A stretch of 64,000 nucleotides of DNA from Rhodospirillaceae bacterium (lineage in GTDB: Bacteria; Pseudomonadota; Alphaproteobacteria; SHVZ01): the NCBI GenBank assembly GCA_016792585.1, contig JAEULB010000049.1:1-64000 (forward strand), given 5' to 3'. The position numbers and the translations under genes were made by a program. Numbering within the stretch: the first letter of the stretch is position 1; every line of letters begins with the position of its first letter. Positions 1 to 64,000 of the stretch are shown here, one piece after another. Below the pieces are notes generated by a model. The model saw nothing but the letters and a program-made list of their open reading frames with translations. It searched no databases and was not told the DNA's origin.

Positions 1-238
1 CGCGCCGGCGCGCATCCAGCGCGTCGCGGTATCCGGCCTCGCGCAGGTGCCAGTCGAGCCGGGCGCGCCGGCGCAGCACGCCGAAGACGCGATCGGCGAT
101 CGCCTGGCGGTCCTTCGAGCCGATGTAGCGGCGGTCTCGGAAGTAGCGGTCGAGCACGCGGTCCGCCGGCGGGGCGGCGTCGGCGGCAATGGCACCGAGC
201 GCCTCGATGGCAGCGGCGAGGCGGGCGGACGGCGTCAC
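1..238 (-). CDS. rsmB: RsmB-type rRNA cytosine-C5 methyltransferase, N-terminal fragment
   Basis: Only the first 79 codons lie in the window; the gene runs off the left edge. The visible part begins MTPSARLAAAIEAL and contains YIGSKDRQAIADRVFGVLRR, the NusB-like N-terminal RNA-binding domain of RsmB/NOP2/Sun methyltransferases, which methylate a cytosine of 16S rRNA using S-adenosylmethionine. The catalytic domain is outside the window. The start is a GTG preceded by an AGAGGA ribosome-binding site. It lies 9 bp downstream of the guaB stop on the same strand, and a guaB-rsmB pairing is common in alphaproteobacteria. The family is fairly secure; the exact target base is inferred. Confidence 0.8.
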   Translation of the reverse strand, partial: MTPSARLAAAIEALGAIAADAAPPADRVLDRYFRDRRYIGSKDRQAIADRVFGVLRRRARLDWHLREAGYRDALDARRR

Positions 239-247
239 GCTGGTCCT

Positions 248-1711
248 CTAGAGATCGCGCCGGTAGTTCGGCGCCTCGCGGACGATCGAGATGTCGTGGA
301 CGTGGCTCTCGCGCAGGCCCGATCCCGTGATCTTCACGAAATCGCAGCCGCCCCGCATCTCGGCGAGGTTGCGCTTTCCGGTGTAGCCCATCGCCGCTTT
401 CAGCCCGCCGATCACCTGGTGCACAACGGCGCCGACCGGACCCTTGTACGGCACCTGGCCCTCGACGCCTTCCGGCACCAGCTTGAGGCTGTCCTGCACT
501 TCCTGCTGGAAGTAGCGGTCGGCCGATCCGCGCGCCATCGCGCCGACCGAGCCCATGCCGCGATACGACTTATAGGAGCGGCCCTGGTAGAGGTAGACCT
601 CGCCCGGCGCCTCGTCGGTGCCCGCGAGCATGCCGCCGACCATCGCCGCGTCGGCGCCGGCGGCGATCGCCTTGGCGAGATCGCCCGACTGCTTGATGCC
701 GCCGTCGGAGATGCACGGCACGTTGTTCTTCCGGCAGACCTCGGCGGTGTCCATGATCGCGGTCAGCTGCGGCACGCCGACACCGGCCACCACGCGGGTG
801 GTGCAGATCGAGCCCGGGCCGATGCCGACCTTGATCGCATCCGCGCCGGCGTCGATCAGCGCCTTGGCGGCATCGGCGGTCGCGATGTTGCCGGCGATGA
901 TCTGGGCGGAGTTGGCGAGCTTGCGGAGGTTCTTCACGGCGCCGATCACGCCGGCCGAATGGCCATGCGCGGTGTCGACGACGATCACGTCGCACTCTGC
1001 TTCCAGCAGCTTCTCGGTCCGCGTCATGCCGTCGGCGCCGACGCCGGTGGCCGCGCCGACGCGAAGGCGTCCCTGGTCGTCCTTGGTCGCGTTCGGGTGA
1101 AGCGCCGCCTTCTCCATGTCCTTGACGGTGATGAGGCCGACGCAGCGGAACTCCTCGTCGACGACCAGGAGCTTCTCGATCCGGTGCTTGTGGAGCAGCT
1201 GCTTCGCCTGCTGGCGGTCGACGCCTTCCTTGACCGTGACCAGCCTGTCCTTGGTCATCAGCTCGTGCACCGGCTGGCTGGTGTCGGTGGCGAAGCGGAC
1301 GTCGCGGTTGGTGAGGATGCCGACCAGCTTGCGGGTTTTCTCCTCGACCACCGGGATGCCGGAGATCTTGTGCTGGAGCATGATCTGCAGCGCGTCGGCC
1401 AGCGTCTGATCGGGATGGATGGTGATCGGGTTCACCACCATGCCTGACTCGAACTTCTTCACCGCCCGGACTTCCTGGGCCTGGCGGACGGGATCGAGGT
1501 TCTTGTGGATCACGCCGAGGCCGCCGAGCTGGGCCATCGCGATGGCGAGCCGGCTTTCGGTGACCGTGTCCATCGCCGCCGAGATCAGCGGGATGCCGAG
1601 CTCGATGCCGCGGGTCAGCCGCGTGCGTGTATCGACCTGGCCCGGAAGGACCGAGCTGGCCGCGGGCACGAGGAGAACGTCGTCGAAGGTGAGCGCCTCG
1701 CGGATGTGCAT
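248..1711 (-). CDS. guaB: Inosine-5'-monophosphate dehydrogenase
   Basis: Catalyses the NAD-dependent oxidation of IMP to XMP, the committed step of guanine nucleotide synthesis in the cytoplasm. The 487-residue protein has the normal length: an IMPDH barrel interrupted by a pair of CBS domains at about residues 95-205, then the catalytic loop [11 protein letters not shown] with the nucleophilic Cys303, and the flap region with RGMGSVGAM. The ATG start follows a good AAGGAG site. It is the third gene of a minus-strand run ppx-rlmE-guaB-rsmB. Nothing is missing or unusual. Confidence 0.98.
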
Positions 1712-1763
1712 ACAGGCTCCTTTCCGCTAAGGCGGCGCCTAGTACCACGGGAAATAAGCTTGC

Positions 1764-2435
1764 TCAAGGGGCGTTACGGAATCCCTGGGCGACCAGGTAG
1801 GTTTCCGGGCTCTCCTTGCGGGAAGACGGCGGCTTGGCGTGGCGGACCTGGGCGAAGCGCTTCTTGAGGAGCGCCAGCATCCCCTTCTCCGCCCCACCCT
1901 GGAACACCTTGCAGACGAAGGCCCCGCCGGGGGCCAGGACCTCGATCGCGAAGTCCAGCGCCGCCTCGGCCAATCCCACAGTCCTAATATGGTCTGTCAT
2001 GCCGTGGCCGGTCGTCGGCGCCGCCATATCGGAGAGGACCACGTCGACCGGGCCGCCCAAGGCCGCCCGGATCTTCTCCGGCGCCGCCGAATCGAGGAAG
2101 TCGAGCTGCATGATCTCGGCGCCCGGAACCGGCGTCATCTCCAAGATGTCGACGCCCAGCACCTTTCCCTCGCCCGCCTTCTCGACCGCGATCTGGGTCC
2201 AGCCGCCGGGGGCGGCGCCGAGGTCGAGCACGCGGGCCCCCTTCTTCAGGATGCGGAAGCGCTTGTCGAGATCCGCCAGCTTGAAGGCGGCGCGGGAACG
2301 AAAACCCTGGCGCTTGGCCTCGGCCACGTAGGGGTCGTTGAGCTGGCGCGCGAGCCATTTTTGAGAGGAGGTGGAACGACTCTTGGCCGTCTTCACCTTC
2401 ACCGCCTTCTGACGGCGGCCGCCGAAGTCGCTCAC
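1764..2435 (-). CDS. rlmE: 23S rRNA (uridine-2'-O)-methyltransferase RlmE (FtsJ/RrmJ)
   Basis: Methylates the 2'-OH of a conserved uridine (U2552 in E. coli) in the A loop of 23S rRNA, a late step of large-subunit maturation. The 223-residue protein has the FtsJ signatures in order: FRSRAAFKL (catalytic Lys), the SAM-binding loop LDLGAAPGGW, VLSDMAAPTTG (catalytic Asp), VCKVFQGG (second Lys) and SRKESPETYLVA (catalytic Glu). A basic, Ser/Thr/Lys-rich stretch of about 25 residues precedes the domain. The start is GTG and overlaps the upstream ppx stop as GTGA, which indicates translational coupling. Confidence 0.96.
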   Translation of the reverse strand: MSDFGGRRQKAVKVKTAKSRSTSSQKWLARQLNDPYVAEAKRQGFRSRAAFKLADLDKRFRILKKGARVLDLGAAPGGWTQIAVEKAGEGKVLGVDILEMTPVPGAEIMQLDFLDSAAPEKIRAALGGPVDVVLSDMAAPTTGHGMTDHIRTVGLAEAALDFAIEVLAPGGAFVCKVFQGGAEKGMLALLKKRFAQVRHAKPPSSRKESPETYLVAQGFRNAP

Positions 2436-3517
2436 GCCCGTCCCGCCTCCGCCATCAGCGCCAGCAGGATGCCCTCGCGCACCCCGCGATCGGCGACGCG
2501 CACGGATCCGACCGGCCAGCGCCGGCAGATCGCCTCCAGGATCGCGCAGCCTGCCAGCACCAGGTCGGCGCGCTCGCGCCCGATGCAGGGATGGCGCTCG
2601 CGCTCGGAGACCGGCATCCCCGCGATCCGCCGCGTCACGTCGTCGATCGCGGGGAAACCCAGCAGGTAGCCGTCGACCTTGTTGCGGTCGTAGCGCGGCA
2701 GGTCGAGATGCACGCCCGCCAGCGTGGTGACGGTGCCTGACGATCCCAGCATCTGCACGCCGCCGCCGGCGACGATCTCGGAAATCCGGTGATCCGCGTC
2801 GAACGGCTCAAGAAGCTCTCTCACCTCGGCGACCATGTCGGCATAGGCACCGTTCACGGCGTTGGGGAAACGCTCGCCGAGCGTGACGACGCCCAGGGGC
2901 AGCGAGACGCAGCCCTCGACCACGGGCCGCCCTTCGACGAGCCTCGCCCAGGAGAGCTCGGTCGAGCCGCCGCCTATGTCGAAGACCAGCGCCCAGGGCC
3001 TGGACGCATCGAGCAGTGGCGCGCAGCCGGCGAGCGACAGGCGCGCCTCCTCGCCCGAGGAGATGATCTCGAGATCGAGGCCTGTCGCGTGCTTGGTCCT
3101 GGCGACGAAGTCCTGGCCGTTCATCGCGCGACGGCAGGCTTCGGTCGCGACCGTCCGCGCCCGGGTCACGCTCTGGCGGCGGATCTTGGCGGCACAGACC
3201 TTGAGCGCGTCGATCGTCCGGTCCATCGCCGCCTCGGACAGCACGCCGCTCAGGCCCACGCCCTCGCCGAGACGCACGATCCGCGAGAAGGCGTCGACCA
3301 CGCGGAAGCCGCCCGGCAGCGGCGTCGCGACCAGGAGGCGGCAGTTGTTGGTGCCGAGATCGAGCGCCGCGAAGGCTGGAACCCGCCGGCGAGCGGCGCC
3401 CTGAAGGCGCGCCTGCGGCCGGGGACCCGGCTCCACCGTGGTCACTGCGGCCGCCCTCGGCCAGATCCGACCGGCGTTTCCATCGGGAAAGTCTACCCGG
3501 GGAGACGGGACGCGCAA
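2432..3517 (-). CDS. Ppx/GppA-family exopolyphosphatase / pppGpp phosphohydrolase
   Basis: Member of the ASKHA-fold Ppx/GppA family, which removes terminal phosphate from polyphosphate or from pppGpp. Visible motifs are FAALDLGTNNCRLLVA (phosphate 1 loop), ATEACRRA, GGGSTELSW (phosphate 2 loop) and GSSGTVTTLAGV. At up to 361 residues it is the short form without the C-terminal HD domain of E. coli Ppx, so the substrate cannot be decided from sequence. The start is uncertain: the longest frame begins at a TTG (3517), while a GTG at 3445 (residue 25) lies closer to the conserved domain. The stop overlaps the rlmE GTG. It heads the rlmE-guaB-rsmB run. Confidence 0.88.
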   Translation of the reverse strand: MRVPSPRVDFPDGNAGRIWPRAAAVTTVEPGPRPQARLQGAARRRVPAFAALDLGTNNCRLLVATPLPGGFRVVDAFSRIVRLGEGVGLSGVLSEAAMDRTIDALKVCAAKIRRQSVTRARTVATEACRRAMNGQDFVARTKHATGLDLEIISSGEEARLSLAGCAPLLDASRPWALVFDIGGGSTELSWARLVEGRPVVEGCVSLPLGVVTLGERFPNAVNGAYADMVAEVRELLEPFDADHRISEIVAGGGVQMLGSSGTVTTLAGVHLDLPRYDRNKVDGYLLGFPAIDDVTRRIAGMPVSERERHPCIGRERADLVLAGCAILEAICRRWPVGSVRVADRGVREGILLALMAEAGRA

Positions 3518-3624
3518 ACTTCCTTGAGCCGGCCGGGAAAAACCGCCGGAGTTCCGCCGGGATTGCGGGCGGCCGTCGGCCCATGCCAGAGGTTGAACCG
3601 GAATCGCGCGCCAGGGAGCCCGGA

Positions 3625-4356
3625 ATGGACGTCCGCCGATATGTGACCCGAGATGAGATGGGCCGGGCCGCCGCCACCGCCGTCGCCCGAGCGATGCGGG
3701 CTGCGATCTCCGCCAAGGGCGGCGTCCGCATGATCTTCGCCTCTGCGCCCAGCCAGCAGGAGATGCTGGATGCGCTGGCGGAGGAGCCCGGCATCGACTG
3801 GTCGAAGGTCACCGCCTTCCACATGGACGAGTACCACACGCTGCCCGAGGACGCGCCGCAGCGCTTCGGCCCTTGGCTGCAGCGCGTCCTGTTCGATCGG
3901 GTGCGGGTCGGGACCGTTCACCTGATGCGGCCGACCGCCGACGGCGACGACTGCATCCGCGACTACACTCGGCTCCTGGCGGAAGCGCCGATCGACATCG
4001 TCTGCTGCGGCATCGGCGTGAACGGGCACCTCGCCTTCAACGACCCGCCCGTCGCCGACTTCGGCGATCCGGTCGACGTGAAGGTCATCGAGCTCGATCC
4101 GATCTGCCGCCAGCAGCAACTGGAGGACGGGGGATTCGAGAGCCTCGACGACGTCCCGCGGACCGCCTTGACGCTGACGATCCCTCGCCTGCTCCGCGCC
4201 GAGACGATCGTCTGCGTCGTGCCGGGACCGATGAAGCGCGAGGCCGTGCGGCGCACGCTGAACGACCCGATCGGCGAGGCCTGCCCGGCGACAGCCCTCC
4301 GCCGGCATCCCGACTGCACGCTCTACGTCGACGCGGACTCGCTGCCCCAGGCCTGA
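3625..4356 (+). CDS. NagB-family glucosamine-6-phosphate deaminase/isomerase-like protein
   Basis: Predicted to act on an amino-sugar or sugar phosphate. The 243-residue protein carries the NagB hallmarks TAFHMDEYHTLP (catalytic Asp-Glu) and CCGIGVNGHLAFNDPP (catalytic His loop), with the typical alternating alpha/beta pattern. The ATG at 3625 is chosen because AGGGAG lies just upstream; an in-frame ATG at 3583 lacks such a site. No N-acetylglucosamine kinase, deacetylase or transporter lies nearby, so a true GlcNAc catabolic role is unproven and a related phosphosugar isomerase is possible. Its 3' end overlaps the convergent binding-protein gene by 34 bp. Confidence 0.82.
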   Translation: MDVRRYVTRDEMGRAAATAVARAMRAAISAKGGVRMIFASAPSQQEMLDALAEEPGIDWSKVTAFHMDEYHTLPEDAPQRFGPWLQRVLFDRVRVGTVHLMRPTADGDDCIRDYTRLLAEAPIDIVCCGIGVNGHLAFNDPPVADFGDPVDVKVIELDPICRQQQLEDGGFESLDDVPRTALTLTIPRLLRAETIVCVVPGPMKREAVRRTLNDPIGEACPATALRRHPDCTLYVDADSLPQA

Positions 4357-5105
4357 ACGATCCGCTCCAACGCCGCCAGCCCGTCGGTCAGCGCCGCGGG
4401 GCCGGGCTGCAGGATCAGCGCCGACTTGATCTCGTGCATCTCTAGATGTTCAAAGCCCGGACGCGCCCTCGTCTTCTCCGGCCGGAACTTCTTTCCGCAC
4501 CACGAACCCACAAGGATGTCCGGCGCGCGGTCGATCACCTCCGCGGCAGTGACGATACGCTCCTTCGCAGATAGTCCCTGCGCGCGATCGGCGAATACAT
4601 CGATGGCGCCGGCCACCTCGATCAGCTCCGAGACCCAGCCGATGCCCGAGATCATCGGCTCGTCCCATTCCTCGAAGTAGACGCGTGGCTTCCGTCGCCT
4701 CTTTGCGCCGCGTTCACGCGCGGCCTCGACGTTCGCCGCCAGGCGATCGGCGAGCATGGAGCCACGCTCCGCAGCACCGACCATCGCGCCCAGCAGCCGC
4801 ACCATGTCGAGGATGCCCGCAACCGTCCGCTGGTTGAACGCATGCACCGCGATGCCCTGGCGGATCAGCTCGGCGACGATGCCGGCCTGGAGGTCGGAGA
4901 AGGCCAGCACCAGGTCCGGTTCAAGCTTCAGGATCTTGTCCGTGTCGGCGGAGGTGAAGGCGGAGACGCGCGGCTTCTCGCGCCGGGCTTCCGGTGGGCG
5001 GACGACGTATCCGGAGATGCCGACGATCCGCTCCTGCTCGCCCATCAGATAGAGTGTCTCGACCGTCTCCTCGGTTAGGCAGACGATCCGCGCCGGTGGA
5101 TACAG
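4323..5105 (-). CDS. BtuF-like periplasmic-binding-fold protein (cobalamin-binding-like), probable CTG start
   Basis: Resembles helical-backbone (BtuF/FecB class) metal-chelate binding proteins: RIVCLTEETVETLYLMGEQE, then VSAFTSADTDKILKLEPDLV and a C-terminal lobe with SWCGKKFRP. The first ATG (5045) would delete the conserved RIVCLTEETVETLYL strand-helix; upstream of it in frame there is no ATG, GTG or TTG before a stop codon. The only plausible start is CTG at 5105, four bases after the msrB stop and behind an AGAGGG site, giving 260 residues. There is no signal peptide, so it may be cytoplasmic, unlike true BtuF. No BtuC/BtuD genes are adjacent. Function beyond ligand binding is not shown. 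Confidence 0.75.
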   Translation of the reverse strand: MYPPARIVCLTEETVETLYLMGEQERIVGISGYVVRPPEARREKPRVSAFTSADTDKILKLEPDLVLAFSDLQAGIVAELIRQGIAVHAFNQRTVAGILDMVRLLGAMVGAAERGSMLADRLAANVEAARERGAKRRRKPRVYFEEWDEPMISGIGWVSELIEVAGAIDVFADRAQGLSAKERIVTAAEVIDRAPDILVGSWCGKKFRPEKTRARPGFEHLEMHEIKSALILQPGPAALTDGLAALERIVQAWGSESAST

Positions 5106-5109
5106 CGCC

Positions 5110-5511
5110 TCAGCCCTCTTTCGGTTCGAAGGTCAGCGACACGCCGTTCATGCAGTAGCGGAGCCCGGTCGGCTTCGGCCCGTCCGGGAAGACGTGTCCG
5201 AGATGGCCGCCGCAGCGCCTGCAGTGCACCTCGACGCGGCGCATGCCGTAGCTGTTGTCCTCGGTGGTCGCGACCGCGTCCTCGGCGATCGGCGCGAAGA
5301 AGCTGGGCCAGCCGGTGCCGCTGTTGAACTTCGCCTCGGACGAGAACAGATCCAACCCGCATCCGGCGCAGCGGAAGGTGCCTTGCCGCTTCTCACCGTC
5401 GAGCGGGCTGGTGAAGGCGCGCTCGGTCCCGTGCTCGCGAAGCACGCGGAACTGCTCAGGCGTCAGGCAGCCCTTCCATTCGGTCTCGGTCTTGGGCACG
5501 TCGTCGGTCAT
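5110..5511 (-). CDS. msrB: Peptide-methionine (R)-S-oxide reductase
   Basis: Reduces methionine-R-sulfoxide in proteins back to methionine. The 133-residue protein has the normal MsrB length, the structural zinc pairs CAGC and CRRC, the GTGWPSF motif and the catalytic cysteine in RYCMNGVSLTFEP. No signal peptide is present, so it is cytoplasmic. It is transcribed away from the amino acid ABC transporter at 5604 and is followed almost at once by the BtuF-like gene, which probably depends on it for translation. Confidence 0.97.
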   Translation of the reverse strand: MTDDVPKTETEWKGCLTPEQFRVLREHGTERAFTSPLDGEKRQGTFRCAGCGLDLFSSEAKFNSGTGWPSFFAPIAEDAVATTEDNSYGMRRVEVHCRRCGGHLGHVFPDGPKPTGLRYCMNGVSLTFEPKEG

Positions 5512-5603
5512 GGTCGCACCATCCTGGTCCAGATATCCGGATCATACCCGGTCTCGCCCCCGCTTCCTTGCGTCGTCTTTTCCGCCCGTGCCATCATTGG
5601 GCG

Positions 5604-6386
5604 ATGAAGAACGGGTCGCGTCCGGCGGTCGCCGTCGAAGGCCTCACCAAGCGCTTCGGACCGCTCGAGGTGCTGAAGGGCATCACGCTCGAAGCCCATG
5701 ACGGCGAGGTGCTGGCCATCCTCGGATCGTCCGGATCCGGCAAGTCGACCCTTCTCCGCTGCATCAACATGCTGGAAGTGCCGGACGGCGGCACCGTGGC
5801 CATCGCCGGCGAGCCGATCCTGCTGAAGGAAAAGCGCGGCGGCGGGCGCGAGCCGGCCGATGGCGCCCAGCTCGACCGGCTCCGCCAGAAGCTCGGCATG
5901 GTGTTCCAGAGCTTCAATCTCTGGTCCCACCTGACGGTACTGGAGAACGTCACCGAGGCGCCCGTGCACGTCCAGAAGCGCCCGAAGGCGGAAGCGACCG
6001 AGGAAGCGCTGGTACTGCTCGACAAGGTCGGCCTTTCCGACAAGCGCAACCACTACCCGTCCCAGATCTCCGGCGGCCAGGCCCAGCGCGCGGCGATCGC
6101 GCGTGCGCTGGCGATGCGCCCGCAGCTGATGCTGTTCGACGAGCCGACCTCGTCGCTCGATCCCGAGCTGGTCGGCGACGTACTCCGCGTCATCCGCACG
6201 CTGGCCGAGGAAGGCCGGACGATGATGCTGGTGACCCACGAGATGGCCTTCGCCCGCGAGGTCGCCAGCCGCGTGATCTTCCTCCACCAGGGCCGGGTCG
6301 AGGAGGAAGGCCCGCCGGCGCAGGTGTTCGGGGCGCCGAAGTCCGAGCGCTGCCGGCAGTTCATCTCCAGCCAGCTCCGGTCTTAA
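5604..6386 (+). CDS. Polar amino acid ABC transporter, ATP-binding protein (HisP/OccP type)
   Basis: Energises uptake of a polar or basic amino acid or opine. Walker A GSSGSGKSTLL, Q-loop MVFQSFNLW, signature SGGQAQRAAIARAL, Walker B LMLFDEPTSSLDPE and switch [10 protein letters not shown] are all intact. The insert between Walker A and the Q-loop (KEKRGGG...) is typical of the HisP/OccP branch. I place the start at the ATG at 5604 because it fits the family N-terminus; an in-frame ATG at 5568 would add 12 residues. It is the first gene of the four-gene transporter set with the binding protein and two permeases downstream. Confidence 0.94.
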   Translation: MKNGSRPAVAVEGLTKRFGPLEVLKGITLEAHDGEVLAILGSSGSGKSTLLRCINMLEVPDGGTVAIAGEPILLKEKRGGGREPADGAQLDRLRQKLGMVFQSFNLWSHLTVLENVTEAPVHVQKRPKAEATEEALVLLDKVGLSDKRNHYPSQISGGQAQRAAIARALAMRPQLMLFDEPTSSLDPELVGDVLRVIRTLAEEGRTMMLVTHEMAFAREVASRVIFLHQGRVEEEGPPAQVFGAPKSERCRQFISSQLRS

Positions 6387-6393
6387 GCGCGCC

Positions 6394-6418
6394 TAGCCGG
6401 TTGCAGAAAGACCGGCTA
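6394..6418. terminator. Hairpin between transporter ATPase and binding-protein genes
   Basis: A perfect 8-bp inverted repeat TAGCCGGT / ACCGGCTA with a 9-base loop lies 7 bases after the ATPase stop and about 36 bases before the binding-protein start. No T-run follows, so it is more likely an RNA stability or attenuation element than a strong terminator. Confidence 0.45.
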
Positions 6419-6454
6419 TCGTTTGCACAACAACCTGTAGAGGAGGCTTCGTCA

Positions 6455-7300
6455 ATGAAGATCACCCGTCTTGTCGTTGTCGCCGGCGCCGTGCTCGCGC
6501 TCGGCCTCACCGCCTTCGACGCCTCGGCACAGATGCGCAAGGTCAAGGTCGCGACCGAAGGCGCCTATGCGCCGTGGAACTTCGTCAACAGCGCCGGCAA
6601 GCTCGAAGGCTTCGAGCTCGACCTCGGCGCCGAGCTCTGCAAGCGCGCCAAGTTCGACTGCGAGTTCGTCGCCCAGGACTGGGACGGCATCATGCCGTCG
6701 CTGCTGGCCAAGAAGTACGACGCGATCATGGCCGGCATGAACATCACGCCGAAGCGCATGGAGACGATCAACTTCACCACTGCCTATGCCGCCGGCGCGC
6801 ATGGCTTCCTGGTGATGAAGAACTCGTCGCTCACCAAGATGCCGGGCGGCGAGTTCAGCCTGACCAAGGATCCGGCCGGCGCCGAGAAGGCGATCGCCGA
6901 CCTCAAGCCGCTGCTCAAGGGCAAGATCCTCGGCGTCCAGGCCTCGACCACCAACCTCGCCTGGGCCGAGAAGTACTTCAAGGACGTGGCCGAGATCCGC
7001 GAGTACAAGACCACCGAGCAGCACGACCTCGACGTCGCCGCCGGTCGCATCGACGCGGCCGTGGTCGCGCACTCGGCCGCCAAGGCGACGATGGAGACCG
7101 CGACCGGCAAGGACATGGCGATCGCGGGCCCCGCGTTCTCGGGCGGCATGCTCGGCCTCGGCGTCGCCGTCGGCATTCGCAAGGAGGACAACGACCTCAA
7201 GGCCGCCTTCGACGACGCGGTTAAGTCGGCGATCGCCGACGGCACCATCAAGCGGCTGTCGGAGAAGTGGTTCAAGGTCGACATGACGCCAAAGTCGTAA
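6455..7300 (+). CDS. Polar amino acid ABC transporter, periplasmic binding protein (HisJ/OccT type)
   Basis: Periplasmic receptor of the 5604-8984 transporter, family 3 solute-binding protein. A signal peptide (MKITRLVVV... ending near ASA-QM, about 24 residues) precedes VKVATEGAYAPWNF, FELDLGAELCKRA, QDWDGIMPSLLAKKYDAI and MNITPKRMETINFT, the usual lysine/arginine/ornithine/histidine/opine-binding signatures. The start is the ATG at 6455 behind GAGGAGG; an upstream in-frame codon at 6401 would precede the signal peptide. Mature length of about 257 residues is normal. The exact ligand cannot be read from sequence. Confidence 0.94.
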   Translation: MKITRLVVVAGAVLALGLTAFDASAQMRKVKVATEGAYAPWNFVNSAGKLEGFELDLGAELCKRAKFDCEFVAQDWDGIMPSLLAKKYDAIMAGMNITPKRMETINFTTAYAAGAHGFLVMKNSSLTKMPGGEFSLTKDPAGAEKAIADLKPLLKGKILGVQASTTNLAWAEKYFKDVAEIREYKTTEQHDLDVAAGRIDAAVVAHSAAKATMETATGKDMAIAGPAFSGGMLGLGVAVGIRKEDNDLKAAFDDAVKSAIADGTIKRLSEKWFKVDMTPKS

Positions 7301-7320
7301 GCAGCGACATGCATCGTACC

Positions 7321-7453
7321 CCCTCTCCCGCGTCGTACGCGGGGGAGGATTGGGGTGGGGGCGAGCGACGCGAGGTCGGACCGCGAATGCCGGCAACGAC
7401 GTTCCCCGCATCGTTCGCCCCCACCCTGCCCTCCCCCGCTTCGCGGGAGAGGG
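7321..7453. repeat. Large imperfect palindrome (REP/RPE-like intergenic element)
   Basis: Two arms of about 45 bases (7321-7368 and 7411-7453) are near reverse complements of each other: CCCTCTCCCGCG...GGGGGAGGA...GGGGTGGGGGCGAGCGA on the left and TCGTTCGCCCCCACCC...CTCCCCCGC...GCGGGAGAGGG on the right. Each arm also has its own small hairpin (CCCGCGTCGTACGCGGG on the left, CCCGCTTCGCGGG on the right). It fills most of the gap between the binding-protein stop and the first permease gene, the classic place for REP-like elements. No second copy is evident in this window. Confidence 0.75.
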
Positions 7454-7488
7454 TTCCGATTCAGATGCCGCTCCAGCGTTCCTGACGA

Positions 7489-8268
7489 ATGCCGCCGAAG
7501 TCGTTCCTCGAGCTGATGCAGTGGGGCCCGCAGGGCTGGCTCGACGAGATGACCTTCGCGACCGGGCTGACGCTCGCGGTGGCGATATGTGGCTTTCTGT
7601 TCGGACTCGCCTTCGGAACCCTGGCGGCGGCGGCCAAACTCTCGAGATCGACGATCCTCCGACGCGCTGCCGACGCCTACACCACCGTCTTCCGCGGCGT
7701 CCCCGACCTTCTCGTCATCTATCTCTTCTACTTCGGCGGCAGCGCCGTGGTGACGGCGATCGGTGCGGCGCTGGGATATTCCGGCTTCATCGGACTCCCC
7801 GGATTCCTGGTCGGCACGCTGGCGATCGGCATCGTCTCCGGCGCCTACCAGACCGAGGTGATCCGCGGCGCCTATCTCGCGGTACCGCAGGGCGAGGTCG
7901 ACGCCGCGCGCGCGTTCGGCATGTCGGGCTTCCGGCTGCTTCGACGCATCATCGGCCCTCAGGTTCTCCGCTACGGGCTGCCGGGCATGGGAAACATCTG
8001 GCAGCTGGTGCTTAAGGAGAGCGCGCTGGTCGCCGTGGTCGGGCTCACCCTCATCTTCTACGAGGTCAGGATCGGGGACCTGGTGCTGATCTACGAGACC
8101 CGCTTCTCGGATCTGCTGCGCCAGGCGCATGTCGCCGCCGGCTCTACCCGCCAGCCGTTCGTCTTCTACATCACCGCGGTCGCGTTCTACCTGGTGCTGA
8201 CCACCGCTTCGACCTGGGCCTTCCGACAGGCCGAGACCTGGGCGACGCGCGGCATGCGTCGGGCCTGA
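7489..8268 (+). CDS. Polar amino acid ABC transporter permease (HisQ/OccQ type)
   Basis: Inner-membrane permease of the 5604-8984 transporter. The 259-residue protein has about five membrane segments and the cytoplasmic EAA loop EVIRGAYLAVPQGEVDAARAFGMSG, which docks on the ATPase. It starts at ATG 7489, after the palindromic element and a short leader, and is followed 5 bp later by the partner permease. The length is slightly above the usual 230-240 residues because of a longer loop near IGDLVLIYETRFSD and before the last membrane segment. Confidence 0.93.
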   Translation: MPPKSFLELMQWGPQGWLDEMTFATGLTLAVAICGFLFGLAFGTLAAAAKLSRSTILRRAADAYTTVFRGVPDLLVIYLFYFGGSAVVTAIGAALGYSGFIGLPGFLVGTLAIGIVSGAYQTEVIRGAYLAVPQGEVDAARAFGMSGFRLLRRIIGPQVLRYGLPGMGNIWQLVLKESALVAVVGLTLIFYEVRIGDLVLIYETRFSDLLRQAHVAAGSTRQPFVFYITAVAFYLVLTTASTWAFRQAETWATRGMRRA

Positions 8269-8273
8269 CGGAG

Positions 8274-8984
8274 ATGGATCTCGACTTCCTCTGGACGACC
8301 TTCGTCCGATTGATCGGCGGCGTCCCGCTGACGCTTCAGCTCGCCTTCTCGTCGATCGTGCTCGGTCTCGCGTTGGCCGTGCTGCTGGCGGTGATGATGC
8401 GAAGCTGGTTCACCCCGCTGGCCTGGGCCGCCGACGGTTTCGTCTTCGTCTTCCGCGGCACGCCGCTCCTGGTGCAGGTCTTCCTGATCTACTACGGCCT
8501 CGGGCAGTTCCGTCCGGTGCTCGACGACATGGGCATCTGGTGGTTCTTCCGCTCGCCCTATTACTGTGCGCTGCTCGCGCTCACGCTGAACACGGCGGCC
8601 TACGGCGCCGAGATCGTCCGCGGCGGGCTGCAGTCGGTGCCGCACGGCCAGATCGAGGCCGCTCGTGCCTTCGGCATGTCGGGCTTCACGCTCTATCGGC
8701 GGATCGTGGCGCCGATCGCGCTCCGCCAGGCGCTGCCGGCCTACGGCAACGAGATCATCCTGATGATCAAGGCGACGTCGCTCTGCTCGACGATCACGCT
8801 GATGGAAGTGACCGGCTTAGCCCACCGGATCATCTCGGAGACCTTCCGGTCGTTCGAGGTGTTCTTTGTCGCCGGCGCGATCTATCTCGCGATCAACTTC
8901 GCGATGAGCCGGCTGATCGGCCTCGCCGAGGCCCGGATCGCGCCGGACCTCGATCAGGCCAGCCGCCCGGCGGAGGTGCATTGA
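8274..8984 (+). CDS. Polar amino acid ABC transporter permease (HisM/OccM type)
   Basis: Second permease of the transporter, expected to form a heterodimer with the 7489 product. The 236-residue protein has the family pattern: VPLTLQLAFSSIVLG, VFVFRGTPLLVQVFLIYYG (the FRGTPLL motif), EAA loop EIVRGGLQSVPHGQIEAARAFGMSG and a C-terminal membrane helix. The start codon lies 5 bp after the previous stop. It ends 4 bp from the convergent katE stop. Confidence 0.94.
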   Translation: MDLDFLWTTFVRLIGGVPLTLQLAFSSIVLGLALAVLLAVMMRSWFTPLAWAADGFVFVFRGTPLLVQVFLIYYGLGQFRPVLDDMGIWWFFRSPYYCALLALTLNTAAYGAEIVRGGLQSVPHGQIEAARAFGMSGFTLYRRIVAPIALRQALPAYGNEIILMIKATSLCSTITLMEVTGLAHRIISETFRSFEVFFVAGAIYLAINFAMSRLIGLAEARIAPDLDQASRPAEVH

Positions 8985-8988
8985 TTTC

Positions 8989-11421
8989 CTAGACGCGCGG
9001 CGGATCCGTCTCGCGCTCGAAGACGCGGTGCCTGGTCAGCGCCTCGACGAATGCCGGCATGGCGGCGGTGAGATCGTCTCCCGTGTGGCGGAGCAGGCCT
9101 GGATCGGCATCGCCCGACGGCAGCTCCACAGGGATGCCCGCCTGGTCGGGAAGAGCGGCCGCGGCCCCAAGCAGCAGGATCGGCTTGCAGTGGCGGTACT
9201 GGTCCTTCAGGAACTCCATCGCGTGGCCGCTCTGCGAGAGCGCCTCGGCCGAGCCGGCGCCATCCGGAACCACCATCGCATCCCACAGCACCGCCGGTGC
9301 CGCCTCGAGCGAGACCTCGATCTCGATCGGGTCGCCGGTCGTGCTGTCGACCTGCCCCATCTTGATGCCGACGAAGCGCGGCACCGCGCCCTGCCCGGAG
9401 AGCGACTGGTGGATGGACTTCGCGGACTCGCCATCGACGCCGTCGGCAACGATCACCGCGACCCGCCAGGTCTTGATCCCCTCGGTGCCGGGGCGGACCG
9501 TCAGCGAAAGCGCCTCGGACGCCTGCACCTCCGGCTTCGCGACCCGCCTCAGCACCTTGGGCAGAGGATCCGGAAGCGCGATCATGCCGAGACCGTCGGC
9601 GACCGCCTGGGCCAGGACGTCATCGACGTTGCGGAGCTGCGCGACGACGCGTTGGCGCACCGCGACCGTCTGCACCTTGGTCAGCTCGAAGCGGAAGGCG
9701 CGGATGATGTGCTGCTTCTCGATCTCGGTCTGGCTGTTCCAGAACAGAGTCGCCTGGGTGTAGTGGTCGGCGAACTTCTCGGGCTTGCCGCGGACCTTGT
9801 GCTCCTCCGCCGGCTGCGGGAAGGAGCGGAAGCCCATCATGCCTGCCTGGAACGGACAGCCGCCGCCCAGCGAATTCGGCTCGTAGGCGACGCGGCCGCG
9901 GGCGATCGCCTGGCGGTGCATCCCGTCGCGCTGGTTGTTGTGCACCTGGGCGACCGGCGCATTGATCGGGATCTCGTGGAAATTCGGTCCACCGAGGCGC
10001 GAGATCTGCGTGTCGACATAGGAGTGGATGCGGCCTGCGAGCAGCGGATCGTTGGTGAAGTCGAGGCCGGGTACGATATGCGCGGCGCAAAAAGCCACCT
10101 GCTCGGTCTCGGCAAAGAAGTTGTCGGGGTTGCGGTTCAGCACCAACCGGCCGATCGGCTGCACCGGCACCAGCTCCTCGGGCACGATCTTGGTCGCGTC
10201 CAGCACGTCGAAGGAGAACCTGTCGGCTTCCTGCTCGGTGAAGACCTGGACACCGAACTCCCATTCCGGATAGGCCCTGGCCTCGATCGCCTCCCAAAGA
10301 TCTCGACGGTGGAAGTCGGAGTCGGCGCCGGAGATCTTGACCGCTTCGTCCCAGGCGAGCGAGTGCGTGCCGGCCGAAGGATTGAGGTGGAACTTGACGA
10401 AGCGGGACGCGCCTTTCTCGTTGATGAAGCGGAAGGTATGGACGCCGAATCCTTGCATCATCCGATAGCTGCGCGGGATGGCGCGATCCGACATCACCCA
10501 CATCAGCATGTGGGTGGCCTCGGGCATCAGCGAGACGAAGTCCCAGAAGGTGTCGTGCGCGGACGCCGCCTGCGGCATGCCGTGATGCGGCTCAGGCTTC
10601 ACCGCGTGGATCACGTCCGAGAACTTCATCGCATCCTGGATGAAGAAGACCGGGATGTTGTTGCCGACCAGGTCCCAGTTGCCTTCGTCGGTGTAGAACT
10701 TGATCGCGAAGCCGCGGACATCGCGGGCAGTGTCGGTCGAACCGCGCTCTCCGGCGACGGTCGAGACGCGGACGAAGACCGGCGTGCGCTTGCCGGCCTC
10801 GGCGAAGATCGAGGCGCGGGTCAGGTGCGTCAGCGGCTCGTAGCACTCGAAGAACCCGTGCGCGCCCGATCCGCGGGCATGGACGACGCGTTCCGGGATC
10901 CGTTCGTGGTCGAAATGGGTGATCTTCTCGCGGAGGATGAAATCCTCGAGCAGCGACGGGCCGCGCAGCCCCTGCTTCAGGCTGTTCTGGTTGTCCGCGA
11001 TCTGAACGCCCTGGTTCGTGGTGAGCGCACGCCCGCTCGAGTCGACCCGCACGCGATCGAGCGGTCCGTTGGTGGGGTTGAAGCTCTTCTGCGGGTTGCC
11101 GTGGCCGACCTTCTCGGAGGCGTTCATTTCCGAGAGCGTGCTGCCGCTCATCGTCGGATGCGGCGGCTCGACCGTCTGCCCGGTCGCCGGCGTCATCGCC
11201 GCGGCGCCGAACTCGCTGGGCTTCGCCGCATTGAACGGGAACGCACCCGCAACCGCTTCGGTGCCGGCGACTTTCGCGGTCGCGGCGTCGACGACGCCTT
11301 GCTTGCGTGCGGAACCGCTGACCGTCGCGCGCGAACCGGGTCGGGCTTTCGGAGGTGAGGACTTTGCGCTTTTGCTGCCGGGCGTGGACTTCGACGAGGT
11401 CTTCTTCTTGCCGGCCGGCAT
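8989..11421 (-). CDS. katE: Large-subunit (clade 2) catalase HPII
   Basis: Haem catalase that disproportionates hydrogen peroxide. The 810-residue protein is of the large-subunit type: a long lysine/serine/alanine-rich tail (about residues 1-130), the catalase barrel with essential His181 ([13 protein letters not shown]) and Asn254 ([13 protein letters not shown]), the haem-ligand tyrosine Tyr468 in [15 protein letters not shown], and from about residue 640 a C-terminal DJ-1/PfpI-like flavodoxin-fold domain. E. coli HPII is 753 residues, so the N-terminal tail is long. It has no signal peptide and is monocistronic, convergent with the ABC transporter. Stationary-phase or general-stress control is typical of the family but not shown here. 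Confidence 0.97.
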
Positions 11422-11490
11422 CGAGCATCTCCGTCTTGCGCGTTGAATTGCGCTGTGACAACGGAGCGCGTCTGGAGACGTTCCAAAGAA

Positions 11491-11520
11491 AGACGCGGCC
11501 GCCGATCAGGCGCCGCGTCT
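11491..11520 (-). terminator. GC-rich hairpin with T-rich flanks, end of the small lipoprotein transcript
   Basis: A 9-bp perfect stem AGACGCGGC / GCCGCGTCT is followed by TTTT on the plus strand and by TTTCTTT on the minus strand, so it can terminate in both directions. It lies about 40 bases downstream of the lipoprotein gene at 11563 and just upstream of katE, insulating the two. Confidence 0.7.
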
Positions 11521-11562
11521 TTTCACTTAAGGTACTTCGATCTTCGTGACCCGCACTCTCTC

Positions 11563-11745
11563 TTACCACCTCCGCCGGTGGCGATGACGGCGATAGCCGT
11601 CGTTCTCGAAATAGATGCTGCCGCCGTAATAGCCTGGCGCTCCGTACCCCGGCGCGCCGTAATAGGGATCGCCGTACGGGTAGACGACGCACCCGCCGAG
11701 CAGGCCCGTCGACAGGACCGCCGCCACGGCAAGCAACTTCTTCAT
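11563..11745 (-). CDS. Small Gly/Tyr-rich lipoprotein
   Basis: A 60-residue protein with a lipoprotein signal sequence: MKKLL, a hydrophobic stretch and lipobox LLGGC, so lipidation at Cys19 is predicted. The mature part is rich in Gly, Pro and Tyr (GDPYYGAPGYGAPGYY) and ends in a basic Arg/His cluster. An AAGGTGTCG stretch precedes the ATG and a terminator follows. I do not recognise a named family. It resembles the second tiny lipoprotein at 11872 in size, lipobox and Tyr richness, and the two may be distant paralogues. Confidence 0.75.
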   Translation of the reverse strand: MKKLLAVAAVLSTGLLGGCVVYPYGDPYYGAPGYGAPGYYGGSIYFENDGYRRHRHRRRW

Positions 11746-11800
11746 TTCGACACCTTCCTAAGCGTTCGTTTGCCGCCCGAGGTGTCTGGGCACCGCGAAC

Positions 11801-11867
11801 GGAGATGCGTCGCCGCATCTCCACATGCTACGGGCGCCGTGCGCCGTTCCTGCGCGCCGGCGCCCGT
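11801..11867 (-). terminator. Two tandem hairpins downstream of the second small lipoprotein
   Basis: Hairpin one has a 10-bp stem (ACGGGCGCCG at 11830-11839 with CGGCGCCCGT at 11858-11867), four bases after the stop of the 11872 gene. Hairpin two has a 9-bp stem with a 4-base loop (GGAGATGCG / CGCATCTCC, 11801-11822). No clear U-run follows, so they may act as an RNA 3' end stabiliser or a weak terminator. Confidence 0.5.
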
Positions 11868-11871
11868 TCGT

Positions 11872-12054
11872 CTAATAGTAGCGCGGGCCGTAGTAGTAGC
11901 GGTCGTAGTACTCGCCGTTATACGGGCTGCGGTCGATCACGTAGGTGCCGGTGCCCCGGTCCAGATATGCCAGGTCGCCGCGCGGATATGGGTTGCCGCA
12001 GGCGGCCAGCGTGGTCGCGGTCAGCAGGATCGCTGCGATCGAAAGCTTGCTCAT
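11872..12054 (-). CDS. Small Tyr-rich lipoprotein
   Basis: A 60-residue protein with a signal sequence and lipobox LAAC (Cys19), then a charged, tyrosine-rich mature segment ending YYDRYYYGPRYY. The ATG follows a GGAGGTATG-type ribosome-binding site. The size and layout match the lipoprotein at 11563, though sequence identity is limited. No known domain is visible. Membrane anchoring is a confident inference from the lipobox; function is unknown. Confidence 0.72.
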   Translation of the reverse strand: MSKLSIAAILLTATTLAACGNPYPRGDLAYLDRGTGTYVIDRSPYNGEYYDRYYYGPRYY

Positions 12055-12299
12055 TCATACCTCCAACAGAATCCGCTCGAAGGATTCCAGCCATTGCTCA
12101 ACCAGAAAAACGGGAGGCGACAGGGACCGGTTGCCTTGATGCCTGTGGCATCGACGCGCGGGAATCGCGGTATTTCAGGAGCGATTGTGTCCGAAAAAGG
12201 CGAGTCGCCACATTCGAGATACAGGCGCATACACGGCTTCGGATTGGCTACAACTCGTTAGCAGAGATTTCTACGCTCGCCGCCGAAGCGATGAGAAAA

Positions 12300-12322
12300 C
12301 CTCCGCCCGAAGCAGACGGAGG
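12300..12322 (+). promoter_or_regulatory. Hairpin that would cover the Shine-Dalgarno of the D,D-carboxypeptidase gene
   Basis: CCTCCG (12300-12305) is complementary to CGGAGG (12317-12322), and the latter contains the GGAGG ribosome-binding site located 5 bases before the ATG at 12328. Formation of this 6-bp stem would block initiation. This may be chance in GC-rich DNA. Confidence 0.35.
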
Positions 12323-12327
12323 CGAAC

Positions 12328-13398
12328 ATGCCGGCACGGCGAATTGGTGTGGCTCTTCTTCCGGCCCTTGCCCTGCTGCTGACATTCGTCGCCTCCCCCG
12401 AGGCCGCTCCGCCCCCTCCCTCCTTCGTTGCGACCGAGCGATACGCCTCGATCGTCGTCGACGGGGACAACGGCCGCGTGCTGGCAGCGACCAACGCCGA
12501 CCACACGCTGCATCCGGCGTCGCTGACCAAGATCATGACGCTCTACATGACCTTCGATGCACTGAAGCGCGGCGACCTCTCGCTGAAGCAGGTGCTGCCG
12601 GTCTCCGCGCATGCCGCTGCGATGACGCCGACCGAGCTCGGCCTCAAGGCCGGCGAGACCATCACCGCCGAGCAGGCGATCCTGGGCCTCGTCACCCGCT
12701 CCGCGAACGATGCCGCGGTGGTTCTGGCCGAGGCTCTTGGCGGAACCGAGGCGGAGTTCTGCAAGCGGATGACCGAGCGTGCCTTCGAGCTCGGCATGGA
12801 CCAGACCAACTTCGCCAACGCCTCGGGCCTGCCCAATCCCAGGCAGGTATCCTCGGCGCGCGACATGGCCCTGCTGGCGATCGCGATGCTGCGCGACCAT
12901 CGCGACGAATACCGGTATTTCTCCACCTTCCGGTTCACCTATCGGGGCCGCGCCTACTACAACCACAACCGGCTCCTCGGCCTCTATAAGGGCACCGACG
13001 GGGTCAAGACCGGCTACACCCACGCATCCGGCTACAACCTCGTCGCCTCCTCGGTGCGCGACGGCCGGCGCGTGAGCGGCGTCGTCTTCGGCGGCTCGTC
13101 CGGCTGGGTGCGCGACGCGCACATGATGCAGCTCCTCGACCAGGGCTTCCGCAGCCTGCCGGAGCGCGATCGGAAGCCGTCGGAGAGCGAGACGCTTGAA
13201 GTGTCGACGGCGCGAGATCCGCTCCGTCTCGCCGGTACGGCCGACTTCGACTTCAAGCCGATTCCCGTCGCGGCCGCCCCGGCGGCGACCGTGGCCGTCG
13301 CGGCAGCGCGCGCCCCCGCCAAGAAGGCCGCCGCCCGGCGGTCGCCGCCGAAGGTCCGGGCAATGCTGGTCAAGGCCGGCATGAGCGCAAAAAGCTAG
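12328..13398 (+). CDS. D-alanyl-D-alanine carboxypeptidase (PBP5/6 family)
   Basis: Periplasmic serine peptidase that trims the terminal D-Ala of peptidoglycan pentapeptides. All three penicillin-binding motifs are present: SLTK (Ser65-Lys68), SAN (125-127) and KTG (227-229). An N-terminal signal peptide of about 26 residues is present. The 356-residue protein lacks the usual C-terminal PBP5 beta domain and amphipathic anchor; instead it ends in an Ala/Pro/Lys/Arg-rich tail (APAKKAAARRSPPK). The gene stands alone, with a hairpin downstream. Identification as an S11 peptidase is secure; the exact paralogue (DacA/DacC/DacF) is not. Confidence 0.93.
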   Translation: MPARRIGVALLPALALLLTFVASPEAAPPPPSFVATERYASIVVDGDNGRVLAATNADHTLHPASLTKIMTLYMTFDALKRGDLSLKQVLPVSAHAAAMTPTELGLKAGETITAEQAILGLVTRSANDAAVVLAEALGGTEAEFCKRMTERAFELGMDQTNFANASGLPNPRQVSSARDMALLAIAMLRDHRDEYRYFSTFRFTYRGRAYYNHNRLLGLYKGTDGVKTGYTHASGYNLVASSVRDGRRVSGVVFGGSSGWVRDAHMMQLLDQGFRSLPERDRKPSESETLEVSTARDPLRLAGTADFDFKPIPVAAAPAATVAVAAARAPAKKAAARRSPPKVRAMLVKAGMSAKS

Positions 13399-13414
13399 GC
13401 AATTCCGGGGGATC

Positions 13415-13450
13415 ACGGGCCGCGCCATCGCGGGCTTGTGAGCGGCCCGT
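13415..13450. terminator. Hairpin after the carboxypeptidase gene
   Basis: A perfect 9-bp stem ACGGGCCGC / GCGGCCCGT with an 18-base loop lies 16 bases after the stop codon at 13398. No proper T-run follows, so its terminator strength is uncertain. Confidence 0.5.
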
Positions 13451-13523
13451 CATTTCGCGGGAACGACTCCCACGGTAGGCTTCCCCCAGAGGGAATAACG
13501 GCCGAAACGACGGGAGCGCTTTC

Positions 13524-13973
13524 ATGGTTGCCATCACGATCAACGGCAAGGTCTACAACACCAATGCCGATCCACGGACGCCGCTGCTCTGGGTGCTCCG
13601 CGACGACCTCGGCCTGACCGGAACCAAGTACGGCTGCGGCGTCGCCCAGTGCGGCGCCTGCACGGTCCATATCGACGGCGTCGCCAACCGCTCCTGCCAG
13701 GTGCCGCTGAACTCGGTCGGCCGCCGCAAGGTGACGACGATCGAGGGGCTCGCCGAGAACGGCAAGATGAACAAGGTCCAGGAGGCCTGGCTCGCCCAGG
13801 ACGTGCCGCAATGCGGCTACTGCCAGAGCGGCATGATCATGGCCGCGACCGCCCTCCTCAAGACCACGCCGAAGCCGACCGACGAGGACATCGACGCGGC
13901 GATGACCAACATCTGCCGCTGCGGCACATACCAGCAGATCCGGGCCGCCATCCACGAAGCGGCGAAGGGTTGA
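13524..13973 (+). CDS. [2Fe-2S] small subunit of a xanthine-dehydrogenase-family molybdenum hydroxylase (IorA type)
   Basis: Electron-transfer subunit of a two-subunit molybdenum hydroxylase. The 149-residue protein has both iron-sulfur domains: a plant-ferredoxin-type cluster ([15 protein letters not shown] plus a later Cys) and the all-helical C-terminal cluster (QCGYCQSGM ... CRCGTYQQI). It has no signal peptide, as expected for a subunit exported by piggy-backing on a Tat-bearing partner. It is followed 14 bp later by the catalytic subunit. Together they match isoquinoline 1-oxidoreductase / membrane-bound aldehyde dehydrogenase-type enzymes; the substrate is not identifiable. Confidence 0.93.
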
Positions 13974-13987
13974 GGGAGGATCCAGCC

Positions 13988-16150
13988 ATGACCACTCAGA
14001 CCGCTCTCAATCGCCGCACCTTCCTCGCCAGCGCCGCCGCCGTTTCCGGCGGCTTCTCGCTGGGCTTCGGCGTGCCGTTCGGCGGGGCCGCGGCGCAGAC
14101 CGCCGACGTGCCCGAGGTCAACGCCTGGGTCGTCGTCAAGGCGGACGACACCGTCGTCATCCGCATCGCCCGCTCCGAGATGGGCCAGGGCACGCTGACC
14201 GGCCTCGCCCAGCTCGTCGCCGAGGAGCTGGAGTGCGACTGGTCCAAGGTGACCACCGAATACCCGACGCCCGGGCAGAACCTGGCGCGCGGCCGCGTCT
14301 GGAAGAACTACTCGACCGGCGGCAGCCGCGGCATCCGCGAGTCCCACGACTACGTCCGCCAGGGCGGCGCCGCCGCCCGCGAGATGCTGGTCCAGGCGGC
14401 CGCCAAGGAGTGGAACGTGCCGGCCGCCGAATGCTCGGCCGCGAACAGCGTGATCACCCACAAGGGCTCGGGCAAGACTACGACCTACGGCAAGGTCGCG
14501 GCCGCCGCGGCGAAGATCGAGCCGCCGAAGGAAGTGAAGCTCAAGGATCCGAAGGACTGGAAGATCGCCGGCAAGGGCCTGAAGCGCCTCGACACCAAGG
14601 ACAAGCTGACCGGCGCCCAGATCTACGGCATCGACCTCAAGCTCCCGGGCATGCTGGTCGCAACCATCCGCGACACGCCGGTCAACGGCGGCAAGCTCAA
14701 GAGCTTCGACGCCGCGAAGGTCGAGAAGATGCCGGGCGTCAAGAAGGTGGTGCAGGTCGAGAACGCGGTCGCCGTGGTCGCCAATACCTTCTGGCAGGCG
14801 CGGACCGCGATCAATGCGCTCCCGGCCGAGTGGGACGCGGGCGCCGGCGGCAAGGTCTCCAGCGACGACATCACCGCGATGCTGGCCGAGGGCCTCACCG
14901 CCGAGAACGCTTTCATCGGCAACAGGGCGGGCGACGCCAAGTCGGCGATCGCCGGAGCGGTGAAGAAGGTCGAGGCGACCTACAGCTATCCCTACCAGCA
15001 CCACGTGACCATGGAGCCGATGAACTGCACGGCTCTCTGGACCGCCGACAAGTGCGAGATCTGGGGACCGACGCAGAACGGCGAGGCGGCGCTCGCCGCC
15101 GCGGCCGAGGCATCGGGCCATCCGGTCGCCAAGTGCGACGTGCACAAGACGCTGCTCGGCGGCGGTTTCGGCCGGCGTGGCCGCTCGGACTACGTCCGCC
15201 AGGCGGTGCTGATCGCCAAGCAGATGCCGGGCACGCCGATCAAGCTCGTCTGGTCGCGCGAAGAGGACATGACGCATTGCGCCTACCATCCGGTGACACA
15301 GTGCAAGCTCACCGCCGGCCTCGACGCCTCGGGCAAGGTCGTCGGCATGCATATGCGCATCTCCGGCCAGTCGATCCTGGCCTCGCTCAATCCGCAGGGC
15401 CTGCAGAATGGCATGGACCCGGTGACCTTCCAGGGTCTCAACCCAGGCGGCGCCGAGGGCCAGTTCGGCTACGAGATCCCGAACCTGCTGATCGACCACG
15501 CGATGCGGAACCCGCATGTGCTGGCAGGATTCTGGCGCGGCGTGAACCTCAACCACAACGCCATCTACGTCGAATGCTTCATCGACGAGATGGCGAAGGC
15601 GGCGGGCCAGGATCCGCTCGAGTTCCGCCTGAAGATGGGCAAGGAACGCCACATGGCGGTGCTCAAGGCGGTCGCCGAGAAGGCCGGGTACGGCAAGGCG
15701 CCGGCCGGGCACTTCCACGGCCTCGCCCAGATCATGGGCTTCGGCAGCTATGTCGCCGCCTGCGCCGAGGTGTCGGTCAGCGACCAGGGCCAGCTCAAGA
15801 TCCACAAGATCGTCGCCGGCACCAACTGCGGCCACGCCGTCAATCCGGCGCAGATCGAGCGCCAGATCGCCGGCTCGTTCGTCTATGGCCTGACGGCCGC
15901 GCTCTACGGCGAGGTGACGGTCAAGGACGGCGCGATCGAGCAGACCAACTTCGACACCTACAACATGATGCGCATCGACGAGATGCCGAAGGTCGAATGC
16001 GTGATCATGCCGACCAACGACTTCTGGGGCGGTGTCGGCGAGCCGACGATAGCTGTCGCGGCCCCGGCGGTCCTGAACGCGATCTTCGCCGCGACCGGCA
16101 AGCGGGTACGCTCGCTGCCGGTGATGAACCACGACCTCCGGAAGGCCTAG
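13988..16150 (+). CDS. Tat-exported molybdopterin-binding large subunit (IorB type) of a molybdenum hydroxylase
   Basis: Catalytic subunit of a periplasmic xanthine-dehydrogenase-family enzyme that hydroxylates an N-heterocycle or aldehyde. The 720-residue protein starts at ATG 13988 with a twin-arginine signal (NRRTFLASAAAVSGG). Molybdenum-cofactor contacts are visible: GPTQNGEAA, GGGFGRRGRSDYV, GFWRGVNLNHNAIYVE, and the catalytic-glutamate loop GGVGEPTIAVAAPAV near the C-terminus. IorB-type enzymes have no FAD subunit and usually pass electrons to a c-type cytochrome. Here the next gene downstream (50 bp, across a UUCG hairpin) is a SoxX-like cytochrome. The substrate is unknown. Confidence 0.92.
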   Translation: MTTQTALNRRTFLASAAAVSGGFSLGFGVPFGGAAAQTADVPEVNAWVVVKADDTVVIRIARSEMGQGTLTGLAQLVAEELECDWSKVTTEYPTPGQNLARGRVWKNYSTGGSRGIRESHDYVRQGGAAAREMLVQAAAKEWNVPAAECSAANSVITHKGSGKTTTYGKVAAAAAKIEPPKEVKLKDPKDWKIAGKGLKRLDTKDKLTGAQIYGIDLKLPGMLVATIRDTPVNGGKLKSFDAAKVEKMPGVKKVVQVENAVAVVANTFWQARTAINALPAEWDAGAGGKVSSDDITAMLAEGLTAENAFIGNRAGDAKSAIAGAVKKVEATYSYPYQHHVTMEPMNCTALWTADKCEIWGPTQNGEAALAAAAEASGHPVAKCDVHKTLLGGGFGRRGRSDYVRQAVLIAKQMPGTPIKLVWSREEDMTHCAYHPVTQCKLTAGLDASGKVVGMHMRISGQSILASLNPQGLQNGMDPVTFQGLNPGGAEGQFGYEIPNLLIDHAMRNPHVLAGFWRGVNLNHNAIYVECFIDEMAKAAGQDPLEFRLKMGKERHMAVLKAVAEKAGYGKAPAGHFHGLAQIMGFGSYVAACAEVSVSDQGQLKIHKIVAGTNCGHAVNPAQIERQIAGSFVYGLTAALYGEVTVKDGAIEQTNFDTYNMMRIDEMPKVECVIMPTNDFWGGVGEPTIAVAAPAVLNAIFAATGKRVRSLPVMNHDLRKA

Positions 16151-16156
16151 AGAGAC

Positions 16157-16178
16157 AGGGGCGGCTTCGGCCGCCCCT
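16157..16178. terminator. UUCG-capped hairpin between the molybdenum hydroxylase and soxX
   Basis: A perfect 9-bp stem AGGGGCGGC / GCCGCCCCT is closed by the very stable TTCG tetraloop, 6 bases after the large-subunit stop. There is no T-run, so read-through into soxX is plausible; it could be a processing or 3'-stability element that separates expression of the two halves of the cluster. Confidence 0.55.
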
Positions 16179-16200
16179 CAGCCTTCCCCGGCCGGTCGAG

Positions 16201-16653
16201 ATGCCGATACGGGACATGCTTCTCGGCGCCATCGTTGCGGCTCTGCTCGCAACCCCTGCTCTTGCCGCTGATCCGCGTCGCCCCTATGTCGTCAATGGCG
16301 ACGAGATCAAGGCCTCGCTGACCGGCCGCGCTGGCGATCCGGCACGCGGCCGCGCTATCGTCGCCAACCGGCAGGTCGGGCTTTGCCTCCTCTGCCACAC
16401 TGGGCCGATCCCGGAGGAACGCTTCCAGGGAGACTTGGCTCCGGATCTCGGCGGCGCCGGCGGCCGTTGGACGGAGGGGCAGCTGCGGTTGAGGGTCGTG
16501 GATGCCGAAAGATTCAATCCGACGACGATCATGCCGCCCTACTTCCGGACCGAGAAGCTTGCCCGCGTCGCCAAGGCGTTCGCCGACAAGCCGATCCTCT
16601 CGGCCGAGCAGATCGAGGACGTCGTCGCCTACCTGGCGACCTTGAAGGACTAG
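16201..16653 (+). CDS. soxX: Sulfur-oxidation c-type cytochrome SoxX
   Basis: Small monohaem cytochrome c of the SoxAX complex, which oxidatively couples thiosulfate sulfur to the carrier SoxYZ in the periplasm. The 150-residue protein has a cleavable signal peptide ending near ALAA, one haem site CLLCH (Cys62, Cys65, His66) and a Met ligand in NPTTIMPPYFR (Met111), which is the SoxX pattern. It is followed 4 bp later by soxY. It could also serve as electron acceptor for the upstream molybdenum hydroxylase; that is inference from position only. Confidence 0.9.
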   Translation: MPIRDMLLGAIVAALLATPALAADPRRPYVVNGDEIKASLTGRAGDPARGRAIVANRQVGLCLLCHTGPIPEERFQGDLAPDLGGAGGRWTEGQLRLRVVDAERFNPTTIMPPYFRTEKLARVAKAFADKPILSAEQIEDVVAYLATLKD

Positions 16654-16657
16654 ACCG

Positions 16658-17134
16658 ATGAACGCTCCGATGAGACCTGCCGTCAGCCGCCGCGGCTTCC
16701 TCGCGGGATCCGGTGCCGCGGCAATGATCACCGTCCTCCCGGTTACGGCGGCGCATGCGACGCCCGAGACGCTGGATGCGGCGATCCGCGAGGTGACCGG
16801 CGGCAAGAAGCTGAATGCCGGCAAGGTCGCGCTCGATATCCCGCCGCTGGTCGAGAACGGCAACGCCGTGCCGATGAAGGTCTCGGTCGAGAGCCCGATG
16901 AGTGCCAAGGATCACGTCAAGGCGATCCATGTCTTCAACGAAAAGAACCCGCAGCCGCACGTGCTGAACGCCTATATCGGGCCGCGCGCCGGCAAGGCGA
17001 TCGTCCAGGCGCATATCAAGCTCGCCGACTCCCAGCGCGTGGTCGCGATCGCCGAGCTCAGCGACGGGACCTTCTGGAGCACGTCGGCCGAGGTGATCGT
17101 CACCATCGCCGCCTGCACCGAGGAGGTGACCTGA
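16658..17134 (+). CDS. soxY: Sulfur carrier protein SoxY, with atypical C-terminus
   Basis: Subunit of the SoxYZ carrier that holds sulfur intermediates on a C-terminal cysteine. The 158-residue protein has a twin-arginine signal (SRRGFLAGSGAAAM) and the SoxY beta-sandwich (VPMKVSVESPMSAKDHVKAI, AEVIVTI). In characterised SoxY proteins the chain ends in a flexible GGCGG arm. Here it ends AACTEEVT: one cysteine (Cys153) is kept, but the flanking glycines are replaced and four residues follow it. The stop overlaps the soxZ start (TGATG). The SoxY assignment is strong; whether it works like canonical SoxY is open. Confidence 0.9.
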   Translation: MNAPMRPAVSRRGFLAGSGAAAMITVLPVTAAHATPETLDAAIREVTGGKKLNAGKVALDIPPLVENGNAVPMKVSVESPMSAKDHVKAIHVFNEKNPQPHVLNAYIGPRAGKAIVQAHIKLADSQRVVAIAELSDGTFWSTSAEVIVTIAACTEEVT

Positions 17135-17454
17135 TGGCCAACGCTCTCATCCGCATGCCGAAGACGGCCAAGCGCGGCGAGGTGATCGAGATCAAAACCC
17201 TGATCCAGCACCCGATGGAGACCGGGTATCGCGCCGGGATGAACGGCACGCTGATCCCGCGCAACATCATCGAGGACTTCGTCTGCACCTATAACGGGGT
17301 CGAGGTCTGCCGGATGAAGCTGTCCTCGGCGATCGCCGCGAACCCGTTCATCTCGTTCTTCACCACCGCGACCGAGACCGGCGTTCTCTTCTTCCGCTGG
17401 ACCGGCGACGAGGGCTTCAAGGTCGAAGAGACCGTCTCGATCAGCGTCGCATGA
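17134..17454 (+). CDS. soxZ: Sulfur carrier complex partner SoxZ
   Basis: Partner of SoxY in the periplasmic sulfur carrier. The 106-residue protein has the typical size and fold markers (RGEVIEIKTLIQHPMETGYR, PFISFFTTATETG, FRWTGDEGF). It has no signal peptide, as expected, because SoxZ is exported with Tat-bearing SoxY. The start overlaps the soxY stop by one base and the stop overlaps soxA as ATGA, so soxY-Z-A translation is coupled. Confidence 0.95.
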   Translation: MANALIRMPKTAKRGEVIEIKTLIQHPMETGYRAGMNGTLIPRNIIEDFVCTYNGVEVCRMKLSSAIAANPFISFFTTATETGVLFFRWTGDEGFKVEETVSISVA

Positions 17455-18227
17455 GCCTTGGGTCCGCCGGACACGTCCTACTCGGTCTTCTGGTCTCGCT
17501 GACGGCACCGGCCCTGGCCCAGGCGCCCGGCGAACGGCGATCCGGCTATCACGACATGAGCCCGTCGCTGCAGGCGATGCAGGACGACGAGATCGCCAAC
17601 CCGGGCATGCTCTGGGTGCTGGACGGCGAGGCGATGTGGAACCGGAAACAGGGTGCCGCCGCCAAGTCCTGCGCCGACTGCCACGGCGCGGTCTCCACCA
17701 TGGCCGGCGTCGCCGCCCGGTACCCGGCCTTCTCCGGCGCGAACCCGCGGCCGGTCGATCTCGCGCAGCGGATCAATCTCTGCCGCACCGACAACCAGAA
17801 GGCCGACGCCTACCCTTACGAGAGCAAGGAGCTGCTGTCGCTGACCGCGGTCGTGACCCGGCAGTCGAAGGATCTGCCGATCGCGCCGCCCGCCGATCCG
17901 CGCCTGGCACCGTTCGTCGCCGCCGGTGCCGACCTGTTCACGCAGCGCCAGGGACAGCTCAACCTCTCCTGCGCCCAGTGCCACGAGGACAATGCCGGAC
18001 GGAAGCTCGCCGCGGCGACGATCCCGCAGGCACATCCGATCGGGTATCCGATCTACCGCCTGGAATGGCAGAGCCTGGGCTCGCTGCAGCGACGGCTCCG
18101 CAACTGCCTGATCGGCATGCGCGCCGAGCCTTATGCCTACGGTGCCGACGAGTATGTCGCGCTCGAGCTCTACCTGGCGTCCCGCGCCCGCGGCATGCCG
18201 ATCGAAGCGCCCGGCGTCCGTCCTTGA
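17451..18227 (+). CDS. soxA: Dihaem cytochrome SoxA (L-cysteine S-thiosulfotransferase subunit)
   Basis: Catalytic subunit of SoxAX, which conjugates thiosulfate to the SoxY cysteine. The 258-residue protein has a signal peptide ending near ALAQ, two haem sites CADCH (74-78) and CAQCH (174-178), and the active-site cysteine Cys219 in RLRNCLIGMRAEPY. It is therefore the dihaem form found in Paracoccus-type systems. It ends the plus-strand cluster; the next gene is convergent. No soxB (sulfate esterase) and no soxCD lie anywhere in the window. Confidence 0.94.
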   Translation: MSLGSAGHVLLGLLVSLTAPALAQAPGERRSGYHDMSPSLQAMQDDEIANPGMLWVLDGEAMWNRKQGAAAKSCADCHGAVSTMAGVAARYPAFSGANPRPVDLAQRINLCRTDNQKADAYPYESKELLSLTAVVTRQSKDLPIAPPADPRLAPFVAAGADLFTQRQGQLNLSCAQCHEDNAGRKLAAATIPQAHPIGYPIYRLEWQSLGSLQRRLRNCLIGMRAEPYAYGADEYVALELYLASRARGMPIEAPGVRP

Positions 18228-18231
18228 GCTT

Positions 18232-19185
18232 CTAGCCGGCCGGCCGGTTTTCCCGCCACCAGGCGATGGTCCGGTCGATTCCGTCGGCGAGAGCGATCTT
18301 CGATCGCCATCCCAGCTCCCTCTCGGCCTTGCGGCAGTCGAGCGAGACGCTGGTCTTCACCGTCGGCTTGGATTCGTCGTAGACCGTTTCCAGAGACCGG
18401 CGGGAAGCCGTGATGACCTTGGCGACGAGATCGCGCACGGAAACGGCCTGGCCACAGCCGATGTTGTATAGACCGTAGGGTTCCTGCTGACGCTCGATCG
18501 CCGCCGCAAAGGCGTCCACCAGGTCGTCGACGTGAAGAAGGTCGCGTTTCTCCTCGCCCGTGCCCCAGACGTGCACGCGCCCGTCGGTCGCGCTCAGGAC
18601 CTTGGTGATCGTCGCGCCGAAGACGTGGCTCCGCTGCAGGTCGTACTTGTCGTAGGGCCCGTAGACGTTCGAGTGACGGAGCATCGTGAACTTCACGCCG
18701 CCCCGCTTGGCATAGAAGGCTCCCATCCGCTCGATATAGAGCTTGGTATGGGCGGCCCCTTCATAGACGGGAAGCGGATCGACGCGCGGGTCGTAGTCGT
18801 CTTCCGTTTGCGGCCGTTCGCTCGACTCGAGCATGATCGTGCAGGACGGAAAGACGACGTGCCGGATCTGCTTTTCCAGCGCCGCGGCGAAAATGTAGGA
18901 GTTCATCACCGCGTTGGCGACGATCTGATCGGACGGCCGCGTGACCGTGGTGCGCACGCCCGACGTCGTCGCCGCCGCCTGCAGGACGACGTCCTGGCCA
19001 TCTAGGACGCGGTTGACGTCTTCCCCGCTGGTGAGGTCCGCCTTTACCCAGGAAAGGTTCGCGCAGTCGAACGGCGGGCGCCGATGATGGACGCCGGTGA
19101 CGACGTATCTTGGATCGGCTGCAAACCGCTCCGCCAGGTTGCGACCGATGAACCCGGTCGCGCCGCAGATGAGGACTCGCCGCAA
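18232..19185 (-). CDS. NAD(P)-dependent nucleotide-sugar epimerase/dehydratase-like SDR
   Basis: Extended short-chain dehydrogenase/reductase, closest in pattern to GDP-fucose-synthase-like epimerases. The Rossmann motif GATGFIGRN is at residues 8-16, the active-site serine region is FPSCTIM (Ser114), and the substrate region LRHSNVYGPYDKYDLQRSHV is typical of the GFS group. The expected YxxxK is not intact: Lys148 lies in GAAHTKLYIERM, but the residue four before it is Ala144. The 317-residue frame opens with TTG (no in-frame ATG upstream). It stands alone between the sox cluster and an amidase, so a cell-surface sugar role is only inferred from family. Confidence 0.82.
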   Translation of the reverse strand: MRRVLICGATGFIGRNLAERFAADPRYVVTGVHHRRPPFDCANLSWVKADLTSGEDVNRVLDGQDVVLQAAATTSGVRTTVTRPSDQIVANAVMNSYIFAAALEKQIRHVVFPSCTIMLESSERPQTEDDYDPRVDPLPVYEGAAHTKLYIERMGAFYAKRGGVKFTMLRHSNVYGPYDKYDLQRSHVFGATITKVLSATDGRVHVWGTGEEKRDLLHVDDLVDAFAAAIERQQEPYGLYNIGCGQAVSVRDLVAKVITASRRSLETVYDESKPTVKTSVSLDCRKAERELGWRSKIALADGIDRTIAWWRENRPAG

Positions 19186-19310
19186 AACGCCGCTCTTCGC
19201 ATTGATTCGCAGATTTCATATTACATGACGCCGAAAGCGGGAACAGCGGTCGCTTGTCGCGAACGCCGGGCCTAGACTGCCGCCCGTCCCTACCCAAACC
19301 CGAGAGCCAG

Positions 19311-20816
19311 ATGACCGAGCCTTGCGATCTCTCCGCCGTCGAGGCGCGTCGACTGATCGGCGCCAAGCAATTGTCGCCGGTTGAGCTGCTGAAGAGCTGC
19401 CGCCGCCGGATCGATCAGGTGAACCATGCGGTCAAGGCGGTCACCGACACGATCTGGGAGCGGGCGCAGAAGGAGGCGAAGGCGGCCGAGAAGGCGGTGA
19501 TGGCCGGCGACGACTTGCCGACGCTGCATGGCCTGCCTCTCGGCGTGAAGGATCTCGACGATGCGGCTGGGCTGATCAACAGCTTCGGCTCGCCGATCTT
19601 CCGTAACAACCGATCCAAGCAGGACGACGCGATGGTCGCACGCTGCCGGGCGGCCGGCGCCATCGTCGTCGGCAAGACCAACGTGCCGGAGTTCGGCGCC
19701 GGCGCCAATTCCAACAACCCGGTCTACGGCCCCTCCGGCAACCCGTTCGATCCGAAGCGGACGCCGGGCGGCTCATCCGGCGGATCGGCCGTAGCGCTTG
19801 CGACCTCGATGCTGCCGATCTGCACCGGCTCCGACGGCGGCGGCAGCCTGCGCATTCCGGCCGCCTTCTGCGGCATCGTCGGGTTCCGCCCCTCACCCGG
19901 CCTGGTGCCGACCGACAAGCGCGGCCAGGGCTGGAACATGATCCCGACCCACGGGCCGATGGGGCGCACGGTCGCGGATACCTGCCTCCTGCTTTCCGCC
20001 CAGGCCGCCTTCGACGAACGCGATCCGCTGTCGCGCCCGGTCGACAGCGAAAGCTTCCTCGATCCGGTCCCGGTCGATCTTTCGCAGCTCCGCGTCGGCT
20101 ACACGGTCGACTGGGGCACCTGCCCGGTCGACACGCGGATCGCCCAGACCTTCAGGAAGCGCATCGCAAAACTGAAGACGCTCTTCCGCTCCCTCGAGCC
20201 GATCGCACCCGACATGGGCCGAGCGCATGAGGCTTTCGGCGTGCTCAGGGCGACCGGCATGCTGAACAATCAGCGCGAGAACTACACCAAGCGCCGGCAC
20301 CTGCTCGGCCCCAACATGGTCGCCAACTACGAAGAGGGCCTGCGCTACTCGGCCGCCGATGTCGCCTGGGCCCAGGCGGAGCAGACCCGGATCTACCGCT
20401 CGGTGCAGTCGGTCTATCGCGAGGTCGACCTGATCCTGTCGCCGACGGTGGCGATCCCGCCGTTCAAGTGGAGCCAGCTCTACATGAACGAGATCAACGG
20501 CAAGCGCCTGCCGACCTATTACCACTGGTTTTCGCTCACCTACATGATCTCGCTGACCGGGAACCCGAGCCTGTCGCTGCCGATGGGGCTGGAGCCGAGC
20601 GGCACGCCCTTCGGCATGATGATCACCGGACCCGCCGCCGCCGACCTCTTCACGCTGCACGCAAGTCACGCGATCGAGCAGGCCATCGCCGGCGATCCGG
20701 AGCTCCGCCGGCCGCTGCCGGATCTGAAGAAGCTCGCCAGGGCGACGCCGATCACAAGGGAGTACAAGGTTGCGACGCCGCCGCTGGCGGCACGGCCGTG
20801 GAAAGGCATCGATTGA
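19311..20816 (+). CDS. Amidase-signature family hydrolase
   Basis: Ser-cisSer-Lys amidase that hydrolyses a carboxamide to acid and ammonia. The 501-residue protein shows the catalytic lysine in LPLGVKDLDD, the signature RTPGGSSGGSAVALATSM and GSDGGGSLRIPAAFCG. The start is ATG 19311; in-frame codons upstream give a non-homologous leader. There is no signal peptide. It is one of three amidase-signature genes in the window (also 21166 and 40726). The substrate cannot be predicted; GatA is unlikely because no GatB/GatC genes are adjacent. Confidence 0.92.
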   Translation: MTEPCDLSAVEARRLIGAKQLSPVELLKSCRRRIDQVNHAVKAVTDTIWERAQKEAKAAEKAVMAGDDLPTLHGLPLGVKDLDDAAGLINSFGSPIFRNNRSKQDDAMVARCRAAGAIVVGKTNVPEFGAGANSNNPVYGPSGNPFDPKRTPGGSSGGSAVALATSMLPICTGSDGGGSLRIPAAFCGIVGFRPSPGLVPTDKRGQGWNMIPTHGPMGRTVADTCLLLSAQAAFDERDPLSRPVDSESFLDPVPVDLSQLRVGYTVDWGTCPVDTRIAQTFRKRIAKLKTLFRSLEPIAPDMGRAHEAFGVLRATGMLNNQRENYTKRRHLLGPNMVANYEEGLRYSAADVAWAQAEQTRIYRSVQSVYREVDLILSPTVAIPPFKWSQLYMNEINGKRLPTYYHWFSLTYMISLTGNPSLSLPMGLEPSGTPFGMMITGPAAADLFTLHASHAIEQAIAGDPELRRPLPDLKKLARATPITREYKVATPPLAARPWKGID

Positions 20817-20871
20817 GCGGAACCAGTCGCTGACCGAGGTTGTTGCCGGTTACCTGGAGGCCGGAGGATCC

Positions 20872-21114
20872 GTGAAGCGCCAGCTGTTCGACATCTTCCG
20901 TCGTGCCGTCGAATGGGGCGAGAAGGTGCCTTGGGGGCTTCGAACGCTCCTCGGCGTCGTTCTGATGGCTGGCGGCGTCTTCGGCTTCCTGCCGATCCTG
21001 GGCTTCTGGATGCTGCCGGTCGGAGCCGCCTTCATCGCCCTCGACGTGCCGCCCTGGCGTCGACGCCTGCTGAGCTGGCTGAATGAGAAGACCGGGCACG
21101 CCTCGGCACGATAA
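20872..21114 (+). CDS. Small membrane protein of unknown function
   Basis: An 80-residue protein starting at a GTG behind GGAGG. It has a basic N-terminus (VKRQLFDIFRRA), one or two hydrophobic segments (about residues 24-58, LRTLLGVVLMAGGVFGFLPILGFWMLPVGAAFI) broken by FLPILGF, and a C-terminus with PPWRRRLLSWL. Similar short proteins with the FLPILGFWMLP motif occur in other alphaproteobacteria as far as I recall, but none has a function I know. It lies between two amidase genes on the same strand and may be co-transcribed with them. Confidence 0.68.
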   Translation: MKRQLFDIFRRAVEWGEKVPWGLRTLLGVVLMAGGVFGFLPILGFWMLPVGAAFIALDVPPWRRRLLSWLNEKTGHASAR

Positions 21115-21165
21115 CTGGCGTCCTCGGCTAGCAGGTGATCGGGCAGCCGGCCTAAACTCCCGCCC

Positions 21166-22602
21166 ATGACGACCGACCAAGAAGACGCGATCTGCGCGAT
21201 GAGCGCGGTCGAGCTCGCCCGACATTATCGAAGCGGCGACCTTTCGCCCGTCGAGGTGACGAAGACGGTGCTTGCCCGGATCGAGCGCATCGATCCGGAT
21301 CTCAACGCCTTCATCGAAGTGCATGCGGACAGCGCCATGGCGACGGCGCGAAGCGCGGAGAGCCAGCTTCGCTCCGGCACCGACCTCGGCCCGCTACACG
21401 GCATCCCGGTCTCGATCAAGGACCTGATCCGCATTGAGGGGTCGCGCACCACCGGTGCCTCGCGAACGCTCGCCGATGCGCCGCCCGACTGCGAGGATGC
21501 CGCCGTGATCGAGCGGCTGAAACGTGGCGGCGCCGTCATCTTGGGCAAGGTCAATCTCCGGGAGTTCGCGCTCGGCACCCCCGATCCGGACAGCCCGTTT
21601 GGCGAAGTGCAGAACCCGAGGCGTATCGGCTGCCAGACAGGCGGTTCCTCCAGCGGCTCCGGTGCGGCCGTGGCGGCGGGTCTCGGCCCGATCTCGCTCG
21701 GCACCGACACCGGCGGCTCGGTCCGTTACCCGGCGAGCCTCTGCGGCATCGTCGCGCTCAAGCCGACGAACGGCCTGGTCTCGATCCGAGGCGTCATTCC
21801 GCTCAGCGAGCAGTTCGACGTCGTCGGTCCGATGGCGCGCTCGGTCGCCGATGTGGCGGCAACGCTCGAGGTCATCGCCGGCCCTGACCCGGCCGATCCG
21901 TGGTCGCGCTCCGGAGGCGAAGGCAATTACCCGCAGGCGCTCGGCGGAGATGTCCGCGGCCTTCGCGTCGGCATTCCAACGAATGCCTTCTACCGGCAAG
22001 GCCAGCGGGAAGCGCTGGCGCTGCACGCGGCCGCGCATGATCGGCTGCGCGATCTCGGCCTCGTGCTCGTTCCGCTCGCCACGCCGCGCCCCGAGCAGGT
22101 CTACGACACCTGGGATCGGATCATGAGCGTCGACATGGCGGCCATCCACGACCGGCTCGGCCTCGACGAGACGCGCTACGGCAAGGATTTCCTCAATCGT
22201 CTCAGGTCAGGGCGCAGCGTGAGCGCCGCCGATCACGCGAAGACGGTGGAGGCAGGTGCCGCGCTCAAGCACGACTGGCTTGCCCTTTTCCACCAGGTCG
22301 ACCTCCTGGCCCTTCCCGGAAACTGGGCCGGCGCCGCGCCTTATGGAGTGGAGACGCTGGAGGTCGACGGCAAACCCTATCCGTCGCGCGTGCTCTACGC
22401 GCCCAACAACCGCATCGCCAACATCGTCGGCTGCCCGGCGCTCGCAATTCCCGTCGGCGCGACCGTCGAGCGGATGCCGATCGGGATCCAGCTGCTGGCG
22501 CCGCCCTTTGCAGAGGCACGCCTGGTCGCGGTCGGCCATGCGCTCGAAGAAGCGCTCGGCAACGTCGTCGAGCGATGGGGCATCGACCCGGTCCGGGCCT
22601 AG
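21166..22602 (+). CDS. Amidase-signature family hydrolase
   Basis: Second amidase of this block, 478 residues. Catalytic lysine in IPVSIKDLIRI, signature QTGGSSSGSGAAVAAGL and TDTGGSVRYPASLCG are intact, with the family C-terminal segment VGCPALAIPVG. The N-terminal half (MSAVELARHYRSGDLSPVEV) is typical of amidases related to GatA and to ring-opening amide hydrolases. It starts 51 bp after the small membrane protein and ends 4 bp inside the convergent oxidoreductase gene. The substrate is unknown. Confidence 0.92.
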   Translation: MTTDQEDAICAMSAVELARHYRSGDLSPVEVTKTVLARIERIDPDLNAFIEVHADSAMATARSAESQLRSGTDLGPLHGIPVSIKDLIRIEGSRTTGASRTLADAPPDCEDAAVIERLKRGGAVILGKVNLREFALGTPDPDSPFGEVQNPRRIGCQTGGSSSGSGAAVAAGLGPISLGTDTGGSVRYPASLCGIVALKPTNGLVSIRGVIPLSEQFDVVGPMARSVADVAATLEVIAGPDPADPWSRSGGEGNYPQALGGDVRGLRVGIPTNAFYRQGQREALALHAAAHDRLRDLGLVLVPLATPRPEQVYDTWDRIMSVDMAAIHDRLGLDETRYGKDFLNRLRSGRSVSAADHAKTVEAGAALKHDWLALFHQVDLLALPGNWAGAAPYGVETLEVDGKPYPSRVLYAPNNRIANIVGCPALAIPVGATVERMPIGIQLLAPPFAEARLVAVGHALEEALGNVVERWGIDPVRA

Positions 22603-23990
22603 TCCTTCCCGATCAGCGCGCCGACGCCGACCGGCTTCAGCGGCGGACGCGGTCGGGGCAACGGCACCTCGGCCACGTCGATCCCGGTCTCGGCCGCGAT
22701 CAGTCGCGCCACGGTCGGCAGGCAGTTGCGCCCCTGGCAGCGCCCCATCGACATCCGCGTAATCGCCTTCAGGCTGTTGGCCTCGGTGACGCCGGACCGC
22801 GTCCAGCGCCGTGCCTCTCCCAAGGTCACCTCCTCGCAGCGGCAGACGACGGTGTCGTCGCGCGCTAAGGACAGCAGCGATCCGGGCGGGCGATAGATCG
22901 CCTCGATCGCAACGCGGAAGGCCATCAGCCGCCTCAAGCGGCGACGCAGGCGATCGCGATGGATCTCGGCCAATGGACCGCTGGCCGCCCCCACGCGCAT
23001 CGCGGCGGCGAGGCCGGCCAGCTCGCCTTCCAGCAGTGCCTTCTCGACGCCGGCGGCCCCTGCGCATTCGCCGGCGGCAAAGATGCCTGGACGACTGGTC
23101 TCCAGATCTTCCGTGCGCACCGGGATCCAGCCCCCCTTTCCCGGATCGTGCACGTGCACGCAGCCGATCGAACGAGTGACCTCGCTTGCCGGGATCAGGC
23201 CGAAGCCGGCGACGACCGTATCGACGGAAAGCGCGCGTGCACGCGACAGGTCGGGAGTGCCGTCTTCGGCGACCGGCGCCACCGTCGCCGCCTCGACACG
23301 GCCCGAGCCCGTCGCCTCGACAATGACGTGGCGGCTTCGGAACGGCACGCGATGCTTCATCAGGATCGCGCGATAGGCGATCCCTCGCGCCAGCATCTCC
23401 GGCTCCAGCAGCAAACGCGGGAGCATCGCGAGCGGAGGACGGTTGCGCGCGGCCTCCAGCACCTCCACCACCTCTGCGCCGCAGCGCACGAGGTTGGCCG
23501 CGGCCAGCAGCGTCAGAGGACCGTTGCCGGTCACCAGGATGCGGCGGCCGGGAAGCGTGCGCTGCCCCTTGAGCAGGTTCTGCACCGCCCCCGCCCCCAT
23601 CACGCCCGGCAGCGTCCAGCCCGGGAACGGGACCGGCCGCTCGGTCGCGCCGGTGGCGACGATGGTGGCGCCGGGTGTCATCCGCCGCAGGCGGTCGTCA
23701 TGGACGAAGGCGGCGATGCCCTCTTCGGCAAAGCCGTAGAACACCGCGCCCGGCAAATGCGCGACGTTCGGATCGCTCGTCGTCGCCAGCAAGTCAGCGC
23801 CGCGCTCCGCCTCGTCGAACAGATCGCCGCGAACCGAGCGCAGCACTTCGCTCGCCGGATGGCGATAGTACTGGCCGCCCACCTGCCGGTTGTCGTCAAG
23901 CAGCGAGACCTTCGCGCCATAGGCTGCCGCCGTCCGGGCCGCGGCCAGGCCGGCGGGACCGGCACCGATCACCAGGATCTCGTCGGTCAC
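22599..23990 (-). CDS. FAD/NAD-binding subunit with BFD-like [2Fe-2S] domain of a heterotrimeric amine dehydrogenase (HcnB / OoxA / D-Hyp dehydrogenase type)
   Basis: Pyridine-nucleotide-disulfide-type flavoprotein of 463 residues: FAD motif ILVIGAGPAGLAAARTAAAYG at the N-terminus, second dinucleotide fold RRILVTGNGPLTLLAA, IFAAGECAGAAG, and a C-terminal BFD-like iron-sulfur domain with VCRCEEVTLGEA ... MGRCQGRNCLP. The start is GTG, overlapping the stop of the preceding gene as GTGA. This subunit, with the small [2Fe-2S] protein and the DAO-type flavoprotein upstream, forms the trio seen in HcnABC, opine oxidases and D-hydroxyproline dehydrogenases. Its product is not cyanide unless glycine is the substrate, for which there is no evidence. 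Confidence 0.9.
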   Translation of the reverse strand: MTDEILVIGAGPAGLAAARTAAAYGAKVSLLDDNRQVGGQYYRHPASEVLRSVRGDLFDEAERGADLLATTSDPNVAHLPGAVFYGFAEEGIAAFVHDDRLRRMTPGATIVATGATERPVPFPGWTLPGVMGAGAVQNLLKGQRTLPGRRILVTGNGPLTLLAAANLVRCGAEVVEVLEAARNRPPLAMLPRLLLEPEMLARGIAYRAILMKHRVPFRSRHVIVEATGSGRVEAATVAPVAEDGTPDLSRARALSVDTVVAGFGLIPASEVTRSIGCVHVHDPGKGGWIPVRTEDLETSRPGIFAAGECAGAAGVEKALLEGELAGLAAAMRVGAASGPLAEIHRDRLRRRLRRLMAFRVAIEAIYRPPGSLLSLARDDTVVCRCEEVTLGEARRWTRSGVTEANSLKAITRMSMGRCQGRNCLPTVARLIAAETGIDVAEVPLPRPRPPLKPVGVGALIGKD

Positions 23991-24298
23991 CCGAACCTCG
24001 TCGGGCCGAACCCGGCCTGGGTCTCGACCCGCATGCCGTCGGCGACCTCGGTCATGCAGGCGCGGCGGTTCGGCTTTCCGTCGATCACCAGCGCGCAGTC
24101 CCAGCACTGGCCCATCCCGCAATAGTATCCCCGCGCCTCGCCACGCACGGGGCTCGTCCGCGAGGCGATGTGGCCGATCGCCAACAGCACACCGGCGACG
24201 GTCTCGCCTTCGAAGGCTACTACCGACCTGCCGTCGACGGTGAGCGAGATGCGGCGACCGCGCGATCCCGCCTCGCCGAGGCGCAGATCCTCGCTCAT
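23987..24298 (-). CDS. Small [2Fe-2S] subunit of the heterotrimeric amine dehydrogenase (HcnA type)
   Basis: A 103-residue ferredoxin-like subunit equivalent to the N-terminus of sarcosine oxidase alpha. The cluster-binding motif is YYCGMGQCWDCALVIDG followed by RRAC, preceded by the beta-grasp strand pattern ISLTVDGRSVVAFEGETVAG. It is joined to both neighbours by 4-bp stop/start overlaps, which strongly suggests a stoichiometric complex. Electron flow from the two flavoproteins to an acceptor in the membrane or to oxygen is known for the family; the acceptor here is unknown. Confidence 0.9.
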   Translation of the reverse strand: MSEDLRLGEAGSRGRRISLTVDGRSVVAFEGETVAGVLLAIGHIASRTSPVRGEARGYYCGMGQCWDCALVIDGKPNRRACMTEVADGMRVETQAGFGPTRFG

Positions 24299-25419
24299 GC
24301 GGCGAACCGTCCGGGGGTCCAGTCGCGAGCGATCTCCGGCATCGCCCGTCCCAATACCGCGTCGGCGACCATCCTGCCGGCATAGGGACCCATCGAGAAC
24401 CCGGCGTTGGTCGTGAAGGCGAAGAAGAGTCCGGGACGTCCCGGCATCGGCCCGAGGGTCGGCTTCTGATCATGGGCGATCGCGGTGAATCCGACCCACG
24501 AGCGCAGAAGCGTGGCGTCCCGAAGCTGCGGCACGACCGAGCACTGGAAGCGGATGTTCTCCTGCAGCTGGTCGAGGTCCAGCTCCTTCCGGCCGCTGTC
24601 CTTGTCGCCGCGCCCCTGGAAGCCGCCGCCCAGGATGCAGGAGCCGTTGGGGAACTGCTTCAGCGTGAATTTTCCGGCGATGTGGGTGACGACGAGATTG
24701 TCCATGAACTGGCCGATCCGCTCGGTGACGCTGAGCGTGTTGACGTTGAGCCGCACCGATATCCCGATACCGAACATCGCCGCCGCTCGATCCGTCCAGG
24801 CGCCGGTTGCGAGGACGACGTTGCGGCAGTCGATGTTGCCGGCAGCAGTCGAGAGGCGGTAGCCGCCGCCCTGCGTACGCTGCCCGGTGAGGCCGGCGAC
24901 GGCGATCCCACCGCCGGCCGCGCGAAGCCCTCGGATCAGCGCCTGGCCGGTCATCAGGGGACTAGCGAAGCTGTCCTCCGCGCAGAAGGTCGCGGCCGTC
25001 ACCGTCGGGGCGAGCCACGGCGCCCGGTCGCGGAGCGCATTGCCGTCGAGCCAGTCGAGCTGGACACCCTGCGCAGCCTGGTCGGCGGCACCGGCCCTGA
25101 GCGCCGCGACATCCTCGGCGGATTGCGCGACGCGGATCCCGCCCTTGTTGACGAAGCCGATGTCCTCGTCGAGCTCGCCTGCCAGCCGCCGCCACTCGAC
25201 AAGGCCTTGGCGATAGGCAGGCAGCAGGTTCGTCGCCTTGTTCTGCAACGCACAGGTGCCGGCATTGACCGCCGAACCCTCGCGCCACGGCTCGGCCTTG
25301 TCGATCACCAGCACCTCGCGGCCGGCACGCGCCAGATGAAGCGCTGTGGTGAGGCCAATGATTCCCGCGCCCACGACGACCGTCTCGACCGCGGTCGGGA
25401 TGCCCGCCTCGCGGTTCAT
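24295..25419 (-). CDS. DAO-type FAD-dependent oxidoreductase subunit (HcnC / OoxB type)
   Basis: Substrate-oxidising flavoprotein of the heterotrimer, 374 residues, of the D-amino-acid-oxidase/glycine-oxidase fold. The N-terminal FAD motif [20 protein letters not shown] and the C-terminal motif [22 protein letters not shown] are present, as is [11 protein letters not shown]-like region [13 protein letters not shown]. It expects a secondary amine or D-amino acid such as an opine or D-hydroxyproline. The start overlaps the ATPase stop (ATGA). Direct linkage to an amino acid importer and a DapA-family lyase supports a catabolic role. Confidence 0.9.
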
Positions 25420-26180
25420 CGCTCGGACAGGAAGCGGCTCAGGAAGGCCTGGAGGCGTGGGTTCTGCGGACGCACCAGCAGCTCGTCGGGCGTGCCTTCC
25501 TGGCCGACCACGCCGCCATCCATGAAGCAGACGGTGTCGGCGACGTCGCGGGCGAACGCCATCTCATGCGTCACCACGACCATGGTGGTGCCGTCGACCG
25601 CCAGCTGCTTGATCACGTTCAGGACTTCACCGACCAGCTCCGGATCGAGCGCCGAGGTCACCTCGTCGAACAGCATCACCCTCGGCTGCATCGCGAGCGC
25701 GCGCGCGATCGCGACCCGCTGCGCCTGGCCGCCCGAGAGTTGCGAGGGATAGACGTCCGCCTTCTCCGCCAGCCCGACCTTGCTCAGGAGGTCGAGGGCG
25801 AGCTCCCGCGCCTCCGCGAGCGGCGTCCGCTTCACCACGACCGGCCCCTCCATGACGTTCTCGATCGCCGTCTTGTGGGGGAACAGGTTGAACTGCTGGA
25901 ACACCATGCCGACATGCGAGCGGTACTTGGCGAGCACGCGGCCGGGCGGCATCCGATGTCCCGGTCCGAAGCGCATGACGTCGTCACCGACCTCGATCGA
26001 GCCGCTAGAGGGATCCTCGAGCAGATTGATGCAGCGGAGCAGTGTCGACTTCCCGCAGCCAGACGGGCCGATCACGAAGTACTTGCCGCCCTTGGGCACG
26101 TCGAGCGAGACGCCCTTGATCGCGTGGAAGGTTCCGTAATGCTTGTGCAGGTCGGTGATGCGGATCATCGGCATGGCCAT
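25416..26180 (-). CDS. Polar amino acid ABC transporter, ATP-binding protein (GlnQ type)
   Basis: ATPase of the second amino acid importer, 254 residues. Walker [13 protein letters not shown]-loop [13 protein letters not shown], signature [14 protein letters not shown], Walker [15 protein letters not shown] and switch [11 protein letters not shown] are intact. The ATG at 26180 overlaps the permease stop by one base (TGATG). Downstream it overlaps the DAO-type dehydrogenase gene by 4 bp, tying uptake to oxidation of the same substrate. Confidence 0.94.
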
Positions 26181-26833
26181 CACCGATCGACGCGCGCTTC
26201 GAGCCGGCGCGCGAGGCGCGTCAGCGGGTAGAGCAGCGCGAAGTAGAGGAGTGCCGCGAAGGTATAGACCTCGAGCGGGCGGTAGGTGGTCGAGGTGATC
26301 TGCGAGCTGACATACATGATGTCCGGCACCGCGACTACGTAGAGCAGCGAGGTGTTCTTCAGCTGCAGCACCGACTGGTTGACGAAGGGCGGCACCATCC
26401 GGCGGGTTGCCTGCGGCAGGATGATCCGGCGCATCAGCTGCATGTAGGTCATGCCGAGCGCGCGCGCCGCCTGCCACTGCCCCTTGTCGATCGACATCAC
26501 GCCGGCGCGGAAGATCTCGGCGCAGAACGAGCCCATGTAGAGCGTGAGCCCGAGACCGGCCGCCGCCCAGGCCGGCAGGTTGAAGTTGATGACGATCGGC
26601 AGCGCGTAGAAGAACCAGACGATCTGGATCAGAAGCGGCGTGCAGCGGAAGAACTGGACATAGGCGTTGATCGGCAGCGTGATCCAGCGATAGGGCGCAA
26701 GAAGCGCCACGCCGCAGACGACGCCGATCACCAGGCCGCCGACGATCGTGCCGACCGCATAGGTCAGCGTCATCAGGACGGCTTCGAACCATGCCGACTT
26801 GAGCACGACGCTGAAGTCGTACTGGTAGCCCAT
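26180..26833 (-). CDS. Polar amino acid ABC transporter permease
   Basis: The only permease of this importer, 217 residues with about five membrane segments, so it probably works as a homodimer. Visible markers are [20 protein letters not shown] and the EAA loop [20 protein letters not shown] with ARALGMT after it. It follows the binding-protein gene across a 100-bp gap that contains two hairpins, and is coupled to the ATPase gene. Confidence 0.93.
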
Positions 26834-26933
26834 CTAAGCTCCACCCGTCTCTAAACGCGATCGCCCCGCGCTATGGCCGGGGCGACCGTACCTCCACCAA
26901 GTCGCGGCCCGAAGTCCGGCCGCGGTCCCTACG
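26834..26933 (-). promoter_or_regulatory. Intergenic hairpins between binding protein and permease genes
   Basis: Two inverted repeats lie in this 100-bp gap: TCGCCCCG (26861-26868) with CGGGGCGA (26878-26885), and GCGGCC (26904-26909) with GGCCGC (26918-26923). Neither is followed by a T-run on the minus strand. Such structures after a binding-protein gene commonly keep its message more abundant than the membrane parts. Confidence 0.5.
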
Positions 26934-27782
26934 CTAGAAATTGAACTCCTTCGGCAGCTTGTTCGGGTCGAGGCCGTTCTTGGCGATCGCCTCGCTCATG
27001 ACCGCCTTCACCGTGCCGTTGGCGCGGGAGCGGGCCGCCCACTCGTCGACGAACTTGTGGAAGCGGCCGTCTCCGTCCTTCCGCATGCCGCCAGCCGAAG
27101 GCAGGCCGCGGACCGGCGTCGGCACCACGATCTCGCCGAACACCTGCGGGCTTTCGGTCAGGATGCGAAGGCAGGACAGCACGTTGGTGACATAGCCGTC
27201 GGCGCGGCCAGACTGCACCGCGAGGATCGCCTGCGCGTTCTCCTTGAACGACATGTTGGTCGCCTTCGGCGCCATTTCCTGCAGCGCCTTCTCGTCGCTG
27301 GTGCCGGTGGCCGAGGAGATCTTGATCTCGGGCTTGCTGTAATCGGCCCAGCTCTTGAGGCCGGTCAGCCCCTTCCGCTGCACGACGCAATGGGCGAGGT
27401 CGTACATCGGCCCGGTCATGTCGAGCGCGCGCTTGCGCTCCTCGGTGGCGCTCATGCCGGCGAAGAGGTCGGCCTTGCCCGACTGCAGGTCGAGCACGAC
27501 ATTCGCAAACGTCGTTTCGTAGAAGTCGATCTTGATCGGCTTGCCCATCGCCTTGGCCAGCTCTTCGGCGAGCTTCCGGCAGAAGCCGATCGAATACCCC
27601 TCGTAGCGGTTGGGGCCGTCGACCTTCCACGAGTTCATCGGCACCGCGGCCATGGCGCCGCAGGTTAGCGTGCCGGTCTCGGAAATCTTGTCCCAGATCG
27701 CCTTCTGCGCGCTCGCCGGTCCGCTCGCCAGGACCGCCACGGCCAAGCCTATGGCGGCGCCGAGCTTCGTCATCGCGTTCAT
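26934..27782 (-). CDS. Amino acid ABC transporter periplasmic binding protein (family 3)
   Basis: Periplasmic receptor of the second importer, 282 residues. The signal peptide ends near ASAQ (about residue 26). Family 3 features are YEGYSIGFCRKLAEELAKAM, FANVVLDLQSGKADLFAGM and TEERKRALDMTGP. The region after the signal (ISETGTLTCGAMAAVPMN) is the usual ligand-entry strand. Placed between a DapA-family lyase (39 bp upstream) and the permease. The ligand is likely the substrate of the adjacent dehydrogenase. Confidence 0.93.
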   Translation of the reverse strand: MNAMTKLGAAIGLAVAVLASGPASAQKAIWDKISETGTLTCGAMAAVPMNSWKVDGPNRYEGYSIGFCRKLAEELAKAMGKPIKIDFYETTFANVVLDLQSGKADLFAGMSATEERKRALDMTGPMYDLAHCVVQRKGLTGLKSWADYSKPEIKISSATGTSDEKALQEMAPKATNMSFKENAQAILAVQSGRADGYVTNVLSCLRILTESPQVFGEIVVPTPVRGLPSAGGMRKDGDGRFHKFVDEWAARSRANGTVKAVMSEAIAKNGLDPNKLPKEFNF

Positions 27783-27821
27783 TGTCGATTTCCTCCCTAG
27801 GGATGGTCGCTTTTGCTTTTC

Positions 27822-28754
27822 TCAGTCCGCGGCGCGCTTCGCCGCGTTGTCCTTGAGGATGCCCCATTTGGTCAGCGTCGCCCGCAGCATCTCCAGCTGC
27901 TCGGGCGAGACCGGCTTCAGCGGATCGCGGAGATGGCCGGCCGGAAGCCCCATCAGGTTCCAGCAGGCCTTGTAGGAGGCCGGGATGGTGCCGACGCGGT
28001 TGGTGCAGTGAGCGAGCTCGTTGTAGCAGGTGACGAGCTCGCGGCGTTCGGCCTCGCTCATCTTGTCGAAGTCGTAGAAGCGGTCCGCCTGGTCGCCGAG
28101 CAGGTCGGCCTGGGAGGCGATGAAGCCGCCGGCGCCCAGCATCATGTTGCTGGAGAAGAAAGCGTTGGTGCCGACCAGCACCGACAGCTTGTCGTGGAAC
28201 TGCAGCACCCGCTGGGTGATGAATCCCGGATCGTAGTTGGTGTCCTTGAGGCAGTCGGCGTCGACCACGTCGATGATCTTGCGCAGAAGGTCGTGCGTGA
28301 TGTTGACGCCGGTGCGGTTCGGCGAGTTGTAGACCATCATCGGCAGCTTGGTCGCCTTGTAGACGGCCTCGAAGCGGCCGACCACGTCCTGCTCGGTCGC
28401 GTCGGTCCAGCTGTGAACGTAGAACTGCGGCTTGACGCAGAGCCCGTAGGCGCCGCCTTCGGCCGCTGCCGCCGCGCGCTCGATCGCCTCGCGCTCGGTG
28501 ATCGCCCAGGCGCCGACATAGACCGGGAGCTTGCCCTTGCTCTCGCGCATCGTGATCTCGGCGATCTGCCGGATCTCCTTCGTCGAGAGCGCCCAGTGCT
28601 CGCCGTTGTCAGCCGCGACCAGAAAGCCGCGCGTCCCATGCTTCAGGTTCCAGCGGATGATCTCGGCATACGAGTCGGGCAGGAACTCGCCCTTCTCGCT
28701 GAACGGGGTCACGGGAGCTGAAATGCGGATTTTCGGCGGAAGCCTGCGCGCCAT
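27822..28754 (-). CDS. DapA-family (dihydrodipicolinate synthase-like) lyase/aldolase
   Basis: A TIM-barrel class I aldolase/lyase, 310 residues. The Schiff-base lysine (DCLKDTNYD), the catalytic tyrosine (MMVYNSPNRTGVN) and the phosphate/carboxylate loop GFLVAADNGEHWAL are present. It is the first gene of the operon with an amino acid importer and an HcnABC-type dehydrogenase. In trans-4-hydroxy-L-proline catabolism a DapA-family deaminase (LhpC) acts on the product of a similar dehydrogenase, so that is a good candidate role. A true lysine-biosynthetic DapA is unlikely given the context and the ADNGEHWAL loop. Confidence 0.88.
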   Translation of the reverse strand: MARRLPPKIRISAPVTPFSEKGEFLPDSYAEIIRWNLKHGTRGFLVAADNGEHWALSTKEIRQIAEITMRESKGKLPVYVGAWAITEREAIERAAAAAEGGAYGLCVKPQFYVHSWTDATEQDVVGRFEAVYKATKLPMMVYNSPNRTGVNITHDLLRKIIDVVDADCLKDTNYDPGFITQRVLQFHDKLSVLVGTNAFFSSNMMLGAGGFIASQADLLGDQADRFYDFDKMSEAERRELVTCYNELAHCTNRVGTIPASYKACWNLMGLPAGHLRDPLKPVSPEQLEMLRATLTKWGILKDNAAKRAAD

Positions 28755-28971
28755 CGTCCCTCCTCCGGGCTGCCGCTGGCAGCCTCCTGATTCATGCGGG
28801 AACCGGTCACCGAGAGCCGCTAGAGCCTAGGCCCCGGCTCGTTGATCGGTCAATCATTTCGCCCAGGGAAACGCGCACAGCACCTTTGCGGCGCAAGCCG
28901 GATCACGCCAATGCAACCGCCGGCTATGCTACGCTCCTGCCATCACGGCCGGGAACCGTAGAGGAAGCGAC
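28755..28971. promoter_or_regulatory. Divergent promoter region between two DapA-family genes
   Basis: A 217-bp gap separates divergently transcribed lyase genes and must hold both promoters. It contains an inverted repeat TTGA-TCGG-TCAA at 28842-28853, a possible operator. No transcription factor gene is adjacent, and no clear sigma-70 boxes are visible to me. Confidence 0.4.
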
Positions 28972-29883
28972 ATGGACAAGAACACGCTTGGCGGATTCAT
29001 CCCCGCGATCGTCACGCCCTTCTCCGCGAACGGCGAGATCATGGAGGATGCGTTCAAGCATCTCGTCGACTGGCTGATCGGCAACGGCGCCACGGCGATC
29101 TGCGTCTCCGGCGACAATGGCGAGAGCTGGACGCTTTCGGCCGACGAGCGCGGACGGCTGACGCGCCTTGCGGTCGACGCTTCCAAGGGACGCGTGCCGG
29201 TGATGACCGGCTGCACCTCGCCGACCCTGTCGCAGACCCTGATCTATGCCCGCGCCGCCGAGGCGAACGGCGCGCAGGGCCTGCTGGTGATGCCGCCCAC
29301 CTACGTGCTCAAGGGTTCGCGCGACGAGATCGTCCGGCGCTTCGCCGGCATCGCCCAGGCGGTGAAGCTGCCGATCGTCGCCTACAACTCGCCCCGACGT
29401 GTCGGTTACGGGATGACGCCCGATGATCTCGGCGCCGTCCTGAACGCGGCCCCCGTCATCGGCATCAAGGAAAGCGAGCGCGAGTTCTTCCACCACACGC
29501 ACCTGCTCGAGCGCTTCCGCGACAAGATCGCGATCCTTGTCGGACCCTGCCACTTCATCCTGCCGGGCATCGCGCTGGGCGCGAAGGGCTTCATCGCCAC
29601 CGGCCCTGAGTTCCTCGGCCGCGACGCCGGGCGGCTGGTCGAGATCGGCCGCTCGAAGCCGACAGCCGAATACGCCGCGCTGCACTACAAGCTGACGGTG
29701 GTCTATCAGTTGCTGATGGGCACAGGCACTTGGCCGGCGGCATTCAAGGCCGCCCTCAACTTGATCGGCCAGCCCGCCGGGATCCCGCGCGACCCGGTCA
29801 TGCCGCTCACCGGCGAGGCGCTCGACAAGGTCCGCCGGACGCTCGACGAGCTCGGCATCGCGACCGTACGGGCAGCGGCCTGA
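28972..29883 (+). CDS. DapA-family (dihydrodipicolinate synthase-like) lyase/aldolase
   Basis: Second DapA-family protein, 303 residues, divergent from the first. The Schiff-base lysine is in VIGIKESEREF, the tyrosine in IVAYNSPRRVGYGM, and the N-terminal loop reads GATAICVSGDNGESWTLS. It is clearly paralogous to the 27822 product but not a close duplicate. Start ATG behind GAGGAAG. It may act on an alternative or downstream metabolite of the same pathway. No other gene follows in its transcription unit before the convergent tRNA. Confidence 0.88.
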   Translation: MDKNTLGGFIPAIVTPFSANGEIMEDAFKHLVDWLIGNGATAICVSGDNGESWTLSADERGRLTRLAVDASKGRVPVMTGCTSPTLSQTLIYARAAEANGAQGLLVMPPTYVLKGSRDEIVRRFAGIAQAVKLPIVAYNSPRRVGYGMTPDDLGAVLNAAPVIGIKESEREFFHHTHLLERFRDKIAILVGPCHFILPGIALGAKGFIATGPEFLGRDAGRLVEIGRSKPTAEYAALHYKLTVVYQLLMGTGTWPAAFKAALNLIGQPAGIPRDPVMPLTGEALDKVRRTLDELGIATVRAAA

Positions 29884-29918
29884 GGCCACGCCATCTGCCT
29901 CGGATTGCCTGGAGAAAG

Positions 29919-29992
29919 TGGCTGGGGGACTAGGATTCGAACCTAGACAACCAGAGTCAGAGTCTGGGGTCCTACCGTTAGACGATCCCCCA
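29919..29992 (-). tRNA. tRNA-Gln (anticodon CTG)
   Basis: The minus strand reads TGGGGGA for the acceptor arm, an anticodon stem CCAGA/TCTGG around loop CTCTGAC, and a T-arm with GGTTCGAATCC, closing with TCCCCCA-G and an encoded CCA. The anticodon CTG reads CAG glutamine codons. The 74-base length with CCA is normal. All four arms fold with canonical pairs. Confidence 0.96.
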
Positions 29993-30100
29993 ACGGTAGC
30001 GCCTTCGGTGCAGTCCCGGGGCGCTTAGGTGGGCGCTGTCTAACACAGGCCCGCGGTCCTGCAAATACCTGGACTGGGGGCCGGGTTCCCCCGCCTCCGC

Positions 30101-30568
30101 TCACTCGTCCGGGTTCCGCCAGCGGGTGGTCCGCGACTCGGGCATCGGAAAGGCCTTCTGGGTCTCCCGGAGGATCAGGTCGATCGCCTGGAGGTCCTCC
30201 ATCAGTTCCTTTTCCTCGGCCAGCGCCGCGGAATCCGCCGCCGCCACGCTGAGCCTGACGATCCCGGAGAGCCGCCGGATCGCCTCCAGGAACTCGACGT
30301 CGTGGATGCCCCCCAGCGAATTGGTATTCCAGGAGAGGGTGCCCGACGCCGCCTTGACCAGCGCCACGTCGCGGCCGATCTGCTGGCGGACGTCGTCGCG
30401 GAGCTTCCGCGACTGCACCAGCTGCGAATAGACCAGCCGGCAGAGCGACTGGATCGCCTTGCGAAGCGGCACCCTGGGCAGGCTGTCCTCGCCCCGCCTC
30501 ATCGCGCTCTCCGCCCGCGTCCTGGATCCGCCCGCATCGTGCCCGTCATTTAACCGAATCCTGGCCAA
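30101..30568 (-). CDS. Hypothetical protein, helical
   Basis: Up to 155 residues from a TTG start; an internal ATG at residue 23 behind GGAGAGC is an alternative start. The protein is soluble and charged, with probable helices (PLRKAIQSLCRLVYSQLVQSR, AEEKELMEDLQAIDLILRET) and no signal peptide, cysteine motif or membrane segment. Codon use looks like the neighbours (GC-rich third positions), which supports a real gene. It lies between the tRNA-Gln and a divergent Kef-type antiporter. I do not recognise the family. Confidence 0.6.
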   Translation of the reverse strand: MARIRLNDGHDAGGSRTRAESAMRRGEDSLPRVPLRKAIQSLCRLVYSQLVQSRKLRDDVRQQIGRDVALVKAASGTLSWNTNSLGGIHDVEFLEAIRRLSGIVRLSVAAADSAALAEEKELMEDLQAIDLILRETQKAFPMPESRTTRWRNPDE

Positions 30569-30644
30569 GACTAAAGGAAGGCCCTACATCGGGTCCAAGC
30601 CCGCCCGATCCGGATAGTCCGGATCGGGCGGCCCTGACCAGGAT

Positions 30645-32408
30645 ATGGGGATGCTCGAAACCCTCGTCGTCCTTCTTGCCGCCTCCGTCCTGTTCGTGCC
30701 GCTGTCACGCCGTTTCGGCTTCGGCAGCGTGCTGGGATACCTGATCGCGGGTGCCGCGATCGGACCGTCGGCGCTCGGCCTGGTTGCCGATGTCGACCAG
30801 ATCGCCCAGGTCTCGGAACTCGGCGTGATCATGCTGCTGTTCCTGATCGGCCTCGAGCTTCGGCCGCAGCGCCTCTGGGTGATGCGGCGGGCGATTCTCG
30901 GCCTCGGCACCGGCCAGCTGGTGCTGACCGGTGCCGCCATCGCCGCCGTCGCCTGGTGGGCGGGCGCGGCCTGGCCGGGGGCGGCGGTGATCGGCGCCGG
31001 CCTGGCGCTGTCCTCGACCGCGATCGTGCTGCCGATGCTGGCTGAGCGCGACCTGCTGGCATCGACCGCCGGCCGCGACGCCTTCTCCGTCCTTCTGTTC
31101 CAGGACCTGGCCTTCATCCCGCTGGTCGCCGCGGTGCCGCTGCTCGCCGGCGGCTCGATGGCGGACACCGTCTCCTGGCAGGACGTGCTCGGCGCCATCG
31201 CCGTCGCGGTCGCGATCGTCGTCGGCGGGCGCTTCGTCGTCACTCCCCTCTTCCGCCTGCTCGGCGGTGCCAGGACGCCGGAGGTCTTCACCGCGATGGC
31301 GCTGCTGGTCGTGGTGGGCACCGCGACGCTGGCCCACGTCGCCGGACTCTCCACCTCGCTCGGCGCCTTCCTCGCCGGCGTGCTGCTGTCGGACTCCTCG
31401 TATCGCCACGAGCTCCAGGCCGACATCGAACCTTTCGAGGGCCTGCTCCTGGGCTTCTTCTTCATGTCGGTCGGTATGTCGGCGAACCTGGCCCTGGTGC
31501 TGGCGGAACCGATGCTGATCGTTGCCGGCGTGATCGGCCTTGTCGCCGTCAAGGCGGCGATCGTCCTCGCGCTCGGATACATCGCCGGCCAGGACTCGAA
31601 GACCGCCATCCGGTTCGCGCTCGCGCTGCCGCAGGGAAGCGAATTCAGCTTCGTCCTCTTCGGCGTCGCGGTCGCCGCCGGCACGCTGGCCCAGGCCGAG
31701 GCCGATCGCGCCATGCTGATCGTGGCGCTTTCGATGGCGGCGACCCCGCTGCTCTTCGCCGCCTCGGAGAAGCTGATCGTGCCCAGGCTCCGCACACACA
31801 CGCACGAGCCGGCCTACGACCGCATCGAATCCCAGGGAACGCCGGTCATCATCGCCGGTTTTGGCCGCATGGGGCAGATCGTCGGGCGCCTGCTCCGCCT
31901 TCAGGGCATCCCCTTCACCGCGCTCGACAAGGATCCCGACCAGGTCGAGGTGCTCAGGCGCTTCGGAACCGTCGTCTATTTCGGCGATCCGACCCGGCTC
32001 GAGCTGCTGCGCGCCGCCGGCGCCGCCGAAGCGAAGATCCTGGTGATCGCGGTCGACGAGACCGAGGAGACTCTGAGACTAGCCGAGATCGCCAAGCGCC
32101 ACTTCCCCCACCTCAAGGTGATGTCGCGGGCCCGCAACCGCCGCCACGTCCATCTGCTGATGGACCGGGGCCTCACCGACATCGTCCGCGAGACCTTCCA
32201 CTCGAGCCTCAAGCTCTCGGAGATGGTTCTGGCGGAGCTCGGCGTCGCCGAGAGCACGATCAAGCGCGCGCTCGACATGTTCGCCGAGCACGACGAGCGC
32301 GCGCTCCGTCAGGCGCACGCCTTCTACCAGGACGAGCGCAAGATGCTGCAGAGTGCCCAAGAAGCCGCCGCCGAGCTCACCACGCTGTTCGAGGCCGACC
32401 GCCGTTAG
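30645..32408 (+). CDS. Kef-type CPA2 monovalent cation:proton antiporter with RCK domain
   Basis: Inner-membrane K+ (or Na+)/H+ antiporter or glutathione-gated efflux system. The 587-residue protein has about twelve membrane helices (FGSVLGYLIAGAAIGPSALG, LGVIMLLFLIGLELRP, SSTAIVLPML, FQDLAFIPLV), then a cytoplasmic RCK/TrkA-N domain from about residue 400 (VIIAGFGRMGQIVGRLL, VVYFGDPTRLELL). This is the KefB/KefC/YbaL layout. No KefF/KefG ancillary gene is adjacent. It starts at ATG 30645 (or 30651) and is divergent from the hypothetical gene. Gating ligand and ion are not predictable. Confidence 0.93.
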   Translation: MGMLETLVVLLAASVLFVPLSRRFGFGSVLGYLIAGAAIGPSALGLVADVDQIAQVSELGVIMLLFLIGLELRPQRLWVMRRAILGLGTGQLVLTGAAIAAVAWWAGAAWPGAAVIGAGLALSSTAIVLPMLAERDLLASTAGRDAFSVLLFQDLAFIPLVAAVPLLAGGSMADTVSWQDVLGAIAVAVAIVVGGRFVVTPLFRLLGGARTPEVFTAMALLVVVGTATLAHVAGLSTSLGAFLAGVLLSDSSYRHELQADIEPFEGLLLGFFFMSVGMSANLALVLAEPMLIVAGVIGLVAVKAAIVLALGYIAGQDSKTAIRFALALPQGSEFSFVLFGVAVAAGTLAQAEADRAMLIVALSMAATPLLFAASEKLIVPRLRTHTHEPAYDRIESQGTPVIIAGFGRMGQIVGRLLRLQGIPFTALDKDPDQVEVLRRFGTVVYFGDPTRLELLRAAGAAEAKILVIAVDETEETLRLAEIAKRHFPHLKVMSRARNRRHVHLLMDRGLTDIVRETFHSSLKLSEMVLAELGVAESTIKRALDMFAEHDERALRQAHAFYQDERKMLQSAQEAAAELTTLFEADRR

Positions 32409-32430
32409 GTGGCGGTTGACCTCCGAAGCA

Positions 32431-33996
32431 TCAGCCCTTGGTGATGTTCCAAAACACGATCACGCTCGCGTTCACCACGCCCTGGACGTTGGCGCGCCAG
32501 GCGTAGGGCGCCTGGAACTGGCCGGTCAGCCAGTAAGGAACGAACGTCCAGAGGCGCTTGTGCAGCGCTTCGGCGAGGCGCTTCTGCTCGGCCGGGTCGA
32601 CGGCAGCAAGGAACTGGACCTTCAGCTTCTCCGCCTCCTCGTCGCACGGCCAGCCCGGCCAGTTGCGTCCGCCGCAGGCGGTGTCGGAGGCGAAGTTGAT
32701 CAGCGGATGGAAGACGAGGCCGTTCGAGATCGTGGTCGGCGCGATGTGCCAGCCGCCGGCCTCGGGCGCATCCTTCTTCGACCGCCGAGCAAGCATCGCG
32801 TTCCACTCCATGCCCTGGAGGTCCACGTTGACGCCGATCGAGCGGAGCTGGTCCGCCGCCACCTCGGCCAGCGAGCTGATCGACTGGCTGGAGGTCGGTG
32901 ACAGGATCACGATCTTCTCGCCCTTGTAGCCGGCCTCGGCCAGAAGCTGCTTGGCCTTCGCCTTGTCAGGCGTCCGGTAGGGCTCGCTGCCGGCCTCGGT
33001 GCCGAAAGGCGTCCCGCAGAAGAAGTAGGCGTGGCAGGTCCTCCACCATTTCTCGTCGTTGCCGACGCTGGCGCGAAGGAAGTCCTTCTGGTCGAACAGC
33101 ATCGCCACCGCCTGTCGCGCCTTCTCGTTGTTGAAGGGCGGATGCAGGAAGTTCGGACGGAGCGCGCCGTAGCCGCCCTTGTCGATCGGCCGGATGACGA
33201 TGTCCTTGTTGCGGCTGAGCTGCGGGATGAAGTCGTTCGGCGTGGTGTCCAGCAGATCCACTTCGCCCTGGACCAGCGCGTTCACCGCCGTCGCCGGGTC
33301 GGGGATCACGTGCCATTCGGCGCGGTCGACCTTCACGACCTTGCCGCCGGAGAGCCCGCTCGGCACCTCGCTGCGCGGCACGTAGTCGGTGTTCTTGGCA
33401 TAGACGACGCGGCTGCCGGGCTTCCACTCCGATGCCACGAACTTGAACGGGCCGGATCCCACCATCTCGGTCACGCCCTTGGCCGGATCGGTCGCCGCTT
33501 CCTTCTCGCGCATGATGATCGGGATGGTGCCGGCCGAGGCGCCGAGCGCGAACTCGACCCATCCCGCCGGCTGCTTGAGGGCGATCGCGATGGTGTTGTC
33601 GTCGACGGCTTTGATCTCCGCCGTGAACTCGGCGAGCTTGCGACCGGCGACGTCGCGCACCATCCAGCGCTTGACCGATGCGACAACGTCGGCCGAACGC
33701 ACCGGCGAGCCGTCATGGAACTTGAGGCCGGGCCTCAGCGTCATCGTCAGCGACAGGCCGTCGGACGAACGCTTCGACTCGCCGACCATCTGCGGCCGGA
33801 CGTTCAGATCCTCGTCCCACGCATAGAGCGTGTCGAAGATCATGTTGCCGTGATTGACGGTGATGCGCGCCGTCGTCTGGATCGGATCCAGCGTCGAGAG
33901 ATCCGAATGCGGCACGATGCGCAACGTGGTCTGGGCCAGGGCAGGCATCGCCCCGACGGCAAGCACGGCGGCGAGTAGGCGTGTCTTCCAGGTCAT
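32431..33996 (-). CDS. Dipeptide/oligopeptide-type ABC transporter binding protein (family 5)
   Basis: Periplasmic binding protein of the DppA/OppA class, 521 residues. The signal peptide ends at about ALAQ (residue 22). Family signatures are DGLSLTMTLRPGLKFHDGSP, GSGPFKF and a C-terminal lobe with LLAEAGYKGEKIVI. The ATG at 33996 has an AACGGAGGGA site. No permease or ATPase genes flank it, so it must share them with another system, such as that at 46543-50288. It is followed upstream by two M81-family genes on the same strand, suggesting a common transcription unit. Confidence 0.92.
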   Translation of the reverse strand: MTWKTRLLAAVLAVGAMPALAQTTLRIVPHSDLSTLDPIQTTARITVNHGNMIFDTLYAWDEDLNVRPQMVGESKRSSDGLSLTMTLRPGLKFHDGSPVRSADVVASVKRWMVRDVAGRKLAEFTAEIKAVDDNTIAIALKQPAGWVEFALGASAGTIPIIMREKEAATDPAKGVTEMVGSGPFKFVASEWKPGSRVVYAKNTDYVPRSEVPSGLSGGKVVKVDRAEWHVIPDPATAVNALVQGEVDLLDTTPNDFIPQLSRNKDIVIRPIDKGGYGALRPNFLHPPFNNEKARQAVAMLFDQKDFLRASVGNDEKWWRTCHAYFFCGTPFGTEAGSEPYRTPDKAKAKQLLAEAGYKGEKIVILSPTSSQSISSLAEVAADQLRSIGVNVDLQGMEWNAMLARRSKKDAPEAGGWHIAPTTISNGLVFHPLINFASDTACGGRNWPGWPCDEEAEKLKVQFLAAVDPAEQKRLAEALHKRLWTFVPYWLTGQFQAPYAWRANVQGVVNASVIVFWNITKG

Positions 33997-34007
33997 GGTC
34001 CCTCCGT

Positions 34008-35471
34008 TCAGTTGGGCATGAGTGCTTGAGGCAGATGGCGGAACCTGAAGTTCCGCATGTCGATCGTCGCCGGTCCGGGCGCGTCGCAATCGATCATCGT
34101 CTTCACGTAGGGCAGGATCCCGGCCCGGATATGGTTCTTCGCCTTGACGCAGAGGAGGCGCAGCTTCGAAGGGTCGATCCCGTGCATCAGAAGGAAGCCG
34201 GGATCGTTCGGCGAGACGCAATGCTCGGTCAGGATCACCTTGATCCCGTTGACGTCGAGCAGCGCGGTGCGTCCCAGCGAGACTTCGAGATGCGTCGACA
34301 TCGGCCCGACGTTCTTGAAGCGGCCGTCGGTCAGCATCGTCACCCGCCCCTTGACCGCGACCGGCGGCCCGAACAGGTCCGAGAGCTTGCCGCCGAGCGT
34401 GATGTCGAGAACAGCACCGACACCCGCCTTGTGCGCCTCGGCCACCACCGCCTCGTCGCGGAAGAACGCGAAGGCTGTGGGCACGTCAGGCTCGGCGTCG
34501 ATCAGCGCGCGGAACAGGCCCGGCGTGTCGCCGATGCCGCCGGATCCGGGGTTGTCCGAGTTCTCGAGCACGACCGCGCATCCGGGCGGCGAGGCCAGCG
34601 CCTTCCGGATTGCCTCGTCCGGCGTCGGCAGCTCCATCTGGAATTTCGGCGCGAGGCGCAGCATCTCGTCGGCGACCTCGCGAGCCACCTTCTGGGCCAG
34701 CGCCTCGTCGCCGTCGGCATGGACCATGATCGAACCGCCCGCGTAGGGCGTGTCCGCATAGGGGAAACCGCCGAAGACGGTCACGTCCAGAACGCCGTAC
34801 TTCTTCTCCGCCGCCTGGGCGATCGCTTCCATCTCGGCCATCGGCCCGTCGCCGGTGGTCCGCATGTTGACGCTCGGGAACAGCGCCTCGACCCGGGCGA
34901 GCGCGCCCACAGGACGGATCTTGCCGTCGACGGCCCGAGTCAAAAGACGAAGCGTCTTCTCGGTCGTCTCGTACATGTCGACATGCGGGTGCGTCTTGTA
35001 GCCGACCGCGACCGTCGCCGCCTTGATCTGCTTCTCGCCAAGATTGCCGTGAAGGTCGTAGCTGATGCCGAGCGGCGTCCTGCCGATCACCTTGCGCACG
35101 CGCTCGATGATCTCCTCGTCGGCCATGGGATTGCTCGCGCGCAGCATCGCGCCATGCAGGCAGAGATAGACCGCGTCCCATTGCTGGCCGCGGAGACCAT
35201 CGAGGATCTCGCCCAGGATCTTCTCGTAGACAGCGTCCGCGACGGGCCCCGCCGGGTTGGCCGAGGCGCAGGTGAGGAACGTCGCCTGCCAGTCCGGATG
35301 CGCGGCCGTGAAGTCGAGCACCGCTCCCATCGAGGTGCGCGTGCCGGCATAGCGTTGCGGCGCCTCGTTGCCGAGATGCCAGCCATAGGCGCGGAAGTCG
35401 GCCTCGGTGGTCTCGCCGGGCGTGAAGGAGTTGCTCTCGTGCGCGAACTTGGCGACGGCAAGGCGCTTCAT
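34008..35471 (-). CDS. M81-family (MlrC-like) metallohydrolase
   Basis: Member of the M81 peptidase family, named after MlrC, which degrades linearised microcystin. The 487-residue protein has the conserved KFAHESNSFTPG, LCLHGAM, YDLHGN, HPHVDMYETTEK and DNPGSGGIGDTPGL motifs, with plausible zinc-binding histidines. Members are widespread in soil bacteria lacking microcystin contact, so the natural substrate is probably another peptide, amide or amino acid derivative. The stop lies 11 bp before the binding-protein start, and the start follows the second M81 gene by 1 bp; they likely form one transcription unit. Confidence 0.9.
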   Translation of the reverse strand: MKRLAVAKFAHESNSFTPGETTEADFRAYGWHLGNEAPQRYAGTRTSMGAVLDFTAAHPDWQATFLTCASANPAGPVADAVYEKILGEILDGLRGQQWDAVYLCLHGAMLRASNPMADEEIIERVRKVIGRTPLGISYDLHGNLGEKQIKAATVAVGYKTHPHVDMYETTEKTLRLLTRAVDGKIRPVGALARVEALFPSVNMRTTGDGPMAEMEAIAQAAEKKYGVLDVTVFGGFPYADTPYAGGSIMVHADGDEALAQKVAREVADEMLRLAPKFQMELPTPDEAIRKALASPPGCAVVLENSDNPGSGGIGDTPGLFRALIDAEPDVPTAFAFFRDEAVVAEAHKAGVGAVLDITLGGKLSDLFGPPVAVKGRVTMLTDGRFKNVGPMSTHLEVSLGRTALLDVNGIKVILTEHCVSPNDPGFLLMHGIDPSKLRLLCVKAKNHIRAGILPYVKTMIDCDAPGPATIDMRNFRFRHLPQALMPN

Positions 35472-35472
35472 C

Positions 35473-36951
35473 TCAAGGTCTTCCGCGGTCGACGAAGGGA
35501 TAGACGCGATCGGTCGGCACGTGGCGATAAGGCAGGGTCGTCAGGTCCGCCGGCCCCCAGTCCGGCGTGTCGACGATCAGGATGTCCTCGGCGAGCGGCT
35601 GGTAGACCGCGCGGAAGTGCGTCTTCGAGCGCAGCACGATGATCGGGAAGTCCTCGGCCTTGAGCCCGAACTGAGTGAAGCAGTCGGTGTCGATCGCGGT
35701 GATCGGCCTGGTGGTGATGCTGACCAGGATGCCGTTCGCGTCGATCAGCGCGGTCGGCCCCAGACGCTGCTCCGCGCCGCGGCCGACTGGGCCGGTGGTG
35801 CGATAGGTCAGGTCGCCGGCGAAGAGCACCTTGCCGTTGAGCCGCGCCGGTCCTCCGGCGCGGTCCGACGAGAAGCCGCCGGCATCGATCGACACCGTCG
35901 CCCCCTTACCGGCCGCGACGGCCTCGGCCGCCGCCTTCGGATCCCAGAGGAACGGCACCGCCGCCTTCGGCGCGCCCCGGCGGATCAGCTCCTTCAGGAT
36001 GTGCGTGGAGTCGTTCAGACGGTCGGCATGCTCCAGCAGCAAGATTGGCTTCCGCGCCGAGTTCGAGCGGCGCAGCGCCTCGTCGACGCCCTGCTTCAAT
36101 CCCATCACCAGGTTGCGCTTGTAGAGCTGATGGCGCTCGTAGTTGATCTTGAGGGACAGGTCGTCGGCCGCCTGCTGCGCCGTCGCCTTGTCGTCGGCGA
36201 CCGCGACCACCGAGAAGCCGGTGTTGGGCGCATCCGCATAGGAGAACCCGGCAAAGATCGTGACGTCGTGCAGGCCGGGCACCGTCGACGGCATCGCGAT
36301 CGACTCCCGCACCAGCCCGGCCAGCGGCTCCAGGTTGGTCGCGCTGAAGATGCTGGGCACCATCACCTCGGGTCGCGCGATTGCGGTCACCGGCTTCTTG
36401 CCGGTCTTGAGCCAGCGAACCAGGCAGCGTGCGGCGCGGGCACCGGTCTCGCCCATGTCGGTGTGCGGCGAGTAGTGGTAGCCGAACAGTGCATCGGCGT
36501 GGCGCAGGATCTCCTCGTCCAGGTTGCCGTGATAGTCGAGGCCGACGACGATGGGCATGTCGGGTCCGACGACTTTCCGCACCTCGCGGACGATGTCGGC
36601 GTCGGGGTCGGTGCGGGTCACCGTGGTCATCGCGCCGTGCAGCGACAGCAGCACGCCGTCGATCCTGTCCTTGATCGCGGCGATGCCGTCGCAGATCCGC
36701 GTGCAGTAGTGATCGAAGGCCTCGTCGGTCGCGGATGCCGCCGCGCCGGCACCGGCCGAGACGATGCCGGTCATCCCGATCCCTTCCGCCTCGCAGACCT
36801 CGACGAAGCCGCCGATGATCCGGTTGGTGCCGCGGTGGCCGTCGATCACCGCCTGGCCGGACAGCTCCTCGCGCTGGAAGTCGGCGAGCGTCGTGGGATC
36901 CGGCAGGAAGCTGACGGATTCCAGCATCAGGCCGGCGATGGCAACGTGCAT
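35473..36951 (-). CDS. M81-family (MlrC-like) protein, divergent N-terminal metal motif
   Basis: A 492-residue paralogue of the 34008 product. Most family motifs remain (LLSLHGAM, LDYHGN, YSPHTDMGETG, EHADRLNDSTH), but the N-terminal HESNSF motif reads LESVSF, so the first histidine is Leu and the Asn is Val. Two neighbouring family members in this window keep FAHES and FAHEG. The protein may use an altered metal site or have lost hydrolytic activity. It begins the transcription unit M81-M81-binding protein. Confidence 0.88.
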   Translation of the reverse strand: MHVAIAGLMLESVSFLPDPTTLADFQREELSGQAVIDGHRGTNRIIGGFVEVCEAEGIGMTGIVSAGAGAAASATDEAFDHYCTRICDGIAAIKDRIDGVLLSLHGAMTTVTRTDPDADIVREVRKVVGPDMPIVVGLDYHGNLDEEILRHADALFGYHYSPHTDMGETGARAARCLVRWLKTGKKPVTAIARPEVMVPSIFSATNLEPLAGLVRESIAMPSTVPGLHDVTIFAGFSYADAPNTGFSVVAVADDKATAQQAADDLSLKINYERHQLYKRNLVMGLKQGVDEALRRSNSARKPILLLEHADRLNDSTHILKELIRRGAPKAAVPFLWDPKAAAEAVAAGKGATVSIDAGGFSSDRAGGPARLNGKVLFAGDLTYRTTGPVGRGAEQRLGPTALIDANGILVSITTRPITAIDTDCFTQFGLKAEDFPIIVLRSKTHFRAVYQPLAEDILIVDTPDWGPADLTTLPYRHVPTDRVYPFVDRGRP

Positions 36952-37103
36952 GACCTCTCCCGGAGCTGGTCAAAAGCCTAGGCAGAGCCCCAGGTTGTGG
37001 GCAAGGACAAGCGGCGCTCCGCGGTACCGGTTTTGCGCTCGGACTCGGACGGCCGGCGGCGCTAGGATGCCCTTCCTCCCGCCTGCCTGAAAATGAGGCC
37101 GCC

Positions 37104-38729
37104 ATGCTTCCCGATCCCCGCAGCCACCGCCCCCTGATCATGGGGCGCCGCGGCGCCGTCGCGACCAATCATCCGCTGGCGACCCAGGCCGGCTTCGACG
37201 TGCTGCGATCCGGCGGCAATGCGGTCGACGCGACGGTCGCGATCTCCTTCGCACTCGGCGTAGTCGAGCCGATGATGTCGGGCATCGGCGGCGACGGCTT
37301 CTACCAGATCGCGCTCGCGGGTTCCGGCGAAGGCATCTGCTACAACGGCACCGGCGCCGCGCCCGAGCAGGCGACCGTGGAACGGTACCGCAAGGAAGGC
37401 GGCATCCCGGTCTCGGGCCCTCTCTCGACCTCGATCCCCGGCACCGTCGCCGGCATCGCCGCCATGCACAAGGCGCATGGCAAGCTCCCGTGGTCGAAGC
37501 TGTTCGACACCGCGATCGACTATGCCCGGAACGGCTTCGCCGCGACCCACGGCTATTCGCATTTCGCCGGCGAGGCCAAGGGCATCCTCGGCGTCGACCC
37601 GCGCAGCCGGAAGGTCTTCCTCGATGCGAAGACCGGCGGCGGCCCGGAGGTCGGCAGCCTGATCGTCCAGGAAGACCTCGCCCGCACGCTGGAGGAGATC
37701 GCCGCCGACGGTGCCGAAGGCTTCTATCGCGGCAAGCTCGCCAGGCGCCTCGCCGCGGCGTGCCAGGCCCAGGGCGTGCTGCTGACCGAGCGCGATCTCG
37801 CCGGCTGCCAGGCCGAGCGCGTCGCCCCGATCTCGATCAGATATCGCGGATACGAGGTGCGCCAGACGCCGCCGAACTCGACCGGCTTCGTCATGCTGCA
37901 GGAGCTCAAGATCGCCGAGCGCTTCGACCTCAAGAGCCTGAAGCCGGGATCGGCCGAGCTGATCCACATCCTGCTCGAATGCCGCAAGCGCGCCTTCCTG
38001 GATCGCGAGCGCTACGGCACCGACCCGCGCCACGGCACCGTGCCGCTGGATAAGCTCCTGTCGGACGCCTATGCCGACGAGTGTGCGGCGGCGATCGATC
38101 GCAACCGCGCGGCACCGCACGTGCCGTTCTCCGCCGCGGCCGGCGGCGACACCACCTACTACTGCGTGGTCGATGCCGAGGGGAACACGGTCTCGGCGAT
38201 CCAGTCGATCAACTCCTCCTTCGGCTCCGGCGTGACGGCCGGCGACACCGGCATCCTTCTCAACAACCGCATGGCCTACTGGCACCTGGAGGACGGGCAC
38301 GCCAACCAGCTGAAGCCCGGCAAGCGGGTACGCCACACGATGAACGCGCCGCTGGTGATGAAGGACGGCAAGCCGTGGCTCACCTTCGGCACGCCCGGCG
38401 CCGACAACCAGGTGCAGGTGAACTTCCAGGTTCTGGTCGCGATGATCGAGCACGGCTACGACCCGCAGCAGGCGCTCGAGATGCCGCGCTGGACCTGCAT
38501 GCAGCCGGGCCAGGCCGCCAACTACCCGCACACCGGCGAGGACGCGGTCACGCTCGAAGGCCGCTTCAAGAAGGAGACAGTCGAGGCGCTCCGCCAGAAG
38601 GGCCACAACGTCAAGGTCGTCGGCGACCTAGAAGGCCCGTGCAGCGTGGAAGCGATCCGCATCCTCGAGAACGGCGTCCGCATGGCCGGTTCCGACCCGC
38701 GCCGTGACGGCTGGGCCCTGGCGTACTGA
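37104..38729 (+). CDS. Gamma-glutamyltransferase/acylase-family Ntn hydrolase
   Basis: Self-cleaving N-terminal nucleophile hydrolase that transfers or hydrolyses gamma-glutamyl (or related acyl) groups. The 541-residue protein has the N-terminal GAVATNHPLATQAGFDVLRSG region, VVEPMMSGIGGDGF, and the autoprocessing site GGDTTYYCVVDAEGN with candidate nucleophile Thr350. Classical GGTs read TTH at this place; here TTY. GILLNN and MAYW follow as in GGTs. There is no signal peptide, so it may be cytoplasmic. It is divergent from the M81 genes and 10 bp upstream of ppa. Confidence 0.92.
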   Translation: MLPDPRSHRPLIMGRRGAVATNHPLATQAGFDVLRSGGNAVDATVAISFALGVVEPMMSGIGGDGFYQIALAGSGEGICYNGTGAAPEQATVERYRKEGGIPVSGPLSTSIPGTVAGIAAMHKAHGKLPWSKLFDTAIDYARNGFAATHGYSHFAGEAKGILGVDPRSRKVFLDAKTGGGPEVGSLIVQEDLARTLEEIAADGAEGFYRGKLARRLAAACQAQGVLLTERDLAGCQAERVAPISIRYRGYEVRQTPPNSTGFVMLQELKIAERFDLKSLKPGSAELIHILLECRKRAFLDRERYGTDPRHGTVPLDKLLSDAYADECAAAIDRNRAAPHVPFSAAAGGDTTYYCVVDAEGNTVSAIQSINSSFGSGVTAGDTGILLNNRMAYWHLEDGHANQLKPGKRVRHTMNAPLVMKDGKPWLTFGTPGADNQVQVNFQVLVAMIEHGYDPQQALEMPRWTCMQPGQAANYPHTGEDAVTLEGRFKKETVEALRQKGHNVKVVGDLEGPCSVEAIRILENGVRMAGSDPRRDGWALAY

Positions 38730-38739
38730 CGCCTTCCGG

Positions 38740-39273
38740 ATGGATATCTCGAAGATCCCGACGGGCGCCAATCCGCCGAAGGACATCAACGTGCTGATCG
38801 AGATTCCGCTCGGCGGGGTCCCCGTCAAGTACGAGTTCGACAAGGCCTCGGGCGCGCTGTTCGTCGATCGCTTCCTGCACACGGCGATGTTCTATCCGGG
38901 GAACTACGGCTTCATCCCGCATACACTGTCGGGTGACGGAGATCCGTGCGACGTCATCGTCGTCGGCCAGGTTCCGGTGGTTCCCGGCGCGATCATCCGC
39001 TGTCGCCCCGTCGGCGCGCTGGTGATGGAAGACAATGCCGGCATGGACGAAAAGATCCTTGCCGTGCCGGTCGATGCGCTGCATCCGTTCTATGCCGGAA
39101 TCCGGAGCTACAAGGACCTTCCCTCGATCCTCAGCGAGCAGATCTCTCACTTCTTCGAGCACTACAAGGATCTCGAGAAGGGGAAATGGGCGAAGCTCGT
39201 CAAATGGGTCGACGTCGACGAGGCTGAGCAGCTGGTCGTCGACGCGATCGCCCGCGCCGCGAAGAAAGGTTGA
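38740..39273 (+). CDS. ppa: Inorganic pyrophosphatase (family I)
   Basis: Hydrolyses pyrophosphate to phosphate, pulling biosynthetic reactions forward. The 177-residue protein starts MDISKIPTGANPPKDINV and has the family I motifs KYEFDKASGALFVDRFL, YPGNYGFIPHT and the metal-binding signature DGDPCDVIVV. The ATG at 38740 is chosen on the conserved N-terminus; an in-frame ATG at 38704 would overlap the upstream gene. It is an unusual place for this housekeeping gene, co-directional with a gamma-glutamyltransferase and a LysE exporter. Confidence 0.97.
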   Translation: MDISKIPTGANPPKDINVLIEIPLGGVPVKYEFDKASGALFVDRFLHTAMFYPGNYGFIPHTLSGDGDPCDVIVVGQVPVVPGAIIRCRPVGALVMEDNAGMDEKILAVPVDALHPFYAGIRSYKDLPSILSEQISHFFEHYKDLEKGKWAKLVKWVDVDEAEQLVVDAIARAAKKG

Positions 39274-39277
39274 TCGC

Positions 39278-39892
39278 ATGGGCATCGACTCTCTCGTCGC
39301 CTTCGCCGCGGTCCTTTTCGTCGCCTGCGCCTCGCCGGGACCGACGATCGCCGCACTGGTCGCGCGCGTGCTCGGCCGCGGCGCCGCCGGCGCGCCGAGC
39401 TTCGGCCTAGGCCTGCTGATCAGCGACATCCTGTGGCTGACCGGCGCCGTACTCGGCCTCGCCGTGCTGGCGGAGACCTTCCACCTGCTGTTCCTGGCCA
39501 TCAAATATCTCGGCGCCGGATACCTGCTCTATCTCGGCTGGAAGATGTGGACGGCGCCGGCCGTGCAGCTGACCGACGTCCCGGCGGTCAAAGGCGAAGG
39601 CGTGCGCCTATTCCTTGGCGGCATCGCCGTCGGCTCCGGAAATCCGAAGACGATGCTGTTCTATCTCGCTCTCCTGCCGACGATCCTCCCGCTGGAGGCG
39701 ATCACGGTCGCCGACTACGCACTGCTGGTCGCAACGCAGATCGTCGTCTACGGCGCGATCCTGGTGGGCTATGTCGTGCTCGCCGCGCGCGCACGGCGCG
39801 CCTTCGCCAGCCCGCGGGCGATGAAGGTCGTCAACCGCGTCACCGGCGGCGTCATGGCCGGTGCCGCCGTCGCGGTGGCCGCGCGTTCCTAA
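39278..39892 (+). CDS. LysE/RhtB-family amino acid exporter
   Basis: Inner-membrane exporter of about six helices, 204 residues. The family motif ASPGPTIAALVARVLGRG is at the N-terminus, with YLGAGYLLYLGWKMW and GGIAVGSGNPKTMLFYLALLP later. It starts 4 bp after ppa. LysE-type pumps export lysine, homoserine, threonine or related compounds; the substrate here is not predictable. The position beside hydrolases that release amino acids makes export of surplus amino acids plausible. Confidence 0.92.
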   Translation: MGIDSLVAFAAVLFVACASPGPTIAALVARVLGRGAAGAPSFGLGLLISDILWLTGAVLGLAVLAETFHLLFLAIKYLGAGYLLYLGWKMWTAPAVQLTDVPAVKGEGVRLFLGGIAVGSGNPKTMLFYLALLPTILPLEAITVADYALLVATQIVVYGAILVGYVVLAARARRAFASPRAMKVVNRVTGGVMAGAAVAVAARS

Positions 39893-39900
39893 GGGCAACG

Positions 39901-40725
39901 ATGGCTCGCTTTCTCGTCGTCGCCAGCGTCAACGCCGACCGCATCTGGACGCTTGCCGAGAAGCTGCGTCCAGGCGGTCGTCACGCCTATTCCAGCATCG
40001 GTGTCCGCATCGGCGGCGCCGGCTGGTACTCGGCCAATGCGCTCAGGTCAGCCGGGCACGAGGTCGCGCTCGCGAGCGCGATCGGCGAGGATGCGATCGG
40101 GACGGCGATCCTCGAACGGCTGAACAAGCTCGGCATCGACACGGGAGCCGTCCGTCGCACGGCGAGGACGAACACCTACGACATCCTGGCCGATCCGGAC
40201 GGCGAGAGGACCCTGATCTTCGACGGCAGCCAGGCGAACCGGCCCCTGCCGATCCTGCCCGAGGGCGCGGACTTCGACGGCGCCTACGTCAACGCCTGGT
40301 CGGCAATCTCGGCGATGTCGTGCGTCAGGAAGGGGGCCCCGGTCCTGGTCCAGCTTCCGCTTCGCGACCGTGTCGGCCGCTATCCGGGAACCCATGTCGT
40401 CGTCTCGCGCTCCGACACCTCGGACGCGCCCCGCGCGATCTGGGCACGCGCCGAGCAGGCGACCGGTGGACACCTCGGCGGGCTGGTGCTGACCGACGGC
40501 CCCTCGCCGCTTCTGGTCGTCACGCCGAAGGGAGAGAGGACGGTGCCATCGGGGCCGGCCGCGCCGCCGGGCCAGGTCACGGTCGGCGCCGGCGACACCT
40601 TCGCCGGCCATCTCGTCGCGCGGCTGGCGAGCGGCGCCACGTTGGAAGCGGCAGCCGCCGAGGCCTCCGGCGCCGCGTCGCGCTGGCTGGGATCGCGCCC
40701 CGCGCCGGCGACGATCGAGACCTGA
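39901..40725 (+). CDS. PfkB-family carbohydrate/nucleoside kinase
   Basis: Ribokinase-like sugar kinase of 274 residues. Visible signatures are the N-terminal MARFLVVASVNADRIW, substrate region RIGGAGWYSANALRSAGHEV, and the C-terminal anion-hole/catalytic motif TVGAGDTFAGHLVARLASG with the base Asp. It starts 8 bp after the LysE gene and its stop abuts the convergent amidase stop with no gap. The substrate sugar is unknown. Confidence 0.9.
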   Translation: MARFLVVASVNADRIWTLAEKLRPGGRHAYSSIGVRIGGAGWYSANALRSAGHEVALASAIGEDAIGTAILERLNKLGIDTGAVRRTARTNTYDILADPDGERTLIFDGSQANRPLPILPEGADFDGAYVNAWSAISAMSCVRKGAPVLVQLPLRDRVGRYPGTHVVVSRSDTSDAPRAIWARAEQATGGHLGGLVLTDGPSPLLVVTPKGERTVPSGPAAPPGQVTVGAGDTFAGHLVARLASGATLEAAAAEASGAASRWLGSRPAPATIET

Positions 40726-42165
40726 CTACCTCACCCCGCCCCAATGCGGCGGGCGCCGCTGGCTCCAGGGGCGCGCGATCTCAAGCATCGCTGCAAGCCT
40801 GAGCAGATCTCGGTCGTGCCACCAGCGGCCGATCAGCTGCAGCCCGATCGGCAACCCTTCCTTGTTCCAGCCGTTCGGCACCGAGATCGCCGGATGGCCG
40901 GTCAGGTTGAACGGATAGAGGTATGAGCTGAAGCCGGTGCGGGTGAAACCCTGCGGCTTGCCGTTGACCAAGACCTGGTCGCGCGAGGCATGGTGGTTCA
41001 CCTTCAGCGCCGGCACCACCAGCGACGGCGATGCCAGCACGTCGTAGCGGCCGAACAGCCGCTGCACCGCCTGATAGAGTCGCGTCCGCGCGCTTTCGGC
41101 CTCGCGCAGCCGCTCCATCGTGACCTTGCGGCCGTCCTCCATGAAGTCGCGGTAGCTGGGATCGAGCTGGTTGCCCCAGCGCTCGAGGTCGTTCCGGCTC
41201 TTGGTCCACATGCCCGTGCGCATCAGGATTCGGCCGTCCTCCTCGATCCAGTCGATCTTGTCGGTGACAGGCTCGACCTCGGCGCCGAGCTCGCCGAGAG
41301 TCTTCAGCGCCGCCTCGGTCGCCGCCTCGACCTCGCGGTCGACATCGGGGTTCGCCATTAGGCGGATGTAGCCGACCTTGAGTCCCGCGATCCGGTTGCC
41401 GGTGAGCCCGGCCGACACGGCCTTGAGCGAGCCGCCGAGGCTCCAGGGATCGTCCGGCTCCGGTCCCGCCAGCACGTCGAGCATCAGCGCCGCGTCGGCG
41501 ACGCTCCTTGTCATCGGACCGGAGTACGAGATGCTGGAGACCACGTCGGGTGCATAGCCATGCGCCACAGCACCGCGTGTCGGCTTCAATCCAACGATGC
41601 CCGACGCCGAGGCCGGCAGACGGATCGAGCCGGCGCCGTCCGTGCCGAGCGCCAGTGGGCCCAGGCCCGCCGCAACATGCGCGCCGGCGCCGCCCGACGA
41701 TCCGCCAGGCGAGTACTCCAGGTTCCACGGATTGCGGGTGATGCCGAAGGACGGGCCATCGGTCAGGCCCTTGTGGCCATACTCCGGCGTCGTCGTCTTG
41801 CCGACGAACACGCCGCCGGCCTCCTTGAGGCGGCGGACCGTCGTCGCGTCCCTGGTCGGCACATGGCCCTTGTGGACGGCCGACCCGTAGAAGGTCTCGA
41901 CCCCGGCGGTGTCGACGAGGTCCTTGATGCTGAACGGAACGCCGTGCAACGGCCCGAGGCCTGCGCCCGCCATCGCCGCCCCTTCGGCCAGCTTCGCCTG
42001 CTCGATCGCTTGGCTCGCCGTAACCACCGTGAAGGCGTTGATCACCGGTTGCGAGCGCTCGATCGCTTCCACGATCTCGCGCACGTACTCGACCGGCGAG
42101 AGCTTCTTCTGGCGGATCAGGCGCGCGGCATCGGTCGCATCGAGCACCAGCAGGTCGGAGAACAT
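40726..42165 (-). CDS. Amidase-signature family hydrolase
   Basis: Third amidase of the window, 479 residues. Catalytic lysine in VPFSIKDLVDT, signature YSPGGSSGGAGAHVAAG and GTDGAGSIRLPASASGIVG are intact; the C-terminal part ends NLTGHPAISVPNGW and QLIGRWW. ATG 42165 has a GAGGT site; in-frame codons further upstream give unrelated sequence. It is divergent (64 bp) from an isochorismatase-family hydrolase, so the two may share a regulator. The substrate is unknown. Confidence 0.92.
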   Translation of the reverse strand: MFSDLLVLDATDAARLIRQKKLSPVEYVREIVEAIERSQPVINAFTVVTASQAIEQAKLAEGAAMAGAGLGPLHGVPFSIKDLVDTAGVETFYGSAVHKGHVPTRDATTVRRLKEAGGVFVGKTTTPEYGHKGLTDGPSFGITRNPWNLEYSPGGSSGGAGAHVAAGLGPLALGTDGAGSIRLPASASGIVGLKPTRGAVAHGYAPDVVSSISYSGPMTRSVADAALMLDVLAGPEPDDPWSLGGSLKAVSAGLTGNRIAGLKVGYIRLMANPDVDREVEAATEAALKTLGELGAEVEPVTDKIDWIEEDGRILMRTGMWTKSRNDLERWGNQLDPSYRDFMEDGRKVTMERLREAESARTRLYQAVQRLFGRYDVLASPSLVVPALKVNHHASRDQVLVNGKPQGFTRTGFSSYLYPFNLTGHPAISVPNGWNKEGLPIGLQLIGRWWHDRDLLRLAAMLEIARPWSQRRPPHWGGVR

Positions 42166-42229
42166 GGAACACCTCGGGGCTATGACGAAGGCGGGCGATG
42201 AGCCTAGCATGGCCCGAACGGAGGACCCG

Positions 42230-42943
42230 ATGACCGACGCCAAGATCGACTCGCCCGCGACCCTGCCCGGCTGGCATATGCCGTGGCCGAGCTTCGAGAT
42301 CGACTGGAAGAAGGCGGCGCTGGTCGTCATCGACATGCAGAACTACGGCTGCAACCCGGATGCGGGCGTGGCGCAGATGCTGTCGCTCAGATACCCCGAG
42401 ATCGCCGGATACTACGTGCCGCGCCTGACCGAGACCGCGATCCCGAACGCCAAGAAGCTGCTGACCGCGTTCCGCCGCGCCGGCCGCCAGGTGCTGTTCA
42501 CCCGCCACGGGCCGCTGATGCCCGACGGCCGCGACATGATCGCCCGCCGCCGCCGTCGCGACACGGACTCGGTCACCACCACCAACACGCCGACCTTGTG
42601 GAGCAAGGGAAGCTTCGAGCACGAGATCATCGAGGCCTTGAAGCCCGAAGCGAACGAGATGGTGATCGACAAGAACACCTCCTCCGCCTTCAACTCGACC
42701 GGCATCGAGTGGATGCTGCGCAACATGGGGATCGAGACGCTGGTGGTCGCCGGCATGGCCACCGACATGTGCGTCGAGACCACCTCGCGCGACGCCGCCG
42801 ACCGCGGCTTCAACGTGATCATCGCCGAGGACGCGTCCGCGACCTTCTTCCCCGACCATCACCGCGCGGCGCTTTCCGGCTTCGCCCGCGTGTTCGGCCA
42901 GGTCTGGTCCTCCGGCGACGTGATCTCGGCGCTGCAGCGCTAG
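42230..42943 (+). CDS. Isochorismatase-family cysteine hydrolase (amidohydrolase)
   Basis: A 237-residue cysteine hydrolase of the N-carbamoylsarcosine amidase/nicotinamidase/biuret hydrolase superfamily. The catalytic triad is visible: Asp in LVVIDMQNYG, Lys in MVIDKNTSSAF and Cys in VVAGMATDMCVETT. GAGGACC precedes the ATG at 42230. It is followed 83 bp later by the dimethylformamidase-like gene, and both may work on small amides. The exact substrate cannot be predicted. Confidence 0.92.
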   Translation: MTDAKIDSPATLPGWHMPWPSFEIDWKKAALVVIDMQNYGCNPDAGVAQMLSLRYPEIAGYYVPRLTETAIPNAKKLLTAFRRAGRQVLFTRHGPLMPDGRDMIARRRRRDTDSVTTTNTPTLWSKGSFEHEIIEALKPEANEMVIDKNTSSAFNSTGIEWMLRNMGIETLVVAGMATDMCVETTSRDAADRGFNVIIAEDASATFFPDHHRAALSGFARVFGQVWSSGDVISALQR

Positions 42944-43026
42944 CGTTCCTTCCGCGGTCGGGCCGCCTTGATTTTCCCGCCGCCGCCGCCTCTCCTGTCC
43001 GGACCAAGGAAATCCGGGAGAGCGCC

Positions 43027-45372
43027 GTGCATCCGCTGCTGGGCTATGTCGATCGCTGGAGCGTCAAGCCGGGTGAAACGATCAGCCTGAGGGTCGGCAG
43101 CGCCAAGAACGCGCCGTTCGAGACCCGCATCGCCCGCGTCATGTGCGGCGACCCGAACCCGAAGGGGCCGGGCTACCGCGAGATCAAGATGCCGCACCCG
43201 ACCGACGGCCAGCACCCGGGGAAGGAGCAGGGAACGCATCTCGGATCCTGGCTCCGCTTTCCCTCGCTCGACCTCTCGGCCGCATCGGGCGGCCTGGTGA
43301 TCGCGCTGACCGCCTGGCCGACGACGCCGAGGAAGGGACGCCAGGGCGTCTTCGCCTGGACCGGCGCCGACGGCACGGTGGTCGCGATCGAGATCGACAA
43401 GGACGGCGCCGTCGCCTCGGTCACCTCGGGCGGCCGTACCACCAGCGTCTCCGCCGGCAAGCAGCTGATCGAGCGTGCCTGGTACGACCTTTGGCTGGTG
43501 CTCGACCCGGCATCGAAGAAGCTGACGATCGGCCAGCGCCCGCGCGAAGGCCATCCAGGCTTCGAGGACGACGGCCAGGCCTCGGTGACGTTGCCAGCGG
43601 TGCCGAAACTGGGTGCCGGCTCGGCGCTGGTCGCAGCCCTTCCGGGCAAGACCGCCGGGGCCAGGCCCGAGGCCCACTACAACGGCAAGATCGAGCGGCC
43701 GACGATCTGGACCGGCACCGACGCCGAGGCCGCCCTCGCCGCACAGAAGGGCAAGACGCCGAACGGCAAGCCGCCGCGGCTCCTCGCGTGCTGGGACTTC
43801 TCGATCGGCATCCCGACCTTCGACATCGAGGATGTCGGCCCGCACGGCTTCAAGGGCAAGGTCGAGAACATGCCCGACCGCGCCATGACCGGATCGAACT
43901 GGTCGGGCAAGGAGCATCGCTGGACGCATCTGCCCGAGGAGTGGGGCGCCATCCACTTCCACGACGACGACATCGGCGATGTCGGCTGGGAGAAGGCCTT
44001 CGACATCGAGATCCCGCGCGACTGGCCGTCCGGCATGTACTGCGTGCACCTGAAGAGCGCCGCCGGCATCGACAACGTCCCGTTCTTCGTGCGCCCTGCG
44101 GCGCATCAGAAAAAGGCCAAGATCGCGATCCTGCTACCGACCATCACCTATCACGTCTACAACAACTTCGTGCGTCCGGGCTTCGGCAAGCAGAACCGCG
44201 CCCGCGCCGAGGCCTGGGGAGCGCTCACCCAGCAGCCCGACGAGAATCCGGAGCTCGGCCTCTCGCCTTACAACTACCACTCCGACGGCAGCGGCGTGAC
44301 GCATGCGATCTCGGCGCGCCCGATGGTCGACAAGCGCTTCAACCACTTCATCATGCTGGACAAGAGCAGCGACATTGGCTCCGGCACCTACTGGCTCAAC
44401 GTCGACAGCTACATCGTCGACTGGCTGGATCGGAAAGGCTTCGAGCACGACATCGTCACCGACCACGACCTCCATGCCGAGGGCGTGGACCTGCTGAAAC
44501 CCTACTCGCTGGTGATCACCTGCCAGCACCCCGAGTACCACACCGACCAGACGCTGGACGGGCTCAAGAACTACCTCGACCAGGGCGGCCGCCTCTTCTA
44601 TCTCGGCGGCAACGGCTTCTACTGGAAGGCGGTGTTCCACCCGCTGGCGCCATGGGCGATGGAAGTGCGTCGCGCCGAGAGCGGCGTCCGCATCTGGGCG
44701 ACCGAGGTCGGCGAGAGCTACCACGCCTTCGACGGCAGCTATGGCGGACTCTGGCGCCGCATCGGCCGCTCCTCGCACAAACTGGTCGGCATCAGCTTCA
44801 CCGCCCAGGGCACCTACAACGGCCACCCCTACAAGACGACCGACGGCATCATGGACCCGCGCGTCGCGTTCCTCAGGAAAGGCATCGAGAACCAGCTCAC
44901 CTCCGGCATCCAGATGGGCGAGCGCGGCCATATGGGCGGCGGTGCCGTCGGCCACGAGCTCGACCGCATCGATTTCGGCATGGGCACGCCCAGGAACGCG
45001 CTGGTGATTGCCGAGGGCCACGTTCTCGGCCACCCGGAATACGGGCCGGTGAACGAGGACCGGATCACCCAATTCTGGCCGGGCACGGAAAAGGACCTGA
45101 TGCGCTCGGACCTCACCTTCTTCGAGACGCCGGCGGGCGGTGCGGTCCTGTCGGTCGGATCGATGTGCTTCGTCGGCGCGCTGCCGGTCGACAACTACGA
45201 CAACCTGCTGACCAAAATGATGACCAACGCGGTCGAGCGCTTCATCGATCCGACGCCGTTCAAGGTGGCGCCCCTCAAGCTCGACGGCCTGGTGAAGGGG
45301 CCGACCCTGCCCGACGGCAAGCCGGTCGGACGCGAGGTCCCGCCTCCCCTGCCGGTGACGGGGAACCGCTGA
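43027..45372 (+). CDS. N,N-dimethylformamidase large (beta) subunit-like protein
   Basis: A 781-residue protein related to the catalytic beta subunit of bacterial N,N-dimethylformamidase, an iron amidase. The N-terminal part (VHPLLGYVDRWSVKPGETIS ...) includes a concanavalin/LamG-like region, and the C-terminal half contains YHVYNNF, the CQHPEYH segment (Tyr504, a candidate metal ligand), YLGGNGFYWKA and GGGAVGHELDRIDFGMG. The start is GTG 43027 behind GGGAGAGC. Known enzymes have a separate small alpha subunit of about 15 kDa; no such gene is adjacent. The size fits the family; the amide substrate is unproven. Confidence 0.85.
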   Translation: MHPLLGYVDRWSVKPGETISLRVGSAKNAPFETRIARVMCGDPNPKGPGYREIKMPHPTDGQHPGKEQGTHLGSWLRFPSLDLSAASGGLVIALTAWPTTPRKGRQGVFAWTGADGTVVAIEIDKDGAVASVTSGGRTTSVSAGKQLIERAWYDLWLVLDPASKKLTIGQRPREGHPGFEDDGQASVTLPAVPKLGAGSALVAALPGKTAGARPEAHYNGKIERPTIWTGTDAEAALAAQKGKTPNGKPPRLLACWDFSIGIPTFDIEDVGPHGFKGKVENMPDRAMTGSNWSGKEHRWTHLPEEWGAIHFHDDDIGDVGWEKAFDIEIPRDWPSGMYCVHLKSAAGIDNVPFFVRPAAHQKKAKIAILLPTITYHVYNNFVRPGFGKQNRARAEAWGALTQQPDENPELGLSPYNYHSDGSGVTHAISARPMVDKRFNHFIMLDKSSDIGSGTYWLNVDSYIVDWLDRKGFEHDIVTDHDLHAEGVDLLKPYSLVITCQHPEYHTDQTLDGLKNYLDQGGRLFYLGGNGFYWKAVFHPLAPWAMEVRRAESGVRIWATEVGESYHAFDGSYGGLWRRIGRSSHKLVGISFTAQGTYNGHPYKTTDGIMDPRVAFLRKGIENQLTSGIQMGERGHMGGGAVGHELDRIDFGMGTPRNALVIAEGHVLGHPEYGPVNEDRITQFWPGTEKDLMRSDLTFFETPAGGAVLSVGSMCFVGALPVDNYDNLLTKMMTNAVERFIDPTPFKVAPLKLDGLVKGPTLPDGKPVGREVPPPLPVTGNR

Positions 45373-45373
45373 G

Positions 45374-46542
45374 CTACTTCTTGCCGCCGAGCGCCGGCGG
45401 CATCCCGTCGCTCCACCACTTGCCGCCGAGCACGACGCCGCGCGGCACCAGGCGCTGGTCGGCCCTCATCTCCTGGCCGATCGCGTCGACATAGACGACC
45501 GGGCCCTTCTTGATCTCGAGAAGGACCGCATCGCCGGCCGCACCGACCTTGAGAGAACCGATATCGGTCCGCCTCATTGCGGCGGCCGGCGCTGACGTCG
45601 CAGCACGGATCACGTCGACCAGCGGCAATCCCAGGCACAGGAACTTCGACATGGTGACGAGCACGTCGTAGGCCGGCCCATCGGCCGAGTAGAGATGCAC
45701 GTCGGAGGAGATCACGTCGGGCGTAAAGCCCAGCTCCAGCATAGTGCGGCAGACGTCGAAGCCGAAGGAGCCGGCGCCGTGGCCGACGTCCATGATCACT
45801 CCGCGCTCGCGTCCGGCCACCATGCAGTCGCGGAGCTTCCCCTTGGTGTCGAGCGGCTTGTTCATCTTCGGCGTATAGCAATGCGTGACGATGTCGCCCT
45901 TCCTCAGAGGATCGAGGATGTCCTCCAGCCTCGGCGGCATGTCCGCGCCGATATGCGCCATCACCGGCGCGTTGCCGGCCTGCTCGGAGGCTGCGATCGC
46001 GAGGTGCAGCGGCATCGCACCGAGCGCCGCGGTCGAGGAGCGACCGATCCGGATCTTGATGCCGACGACGCTGTCCGGCCACTTCTTCAGCGTCCTGACC
46101 ACGTGCGGCACGTTCAGGAGATGAAGGTCGCTCGCCTCGGCGATATGGACCGCGCGAAGGTCGCCATAGATGCCGGGGAATGCGAGATTGACGAAAGCGA
46201 GAATGCGGACGTCCGTCAATCGCTGCTGGTGATCGATCAGCCCGCGGATGTTGGCTGCTCCGGCGCTGCCCGCATCCACGACGGTGGTCGTGCCCGACAT
46301 GCGGCCCAGTTGATCGGGTTCGACGCCGTAGGTGGTCCCGCCGACGTAGACGTGGGCATGCAGGTCGATGAGGCCGGGAACGACGTAGAATCCTGCCGCC
46401 GAGCGCACGTCCTTGGCGTCGGCACCCGAGATTCCGTCCGCGACCTGAGCCACCTTGCCGTCCTTGAAGGCGACATCGGCGACGCCGTCCCGGCCGCTCG
46501 CCGGATCGATGACATGGCCGTCCTTGAGCAGCAGGTCGTAGC

Positions 46543-46546
<4 letters not shown>
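45374..46546 (-). CDS. Amidohydrolase/deacetylase-family metallohydrolase (COG3964 type)
   Basis: Metal-dependent TIM-barrel hydrolase, 390 residues. The metal site is visible as [15 protein letters not shown] (HxH), GIKIRIG (carboxylated Lys), [14 protein letters not shown] and [14 protein letters not shown] with the catalytic Asp in ISSDVH. This is the group once mis-annotated as dihydroorotase; characterised members deacetylate N- or O-acetyl compounds such as acetyl-(R)-mandelate, to my recollection. The start is GTG, overlapping the upstream ATPase stop (GTGA). It is the last gene of the long operon led by the binding protein at 54618. Confidence 0.88.
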
Positions 46547-47543
<997 letters not shown>

Positions 47544-47547
<4 letters not shown>

Positions 47548-48521
47548 GAGGCGCGGCTAAGGTCGGGATCGAGGCGGCAGGCGGTGAAGCGCGATCCGAC
47601 AGGCCGCAATACTGGCTCCGCCGCACGGCAAGACGCCTCGACGAAACGGCAGCGCGGCGCGAACCGGCAACCCGGCGGCAACGCGAAGGGGCTCGGCACC
47701 ACGCCCTCGATCGCCGGCAGCTCCTCGACCGTGTGATCGAGGTCGGGGATCGAGTCAAGGAGGCCCGAGGTATACGGATGAAGCGGCCGGGCGAACAGAG
47801 GTGCGGTCGTGGACACCTCGACCACGCGCCCGGCATACATGACGATCACGCGGTCGGCCTGCTCGGCGACGACCCCCAGATCATGGGTGATCAGGAGGAC
47901 GGTGAGGCCGAGCTCGGCGCGGAGCTGGCGCAGCAGGTCCAGGATCTGCGCCTGGATCGTGACGTCGAGGGCCGTCGTCGGCTCGTCGGCGATCAGCATC
48001 TCCGGATCGCAGGCCAGCGCCATCGCGATCATCACCCGCTGGCGCATGCCGCCGGACAGCTGATGGGGATAGGCGGTGGCGCGCTCGGCCGCGCCCGGGA
48101 TCCCGACTTTCGCCAGCATCTCGACCGCCCTGTCCCATGCCGCGCGTCGGGACAGACGGTCGTGCCGGCGTACCGCCTCGGCGATCTGCTCGCCTACCGG
48201 AAAGACCGGGTTGAGGCTCGACATCGGCTCCTGGAAGATCATCGCCATGCGCTTGCCGCGCAGCCGCTCGAGCTCGACGTCCGGCCGCCCGACAAGCTCC
48301 TCGCCATCAAAGCGGATGCTGCCCGAGGCGATCCGCCCCGGCGGCTGGATCAGCCCCATGAGCGCGCGCGCGGTGACGCTCTTGCCGCTGCCGCTCTCGC
48401 CGACGATGCCGAGAAACTCTCCCCGCGCAACGGTGAGGCTGAGCTGTTCGACCGCCGCCATCTCGCCCTTCTCGGTGCGGAAGCGGACGCTCAGGTCGCT
48501 GACTTCGAGAAGCGCGCTCAA
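47544..48521 (-). CDS. Dipeptide/oligopeptide ABC transporter ATPase (DppD/OppD type)
   Basis: Second ATPase of the importer, 325 residues. Walker [18 protein letters not shown]-loop [14 protein letters not shown], signature [14 protein letters not shown] and Walker [14 protein letters not shown] are present, with the C-terminal [16 protein letters not shown] motif. The start is TTG, overlapping the DppC stop as TTGA. This is the expected partner of the 46543 product in a heterodimer. Confidence 0.93.
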
Positions 48522-49351
48522 CTCGAGGCCACCTTCATGCGCGGATCGAGGACGTCGCGAAGTCCGTCGCCGAGGAGATTGAGGCCGAGCACGGTGATCG
48601 AGATCGCGACGCCGGGCATCAGCGTGATCCACGGCGCCTCGCGGATGAAGTTGCGGCCGTCGGCGATCATGTTGCCCCAGGTCGGCGTCGGCGGCGCCGG
48701 CCCGACGCCGAGGAAGCTCAGGACTGCCTCGGCCAGGACCGAGTAGGCGAATATGAATGTGAGCTGGACGATCAGCGGCGCCAGGCTGTTGGGCAGCACA
48801 TGACCGAGCAGGATCCGCGTCTCCCCGGCCCCGGCGACGCGGGCCGCCTGCACGAACTCCGCTTCGCGCACGACCAGGACGGAGGCACGGACGATCCGCG
48901 CCGTCCGCGGCGTGTAGACGGCGGCGAGCGCGATCACCACGTTCAATTCTGACGGTCCGAGGGCGGCGGCGATGGCGATGGCGAGCAAGATCGCGGGAAA
49001 AGCCATGAAGGCATCCATCACGCGCATCACGGGATTGTCGAGCTTGCGGAAATAGCCGGCGATGGCGCCAAAGAACGTGCCGAAGAACCCGGTGAACAGC
49101 ACCACCATGACGCCGATGCGGAGGCTTACCTGTGCTCCGTAGGCAAGCCTCGCCAGGATGTCGCGCCCGAAGGCGTCGGTCCCGAGCAGGAAACGTGCGT
49201 CGCCGGGCGCGGCGAAACGCATCCGCATGTTCATGCGCGTCGGGCTTTGCGTCGCGATCCACTCGGCGGCGACGGCCGCGGCGACCACGAATACGAAAAG
49301 GCTGAGACCGGTCATGAACAGGCGGTGGCGAAGCAGGCGCCTAATCGGCAT
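48518..49351 (-). CDS. Dipeptide/oligopeptide ABC transporter permease (DppC type)
   Basis: Inner-membrane permease, 277 residues with an N-terminal membrane anchor (LSLFVFVVAAAVAAEWIA), GTDAFGRDILARLAYGAQVSL and the permease core ending in GDGLRDVLDPRMK. The GTDxxGRD and DGLRDxLDPR motifs are characteristic of DppC. It overlaps the dppB-type gene by 11 bp upstream and the TTG of the ATPase downstream. Confidence 0.94.
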   Translation of the reverse strand: MPIRRLLRHRLFMTGLSLFVFVVAAAVAAEWIATQSPTRMNMRMRFAAPGDARFLLGTDAFGRDILARLAYGAQVSLRIGVMVVLFTGFFGTFFGAIAGYFRKLDNPVMRVMDAFMAFPAILLAIAIAAALGPSELNVVIALAAVYTPRTARIVRASVLVVREAEFVQAARVAGAGETRILLGHVLPNSLAPLIVQLTFIFAYSVLAEAVLSFLGVGPAPPTPTWGNMIADGRNFIREAPWITLMPGVAISITVLGLNLLGDGLRDVLDPRMKVASS

Positions 49352-50288
49352 AGCGCACCCGGGGATCGAGCCAGGCGTAGAGAAGGTCGACGGCCAGATT
49401 GACCAGGACCAGGGCGGACGCGGTCAGCAGGAGGCCACCCTGGATGACCGGATAGTCGCGGCGCTGGATGGCGTTGACGATCAGGCGCCCCATGCCCGGC
49501 AGCGAGAATACCGTCTCGATCACCACCGTGCCGCTGAGGCTGAGGCTGAGGATGATGCCGAACACCGTCACCAGGGGGATCATCACGTTCTTCAGCGCAT
49601 GCTTGCCGATCACGCTCCAGCGCGGCAGGCCTTTCGCCCGTGCGGTCTGCACATAGTCCTGGCGCAGCACTTCGAGCATCGAGGACCGTGCCATGCGCGC
49701 CAGGAGACCGATCTGGGTCAACGACAGCGCGATCGCCGGCAAGGTCAGCGCGACCAGCGCTCCGCTGATGCTCTGGTCGAACGGCACGTAGCCGCCGGTC
49801 GGGAACCAGCCGAGGTAGACCGAGAAGAACATGACGAAGAGGATCGCAAGCCACACGTTCGGCAGAGAGACGCCGAGCAGCGCCACCGTCATGCAAAGCT
49901 GGTCGACCCAGGAGTTCTGGCGGACCGCGGCGAAGACACCGAGGCCGACGCCGAGCACCAATGTCAGGGCCATCGCGTAGATCGACAGCGCGATGGTCAC
50001 CGGAAGCCGCTCGGCCACGGCCTCCGCCACCGTGCGCTGGAGCAGGATCGAGCGGCCGAGATCGCCCTGGAGAAGTCCCGCGACCCAGTTCAACAGCCGC
50101 TCGTGATAGGGCAGATGCAGGCCGAGCTGGATCCGGATCGCCGCGATCTCGTCGGGCGTCGCATTGGCACCGGCGACAACGGACGCCGGATCGCCAGGAA
50201 CCAGCGACATCACCGAGAACGATATGATCGTCACCAGGAAGACGACGAGAATGGCGCTCGCGAGGCGATGAAGGATGTAGCCGGTCAT
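49341..50288 (-). CDS. Dipeptide/oligopeptide ABC transporter permease (DppB type)
   Basis: First permease of the importer, 315 residues. The protein shows the DppB pattern MTGYILHRLASAILVVFLVT, SLVPGDPASVVAG, LNWVAGLLQGDLGRSI and a C-terminal VNLAVDLLYAWLDPRVRY. It follows an M81-family gene upstream (47 bp) in the same transcription unit and overlaps the DppC-type gene. Confidence 0.94.
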   Translation of the reverse strand: MTGYILHRLASAILVVFLVTIISFSVMSLVPGDPASVVAGANATPDEIAAIRIQLGLHLPYHERLLNWVAGLLQGDLGRSILLQRTVAEAVAERLPVTIALSIYAMALTLVLGVGLGVFAAVRQNSWVDQLCMTVALLGVSLPNVWLAILFVMFFSVYLGWFPTGGYVPFDQSISGALVALTLPAIALSLTQIGLLARMARSSMLEVLRQDYVQTARAKGLPRWSVIGKHALKNVMIPLVTVFGIILSLSLSGTVVIETVFSLPGMGRLIVNAIQRRDYPVIQGGLLLTASALVLVNLAVDLLYAWLDPRVRYAD

Positions 50289-50334
50289 CGGCGAATTCCG
50301 TGAAGGCGTGACGCCGACCGCACTCCCGCCGTCA

Positions 50335-51810
50335 TCAGCGGGTCAGCGGGTAGAGGGTCTTCGGCGCCTTCTTGAACGGGAAGCTGCTGAAGTCGTAGGC
50401 CGCCGGCCCGGGGGCGTCGATATCGATCATCTCGCGGAAGGTTCCGCCGAAGGACGCGCGGAACTGGTTCTTCGCCTTGACTGCGAGCACGGAAAGCTTC
50501 GAGAGGTCGATGTTCGCCGCCTTGTAGAAGTTGTCATCCGTGGTGTCGTGGCAGATGCCGGTGATCATCACCGAGATCGGCAGACCGACGAAGTCGAGGC
50601 GCGCGCAGCCGCGCAGGTCGTTGGTGAGACCGCCATGGACCGGGCCGACATTGACGAACTTGCCGTCCGAGAGATGCCCGACCGTGACCTCGGCTTCGAC
50701 CGGCGGGCCGAAGAGAGCTGTCAGCCGGCCGCCGAGCCTGACCTCGAGACGGCCACCGATACCGGCGGCCTGCGCCTTGGCGACGAGATCGGGATCGTGG
50801 AAGAAGGCGAAGGCTGTCGGCTTCGTCGGCTTTGCTGCGACCAGTGCCGCAAGCAGTCCGGGCGTGTCCCCTATTCCCCCGGCGCCGGTATGATCGGCGG
50901 AGTCGATGACCGCGATCGGCCCGTCCTTGGCGGCCAGCGCCCGGGCGATGCCTTCGGCCGCGGTCGGGAGCTTCTTGAACAGAAGCGGCCGGCGCTTGTT
51001 CATCTCCCGGACCAGTTCCGTCGCCGCCTTCAGCGCGAGGGCGCGATCGCCGTCCGCGGTCGCCCAGGCCGAGGCGCCTGCCGCCTCGTTGTCGGCATAG
51101 GCGTAGCCCTGGTAGGGGGTCAGATCGAGAAGGCCGTACTTCTTCTCGATGTCGGCTGCGATCTGCTTCACCTCCGCCATCGGACCGTCCGTCGTCCGCG
51201 CGAAGAGGCTGGGGATGATGGCGTCGGCCCGAACGATGACAGCGACCGGCTTGACCTCACCCCTGATGCGCCGCTCGAGAATGTCGAGCGCCTTGGTCGC
51301 GGTCTCTGCCATGTCGGTATGTGGATGGCACTTGTAGCCGACCACGATGTCCGGGATGTCCGCCTCGGCCTGGCTGACATTGGCGTGCAGGTCGAAGCTG
51401 ACGGCGAGTGGCGTGTCCCTGCCGATGATGGCCCTGACCCTCTTCACGATCTCGAAGTCGGCGTGCGGATGCTCGACGGCGTTCAACGACCCGTGAAGCG
51501 ACAGGAAGACCGCATCCCACTTGCGCTTGGACAGGCCGGCGGTGATCTCGCCGATGATCGCGTCGAATACCCCGGCCGCAAGCACGCCGGAAGAAGGTGC
51601 CGCCGTGCAGCGAAGGAAGGTCGGCTTCCACGCCGGCCGCTTCTCGAGCCATGCAATCGCGCCGCCTATCTCCGTCTTGCTGCCGCGATAGTACTTCGGC
51701 ACCTCCTCGCCGATTGCCCATTCGCCGGACCTGAAGCAGTCGATCGGGGTCAGGAGCGGCGAAAAGCTGTTGCCCTCATGGGCGAACCTGGCAATGGCAA
51801 TTTCAGGCAT
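50335..51810 (-). CDS. M81-family (MlrC-like) metallohydrolase
   Basis: Third M81-family protein, 491 residues. The motifs RFAHEGNSFSPL, LSLHGSL, FDLHANV, KCHPHTDMAET and DHTGAGGIGDTPGL are all intact. I chose ATG 51810 over an ATG four codons upstream (51822) because it fits the family start and has a GGGA stretch in front. It sits in the operon with a dipeptide-type importer, a SelA-like enzyme and an amidohydrolase, so it probably processes the imported compound. Confidence 0.9.
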   Translation of the reverse strand: MPEIAIARFAHEGNSFSPLLTPIDCFRSGEWAIGEEVPKYYRGSKTEIGGAIAWLEKRPAWKPTFLRCTAAPSSGVLAAGVFDAIIGEITAGLSKRKWDAVFLSLHGSLNAVEHPHADFEIVKRVRAIIGRDTPLAVSFDLHANVSQAEADIPDIVVGYKCHPHTDMAETATKALDILERRIRGEVKPVAVIVRADAIIPSLFARTTDGPMAEVKQIAADIEKKYGLLDLTPYQGYAYADNEAAGASAWATADGDRALALKAATELVREMNKRRPLLFKKLPTAAEGIARALAAKDGPIAVIDSADHTGAGGIGDTPGLLAALVAAKPTKPTAFAFFHDPDLVAKAQAAGIGGRLEVRLGGRLTALFGPPVEAEVTVGHLSDGKFVNVGPVHGGLTNDLRGCARLDFVGLPISVMITGICHDTTDDNFYKAANIDLSKLSVLAVKAKNQFRASFGGTFREMIDIDAPGPAAYDFSSFPFKKAPKTLYPLTR

Positions 51811-51855
51811 GGCTGTTCCCATCCAGAACGACAGGTGAGACGACGGGCGCGTCCG

Positions 51856-53046
51856 TCAGCGGGCGAGCCAGCGCGCCATACCCTGCCGCGTGAGGTCGCC
51901 GCCCGGCGGCGGCGCCACCGGCTCGGAGTCGGCCGGCACCGACGAGAGTATCTCCCGGATCCGGCCGACCACGACGTCGAGTTCGGCATTGTCGATGCGC
52001 CTGACGTCGAGCAGCAGATAGCCGCGATCGGTGTGGAGCGAACGCAGCACGATCTTGGGCTTGCCGGCAGCGAGCTGCTGACCCAGCTGGAACGCCGAGA
52101 TCCGGGCGACCCTCGGATCGACGTGCAGCATCAGGCGATCGAACGGATTTCCGGGCGGATCGGGCTCGCGCTCGAGCCTCAGTCCCTTGATGTTCTGCAG
52201 CAGCGACTCCGCCCGGTCGAGCCTGACCGCCTGCGCTTTCTGGACAGCCTTGTGGTCGGTCTCGATCCATTGATCGAGTGCGGCGATGGCGCCGGCAACG
52301 TTCTCCTTGCCAGCCTTCATCGGCCGGCCGATGCCCCGCTCCTGATGGTAGCAGGCGCGGATGAACTCGTGCTCGCCGGCGATGATGCCGGCGGTCGTGC
52401 CGGCCGGGGCCTTCTGCGAGCTGAATATCACCACGGTCGCCCCGTCCCTCAGCATTCCCCGCCAATCATATTCCGCCGCGGCATCGACGATGACCGGCAC
52501 CCCCTTCGCCCCGCACACCGCGGCGAAGGTCTTCAGATTCATCAGCCCGCTCTGCACGGTGTGATGCGAGAGCACGAAGATCGCGGCCGCCGTCCGCTCA
52601 TCGATCGCGGATTCGAGCTGATAGGCGGCGCAGCCGGTGGCGGTGCCGATTTCCACCGGCTCCGCCCCGGTCATCCGGATCATCTGGGTGACGGTGGCCC
52701 CGTAGTTGACCTCGTGGCCCTTCTGCAGGATCACGCGGTTCTTCATCCCGGTCGTGTCGGGCAAGCGCTCGACACGCCCCAGATCCACCCCTGTCATCGC
52801 CGCGGCGACGGCGACGGAAATCCCCGCCGCCGTACAGCCGGTCACGAACCCGGCCTCCGCACCCGTCGCCTTGACGATGACCTCGCTCGCCGCACGCTGG
52901 AGTTCCGCCATCTCGATCCAGTGCGGCAGGACGGAGGCCACCGCCGCCGCCACCCGGTCAGACGCACGGCTCGCGCCGTGCACTGTCTCGGTGCCGGAAG
53001 CGTTGATGACGCGGCGGATTCCGAAACGCTCGAAAAGGTCGGACAT
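51856..53046 (-). CDS. SelA-like PLP-dependent enzyme (DgaE-type fold)
   Basis: Fold-type I pyridoxal-phosphate enzyme of the SelA / D-glucosaminate-6-phosphate ammonia-lyase group, 396 residues. The N-terminus RRVINASGTETVHGASRAS matches SelA-like proteins, and the PLP-lysine candidate lies in VIFSSQKAPAGTTAG. No selenocysteine system (selB, selC) is near, so tRNA-Sec modification is unlikely. SelA-like genes are known to pair with COG3964 amidohydrolases, as here. The likely role is an eliminase or lyase on an amino acid or amino-sugar acid. It lies 18 bp after the binding-protein gene. Confidence 0.85.
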   Translation of the reverse strand: MSDLFERFGIRRVINASGTETVHGASRASDRVAAAVASVLPHWIEMAELQRAASEVIVKATGAEAGFVTGCTAAGISVAVAAAMTGVDLGRVERLPDTTGMKNRVILQKGHEVNYGATVTQMIRMTGAEPVEIGTATGCAAYQLESAIDERTAAAIFVLSHHTVQSGLMNLKTFAAVCGAKGVPVIVDAAAEYDWRGMLRDGATVVIFSSQKAPAGTTAGIIAGEHEFIRACYHQERGIGRPMKAGKENVAGAIAALDQWIETDHKAVQKAQAVRLDRAESLLQNIKGLRLEREPDPPGNPFDRLMLHVDPRVARISAFQLGQQLAAGKPKIVLRSLHTDRGYLLLDVRRIDNAELDVVVGRIREILSSVPADSEPVAPPPGGDLTRQGMARWLAR

Positions 53047-53064
53047 GGCGGTCGTCTTACCCGA

Positions 53065-54618
53065 TCAGTTCTGAAGCCAGACGTTCCACAGACGAGCCGT
53101 CCGGAACTTCGTGAATCCCTGGATCCTGTTCGACAGCATCTGGGAATGCCCCATGTCGCCGAGCTTGATCATCAGAACCTGGTCGATGATCCGGTCCTGC
53201 GCCTTGAACCAGGCCTGGAGCCGACCCTCGGCTGTGGGCAGGTTTTCCATGTCCCGGGCGTAGTCGTAGAGCGGCCCGTCCTTGAAGTTGTTGCCGGGCG
53301 TCGGGCCGATCAGGCTGGCGATCGAGATAAGCGGGTCGCCGAGCCAAGGACCGGTGCCGAAGAAGCCGGGGTTGAGGTGCCACCCGTCCATGCGCGAGCG
53401 AAGGGCCACGACCGCCGGCCAATCCATCGACTTGAGCTCGACCTTCATCCCGACCGCCTTGAGCTGCTCGGCGATCACGAGCGCCGTCGCCGCATGCCAG
53501 TCGAAGGTCACGGCCGAGATGATGATGACCGGCTCGCCCTTGTACCCCGCCTCGGCCAGGAGCTTCTTGGCCAGCGCCTGGTCCTTCTTGTTGTAGCTCT
53601 CCTTGCCCCGGTCGCCGGGATAGGTCGCATAGCCCGGATACTGCACGGAGTGGTTCAGCTGATAGTTGCCGTCCCGGGCCGCGTCCATGATCTCGTCGAT
53701 GTCGAGTGCCGCCTGGACGGCACGGCGGACCAGCAGCTTGTCCATCGGCGGCTGGGCGATATTGACGGAAAGGCTCTGCATGCCCGCAGGCATGATGTTG
53801 ACGTGCGTGAGCTTCGGGTTCTTCTTCAGGGTCGGCACCGACTTGTCGGGCACCCACTCCGCCATGTCGATCTCGCCGGCCTCGAGCGCGGCGATCATGG
53901 CCGAGCTTTCCGGGATGATCCGGAAGTTCAGCGTATCGATATGGGACTGCTTATTGCCGACGTATCCGTCCCTGCCGGCGCTGCGCGTGTCGGCGGCATA
54001 GCGGTCGTGCCGGACCAGTCGGACATGGCTATCGGGCTTGTATTCCTGGAGCTTGTAGGGGCCGGTGCCGATGCTCTCGATCTTGTTCGCGTCCTTCGCC
54101 GCCTCTTCCGACGGCAGCATCGCGACGATGACCTCGGGCTGGCTGAAGTTGTTCATGAACAGAGGCCGCACCTGCTTCAGCTTGAGCGCGACGGTATCGG
54201 CATCGGGCGCCGAGACCTCGGCCACGTCCTCGAGATAACGCCGACGCACGCTCATGCGCATATAGCGCTCGATCGAGGCCTTGGCGTCGGCCGAGGTCAG
54301 GACCTTGCCGTTGTGGAAGACGACGCCCTTGCGGATCTTGAAGGTGTAGGTCAGGCCGTCGGCGGACACGGTCCAGCTCTCGGCCAGCATCGGGGCGGCT
54401 TCCAGCTTCTCGTTTCGTCCGATCAGCGGCTCGTACATGTGCAGGTGGATGACCCGTCCCGTATCGTCGGTCGACGCCATGACGTCGAAGGTCGGAATGC
54501 CGTTGGGGACGCCGATGGTCAGGGTCCCTCCCTTCTGCGGGATCTGGGCTTCCGCGGGTGCAAAGGCGACGGTCGCCAGCAGCACGGCCGCGACCGTGGC
54601 TCCGGTGCGCAAAATCAT
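53065..54618 (-). CDS. Dipeptide/oligopeptide-type ABC transporter binding protein (family 5)
   Basis: Periplasmic receptor of the operon importer, 517 residues. The signal peptide ends near AEAQ (residue 25). Family 5 features are WTVSADGLTYTFKIRKGVVF, IGTGPYKLQEYKPDSH and AKKLLAEAGYKGEP. ATG 54618 follows AAGGGGA. First gene of a unit: binding protein, SelA-like enzyme, M81, DppB, DppC, DppD, DppF, amidohydrolase. Its promoter region contains two palindromic TTGTC-N-GACAA sites next to a divergent GntR-family gene. Confidence 0.93.
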   Translation of the reverse strand: MILRTGATVAAVLLATVAFAPAEAQIPQKGGTLTIGVPNGIPTFDVMASTDDTGRVIHLHMYEPLIGRNEKLEAAPMLAESWTVSADGLTYTFKIRKGVVFHNGKVLTSADAKASIERYMRMSVRRRYLEDVAEVSAPDADTVALKLKQVRPLFMNNFSQPEVIVAMLPSEEAAKDANKIESIGTGPYKLQEYKPDSHVRLVRHDRYAADTRSAGRDGYVGNKQSHIDTLNFRIIPESSAMIAALEAGEIDMAEWVPDKSVPTLKKNPKLTHVNIMPAGMQSLSVNIAQPPMDKLLVRRAVQAALDIDEIMDAARDGNYQLNHSVQYPGYATYPGDRGKESYNKKDQALAKKLLAEAGYKGEPVIIISAVTFDWHAATALVIAEQLKAVGMKVELKSMDWPAVVALRSRMDGWHLNPGFFGTGPWLGDPLISIASLIGPTPGNNFKDGPLYDYARDMENLPTAEGRLQAWFKAQDRIIDQVLMIKLGDMGHSQMLSNRIQGFTKFRTARLWNVWLQN

Positions 54619-54646
54619 GGTGTCGTTCCCCTTCGTTGCAGCGGAT

Positions 54647-54684
54647 TTGTCAGACAGGCTATCGACGAGGCCTTTGTCTGACAA
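54647..54684. promoter_or_regulatory. Two GntR/FadR-type operator palindromes in a divergent promoter
   Basis: TTGTCAGACAG (54647-54657) and TTGTCTGACAA (54674-54684) are two copies of an inverted repeat TTGTC-N-GACAA, with centres 27 bp apart. FadR-subfamily regulators characteristically bind short palindromes of the form T-n-GT-n3-AC-n-A, which these fit. They lie between the binding-protein start (54618) and the FadR-type gene start (54746), so repression of both the operon and the regulator is likely. Confidence 0.75.
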
Positions 54685-54745
54685 TCCTGCCCACGGTTTC
54701 ATGAAACGGCTTCCGGCGCCCGGCCATCGGGGTTATGCAGATGCC

Positions 54746-55474
54746 ATGTCCGCAACCACGATGTCGGCTGACCGCGATCGCCCGAAGGCTCAGGCGAAGA
54801 AGAAGCGCTCGGTGGTCGAGGCGGTCTCGGAACGGCTGTTCGCGATGATCCGCTCCGGCAAGATCAGCGTCGGTGACCGCCTGCCTTCCGAACATCAGCT
54901 CATGGCGATGCTCGGCGTAGGCCGGTCGAGCGTCCGCGAGGCGGTGCGGGGCTTGGTACTGATGGGTCTGCTCGAACGTCGGACCGGCCGCGGCAGCATC
55001 CTCGTGTCGGCGCCGCCGCCAACCGTCAACGGCGAACGATCGCTCGCCCAGTGGGCTCTCGAGGATCTCTATGCCGTAAGGGTGCTGCTGGAGCCGGCTG
55101 CGGCTGCCGGCGCCGCGCGGCACGCTACGGCGACCCAGCTGCAGCGCATTGCCGGCTTCGCCGCCGCGATCGAGGCGCATGTAGCCGCCGGCACGCCCTA
55201 CTTCGCCGAGAACATCGGCTTCCACCTGAGCATCGCCGCAGCCTCGGGCAACCAGCTCCTCTACCACAGCATCGAGAGCCTGATCGGGCGCTTCCGCGAC
55301 GTGCGCGAGCGGATCAACCGCTCGCTCAAGTCACGCCCGACGCGCGATCCGGCGGAACACCGGTTGATCCTGGACGCGATCCGAAGGCGCGATCCCGATG
55401 CGGCCCAGGCGGCGATGGCGAACCATCTGCGAAGCTTCCGCCAGAAGGCCGCTGCCGATACGAGGTCTCGCTGA
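54746..55474 (+). CDS. GntR-family transcriptional regulator, FadR subfamily
   Basis: Metabolite-responsive repressor of 242 residues. An N-terminal winged helix (about 23-90) has the GntR pattern RLPSEHQLMAMLGVGRSSVREAVRGL with the wing GLLERRTGRGSIL; the C-terminal all-helical FCD domain has ALEDLYAVRVLLEPAAAAGAA, FHLSIAAASGN and EHRLILDAIRRRDPDAA, where Asp/His residues would bind a metal. Alternative starts exist at 54701 and 54761. It is divergent from the importer/hydrolase operon, the natural target. Its ligand is probably a carboxylic acid made by that pathway. Confidence 0.9.
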   Translation: MSATTMSADRDRPKAQAKKKRSVVEAVSERLFAMIRSGKISVGDRLPSEHQLMAMLGVGRSSVREAVRGLVLMGLLERRTGRGSILVSAPPPTVNGERSLAQWALEDLYAVRVLLEPAAAAGAARHATATQLQRIAGFAAAIEAHVAAGTPYFAENIGFHLSIAAASGNQLLYHSIESLIGRFRDVRERINRSLKSRPTRDPAEHRLILDAIRRRDPDAAQAAMANHLRSFRQKAAADTRSR

Positions 55475-55480
55475 TCCGAT

Positions 55481-56665
55481 TCAGATCATCGTCGCGTTGG
55501 CGCCCGGCCGCTGACGGTCGAACAGCAGCAGGTCGCGGTTGAGCTGGTCGATCTTGGTGCAGCCGAGATAGCCCTGCACCCGGTCGACTTCGTCCTTCAT
55601 CGTCGCCAGCATGTGGCCGACGCCGTCCTTGCCGGCACCAGACACTGCGTAGGCCGCGGGTCGGCCGAGCATCACCGCCTTGGCGCCGATCGCCAGCGCC
55701 TTGCAGATGTCGGTGCCGCGGCGGAAGCCCGAGTCGAGCAGCACCGGGATCCGCCCGCCGACGCCGTCGACGACCTCGGGCAGCACCTCGAACGGGGCAG
55801 CCGATCCTTCGAGGTTGCGCCCGCCATGATTGGAGAGGATCACCGCATCGCAGCCGATCTCGACCGCGCGAAGCGCATCCTCGACGTTGAGGATGCCCTT
55901 CACCATCAGCTTGCCCTTCCAGCGGTCCCGGAGCCGCTTCAGGTCGTCGAGATCGAAGCCGTTGTAGCGCTGGGAAAGGAAGTAGTTGGCGAGCGCCTCG
56001 TAGGTGGTCGAGCCCGAGACCTCCCTCTCCAGGTTCGCCAGCTTCGGCATTGGGCGGCTCAGGACCACGTTCCAGAGCCAACGAGGCCTGGCCATCACCG
56101 CGGCGATGTTGGCCGGAGTCTTCTTCAGGTTGAGGCCGATGCCGTTCCGCCGGTCGCGCTCGCGCTTGGGGAACATGTGCGTGTCGGTCGTCACCATCAG
56201 CGCCTCGTAGCCAGCGGCGGCGGCGCGATCGACCAGCGAGTCGTTGACCTTCTTGTCCTTGAACACATAGAGCTGGAACCAGAGACGCCCGCCCGCCTTC
56301 TCAGCCACCGTCTCGAGCGACACGGCGGACGCGGTCGAGAGCGCGAAGGGAATGCCGGCCGCCGCGGCGGCCTGGGCGATCACGGTCTCGGCCTCGGGCC
56401 AGAACAGGCTCAGGTTTCCCATCGGCGCGATCGCGAAAGGCGACGCCATCGGCTTCCCGAACAGCTCGGTCGTCTGGTCGCGGAGGTTCACATCGACGAG
56501 CGTCTTCGGCTTGAAGCGCACGCGGTCGAAGGCGGTCCGGTTGTTGTGGAGCGAGATCTCGTCCTCGGCGCCGCCCTCGATCCAGTCGAAGATGGGCCGC
56601 GGCAGGTAGCCGCGGGCCAGCCGCTTGAAGTCGTCGATGTTGTGGACCTGGCTGAAATCGACCAT
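55481..56665 (-). CDS. FMN-dependent alpha-hydroxy acid oxidase/dehydrogenase (LldD/mandelate dehydrogenase type)
   Basis: Oxidises an alpha-hydroxy acid to the 2-oxo acid, 394 residues. The FMN-binding barrel shows FAIAPMGNLSLFWPEAE, LWFQLYVFKDK, the lysine LMVKGILNVEDA, the catalytic His/Arg motif SNHGGRNLEGS, and the phosphate loop DSGFRRGTDICKALAIGA. In L-lactate dehydrogenases the motif reads SNHGGRQLD, so the active-site loop differs slightly. It is convergent with the GntR gene. It is divergent (125 bp) from an RraA-family gene. Substrate not determinable, though a mandelate-like acid is possible. Confidence 0.92.
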   Translation of the reverse strand: MVDFSQVHNIDDFKRLARGYLPRPIFDWIEGGAEDEISLHNNRTAFDRVRFKPKTLVDVNLRDQTTELFGKPMASPFAIAPMGNLSLFWPEAETVIAQAAAAAGIPFALSTASAVSLETVAEKAGGRLWFQLYVFKDKKVNDSLVDRAAAAGYEALMVTTDTHMFPKRERDRRNGIGLNLKKTPANIAAVMARPRWLWNVVLSRPMPKLANLEREVSGSTTYEALANYFLSQRYNGFDLDDLKRLRDRWKGKLMVKGILNVEDALRAVEIGCDAVILSNHGGRNLEGSAAPFEVLPEVVDGVGGRIPVLLDSGFRRGTDICKALAIGAKAVMLGRPAAYAVSGAGKDGVGHMLATMKDEVDRVQGYLGCTKIDQLNRDLLLFDRQRPGANATMI

Positions 56666-56731
56666 GAGCGACCCTGGATGAGGCGAAGCCGCCCTTGCGC
56701 CCGAGGCGCCGCTTTGCTTCGGTTATGAAAA

Positions 56732-56764
56732 GCGCCTCATGCTAGCCGCGCCGGCATGAGACGC
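56732..56764. promoter_or_regulatory. Inverted repeat in the divergent promoter between the hydroxy acid oxidase and RraA-type genes
   Basis: Arms GCGCCTCATGC (56732-56742) and GCATGAGACGC (56754-56764) match in 10 of 11 positions as reverse complements, with an 11-bp spacer. The spacing, about two helical turns between arm centres, is suitable for a dimeric regulator, or it may form a hairpin in the leader. Confidence 0.45.
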
Positions 56765-56790
56765 CAATTGTCACGACATCAGGACGAAAC

Positions 56791-57519
56791 ATGCCCCTCG
56801 ATCCGAGCTTGGTCGACATGCTCCGCGGCGTCTCGACCGCGACGCTGACCATGCAGCTCCTGAAGCGCGGCATCCGGCGCTCGGCAATGGAGGGCGTTCG
56901 CCCCCTGGTGCCGATGACGCGCCGCTTGGTCGGCGAGGCCTTCACGCTGGCCTACCTGCCGCTGCGCGAGGATCTCTCCGACTACTCGGTCCTCGCCCGG
57001 CCCGACTACGCGCCGAGGCTCGCGATCGAGCAGGCGCCTTCCGGCTCGGTCCTGGTGATCGACGCGCGCGGCGAGGCTGCGACCGGCATCGTCGGCGACA
57101 TCCTGGCAGCCCGGCTCAAGACCCGTGGCGTCGCCGGCATCGTCACCGATGGCGGTCTGCGCGATGTGGAAGCCACCGCGCCTCTCGGCCTGCCGATCTT
57201 CGCCGCCGGTCCCGCGGCACCCGCCAGCATCTCCGGTCTCTCCGGCGCCGGCATGCAGGGGCCGATCGGCTGCGGCCGTGTCGCCGTGATCCCGGGCGAC
57301 GTGATCGTCGGCGACCAGGACGGCGTCGTCGTCGTCCCGAAGGCGCTCGCAGCCGAGGTCGCGCGCGACGGCGCCGAGCAGGAACGGCTCGAGCGTTTCA
57401 TTCAGATCAAGATCCTGGCCGGTGCGGCGACACCCGGCATCTACCCTGCCAACGACGCAACCAAGGCCGAATACAAGGAATGGCTCGCCGCCGGCGAACC
57501 AAAGGAATGGCGCCGCTGA
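56791..57519 (+). CDS. RraA-family protein (HMG/4-hydroxy-4-methyl-2-oxoglutarate aldolase-like)
   Basis: RraA-fold protein of 242 residues: MLRGVSTATLTMQLLKRGI at the N-terminus, the phosphate/pyruvate loop IVGDILAARLKTRGVAGIV followed by TDGGLRDV, and VIPGDVIVGDQDGVVVVPKA. In class II pyruvate aldolases the GD..A and DG..RD motifs form the pyruvate/metal site and are intact here. RNase E regulation is less likely in this catabolic context. One base separates the stop from the next ATG, indicating a two-gene unit with the PLP enzyme. Confidence 0.88.
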   Translation: MPLDPSLVDMLRGVSTATLTMQLLKRGIRRSAMEGVRPLVPMTRRLVGEAFTLAYLPLREDLSDYSVLARPDYAPRLAIEQAPSGSVLVIDARGEAATGIVGDILAARLKTRGVAGIVTDGGLRDVEATAPLGLPIFAAGPAAPASISGLSGAGMQGPIGCGRVAVIPGDVIVGDQDGVVVVPKALAAEVARDGAEQERLERFIQIKILAGAATPGIYPANDATKAEYKEWLAAGEPKEWRR

Positions 57520-57520
57520 C

Positions 57521-58645
57521 ATGACCGCTGCCTATATCGATCCGCATACCGGCAAGACTTACGCACTAACCCAGCCGCGCTGGCGCTCCGACGACGGCAA
57601 TCCGCTGATGACGACGGATCTGCCCGGCATCGGCAGCGGCGACATCGACACGTCGGTGCGTTCTCTCTGGCGCTACGCCAAGGCGCTGCCGCTGACGATC
57701 AATGACCCGATCACCATGGGTGAAGGCTGCACGCCACTGGTGGAGCGCCGCGTCGGCGGCGCACGCGCATTGATGAAGCTCGAATGGTTCGCGCCGACGG
57801 GAAGCTTCAAGGATCGCGGTGCCTCGGTGATGCTGTCGGCGCTGCGCCAGCAAGGCGTGAAGCACGTTCTTGAAGATTCATCCGGCAATGGCGGCGCGGC
57901 GGTCGCCGCCTATGCGGTCGCCGGCGGCATGAAGGTCAAGATCCTGGTGCCGGCCTATACGCAGCCGGCGAAGATCGTGCAGATGCGTGCCGTCGGCGCC
58001 GAGGTCGAGCTGGTGCCGGGCACGCGCCAGGACTGTGCCGACGAGGCCGAGCGTCAGGCCTCGACGATCTTCTATGCCAGCCACAACTGGCAGGCGCTGT
58101 TCCTTCAGGGCACCAAGACGCTCGCCTACGAGCTCTGGGAGGACCTGAGCTTCGAGGCGCCCGACAACGTCATCGCCCCGATGGGCGCCGGCTCGAACAT
58201 CCTCGGCTGCTGGATCGGCTTCAACGAGCTGCTGCGCAACGGACAGATCAAGAGGCTGCCGCGCATCTTCGGAAGCCAGCCCGCCAACTGCGCGCCGATC
58301 GCCGCGAGTTTCACGGCCGGCGTCGACACGCCGGTCGAGACCAAGATCGAGCCGACCGTCGCCGAAGGCACCGCGATCGCCAAGCCGATCCGTTTGAAAG
58401 AAGTCCTGGGCGCCTTGCGCGGCTCAGGCGGTGCGGCCGTCGCCGTGCCGGAGGACGAGATCATCGCCGGCCTCAAGACGCTGGCGGCAAGCGGCCTCTA
58501 CGCCGAGCCGACCAGCGCGCAGACGGCAGCGGCGCTGGCGCGGCTGGTCAAGGACGGCACGATCAAGCCGGAGGAGAAGACGGTCCTCGTGCTGACCGGT
58601 TCCGGCCTCAAGGCGACGCAGAAAATCGGCGAGCTTCTCGCCTAG
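57521..58645 (+). CDS. Threonine-synthase-like PLP-dependent enzyme with degenerate zinc-ribbon N-terminus
   Basis: Fold-type II PLP enzyme of 374 residues similar to threonine synthase. The PLP-lysine lies in PTGSFKDRGASVML, with the glycine-rich phosphate-binding EDSSGNGGAAVAAYA and C-terminal VLTGSGLKAT. Archaeal-type threonine synthases begin with a small zinc ribbon (C-x2-CG ... PRWRC-x-CGGPL). Here that region reads IDPHTGKTYALTQPRWRSDDGNPL, so the ribbon outline is kept but every cysteine is gone. Real threonine synthase genes usually sit with hom/thrB; here the partner is RraA-like, so a related ammonia-lyase or synthase is possible. Confidence 0.85.
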   Translation: MTAAYIDPHTGKTYALTQPRWRSDDGNPLMTTDLPGIGSGDIDTSVRSLWRYAKALPLTINDPITMGEGCTPLVERRVGGARALMKLEWFAPTGSFKDRGASVMLSALRQQGVKHVLEDSSGNGGAAVAAYAVAGGMKVKILVPAYTQPAKIVQMRAVGAEVELVPGTRQDCADEAERQASTIFYASHNWQALFLQGTKTLAYELWEDLSFEAPDNVIAPMGAGSNILGCWIGFNELLRNGQIKRLPRIFGSQPANCAPIAASFTAGVDTPVETKIEPTVAEGTAIAKPIRLKEVLGALRGSGGAAVAVPEDEIIAGLKTLAASGLYAEPTSAQTAAALARLVKDGTIKPEEKTVLVLTGSGLKATQKIGELLA

Positions 58646-60333
58646 CGCTTCGCCTCCGCGACGAAGCGCGAGCCCTTCTTCGCCGGGCCGCCGCCGACGC
58701 CGATCGCGGTGCCGTCGGCGCGCCAGCAGGCGGCCCCGGTCATGCCGCCATCCGCCTCGAAGCGGATCGCGCACATGCCGCCGCCGACGCTCGGCACCGA
58801 TCCGGCCGGATGGCCCATCGCCGCGACCTCCGCCTTCACGTCGTCGGAGATCTTGGATTCGAGTTCGACAGCCTGGCCCTGGGTCCAGACGCGCGGCGCC
58901 TCGACCGCCTCCTGCAGGCTCATGCCGTGATCGACGATGTTGAGGACAGCCTGCATCGCCGAGCCGAAGATGCGCACGCCGCCGGGCAGGCCGAGCGCGA
59001 ACTGCGCCTTTCCGTCCTTCAGGCCCATGATCGGCGACATCGAGGTCGCGATCCGCTTGCCCGGCGCGATCGACAGCGCCTGCCCCGGATGCGGGTCGAA
59101 GGTGTACATGTAGTTGTTCGGGATCACGCCGGTGCCGGGCACCATGATGCGCGCGCCGAACAGGCTGTTGATCGTCTGGGTCGCGCAGACGACGTTGCCC
59201 TGGCCGTCGGCGACGGTCAGGTGCGTGGTGTTCGCCGACTCGTTGCTCGCCGCCTTAGCCGCATGCGCCTTGGCCTTGGCCGGATCGATCTCGGCACGCC
59301 GCATGTTGCCGTAGTCCTTCGACAGCAGCGTCTTCACCGGCACCTTCACGTAGGCCGGATCGCCGGTCGAGGCGAAGCGATCGGCAAACGCGATCTTCAG
59401 AGACTCGAGGATCAGGTGGATGGTCTTGGGCGAGCCGAATCCGAGGGCGCCGATGTCGTAACCCTCGAGCAGGTTCAGCATCTGGATCACATGGATGCCG
59501 CCCGATGACGGCGGCGGCGGGCCGACGATCTCGACGCCGCGATAGGAGCCCCGCACCGGCTCGCGCTCGATGGTCTTGTAGGCCTCAAGGTCGGCGAAGG
59601 AGAGGAAGGCGCCTTCCTTCTGCAGGTGATGCGCGATACCGCGGCCGAGCATCCCGCCATAGAGCGCGCTCGGCCCCTCCTTGGCGATCGTGCGAAAAGT
59701 GTCGGCGAGGTCGCCCTGAACGACCCGGTCGCCGGCATCGACGGGCTTGCCGCCGGGCATGAAGACTCCGGCGATCGTCCGGTCCTGGATCATGTCGGCC
59801 GCGCCCTGGAGGACGCAGTCGTTGAGGAACGGCGTCGCCCGGAAGCCCCGCGAGGCATGGCGGATCGCGGGCTCGGTCACGTCGGACAGCGAGAAGGTGC
59901 CCCAGCGCTGAAGCGCCTCGCACCAGCCCTTGAGGTTGCCGGGGGTGGCGATCGACTTCGGCCCGACCGCGTTCTCCTTGCCGATCGTCTCCAGGTAGTC
60001 GGGCCAGGTGTCCGAAGCCGGCTTGTAGCAGGTGGGGCCGGAGGCGGCCGGCGCGGTCGACATGCCGTCGAGCACCAGGTGCCGGCCATCGGCCAGGCGG
60101 ATGTGCATCATGCCGCCGCCGAACAGACCAACCATCATCGGTTCAACGACATTCAAGGTAAACAGCGCGGCGATCGCGGCATCGATGGCATTGCCGCCGG
60201 CCGCCAGCATCTCGGCACCCGCCGCAGAAGCGAGAGGGTGATTGGTCACTACCATCCCACGGTAGCCCGATGCCGGCCGCTTCTCGCAGTCGAAAGTGGT
60301 TCCCGCTCGGCTCCGCCAGGCGCTCACAGTCAT
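58642..60333 (-). CDS. Gamma-glutamyltransferase
   Basis: Second GGT-family gene, 563 residues. The region GMVVTNHPLASAAGAEMLAAGG, VVEPMMVGLFGGGMM, the processing site ANTTHLTVADGQGN with nucleophile Thr, TINSLFGARIM and the PPPPSSGG loop are all conventional. No signal peptide is evident, so it may stay in the cytoplasm as many related soil-bacterial proteins do. The stop overlaps the stop of the convergent PLP enzyme by 3-4 bp. It and the 37104 product are only distantly similar. Confidence 0.93.
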   Translation of the reverse strand: MTVSAWRSRAGTTFDCEKRPASGYRGMVVTNHPLASAAGAEMLAAGGNAIDAAIAALFTLNVVEPMMVGLFGGGMMHIRLADGRHLVLDGMSTAPAASGPTCYKPASDTWPDYLETIGKENAVGPKSIATPGNLKGWCEALQRWGTFSLSDVTEPAIRHASRGFRATPFLNDCVLQGAADMIQDRTIAGVFMPGGKPVDAGDRVVQGDLADTFRTIAKEGPSALYGGMLGRGIAHHLQKEGAFLSFADLEAYKTIEREPVRGSYRGVEIVGPPPPSSGGIHVIQMLNLLEGYDIGALGFGSPKTIHLILESLKIAFADRFASTGDPAYVKVPVKTLLSKDYGNMRRAEIDPAKAKAHAAKAASNESANTTHLTVADGQGNVVCATQTINSLFGARIMVPGTGVIPNNYMYTFDPHPGQALSIAPGKRIATSMSPIMGLKDGKAQFALGLPGGVRIFGSAMQAVLNIVDHGMSLQEAVEAPRVWTQGQAVELESKISDDVKAEVAAMGHPAGSVPSVGGGMCAIRFEADGGMTGAACWRADGTAIGVGGGPAKKGSRFVAEAKR

Positions 60334-60459
60334 GAATCCCCCTCACAAAAGGGCGCTACCATGGCAGAGGCCGGCCAAGTCGAACAGAGGTAGCCAACCC
60401 AAGGCGGAGGCACTAATTTGCCTGCCGCGAATTATTCTAAACGGCAAGGGTGGGGACCC

Positions 60460-61401
60460 GTGGAACAGCGCACGTTGGGCAGGTCCGGCTTGCTGGTGTC
60501 GGTCGTCGGCCTCGGCTGCAACAATTTCGGCGGCCGCACCGATTTCGAAGGCTCGAAGGCCGTCATCCACAAGGCCCTCGATCTCGGCATCACGCTCCTC
60601 GACACCGCCGACATCTACGCCAACAAGGGCGGCTCCGAGAACGTCATCGGCCAGGTGCTGGGCGACCGGCGCAAGGACATCGTTCTCGCGACCAAGTTCT
60701 GCGGGCCGATGGACGATGCCGGCAAGCTCAAGGGCGCGTCCCGGCGCTACATCATGACCGCGGTCGAGGCGAGCCTGAAGCGGATGAAGACCGACTGGAT
60801 CGACCTCTACCAGGTCCACATGGTCGATCCGTTGACGCCGATGGAGGAGACGCTCCGCGCCCTCGACGACCTCGTGACCCAGGGCAAGGTCCGCTACCTC
60901 GGCCTCTCCAACCACAAGGCCTGGCAGGTGGTCGAGTCCGAATGGATCGCGCGCCGCGACGGCCTCGAGCGCTTCGTCTCGTGCCAGGACGAGTACAGCC
61001 TGATCGTGCGCGACGCCGAGAAGGAGCTGATCCCGGCGATGAACGCGTACGGCATCGGCCTCCTGCCCTACTTCCCGCTCGCGAGCGGCATGCTGACCGG
61101 CAAGTACAAGCGCAACGCCCCGATGCCGGAGAAGTCGCGGCTCAGCTACATGCAGCCGCTGGCCGACCGCTACATGACCGACGCCAACTGGCAGATCGTC
61201 GAGAAGCTCACCGACTTCGCCGCCAGGCGCGGCAAGAGCATCCTCGAACTCGCCTTCAGCTGGCTTGCCTGCAAGCAGCCGACCGCGAGCGTGATCGCCG
61301 GCGCCACCAGGCCGGAGCAGCTCGAGCAGAACGTCGTCGCCGCCGGCTGGAAGCTTACGCCGGACGAGATGGCCGAGATCGACAAGCTGTCCGGGCGCTG
61401 A
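60460..61401 (+). CDS. Aldo/keto reductase
   Basis: NADPH-dependent oxidoreductase of the AKR superfamily, 313 residues. The GTG at 60460 is preferred because VEQRTLGRSGLLVS is the normal family start; a TTG at 60418 would add 14 residues of non-conserved sequence. Catalytic residues are visible: Asp and Tyr in LLDTADIYANKGGSE, Lys in LATKFCG and His in YQVHMVDPLTP, plus the cofactor motif VIAGATRPEQLEQN. Divergent from the GGT gene and 9 bp upstream of the diguanylate cyclase gene. Substrate unknown. Confidence 0.9.
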   Translation: MEQRTLGRSGLLVSVVGLGCNNFGGRTDFEGSKAVIHKALDLGITLLDTADIYANKGGSENVIGQVLGDRRKDIVLATKFCGPMDDAGKLKGASRRYIMTAVEASLKRMKTDWIDLYQVHMVDPLTPMEETLRALDDLVTQGKVRYLGLSNHKAWQVVESEWIARRDGLERFVSCQDEYSLIVRDAEKELIPAMNAYGIGLLPYFPLASGMLTGKYKRNAPMPEKSRLSYMQPLADRYMTDANWQIVEKLTDFAARRGKSILELAFSWLACKQPTASVIAGATRPEQLEQNVVAAGWKLTPDEMAEIDKLSGR

Positions 61402-61410
61402 CCGCCGCCG

Positions 61411-62871
61411 ATGTTCTCTTCGTCGAGCCTTCCCAGCCGCGGCCGCCTGATCGTCCTGATCGGCGGCATCCTGCTGCTGGGCTTCCTCACCACCAACCTG
61501 ATCAGCTTCCGTGTCTCGACCGCGGCGCTGAAGGCGACGATCCTCCAGAACGAGCTGCCGCTCACCTCTTCCAACATCTACGCCGAGATCCAGACCGACC
61601 TGCTCAGGCCGATCTTCGTCTCGTCCCTGATGTCGAACGACACCTTCGTCAAGGACTGGCTGATCAACGGCGAGCAGGATCCGGGGCAGGTCACCCGCTA
61701 TCTGGATGAGATCCGCGCCAAGTACGACGTCTTCACCGCTTTCCTGATCTCCGACCGCACCAAGCAATACTACCACTTCAGCGGGCCGACCAAGGCCATC
61801 AAGGCCGGCGAGCCGAACGACGACTGGTTCTTCCGCGTCGCCGAGATGAAGCAGCCATATGAGGTCAACATCGACTTCAACATGGCGCAGAACATGGAGA
61901 TCACGATCTTCATCAACTACCGCGTCCTGGACTATCAGGGCCGGTTCATCGGCGCGACCGGCGTCGGCCTCAAGCTCGACACGGTCACGCGCATCCTCTC
62001 GCACTACAGGACCAGCTATCAGCGCGGCATCTACTTCCTCGATGGCGACGGCAACATCACCGTGCGCTCCGACGGCGCGGTGATCCAGGAAGCCAACATC
62101 AAGACCGCGCCGGGTATCTCCACGATCGCCGCCGAGATCCTCAGGAAGCCCGACGGCTACTTCGAATACGTGCGCGACGGCGAGACCATGCTGCTGACCA
62201 GCCGGTTCATCCCCGATCTCGGCTGGCGGGTGATCGTCGAGCAGCGGGAGTCCGAGGCGCTGTCGGCGCTGTGGCGGAGCTTCGTCACCAACCTCGCGAT
62301 CGGCATTGTCATCATCCTGCTCACCATCGGGACGATCGCCTACGCGATCAACCTCTACCAGACCCGGCTGGAAGACATGGCGGTGACCGACAAGCTGACC
62401 GGCATCGGCAACCGACAGCTCCTCGACATCGCGCTCGACCAGACGCTCAAGCTCAGGAGGCGCGTGCCGCTGCCGATGTCGGTGCTGCTGATCGACATCG
62501 ACCGCTTCAAGACCATCAACGACACCCGCGGGCACCTGAAAGGCGACGAGGCGATCCGCAGCGTCGCCCAGATCCTGAAGGACCGCGTGCGCGAGTCCGA
62601 CCTTCTGGCCCGCTGGGGCGGCGAGGAGTTCATCCTGCTCGCCCACAACTGCCGCCTGCCCCATGCGCAGGAACTGGCGGAGTCGCTGAGGGAAGCGGTC
62701 GCCTCGGCGCCCATCCTGACGCCGGACGACGGGCTCCGCGTCACCGTCAGCTGCGGCGTCGCCGAGTGCTCGGACGACGACGATGCCGAGACCCTGGTCG
62801 GCCGCGCCGACCGTGCGCTCTACCGCGCCAAGGAAGAAGGCCGCAACCGGGTCGTCATCGAGATCGCCTGA
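61411..62871 (+). CDS. Membrane diguanylate cyclase with extracytoplasmic sensor domain
   Basis: Makes the second messenger c-di-GMP in response to an external signal. The 486-residue protein has a first membrane helix (about 14-34), a periplasmic dCache-like domain (about 38-285, with FRVAEMKQPYEVN and GATGVGLKLD), a second helix (about 290-312) and a C-terminal GGDEF domain. The active site is GGEEF (403-407). An I-site RESD (394-397) lies five residues before it, so product inhibition is expected. It starts 9 bp after the aldo/keto reductase, likely co-transcribed. Confidence 0.95.
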   Translation: MFSSSSLPSRGRLIVLIGGILLLGFLTTNLISFRVSTAALKATILQNELPLTSSNIYAEIQTDLLRPIFVSSLMSNDTFVKDWLINGEQDPGQVTRYLDEIRAKYDVFTAFLISDRTKQYYHFSGPTKAIKAGEPNDDWFFRVAEMKQPYEVNIDFNMAQNMEITIFINYRVLDYQGRFIGATGVGLKLDTVTRILSHYRTSYQRGIYFLDGDGNITVRSDGAVIQEANIKTAPGISTIAAEILRKPDGYFEYVRDGETMLLTSRFIPDLGWRVIVEQRESEALSALWRSFVTNLAIGIVIILLTIGTIAYAINLYQTRLEDMAVTDKLTGIGNRQLLDIALDQTLKLRRRVPLPMSVLLIDIDRFKTINDTRGHLKGDEAIRSVAQILKDRVRESDLLARWGGEEFILLAHNCRLPHAQELAESLREAVASAPILTPDDGLRVTVSCGVAECSDDDDAETLVGRADRALYRAKEEGRNRVVIEIA

Positions 62872-62890
62872 CGGCTAGCCGACCCGCTCT

Positions 62891-64000
62891 TCAACCGCCA
62901 TGGCCGCTCACCTGCTGGGCGGCGTTCCTCTCCAGCTTCACGAACATCAGTCCCGAGACCAGCGTCACCGCGCCGACCGCGAGGAAGGCCGGCCAGAAAT
63001 CCGACGCCGACAGCTGCTCTGTGCCGCGCGCCGCCAGCGTCAGGTGCAGCGCCGAGGCGCCGAGCGCGACGCCGAGGCTCTGAGCCACCTGCTGCGCGGT
63101 GCCCGAGACGCTGGTCGCCTGACTCAGGTCCTCCGGCTTCATGTCGGCGAAGGCGAGCGCGTTGAGGGACGTGAACTGCAGCGAGCGGAAGAAGCCGCTG
63201 GCGAGCAGGATGGCGAGGATCAGCACCTCCGAGCTCTCGGGCCGGAAGATACCGTAAAGGCTGGTCAGAACCGCGGCGATCACGCCGTTGCCGATCAGCA
63301 CAGCACGGAAGCCGAAGGCACGGATGATTCCGCGGGCGGTGAACTTCATCGCGAAGGCGCCGACCGCACTGATGAAGGTGAGCAGGCCTGCGGCGAAGGC
63401 GGACTTGCCGAATCCCACCTGCAGCATCAACGGCAGCAGCAGCGGGAGCGCGCCGGCGCCGACGCGGAAGACCGATCCGCCGAATACCGAGAGTCCGAAG
63501 GTCGGAATGCGCAGCAGGCGGAGCTGGAGGATCGGCCGCTCGCGCCGCCCGGCATGAACCAGGTAGATCGCGCCAGCCACGGCACCGACGGCCAGCAGCG
63601 CTACGCCGGCGAGCGGCTTGTCGTCGGCGTGCGTGGACAGCTCGACGCCCATAACCAGCCCCGACAGCGCGACCGCGCAGAGCAGGAATCCGACGACGTC
63701 GAGCGGTGGTGGCGGCGGGACCGGATCCTGCGGGATCTTGAGCGTGACCAGGACGAATCCCAGCAGGCCGACCGGCACGTTGAGGAAGAAGATCCAGCGC
63801 CAGTCAGCGTATGTCGCAATGAAGCCGCCGATCGGCGGACCGACGATCGGGCCGATCATCGCCGGCATGGTGACGTAGGTGAGCGCCTGGATCAGCTCCG
63901 CCTTGGTGCAGTTGCGGAGCAGGACGAGCCGGCCGACCGGCATCATCATCGCCCCGGCGATACCCTGGACGAAACGCGAGACCGCCAGCGTCGGCAGGTT
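62891..64000 (-). CDS. DHA2-family MFS drug/proton exporter (EmrB/QacA type), 5' part beyond window
   Basis: C-terminal 369 residues of a 14-helix major facilitator exporter; the gene continues past the right edge. The visible part opens NLPTLAVSRFVQGIAGAMMM, followed by the DHA2 signature GPPIGGFIATYADWRWIFFLNVPVG, and further membrane helices to the end GHGG. Motif C (here GPIVGPPIGG) is typical of drug/proton antiporters. The stop lies about 20 bp from the convergent diguanylate cyclase stop. Substrates cannot be predicted. Confidence 0.92.
   Translation of the reverse strand, partial: NLPTLAVSRFVQGIAGAMMMPVGRLVLLRNCTKAELIQALTYVTMPAMIGPIVGPPIGGFIATYADWRWIFFLNVPVGLLGFVLVTLKIPQDPVPPPPPLDVVGFLLCAVALSGLVMGVELSTHADDKPLAGVALLAVGAVAGAIYLVHAGRRERPILQLRLLRIPTFGLSVFGGSVFRVGAGALPLLLPLMLQVGFGKSAFAAGLLTFISAVGAFAMKFTARGIIRAFGFRAVLIGNGVIAAVLTSLYGIFRPESSEVLILAILLASGFFRSLQFTSLNALAFADMKPEDLSQATSVSGTAQQVAQSLGVALGASALHLTLAARGTEQLSASDFWPAFLAVGAVTLVSGLMFVKLERNAAQQVSGHGG

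Follow-up and report, generated by a model that had tools for sequence, protein, structure and literature searches.

The window (the whole stretch of DNA that was analysed, 64,000 nucleotides from a Rhodospirillaceae bacterium) carries on its forward strand an operon that combines genes of a periplasmic molybdenum (Mo) hydroxylase with genes of the Sox type. It comprises an iorA-like gene for the [2Fe-2S] small subunit (13524-13973), an iorB-like gene for the large subunit with a twin-arginine leader (13988-16150), soxX for a c-type cytochrome (16201-16653), soxY (16658-17134), soxZ (17134-17454) and soxA for a dihaem protein (17451-18227). The domains PF02738, PF20256, PF01799 and PF00111 are found above their cut-offs, which identifies IorAB as a Mo hydroxylase of the xanthine-oxidase type, and the closest solved structure to IorB is an aldehyde dehydrogenase large subunit (8gy3). 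The name IorAB (isoquinoline 1-oxidoreductase) is used here for the type of subunit only and does not denote a substrate. SoxX (TIGR04485, 75.3 bits, cut-off 61), SoxZ (TIGR04490, 84.8 bits, cut-off 76) and SoxA all exceed the standard family cut-offs. The haem sites and the active-site cysteine of SoxXA are present, as is the SoxYZ pair.

The soxY gene translates into 158 amino acids with the C-terminal end AEVIVTIAACTEEVT. A Tat-type signal is located at residues 9-27, and SRRGFL near the N-terminus represents a twin-arginine leader; the match to the TAT signal model remains under the cut-off of that model. The Pfam SoxY domain covers residues 44-153 (107.6 bits, cut-off 28.4). The sole cysteine of the protein, the carrier residue Cys153 (codon 17114-17116), is part of the C-terminal arm AACTEEVT (17108-17131). 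The translation bears out the initial annotation, which had described a Tat-type SoxY with a single cysteine and exactly this ending, except that the tail behind the cysteine counts five residues (TEEVT) and not four. The start codon of soxZ (ATG at 17134) overlaps the soxY stop codon, and the GGAGG at 17122-17126, within the final soxY codons, is likely the ribosome-binding site of soxZ.

It had also been supposed that the arm has lost its flexibility. The AlphaFold2 model of SoxY has a mean pLDDT of 79.9 and adopts the SoxY fold, with the best matches to SoxY of Paracoccus pantotrophus (2oxh, TM-score 0.87 by target). In this model, which was built from a 20-row alignment and is a weak test of arm flexibility, residues 151-158 reach a pLDDT of about 52 and are predicted to be disordered; two small alanines precede the cysteine. 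Since the arm is predicted to be disordered, a reduced flexibility is not indicated and the model lends no support to that supposition.

SoxY from the window is a member of a protein family that already bears a name in NCBIfam, TIGR04487 ("SoxY-related AACIE arm protein", SoxY_para_1), whose library entry assigns no function. It matches the complete profile (1-146 of 146) with 207.6 bits (cut-off 172), has the AAC-x-acidic arm of the family (AAC-T-E-EVT) as well as its Tat-type leader, and exhibits no essential difference from it. Public plasmid sequences from Neorhizobium galegae and Methylobacterium use the same name for the protein, and its operon context is the same there. In contrast, the profile of true SoxY (TIGR04488) is missed with 108.9 bits (cut-off 125). 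The true SoxY proteins, known from the structures of SoxYZ (2ox5, 2oxg, 2oxh) and SoxYZ-SoxB (4uwq) of P. pantotrophus, share the fold, the single C-terminal cysteine, the pairing with SoxZ and the Tat-type leader with the protein from the window. However, their GGCGG arm is not present here and the protein from the window has no soxB partner. The carrier family TIGR04557 (quinoprotein dehydrogenase-associated SoxYZ-like carrier) is similar insofar as it is a Sox-type carrier tied by its family name to a dehydrogenase and not to SoxB, but it is a fused YZ protein, and SoxY from the window reaches only 52.9 bits with this profile, far below the cut-off of 140. In the open-access literature searched, no paper pairs 'SoxY' with 'AACIE'.

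The departure from GGCGG could in principle be due to a sequencing error or frameshift at the 3'-end of soxY, or to a decaying pseudogene, and is itself the sole point in favour of such an explanation. The reading frame is intact and overlaps with the soxZ start, the same arm occurs in more than 100 loci, and the catalytic residues of the partner proteins are invariant. Moreover, genus-mates end with AACVEDLxQ and dozens of independent genomes with AACxE. Sequencing error and pseudogene are therefore ruled out, with a probability that is practically negligible. A recent loss or degradation of the GGCGG arm was rejected as well, since the AAC type is a widespread and already named paralogue family.

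Within 114 distinct AAC-type SoxY sequences, alanine is found at Cys-1 in all 114 and at Cys-2 in 101, and glutamate or aspartate at Cys+2 in 110. On a SoxY tree for which the columns of the arm were left out, the AAC-type proteins all fall on one side of a single branch (support 82/85, moderate), so that the arm state needs only a single change. The AAC tail marks a single group on this tree. One could assume that the acidic tail has no role in the protein and is just a by-product of the ribosome-binding site of soxZ within the soxY end, where GAGGAG is read as Glu-Glu. The Shine-Dalgarno sequence of soxZ is indeed located inside the tail codons in 99 loci, as it is in the window, and this alone could favour GAG codons. 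However, 15 loci have this sequence elsewhere or show none, and in 11 of them the residue at Cys+2 is nonetheless acidic; six of these 11 possess an aspartate encoded by GAT or GAC. This retention of the acidic residue favours selection on the protein. Furthermore, the by-product explanation leaves the invariant alanine at Cys-1 unexplained. We regard it as unlikely that the acidic tail is devoid of a role in the protein, and the ribosome-binding site can be only a part of the story.

Loci L218 and L083 have deviating arms. The IorAB-linked SoxY of locus L218 (reverse strand, SoxY match 9272-9721) has the arm GAC-V-E-D followed by approximately 35 extra residues, which places its carrier cysteine away from the C-terminus. 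The divergent locus L083 encodes a SoxY ending with GACEGLGFTY together with soxZ, beside oppositely oriented IorAB genes, and its IorB is only 36% identical to IorB from the window.

The gene order iorA-iorB-(cytochrome c-soxF)-soxX-soxY-soxZ-soxA is conserved and recurs across the Alphaproteobacteria, and it is identical on two public plasmids. A small cytochrome c and SoxF are usually encoded between iorB and soxX in the alphaproteobacterial AAC operons, and the solved structures nearest to this SoxF belong to flavocytochrome c sulfide dehydrogenases (5n1t, 481.7 bits). Bradyrhizobium, Reyranella and other Alphaproteobacteria commonly carry the operon, which extends to Betaproteobacteria and Rokubacteria. 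Beyond iorAB, cytochrome c, soxF and soxXYZA, no additional conserved gene that might hint at the substrate was found in the operon.

The two types of SoxY have different partners. In the AAC-type loci (n=115), iorB is present in 102, soxF in 90, soxA in 113 and soxB in none, whereas the GGC-type loci (n=25) contain soxB in 16 cases and iorB in none; since the AAC-type loci originate mostly from one search for close relatives and many belong to Bradyrhizobium, they are not independent of each other. If only the class survey and the two plasmids are considered, iorB occurs in 33/37 and soxB in 0/37 of the AAC loci, compared to 0/25 and 16/25 of the GGC loci. Three of the four AAC loci without iorB (L025, L050, L072) run off the end of their contig, which leaves one clear exception (L064). 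The changed partner set suggested by the initial annotation is therefore found at the level of the operon. The open-access literature searched contains no paper that describes an IorAB-Sox operon, and none that mentions isoquinoline 1-oxidoreductase together with both soxY and soxA. For SAR324, a flavocytochrome c flanked by SoxY/SoxZ has been described, and isoquinoline 1-oxidoreductase was reported separately and not as part of one operon (PMC4782131). Over more than 100 loci, IorAB replaces SoxB in a near-exclusive manner, which goes beyond what the family name conveys.

A SoxF-type flavocytochrome c sulfide dehydrogenase, related to the flavocytochrome c sulfide dehydrogenase/SoxEF structures 1fcd, 3vrd and 5n1t, is thus encoded in most AAC operons, and in the genome of the window it is found elsewhere. 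In the genus of the window, SoxF is not part of the operon. In the assembly of the window, SoxF and a cytochrome c are encoded on another contig (L095:3906-7063), apart from the sox operon, and adjoin a sulfur transporter of the YeeE/SoxT type (PF04143). YeeE-like SoxT proteins have been reported to mediate the import of sulfur for oxidation (PMC11582611).

The absence of soxB, which had been noted before, extends to the whole assembly (88.8% complete), where the best matches of 155 and 56.6 bits remain below the cut-off of 550, and to all seven genomes searched in the same order (0/7 over cut-off); matches below the cut-off of the soxB profile also arise in genomes such as E. coli. The best match for soxC in the assembly is 42.5 bits (cut-off 420). 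In comparison to the alphaproteobacterial Sox system (SoxXA-SoxYZ-SoxB-SoxCD), SoxXA and SoxYZ with their catalytic residues are shared, but the genome of the window has neither SoxB nor SoxC above the cut-offs and there is IorAB in the operon. Judged by its gene content, the window encodes a variant of the Sox system that lacks SoxB.

The possible link between the AAC arm and a missing soxB does not hold for entire genomes. In the class survey, soxB is present in 2/21 genomes with an AAC-type SoxY and in 36/364 others, which is no difference, and six of eight named genomes carrying the AAC operon have soxB elsewhere. The mutual exclusion of AAC arm and soxB is thus a property of the operon and not of the genome. 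For instance, both systems occur in Bradyrhizobium; in the B. diazoefficiens genome analysed here, one AAC-type operon is accompanied by one soxB-linked SoxY and a weak third SoxY match. In genus-mates of the window (L075-L079), we observed an orphan GGC-type soxYZ pair; the stretch that was read contains neither soxB nor soxA nor soxX, and the pair was not found in the assembly of the window. That the GGC-type SoxY of these genus-mates is a partner of SoxB was rejected, since the soxYZ genes are orphans in the loci read and soxB is absent.

It would also be conceivable that the operon encodes an ordinary thiosulfate-oxidising Sox system, with soxB located elsewhere or in an assembly gap and with the AAC arm as a neutral variant. 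The limited completeness of the assembly and the regular scores of SoxX, SoxZ and SoxA would be in agreement with this. However, no genome searched in the order and only two of the 21 AAC genomes of the class have soxB above the cut-off, and the soxB-adjacent SoxY genes that were read are all of the GGC type. In addition, thiosulfate oxidation in B. diazoefficiens, which possesses soxY1 as well as soxY2, requires only the former (PMC5748708). Judging from the genome of another strain, soxY2 in the published strain would be of the AAC type. The published soxY genetics are compatible with a role of the AAC-type carrier outside ordinary thiosulfate oxidation, without being a proof of it. An ordinary Sox system with a neutral arm variant is very improbable.

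The active sites of the partner proteins are invariant or nearly so. In SoxA, both CxxCH motifs (C74, C174) and the active-site Cys219 are conserved in 111/111 aligned relatives. In the aligned relatives of the other partners, the CxxCH motif and Met111, the Met ligand, of SoxX are kept, as are the eight cluster cysteines of IorA, the motifs GGGFGRR and GVGE of IorB (the latter with the catalytic Glu690 of the aligned query) and Cys190 and Cys298 of SoxF. As far as can be judged from sequences, it is shown that there exists a distinct SoxY paralogue group with an AAC-x-E/D arm in a conserved iorAB-sox operon, in which all catalytic residues are kept. A difference was found next to the active site of SoxA. 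The residue at position +3 from the active-site cysteine is glycine or alanine in 111/111 aligned relatives and glutamine, asparagine or aspartate in 14/14 SoxB-linked SoxA proteins; the SoxA structure 1h31 has an aspartate at this position. The arm of SoxY enters SoxA at the active-site cysteine, and the change at Cys+3 might therefore suit an arm or adduct of a different size. Since the changes in SoxA and in the SoxY arm fall on the same branch, they represent one correlated event and not an independent proof.

In the Sox system, SoxXA oxidatively couples a sulfur compound to the cysteine of SoxY, and SoxB hydrolyses the terminal sulfonate after this loading. The remaining sulfane is oxidised by SoxCD, which is a Mo enzyme and is absent in truncated Sox systems. 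PMC5748708 likewise describes the loading of SoxYZ. Since SoxXA and SoxYZ are retained here, SoxB and SoxC were not found and another Mo enzyme is encoded in the operon, the economical reading would be that the carrier is loaded with a compound other than thiosulfate, or that it is handled differently by IorAB after loading. An AAC-type SoxY in a conserved operon with a Mo enzyme instead of SoxB probably serves a sulfur pathway that differs from ordinary thiosulfate oxidation, and the operon is probably not the route of the cell from thiosulfate to sulfate.

We propose, with a probability of roughly 0.6, that the product of soxY is the carrier subunit in a Sox-like system of the periplasm that functions independently of SoxB and in which IorAB acts in place of SoxB/SoxCD. 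In an oxidative reaction, SoxXA would still attach a sulfur compound (a thiol or a sulfane sulfur) to Cys153 of SoxYZ, and this compound might plausibly be supplied by the flavocytochrome c sulfide dehydrogenase, although SoxF lies outside the operon in the genome of the window. Both the AAC arm and the corresponding change in SoxA would be in keeping with another adduct or with another docking partner. IorAB would then oxidise the carrier-bound or the released substrate, although a shared operon is no proof of contact, and the electrons would exit through c-type cytochromes.

It is also possible that IorAB and SoxXYZA share the operon only because of common periplasmic cytochromes or co-induction, and that IorAB oxidises an aldehyde or N-heterocycle of its own and never meets SoxYZ. 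The closeness of IorB to an aldehyde dehydrogenase large subunit and the small c-type cytochromes in many of the operons speak for such a separate role. However, the link of iorB to the AAC-type carrier is near-exclusive and absent from the 25 GGC-type loci, and the arm of the carrier and the active-site neighbourhood of SoxA differ together with the new partner. We therefore consider two unconnected functions rather unlikely, yet the most serious competitor to IorAB acting in the Sox-like system. A further-reaching but tentative idea is that IorAB-SoxXYZA(-SoxEF) constitutes a separate and widespread SoxB-free Sox pathway, in which the xanthine-oxidase-type Mo hydroxylase might act directly on a substrate, perhaps an organic sulfur compound, while it is attached to the cysteine of SoxY. 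If this direct action is true, the oxidation of carbon would be joined to Sox-type carriage of sulfur.

The presence of Sox genes is routinely taken as a sign of thiosulfate oxidation. The genes soxX, soxY, soxZ and soxA of the window would pass for an incomplete thiosulfate pathway, but this group of carriers adjoins a Mo hydroxylase and never SoxB in the loci read.

Upstream of the operon, at about 5110-8977 of the window, an ABC transporter is encoded (ATPase, binding protein and two permeases), which is conserved only in the genus of the window, with msrB beside it on the opposite strand. This region also contains the palindromic repeat CTCTCCCGCGTCGTACGCGGGGGAGG (7323-7348), of which there are 11 copies in the assembly and 44 in a genus-mate (≤2 mismatches). 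In places the copies are arranged as inverted pairs with a spacing of approximately 100-120 bases, for example in the interval from iorB to soxX in two genus-mates, and the repeat looks like an element of the REP type.
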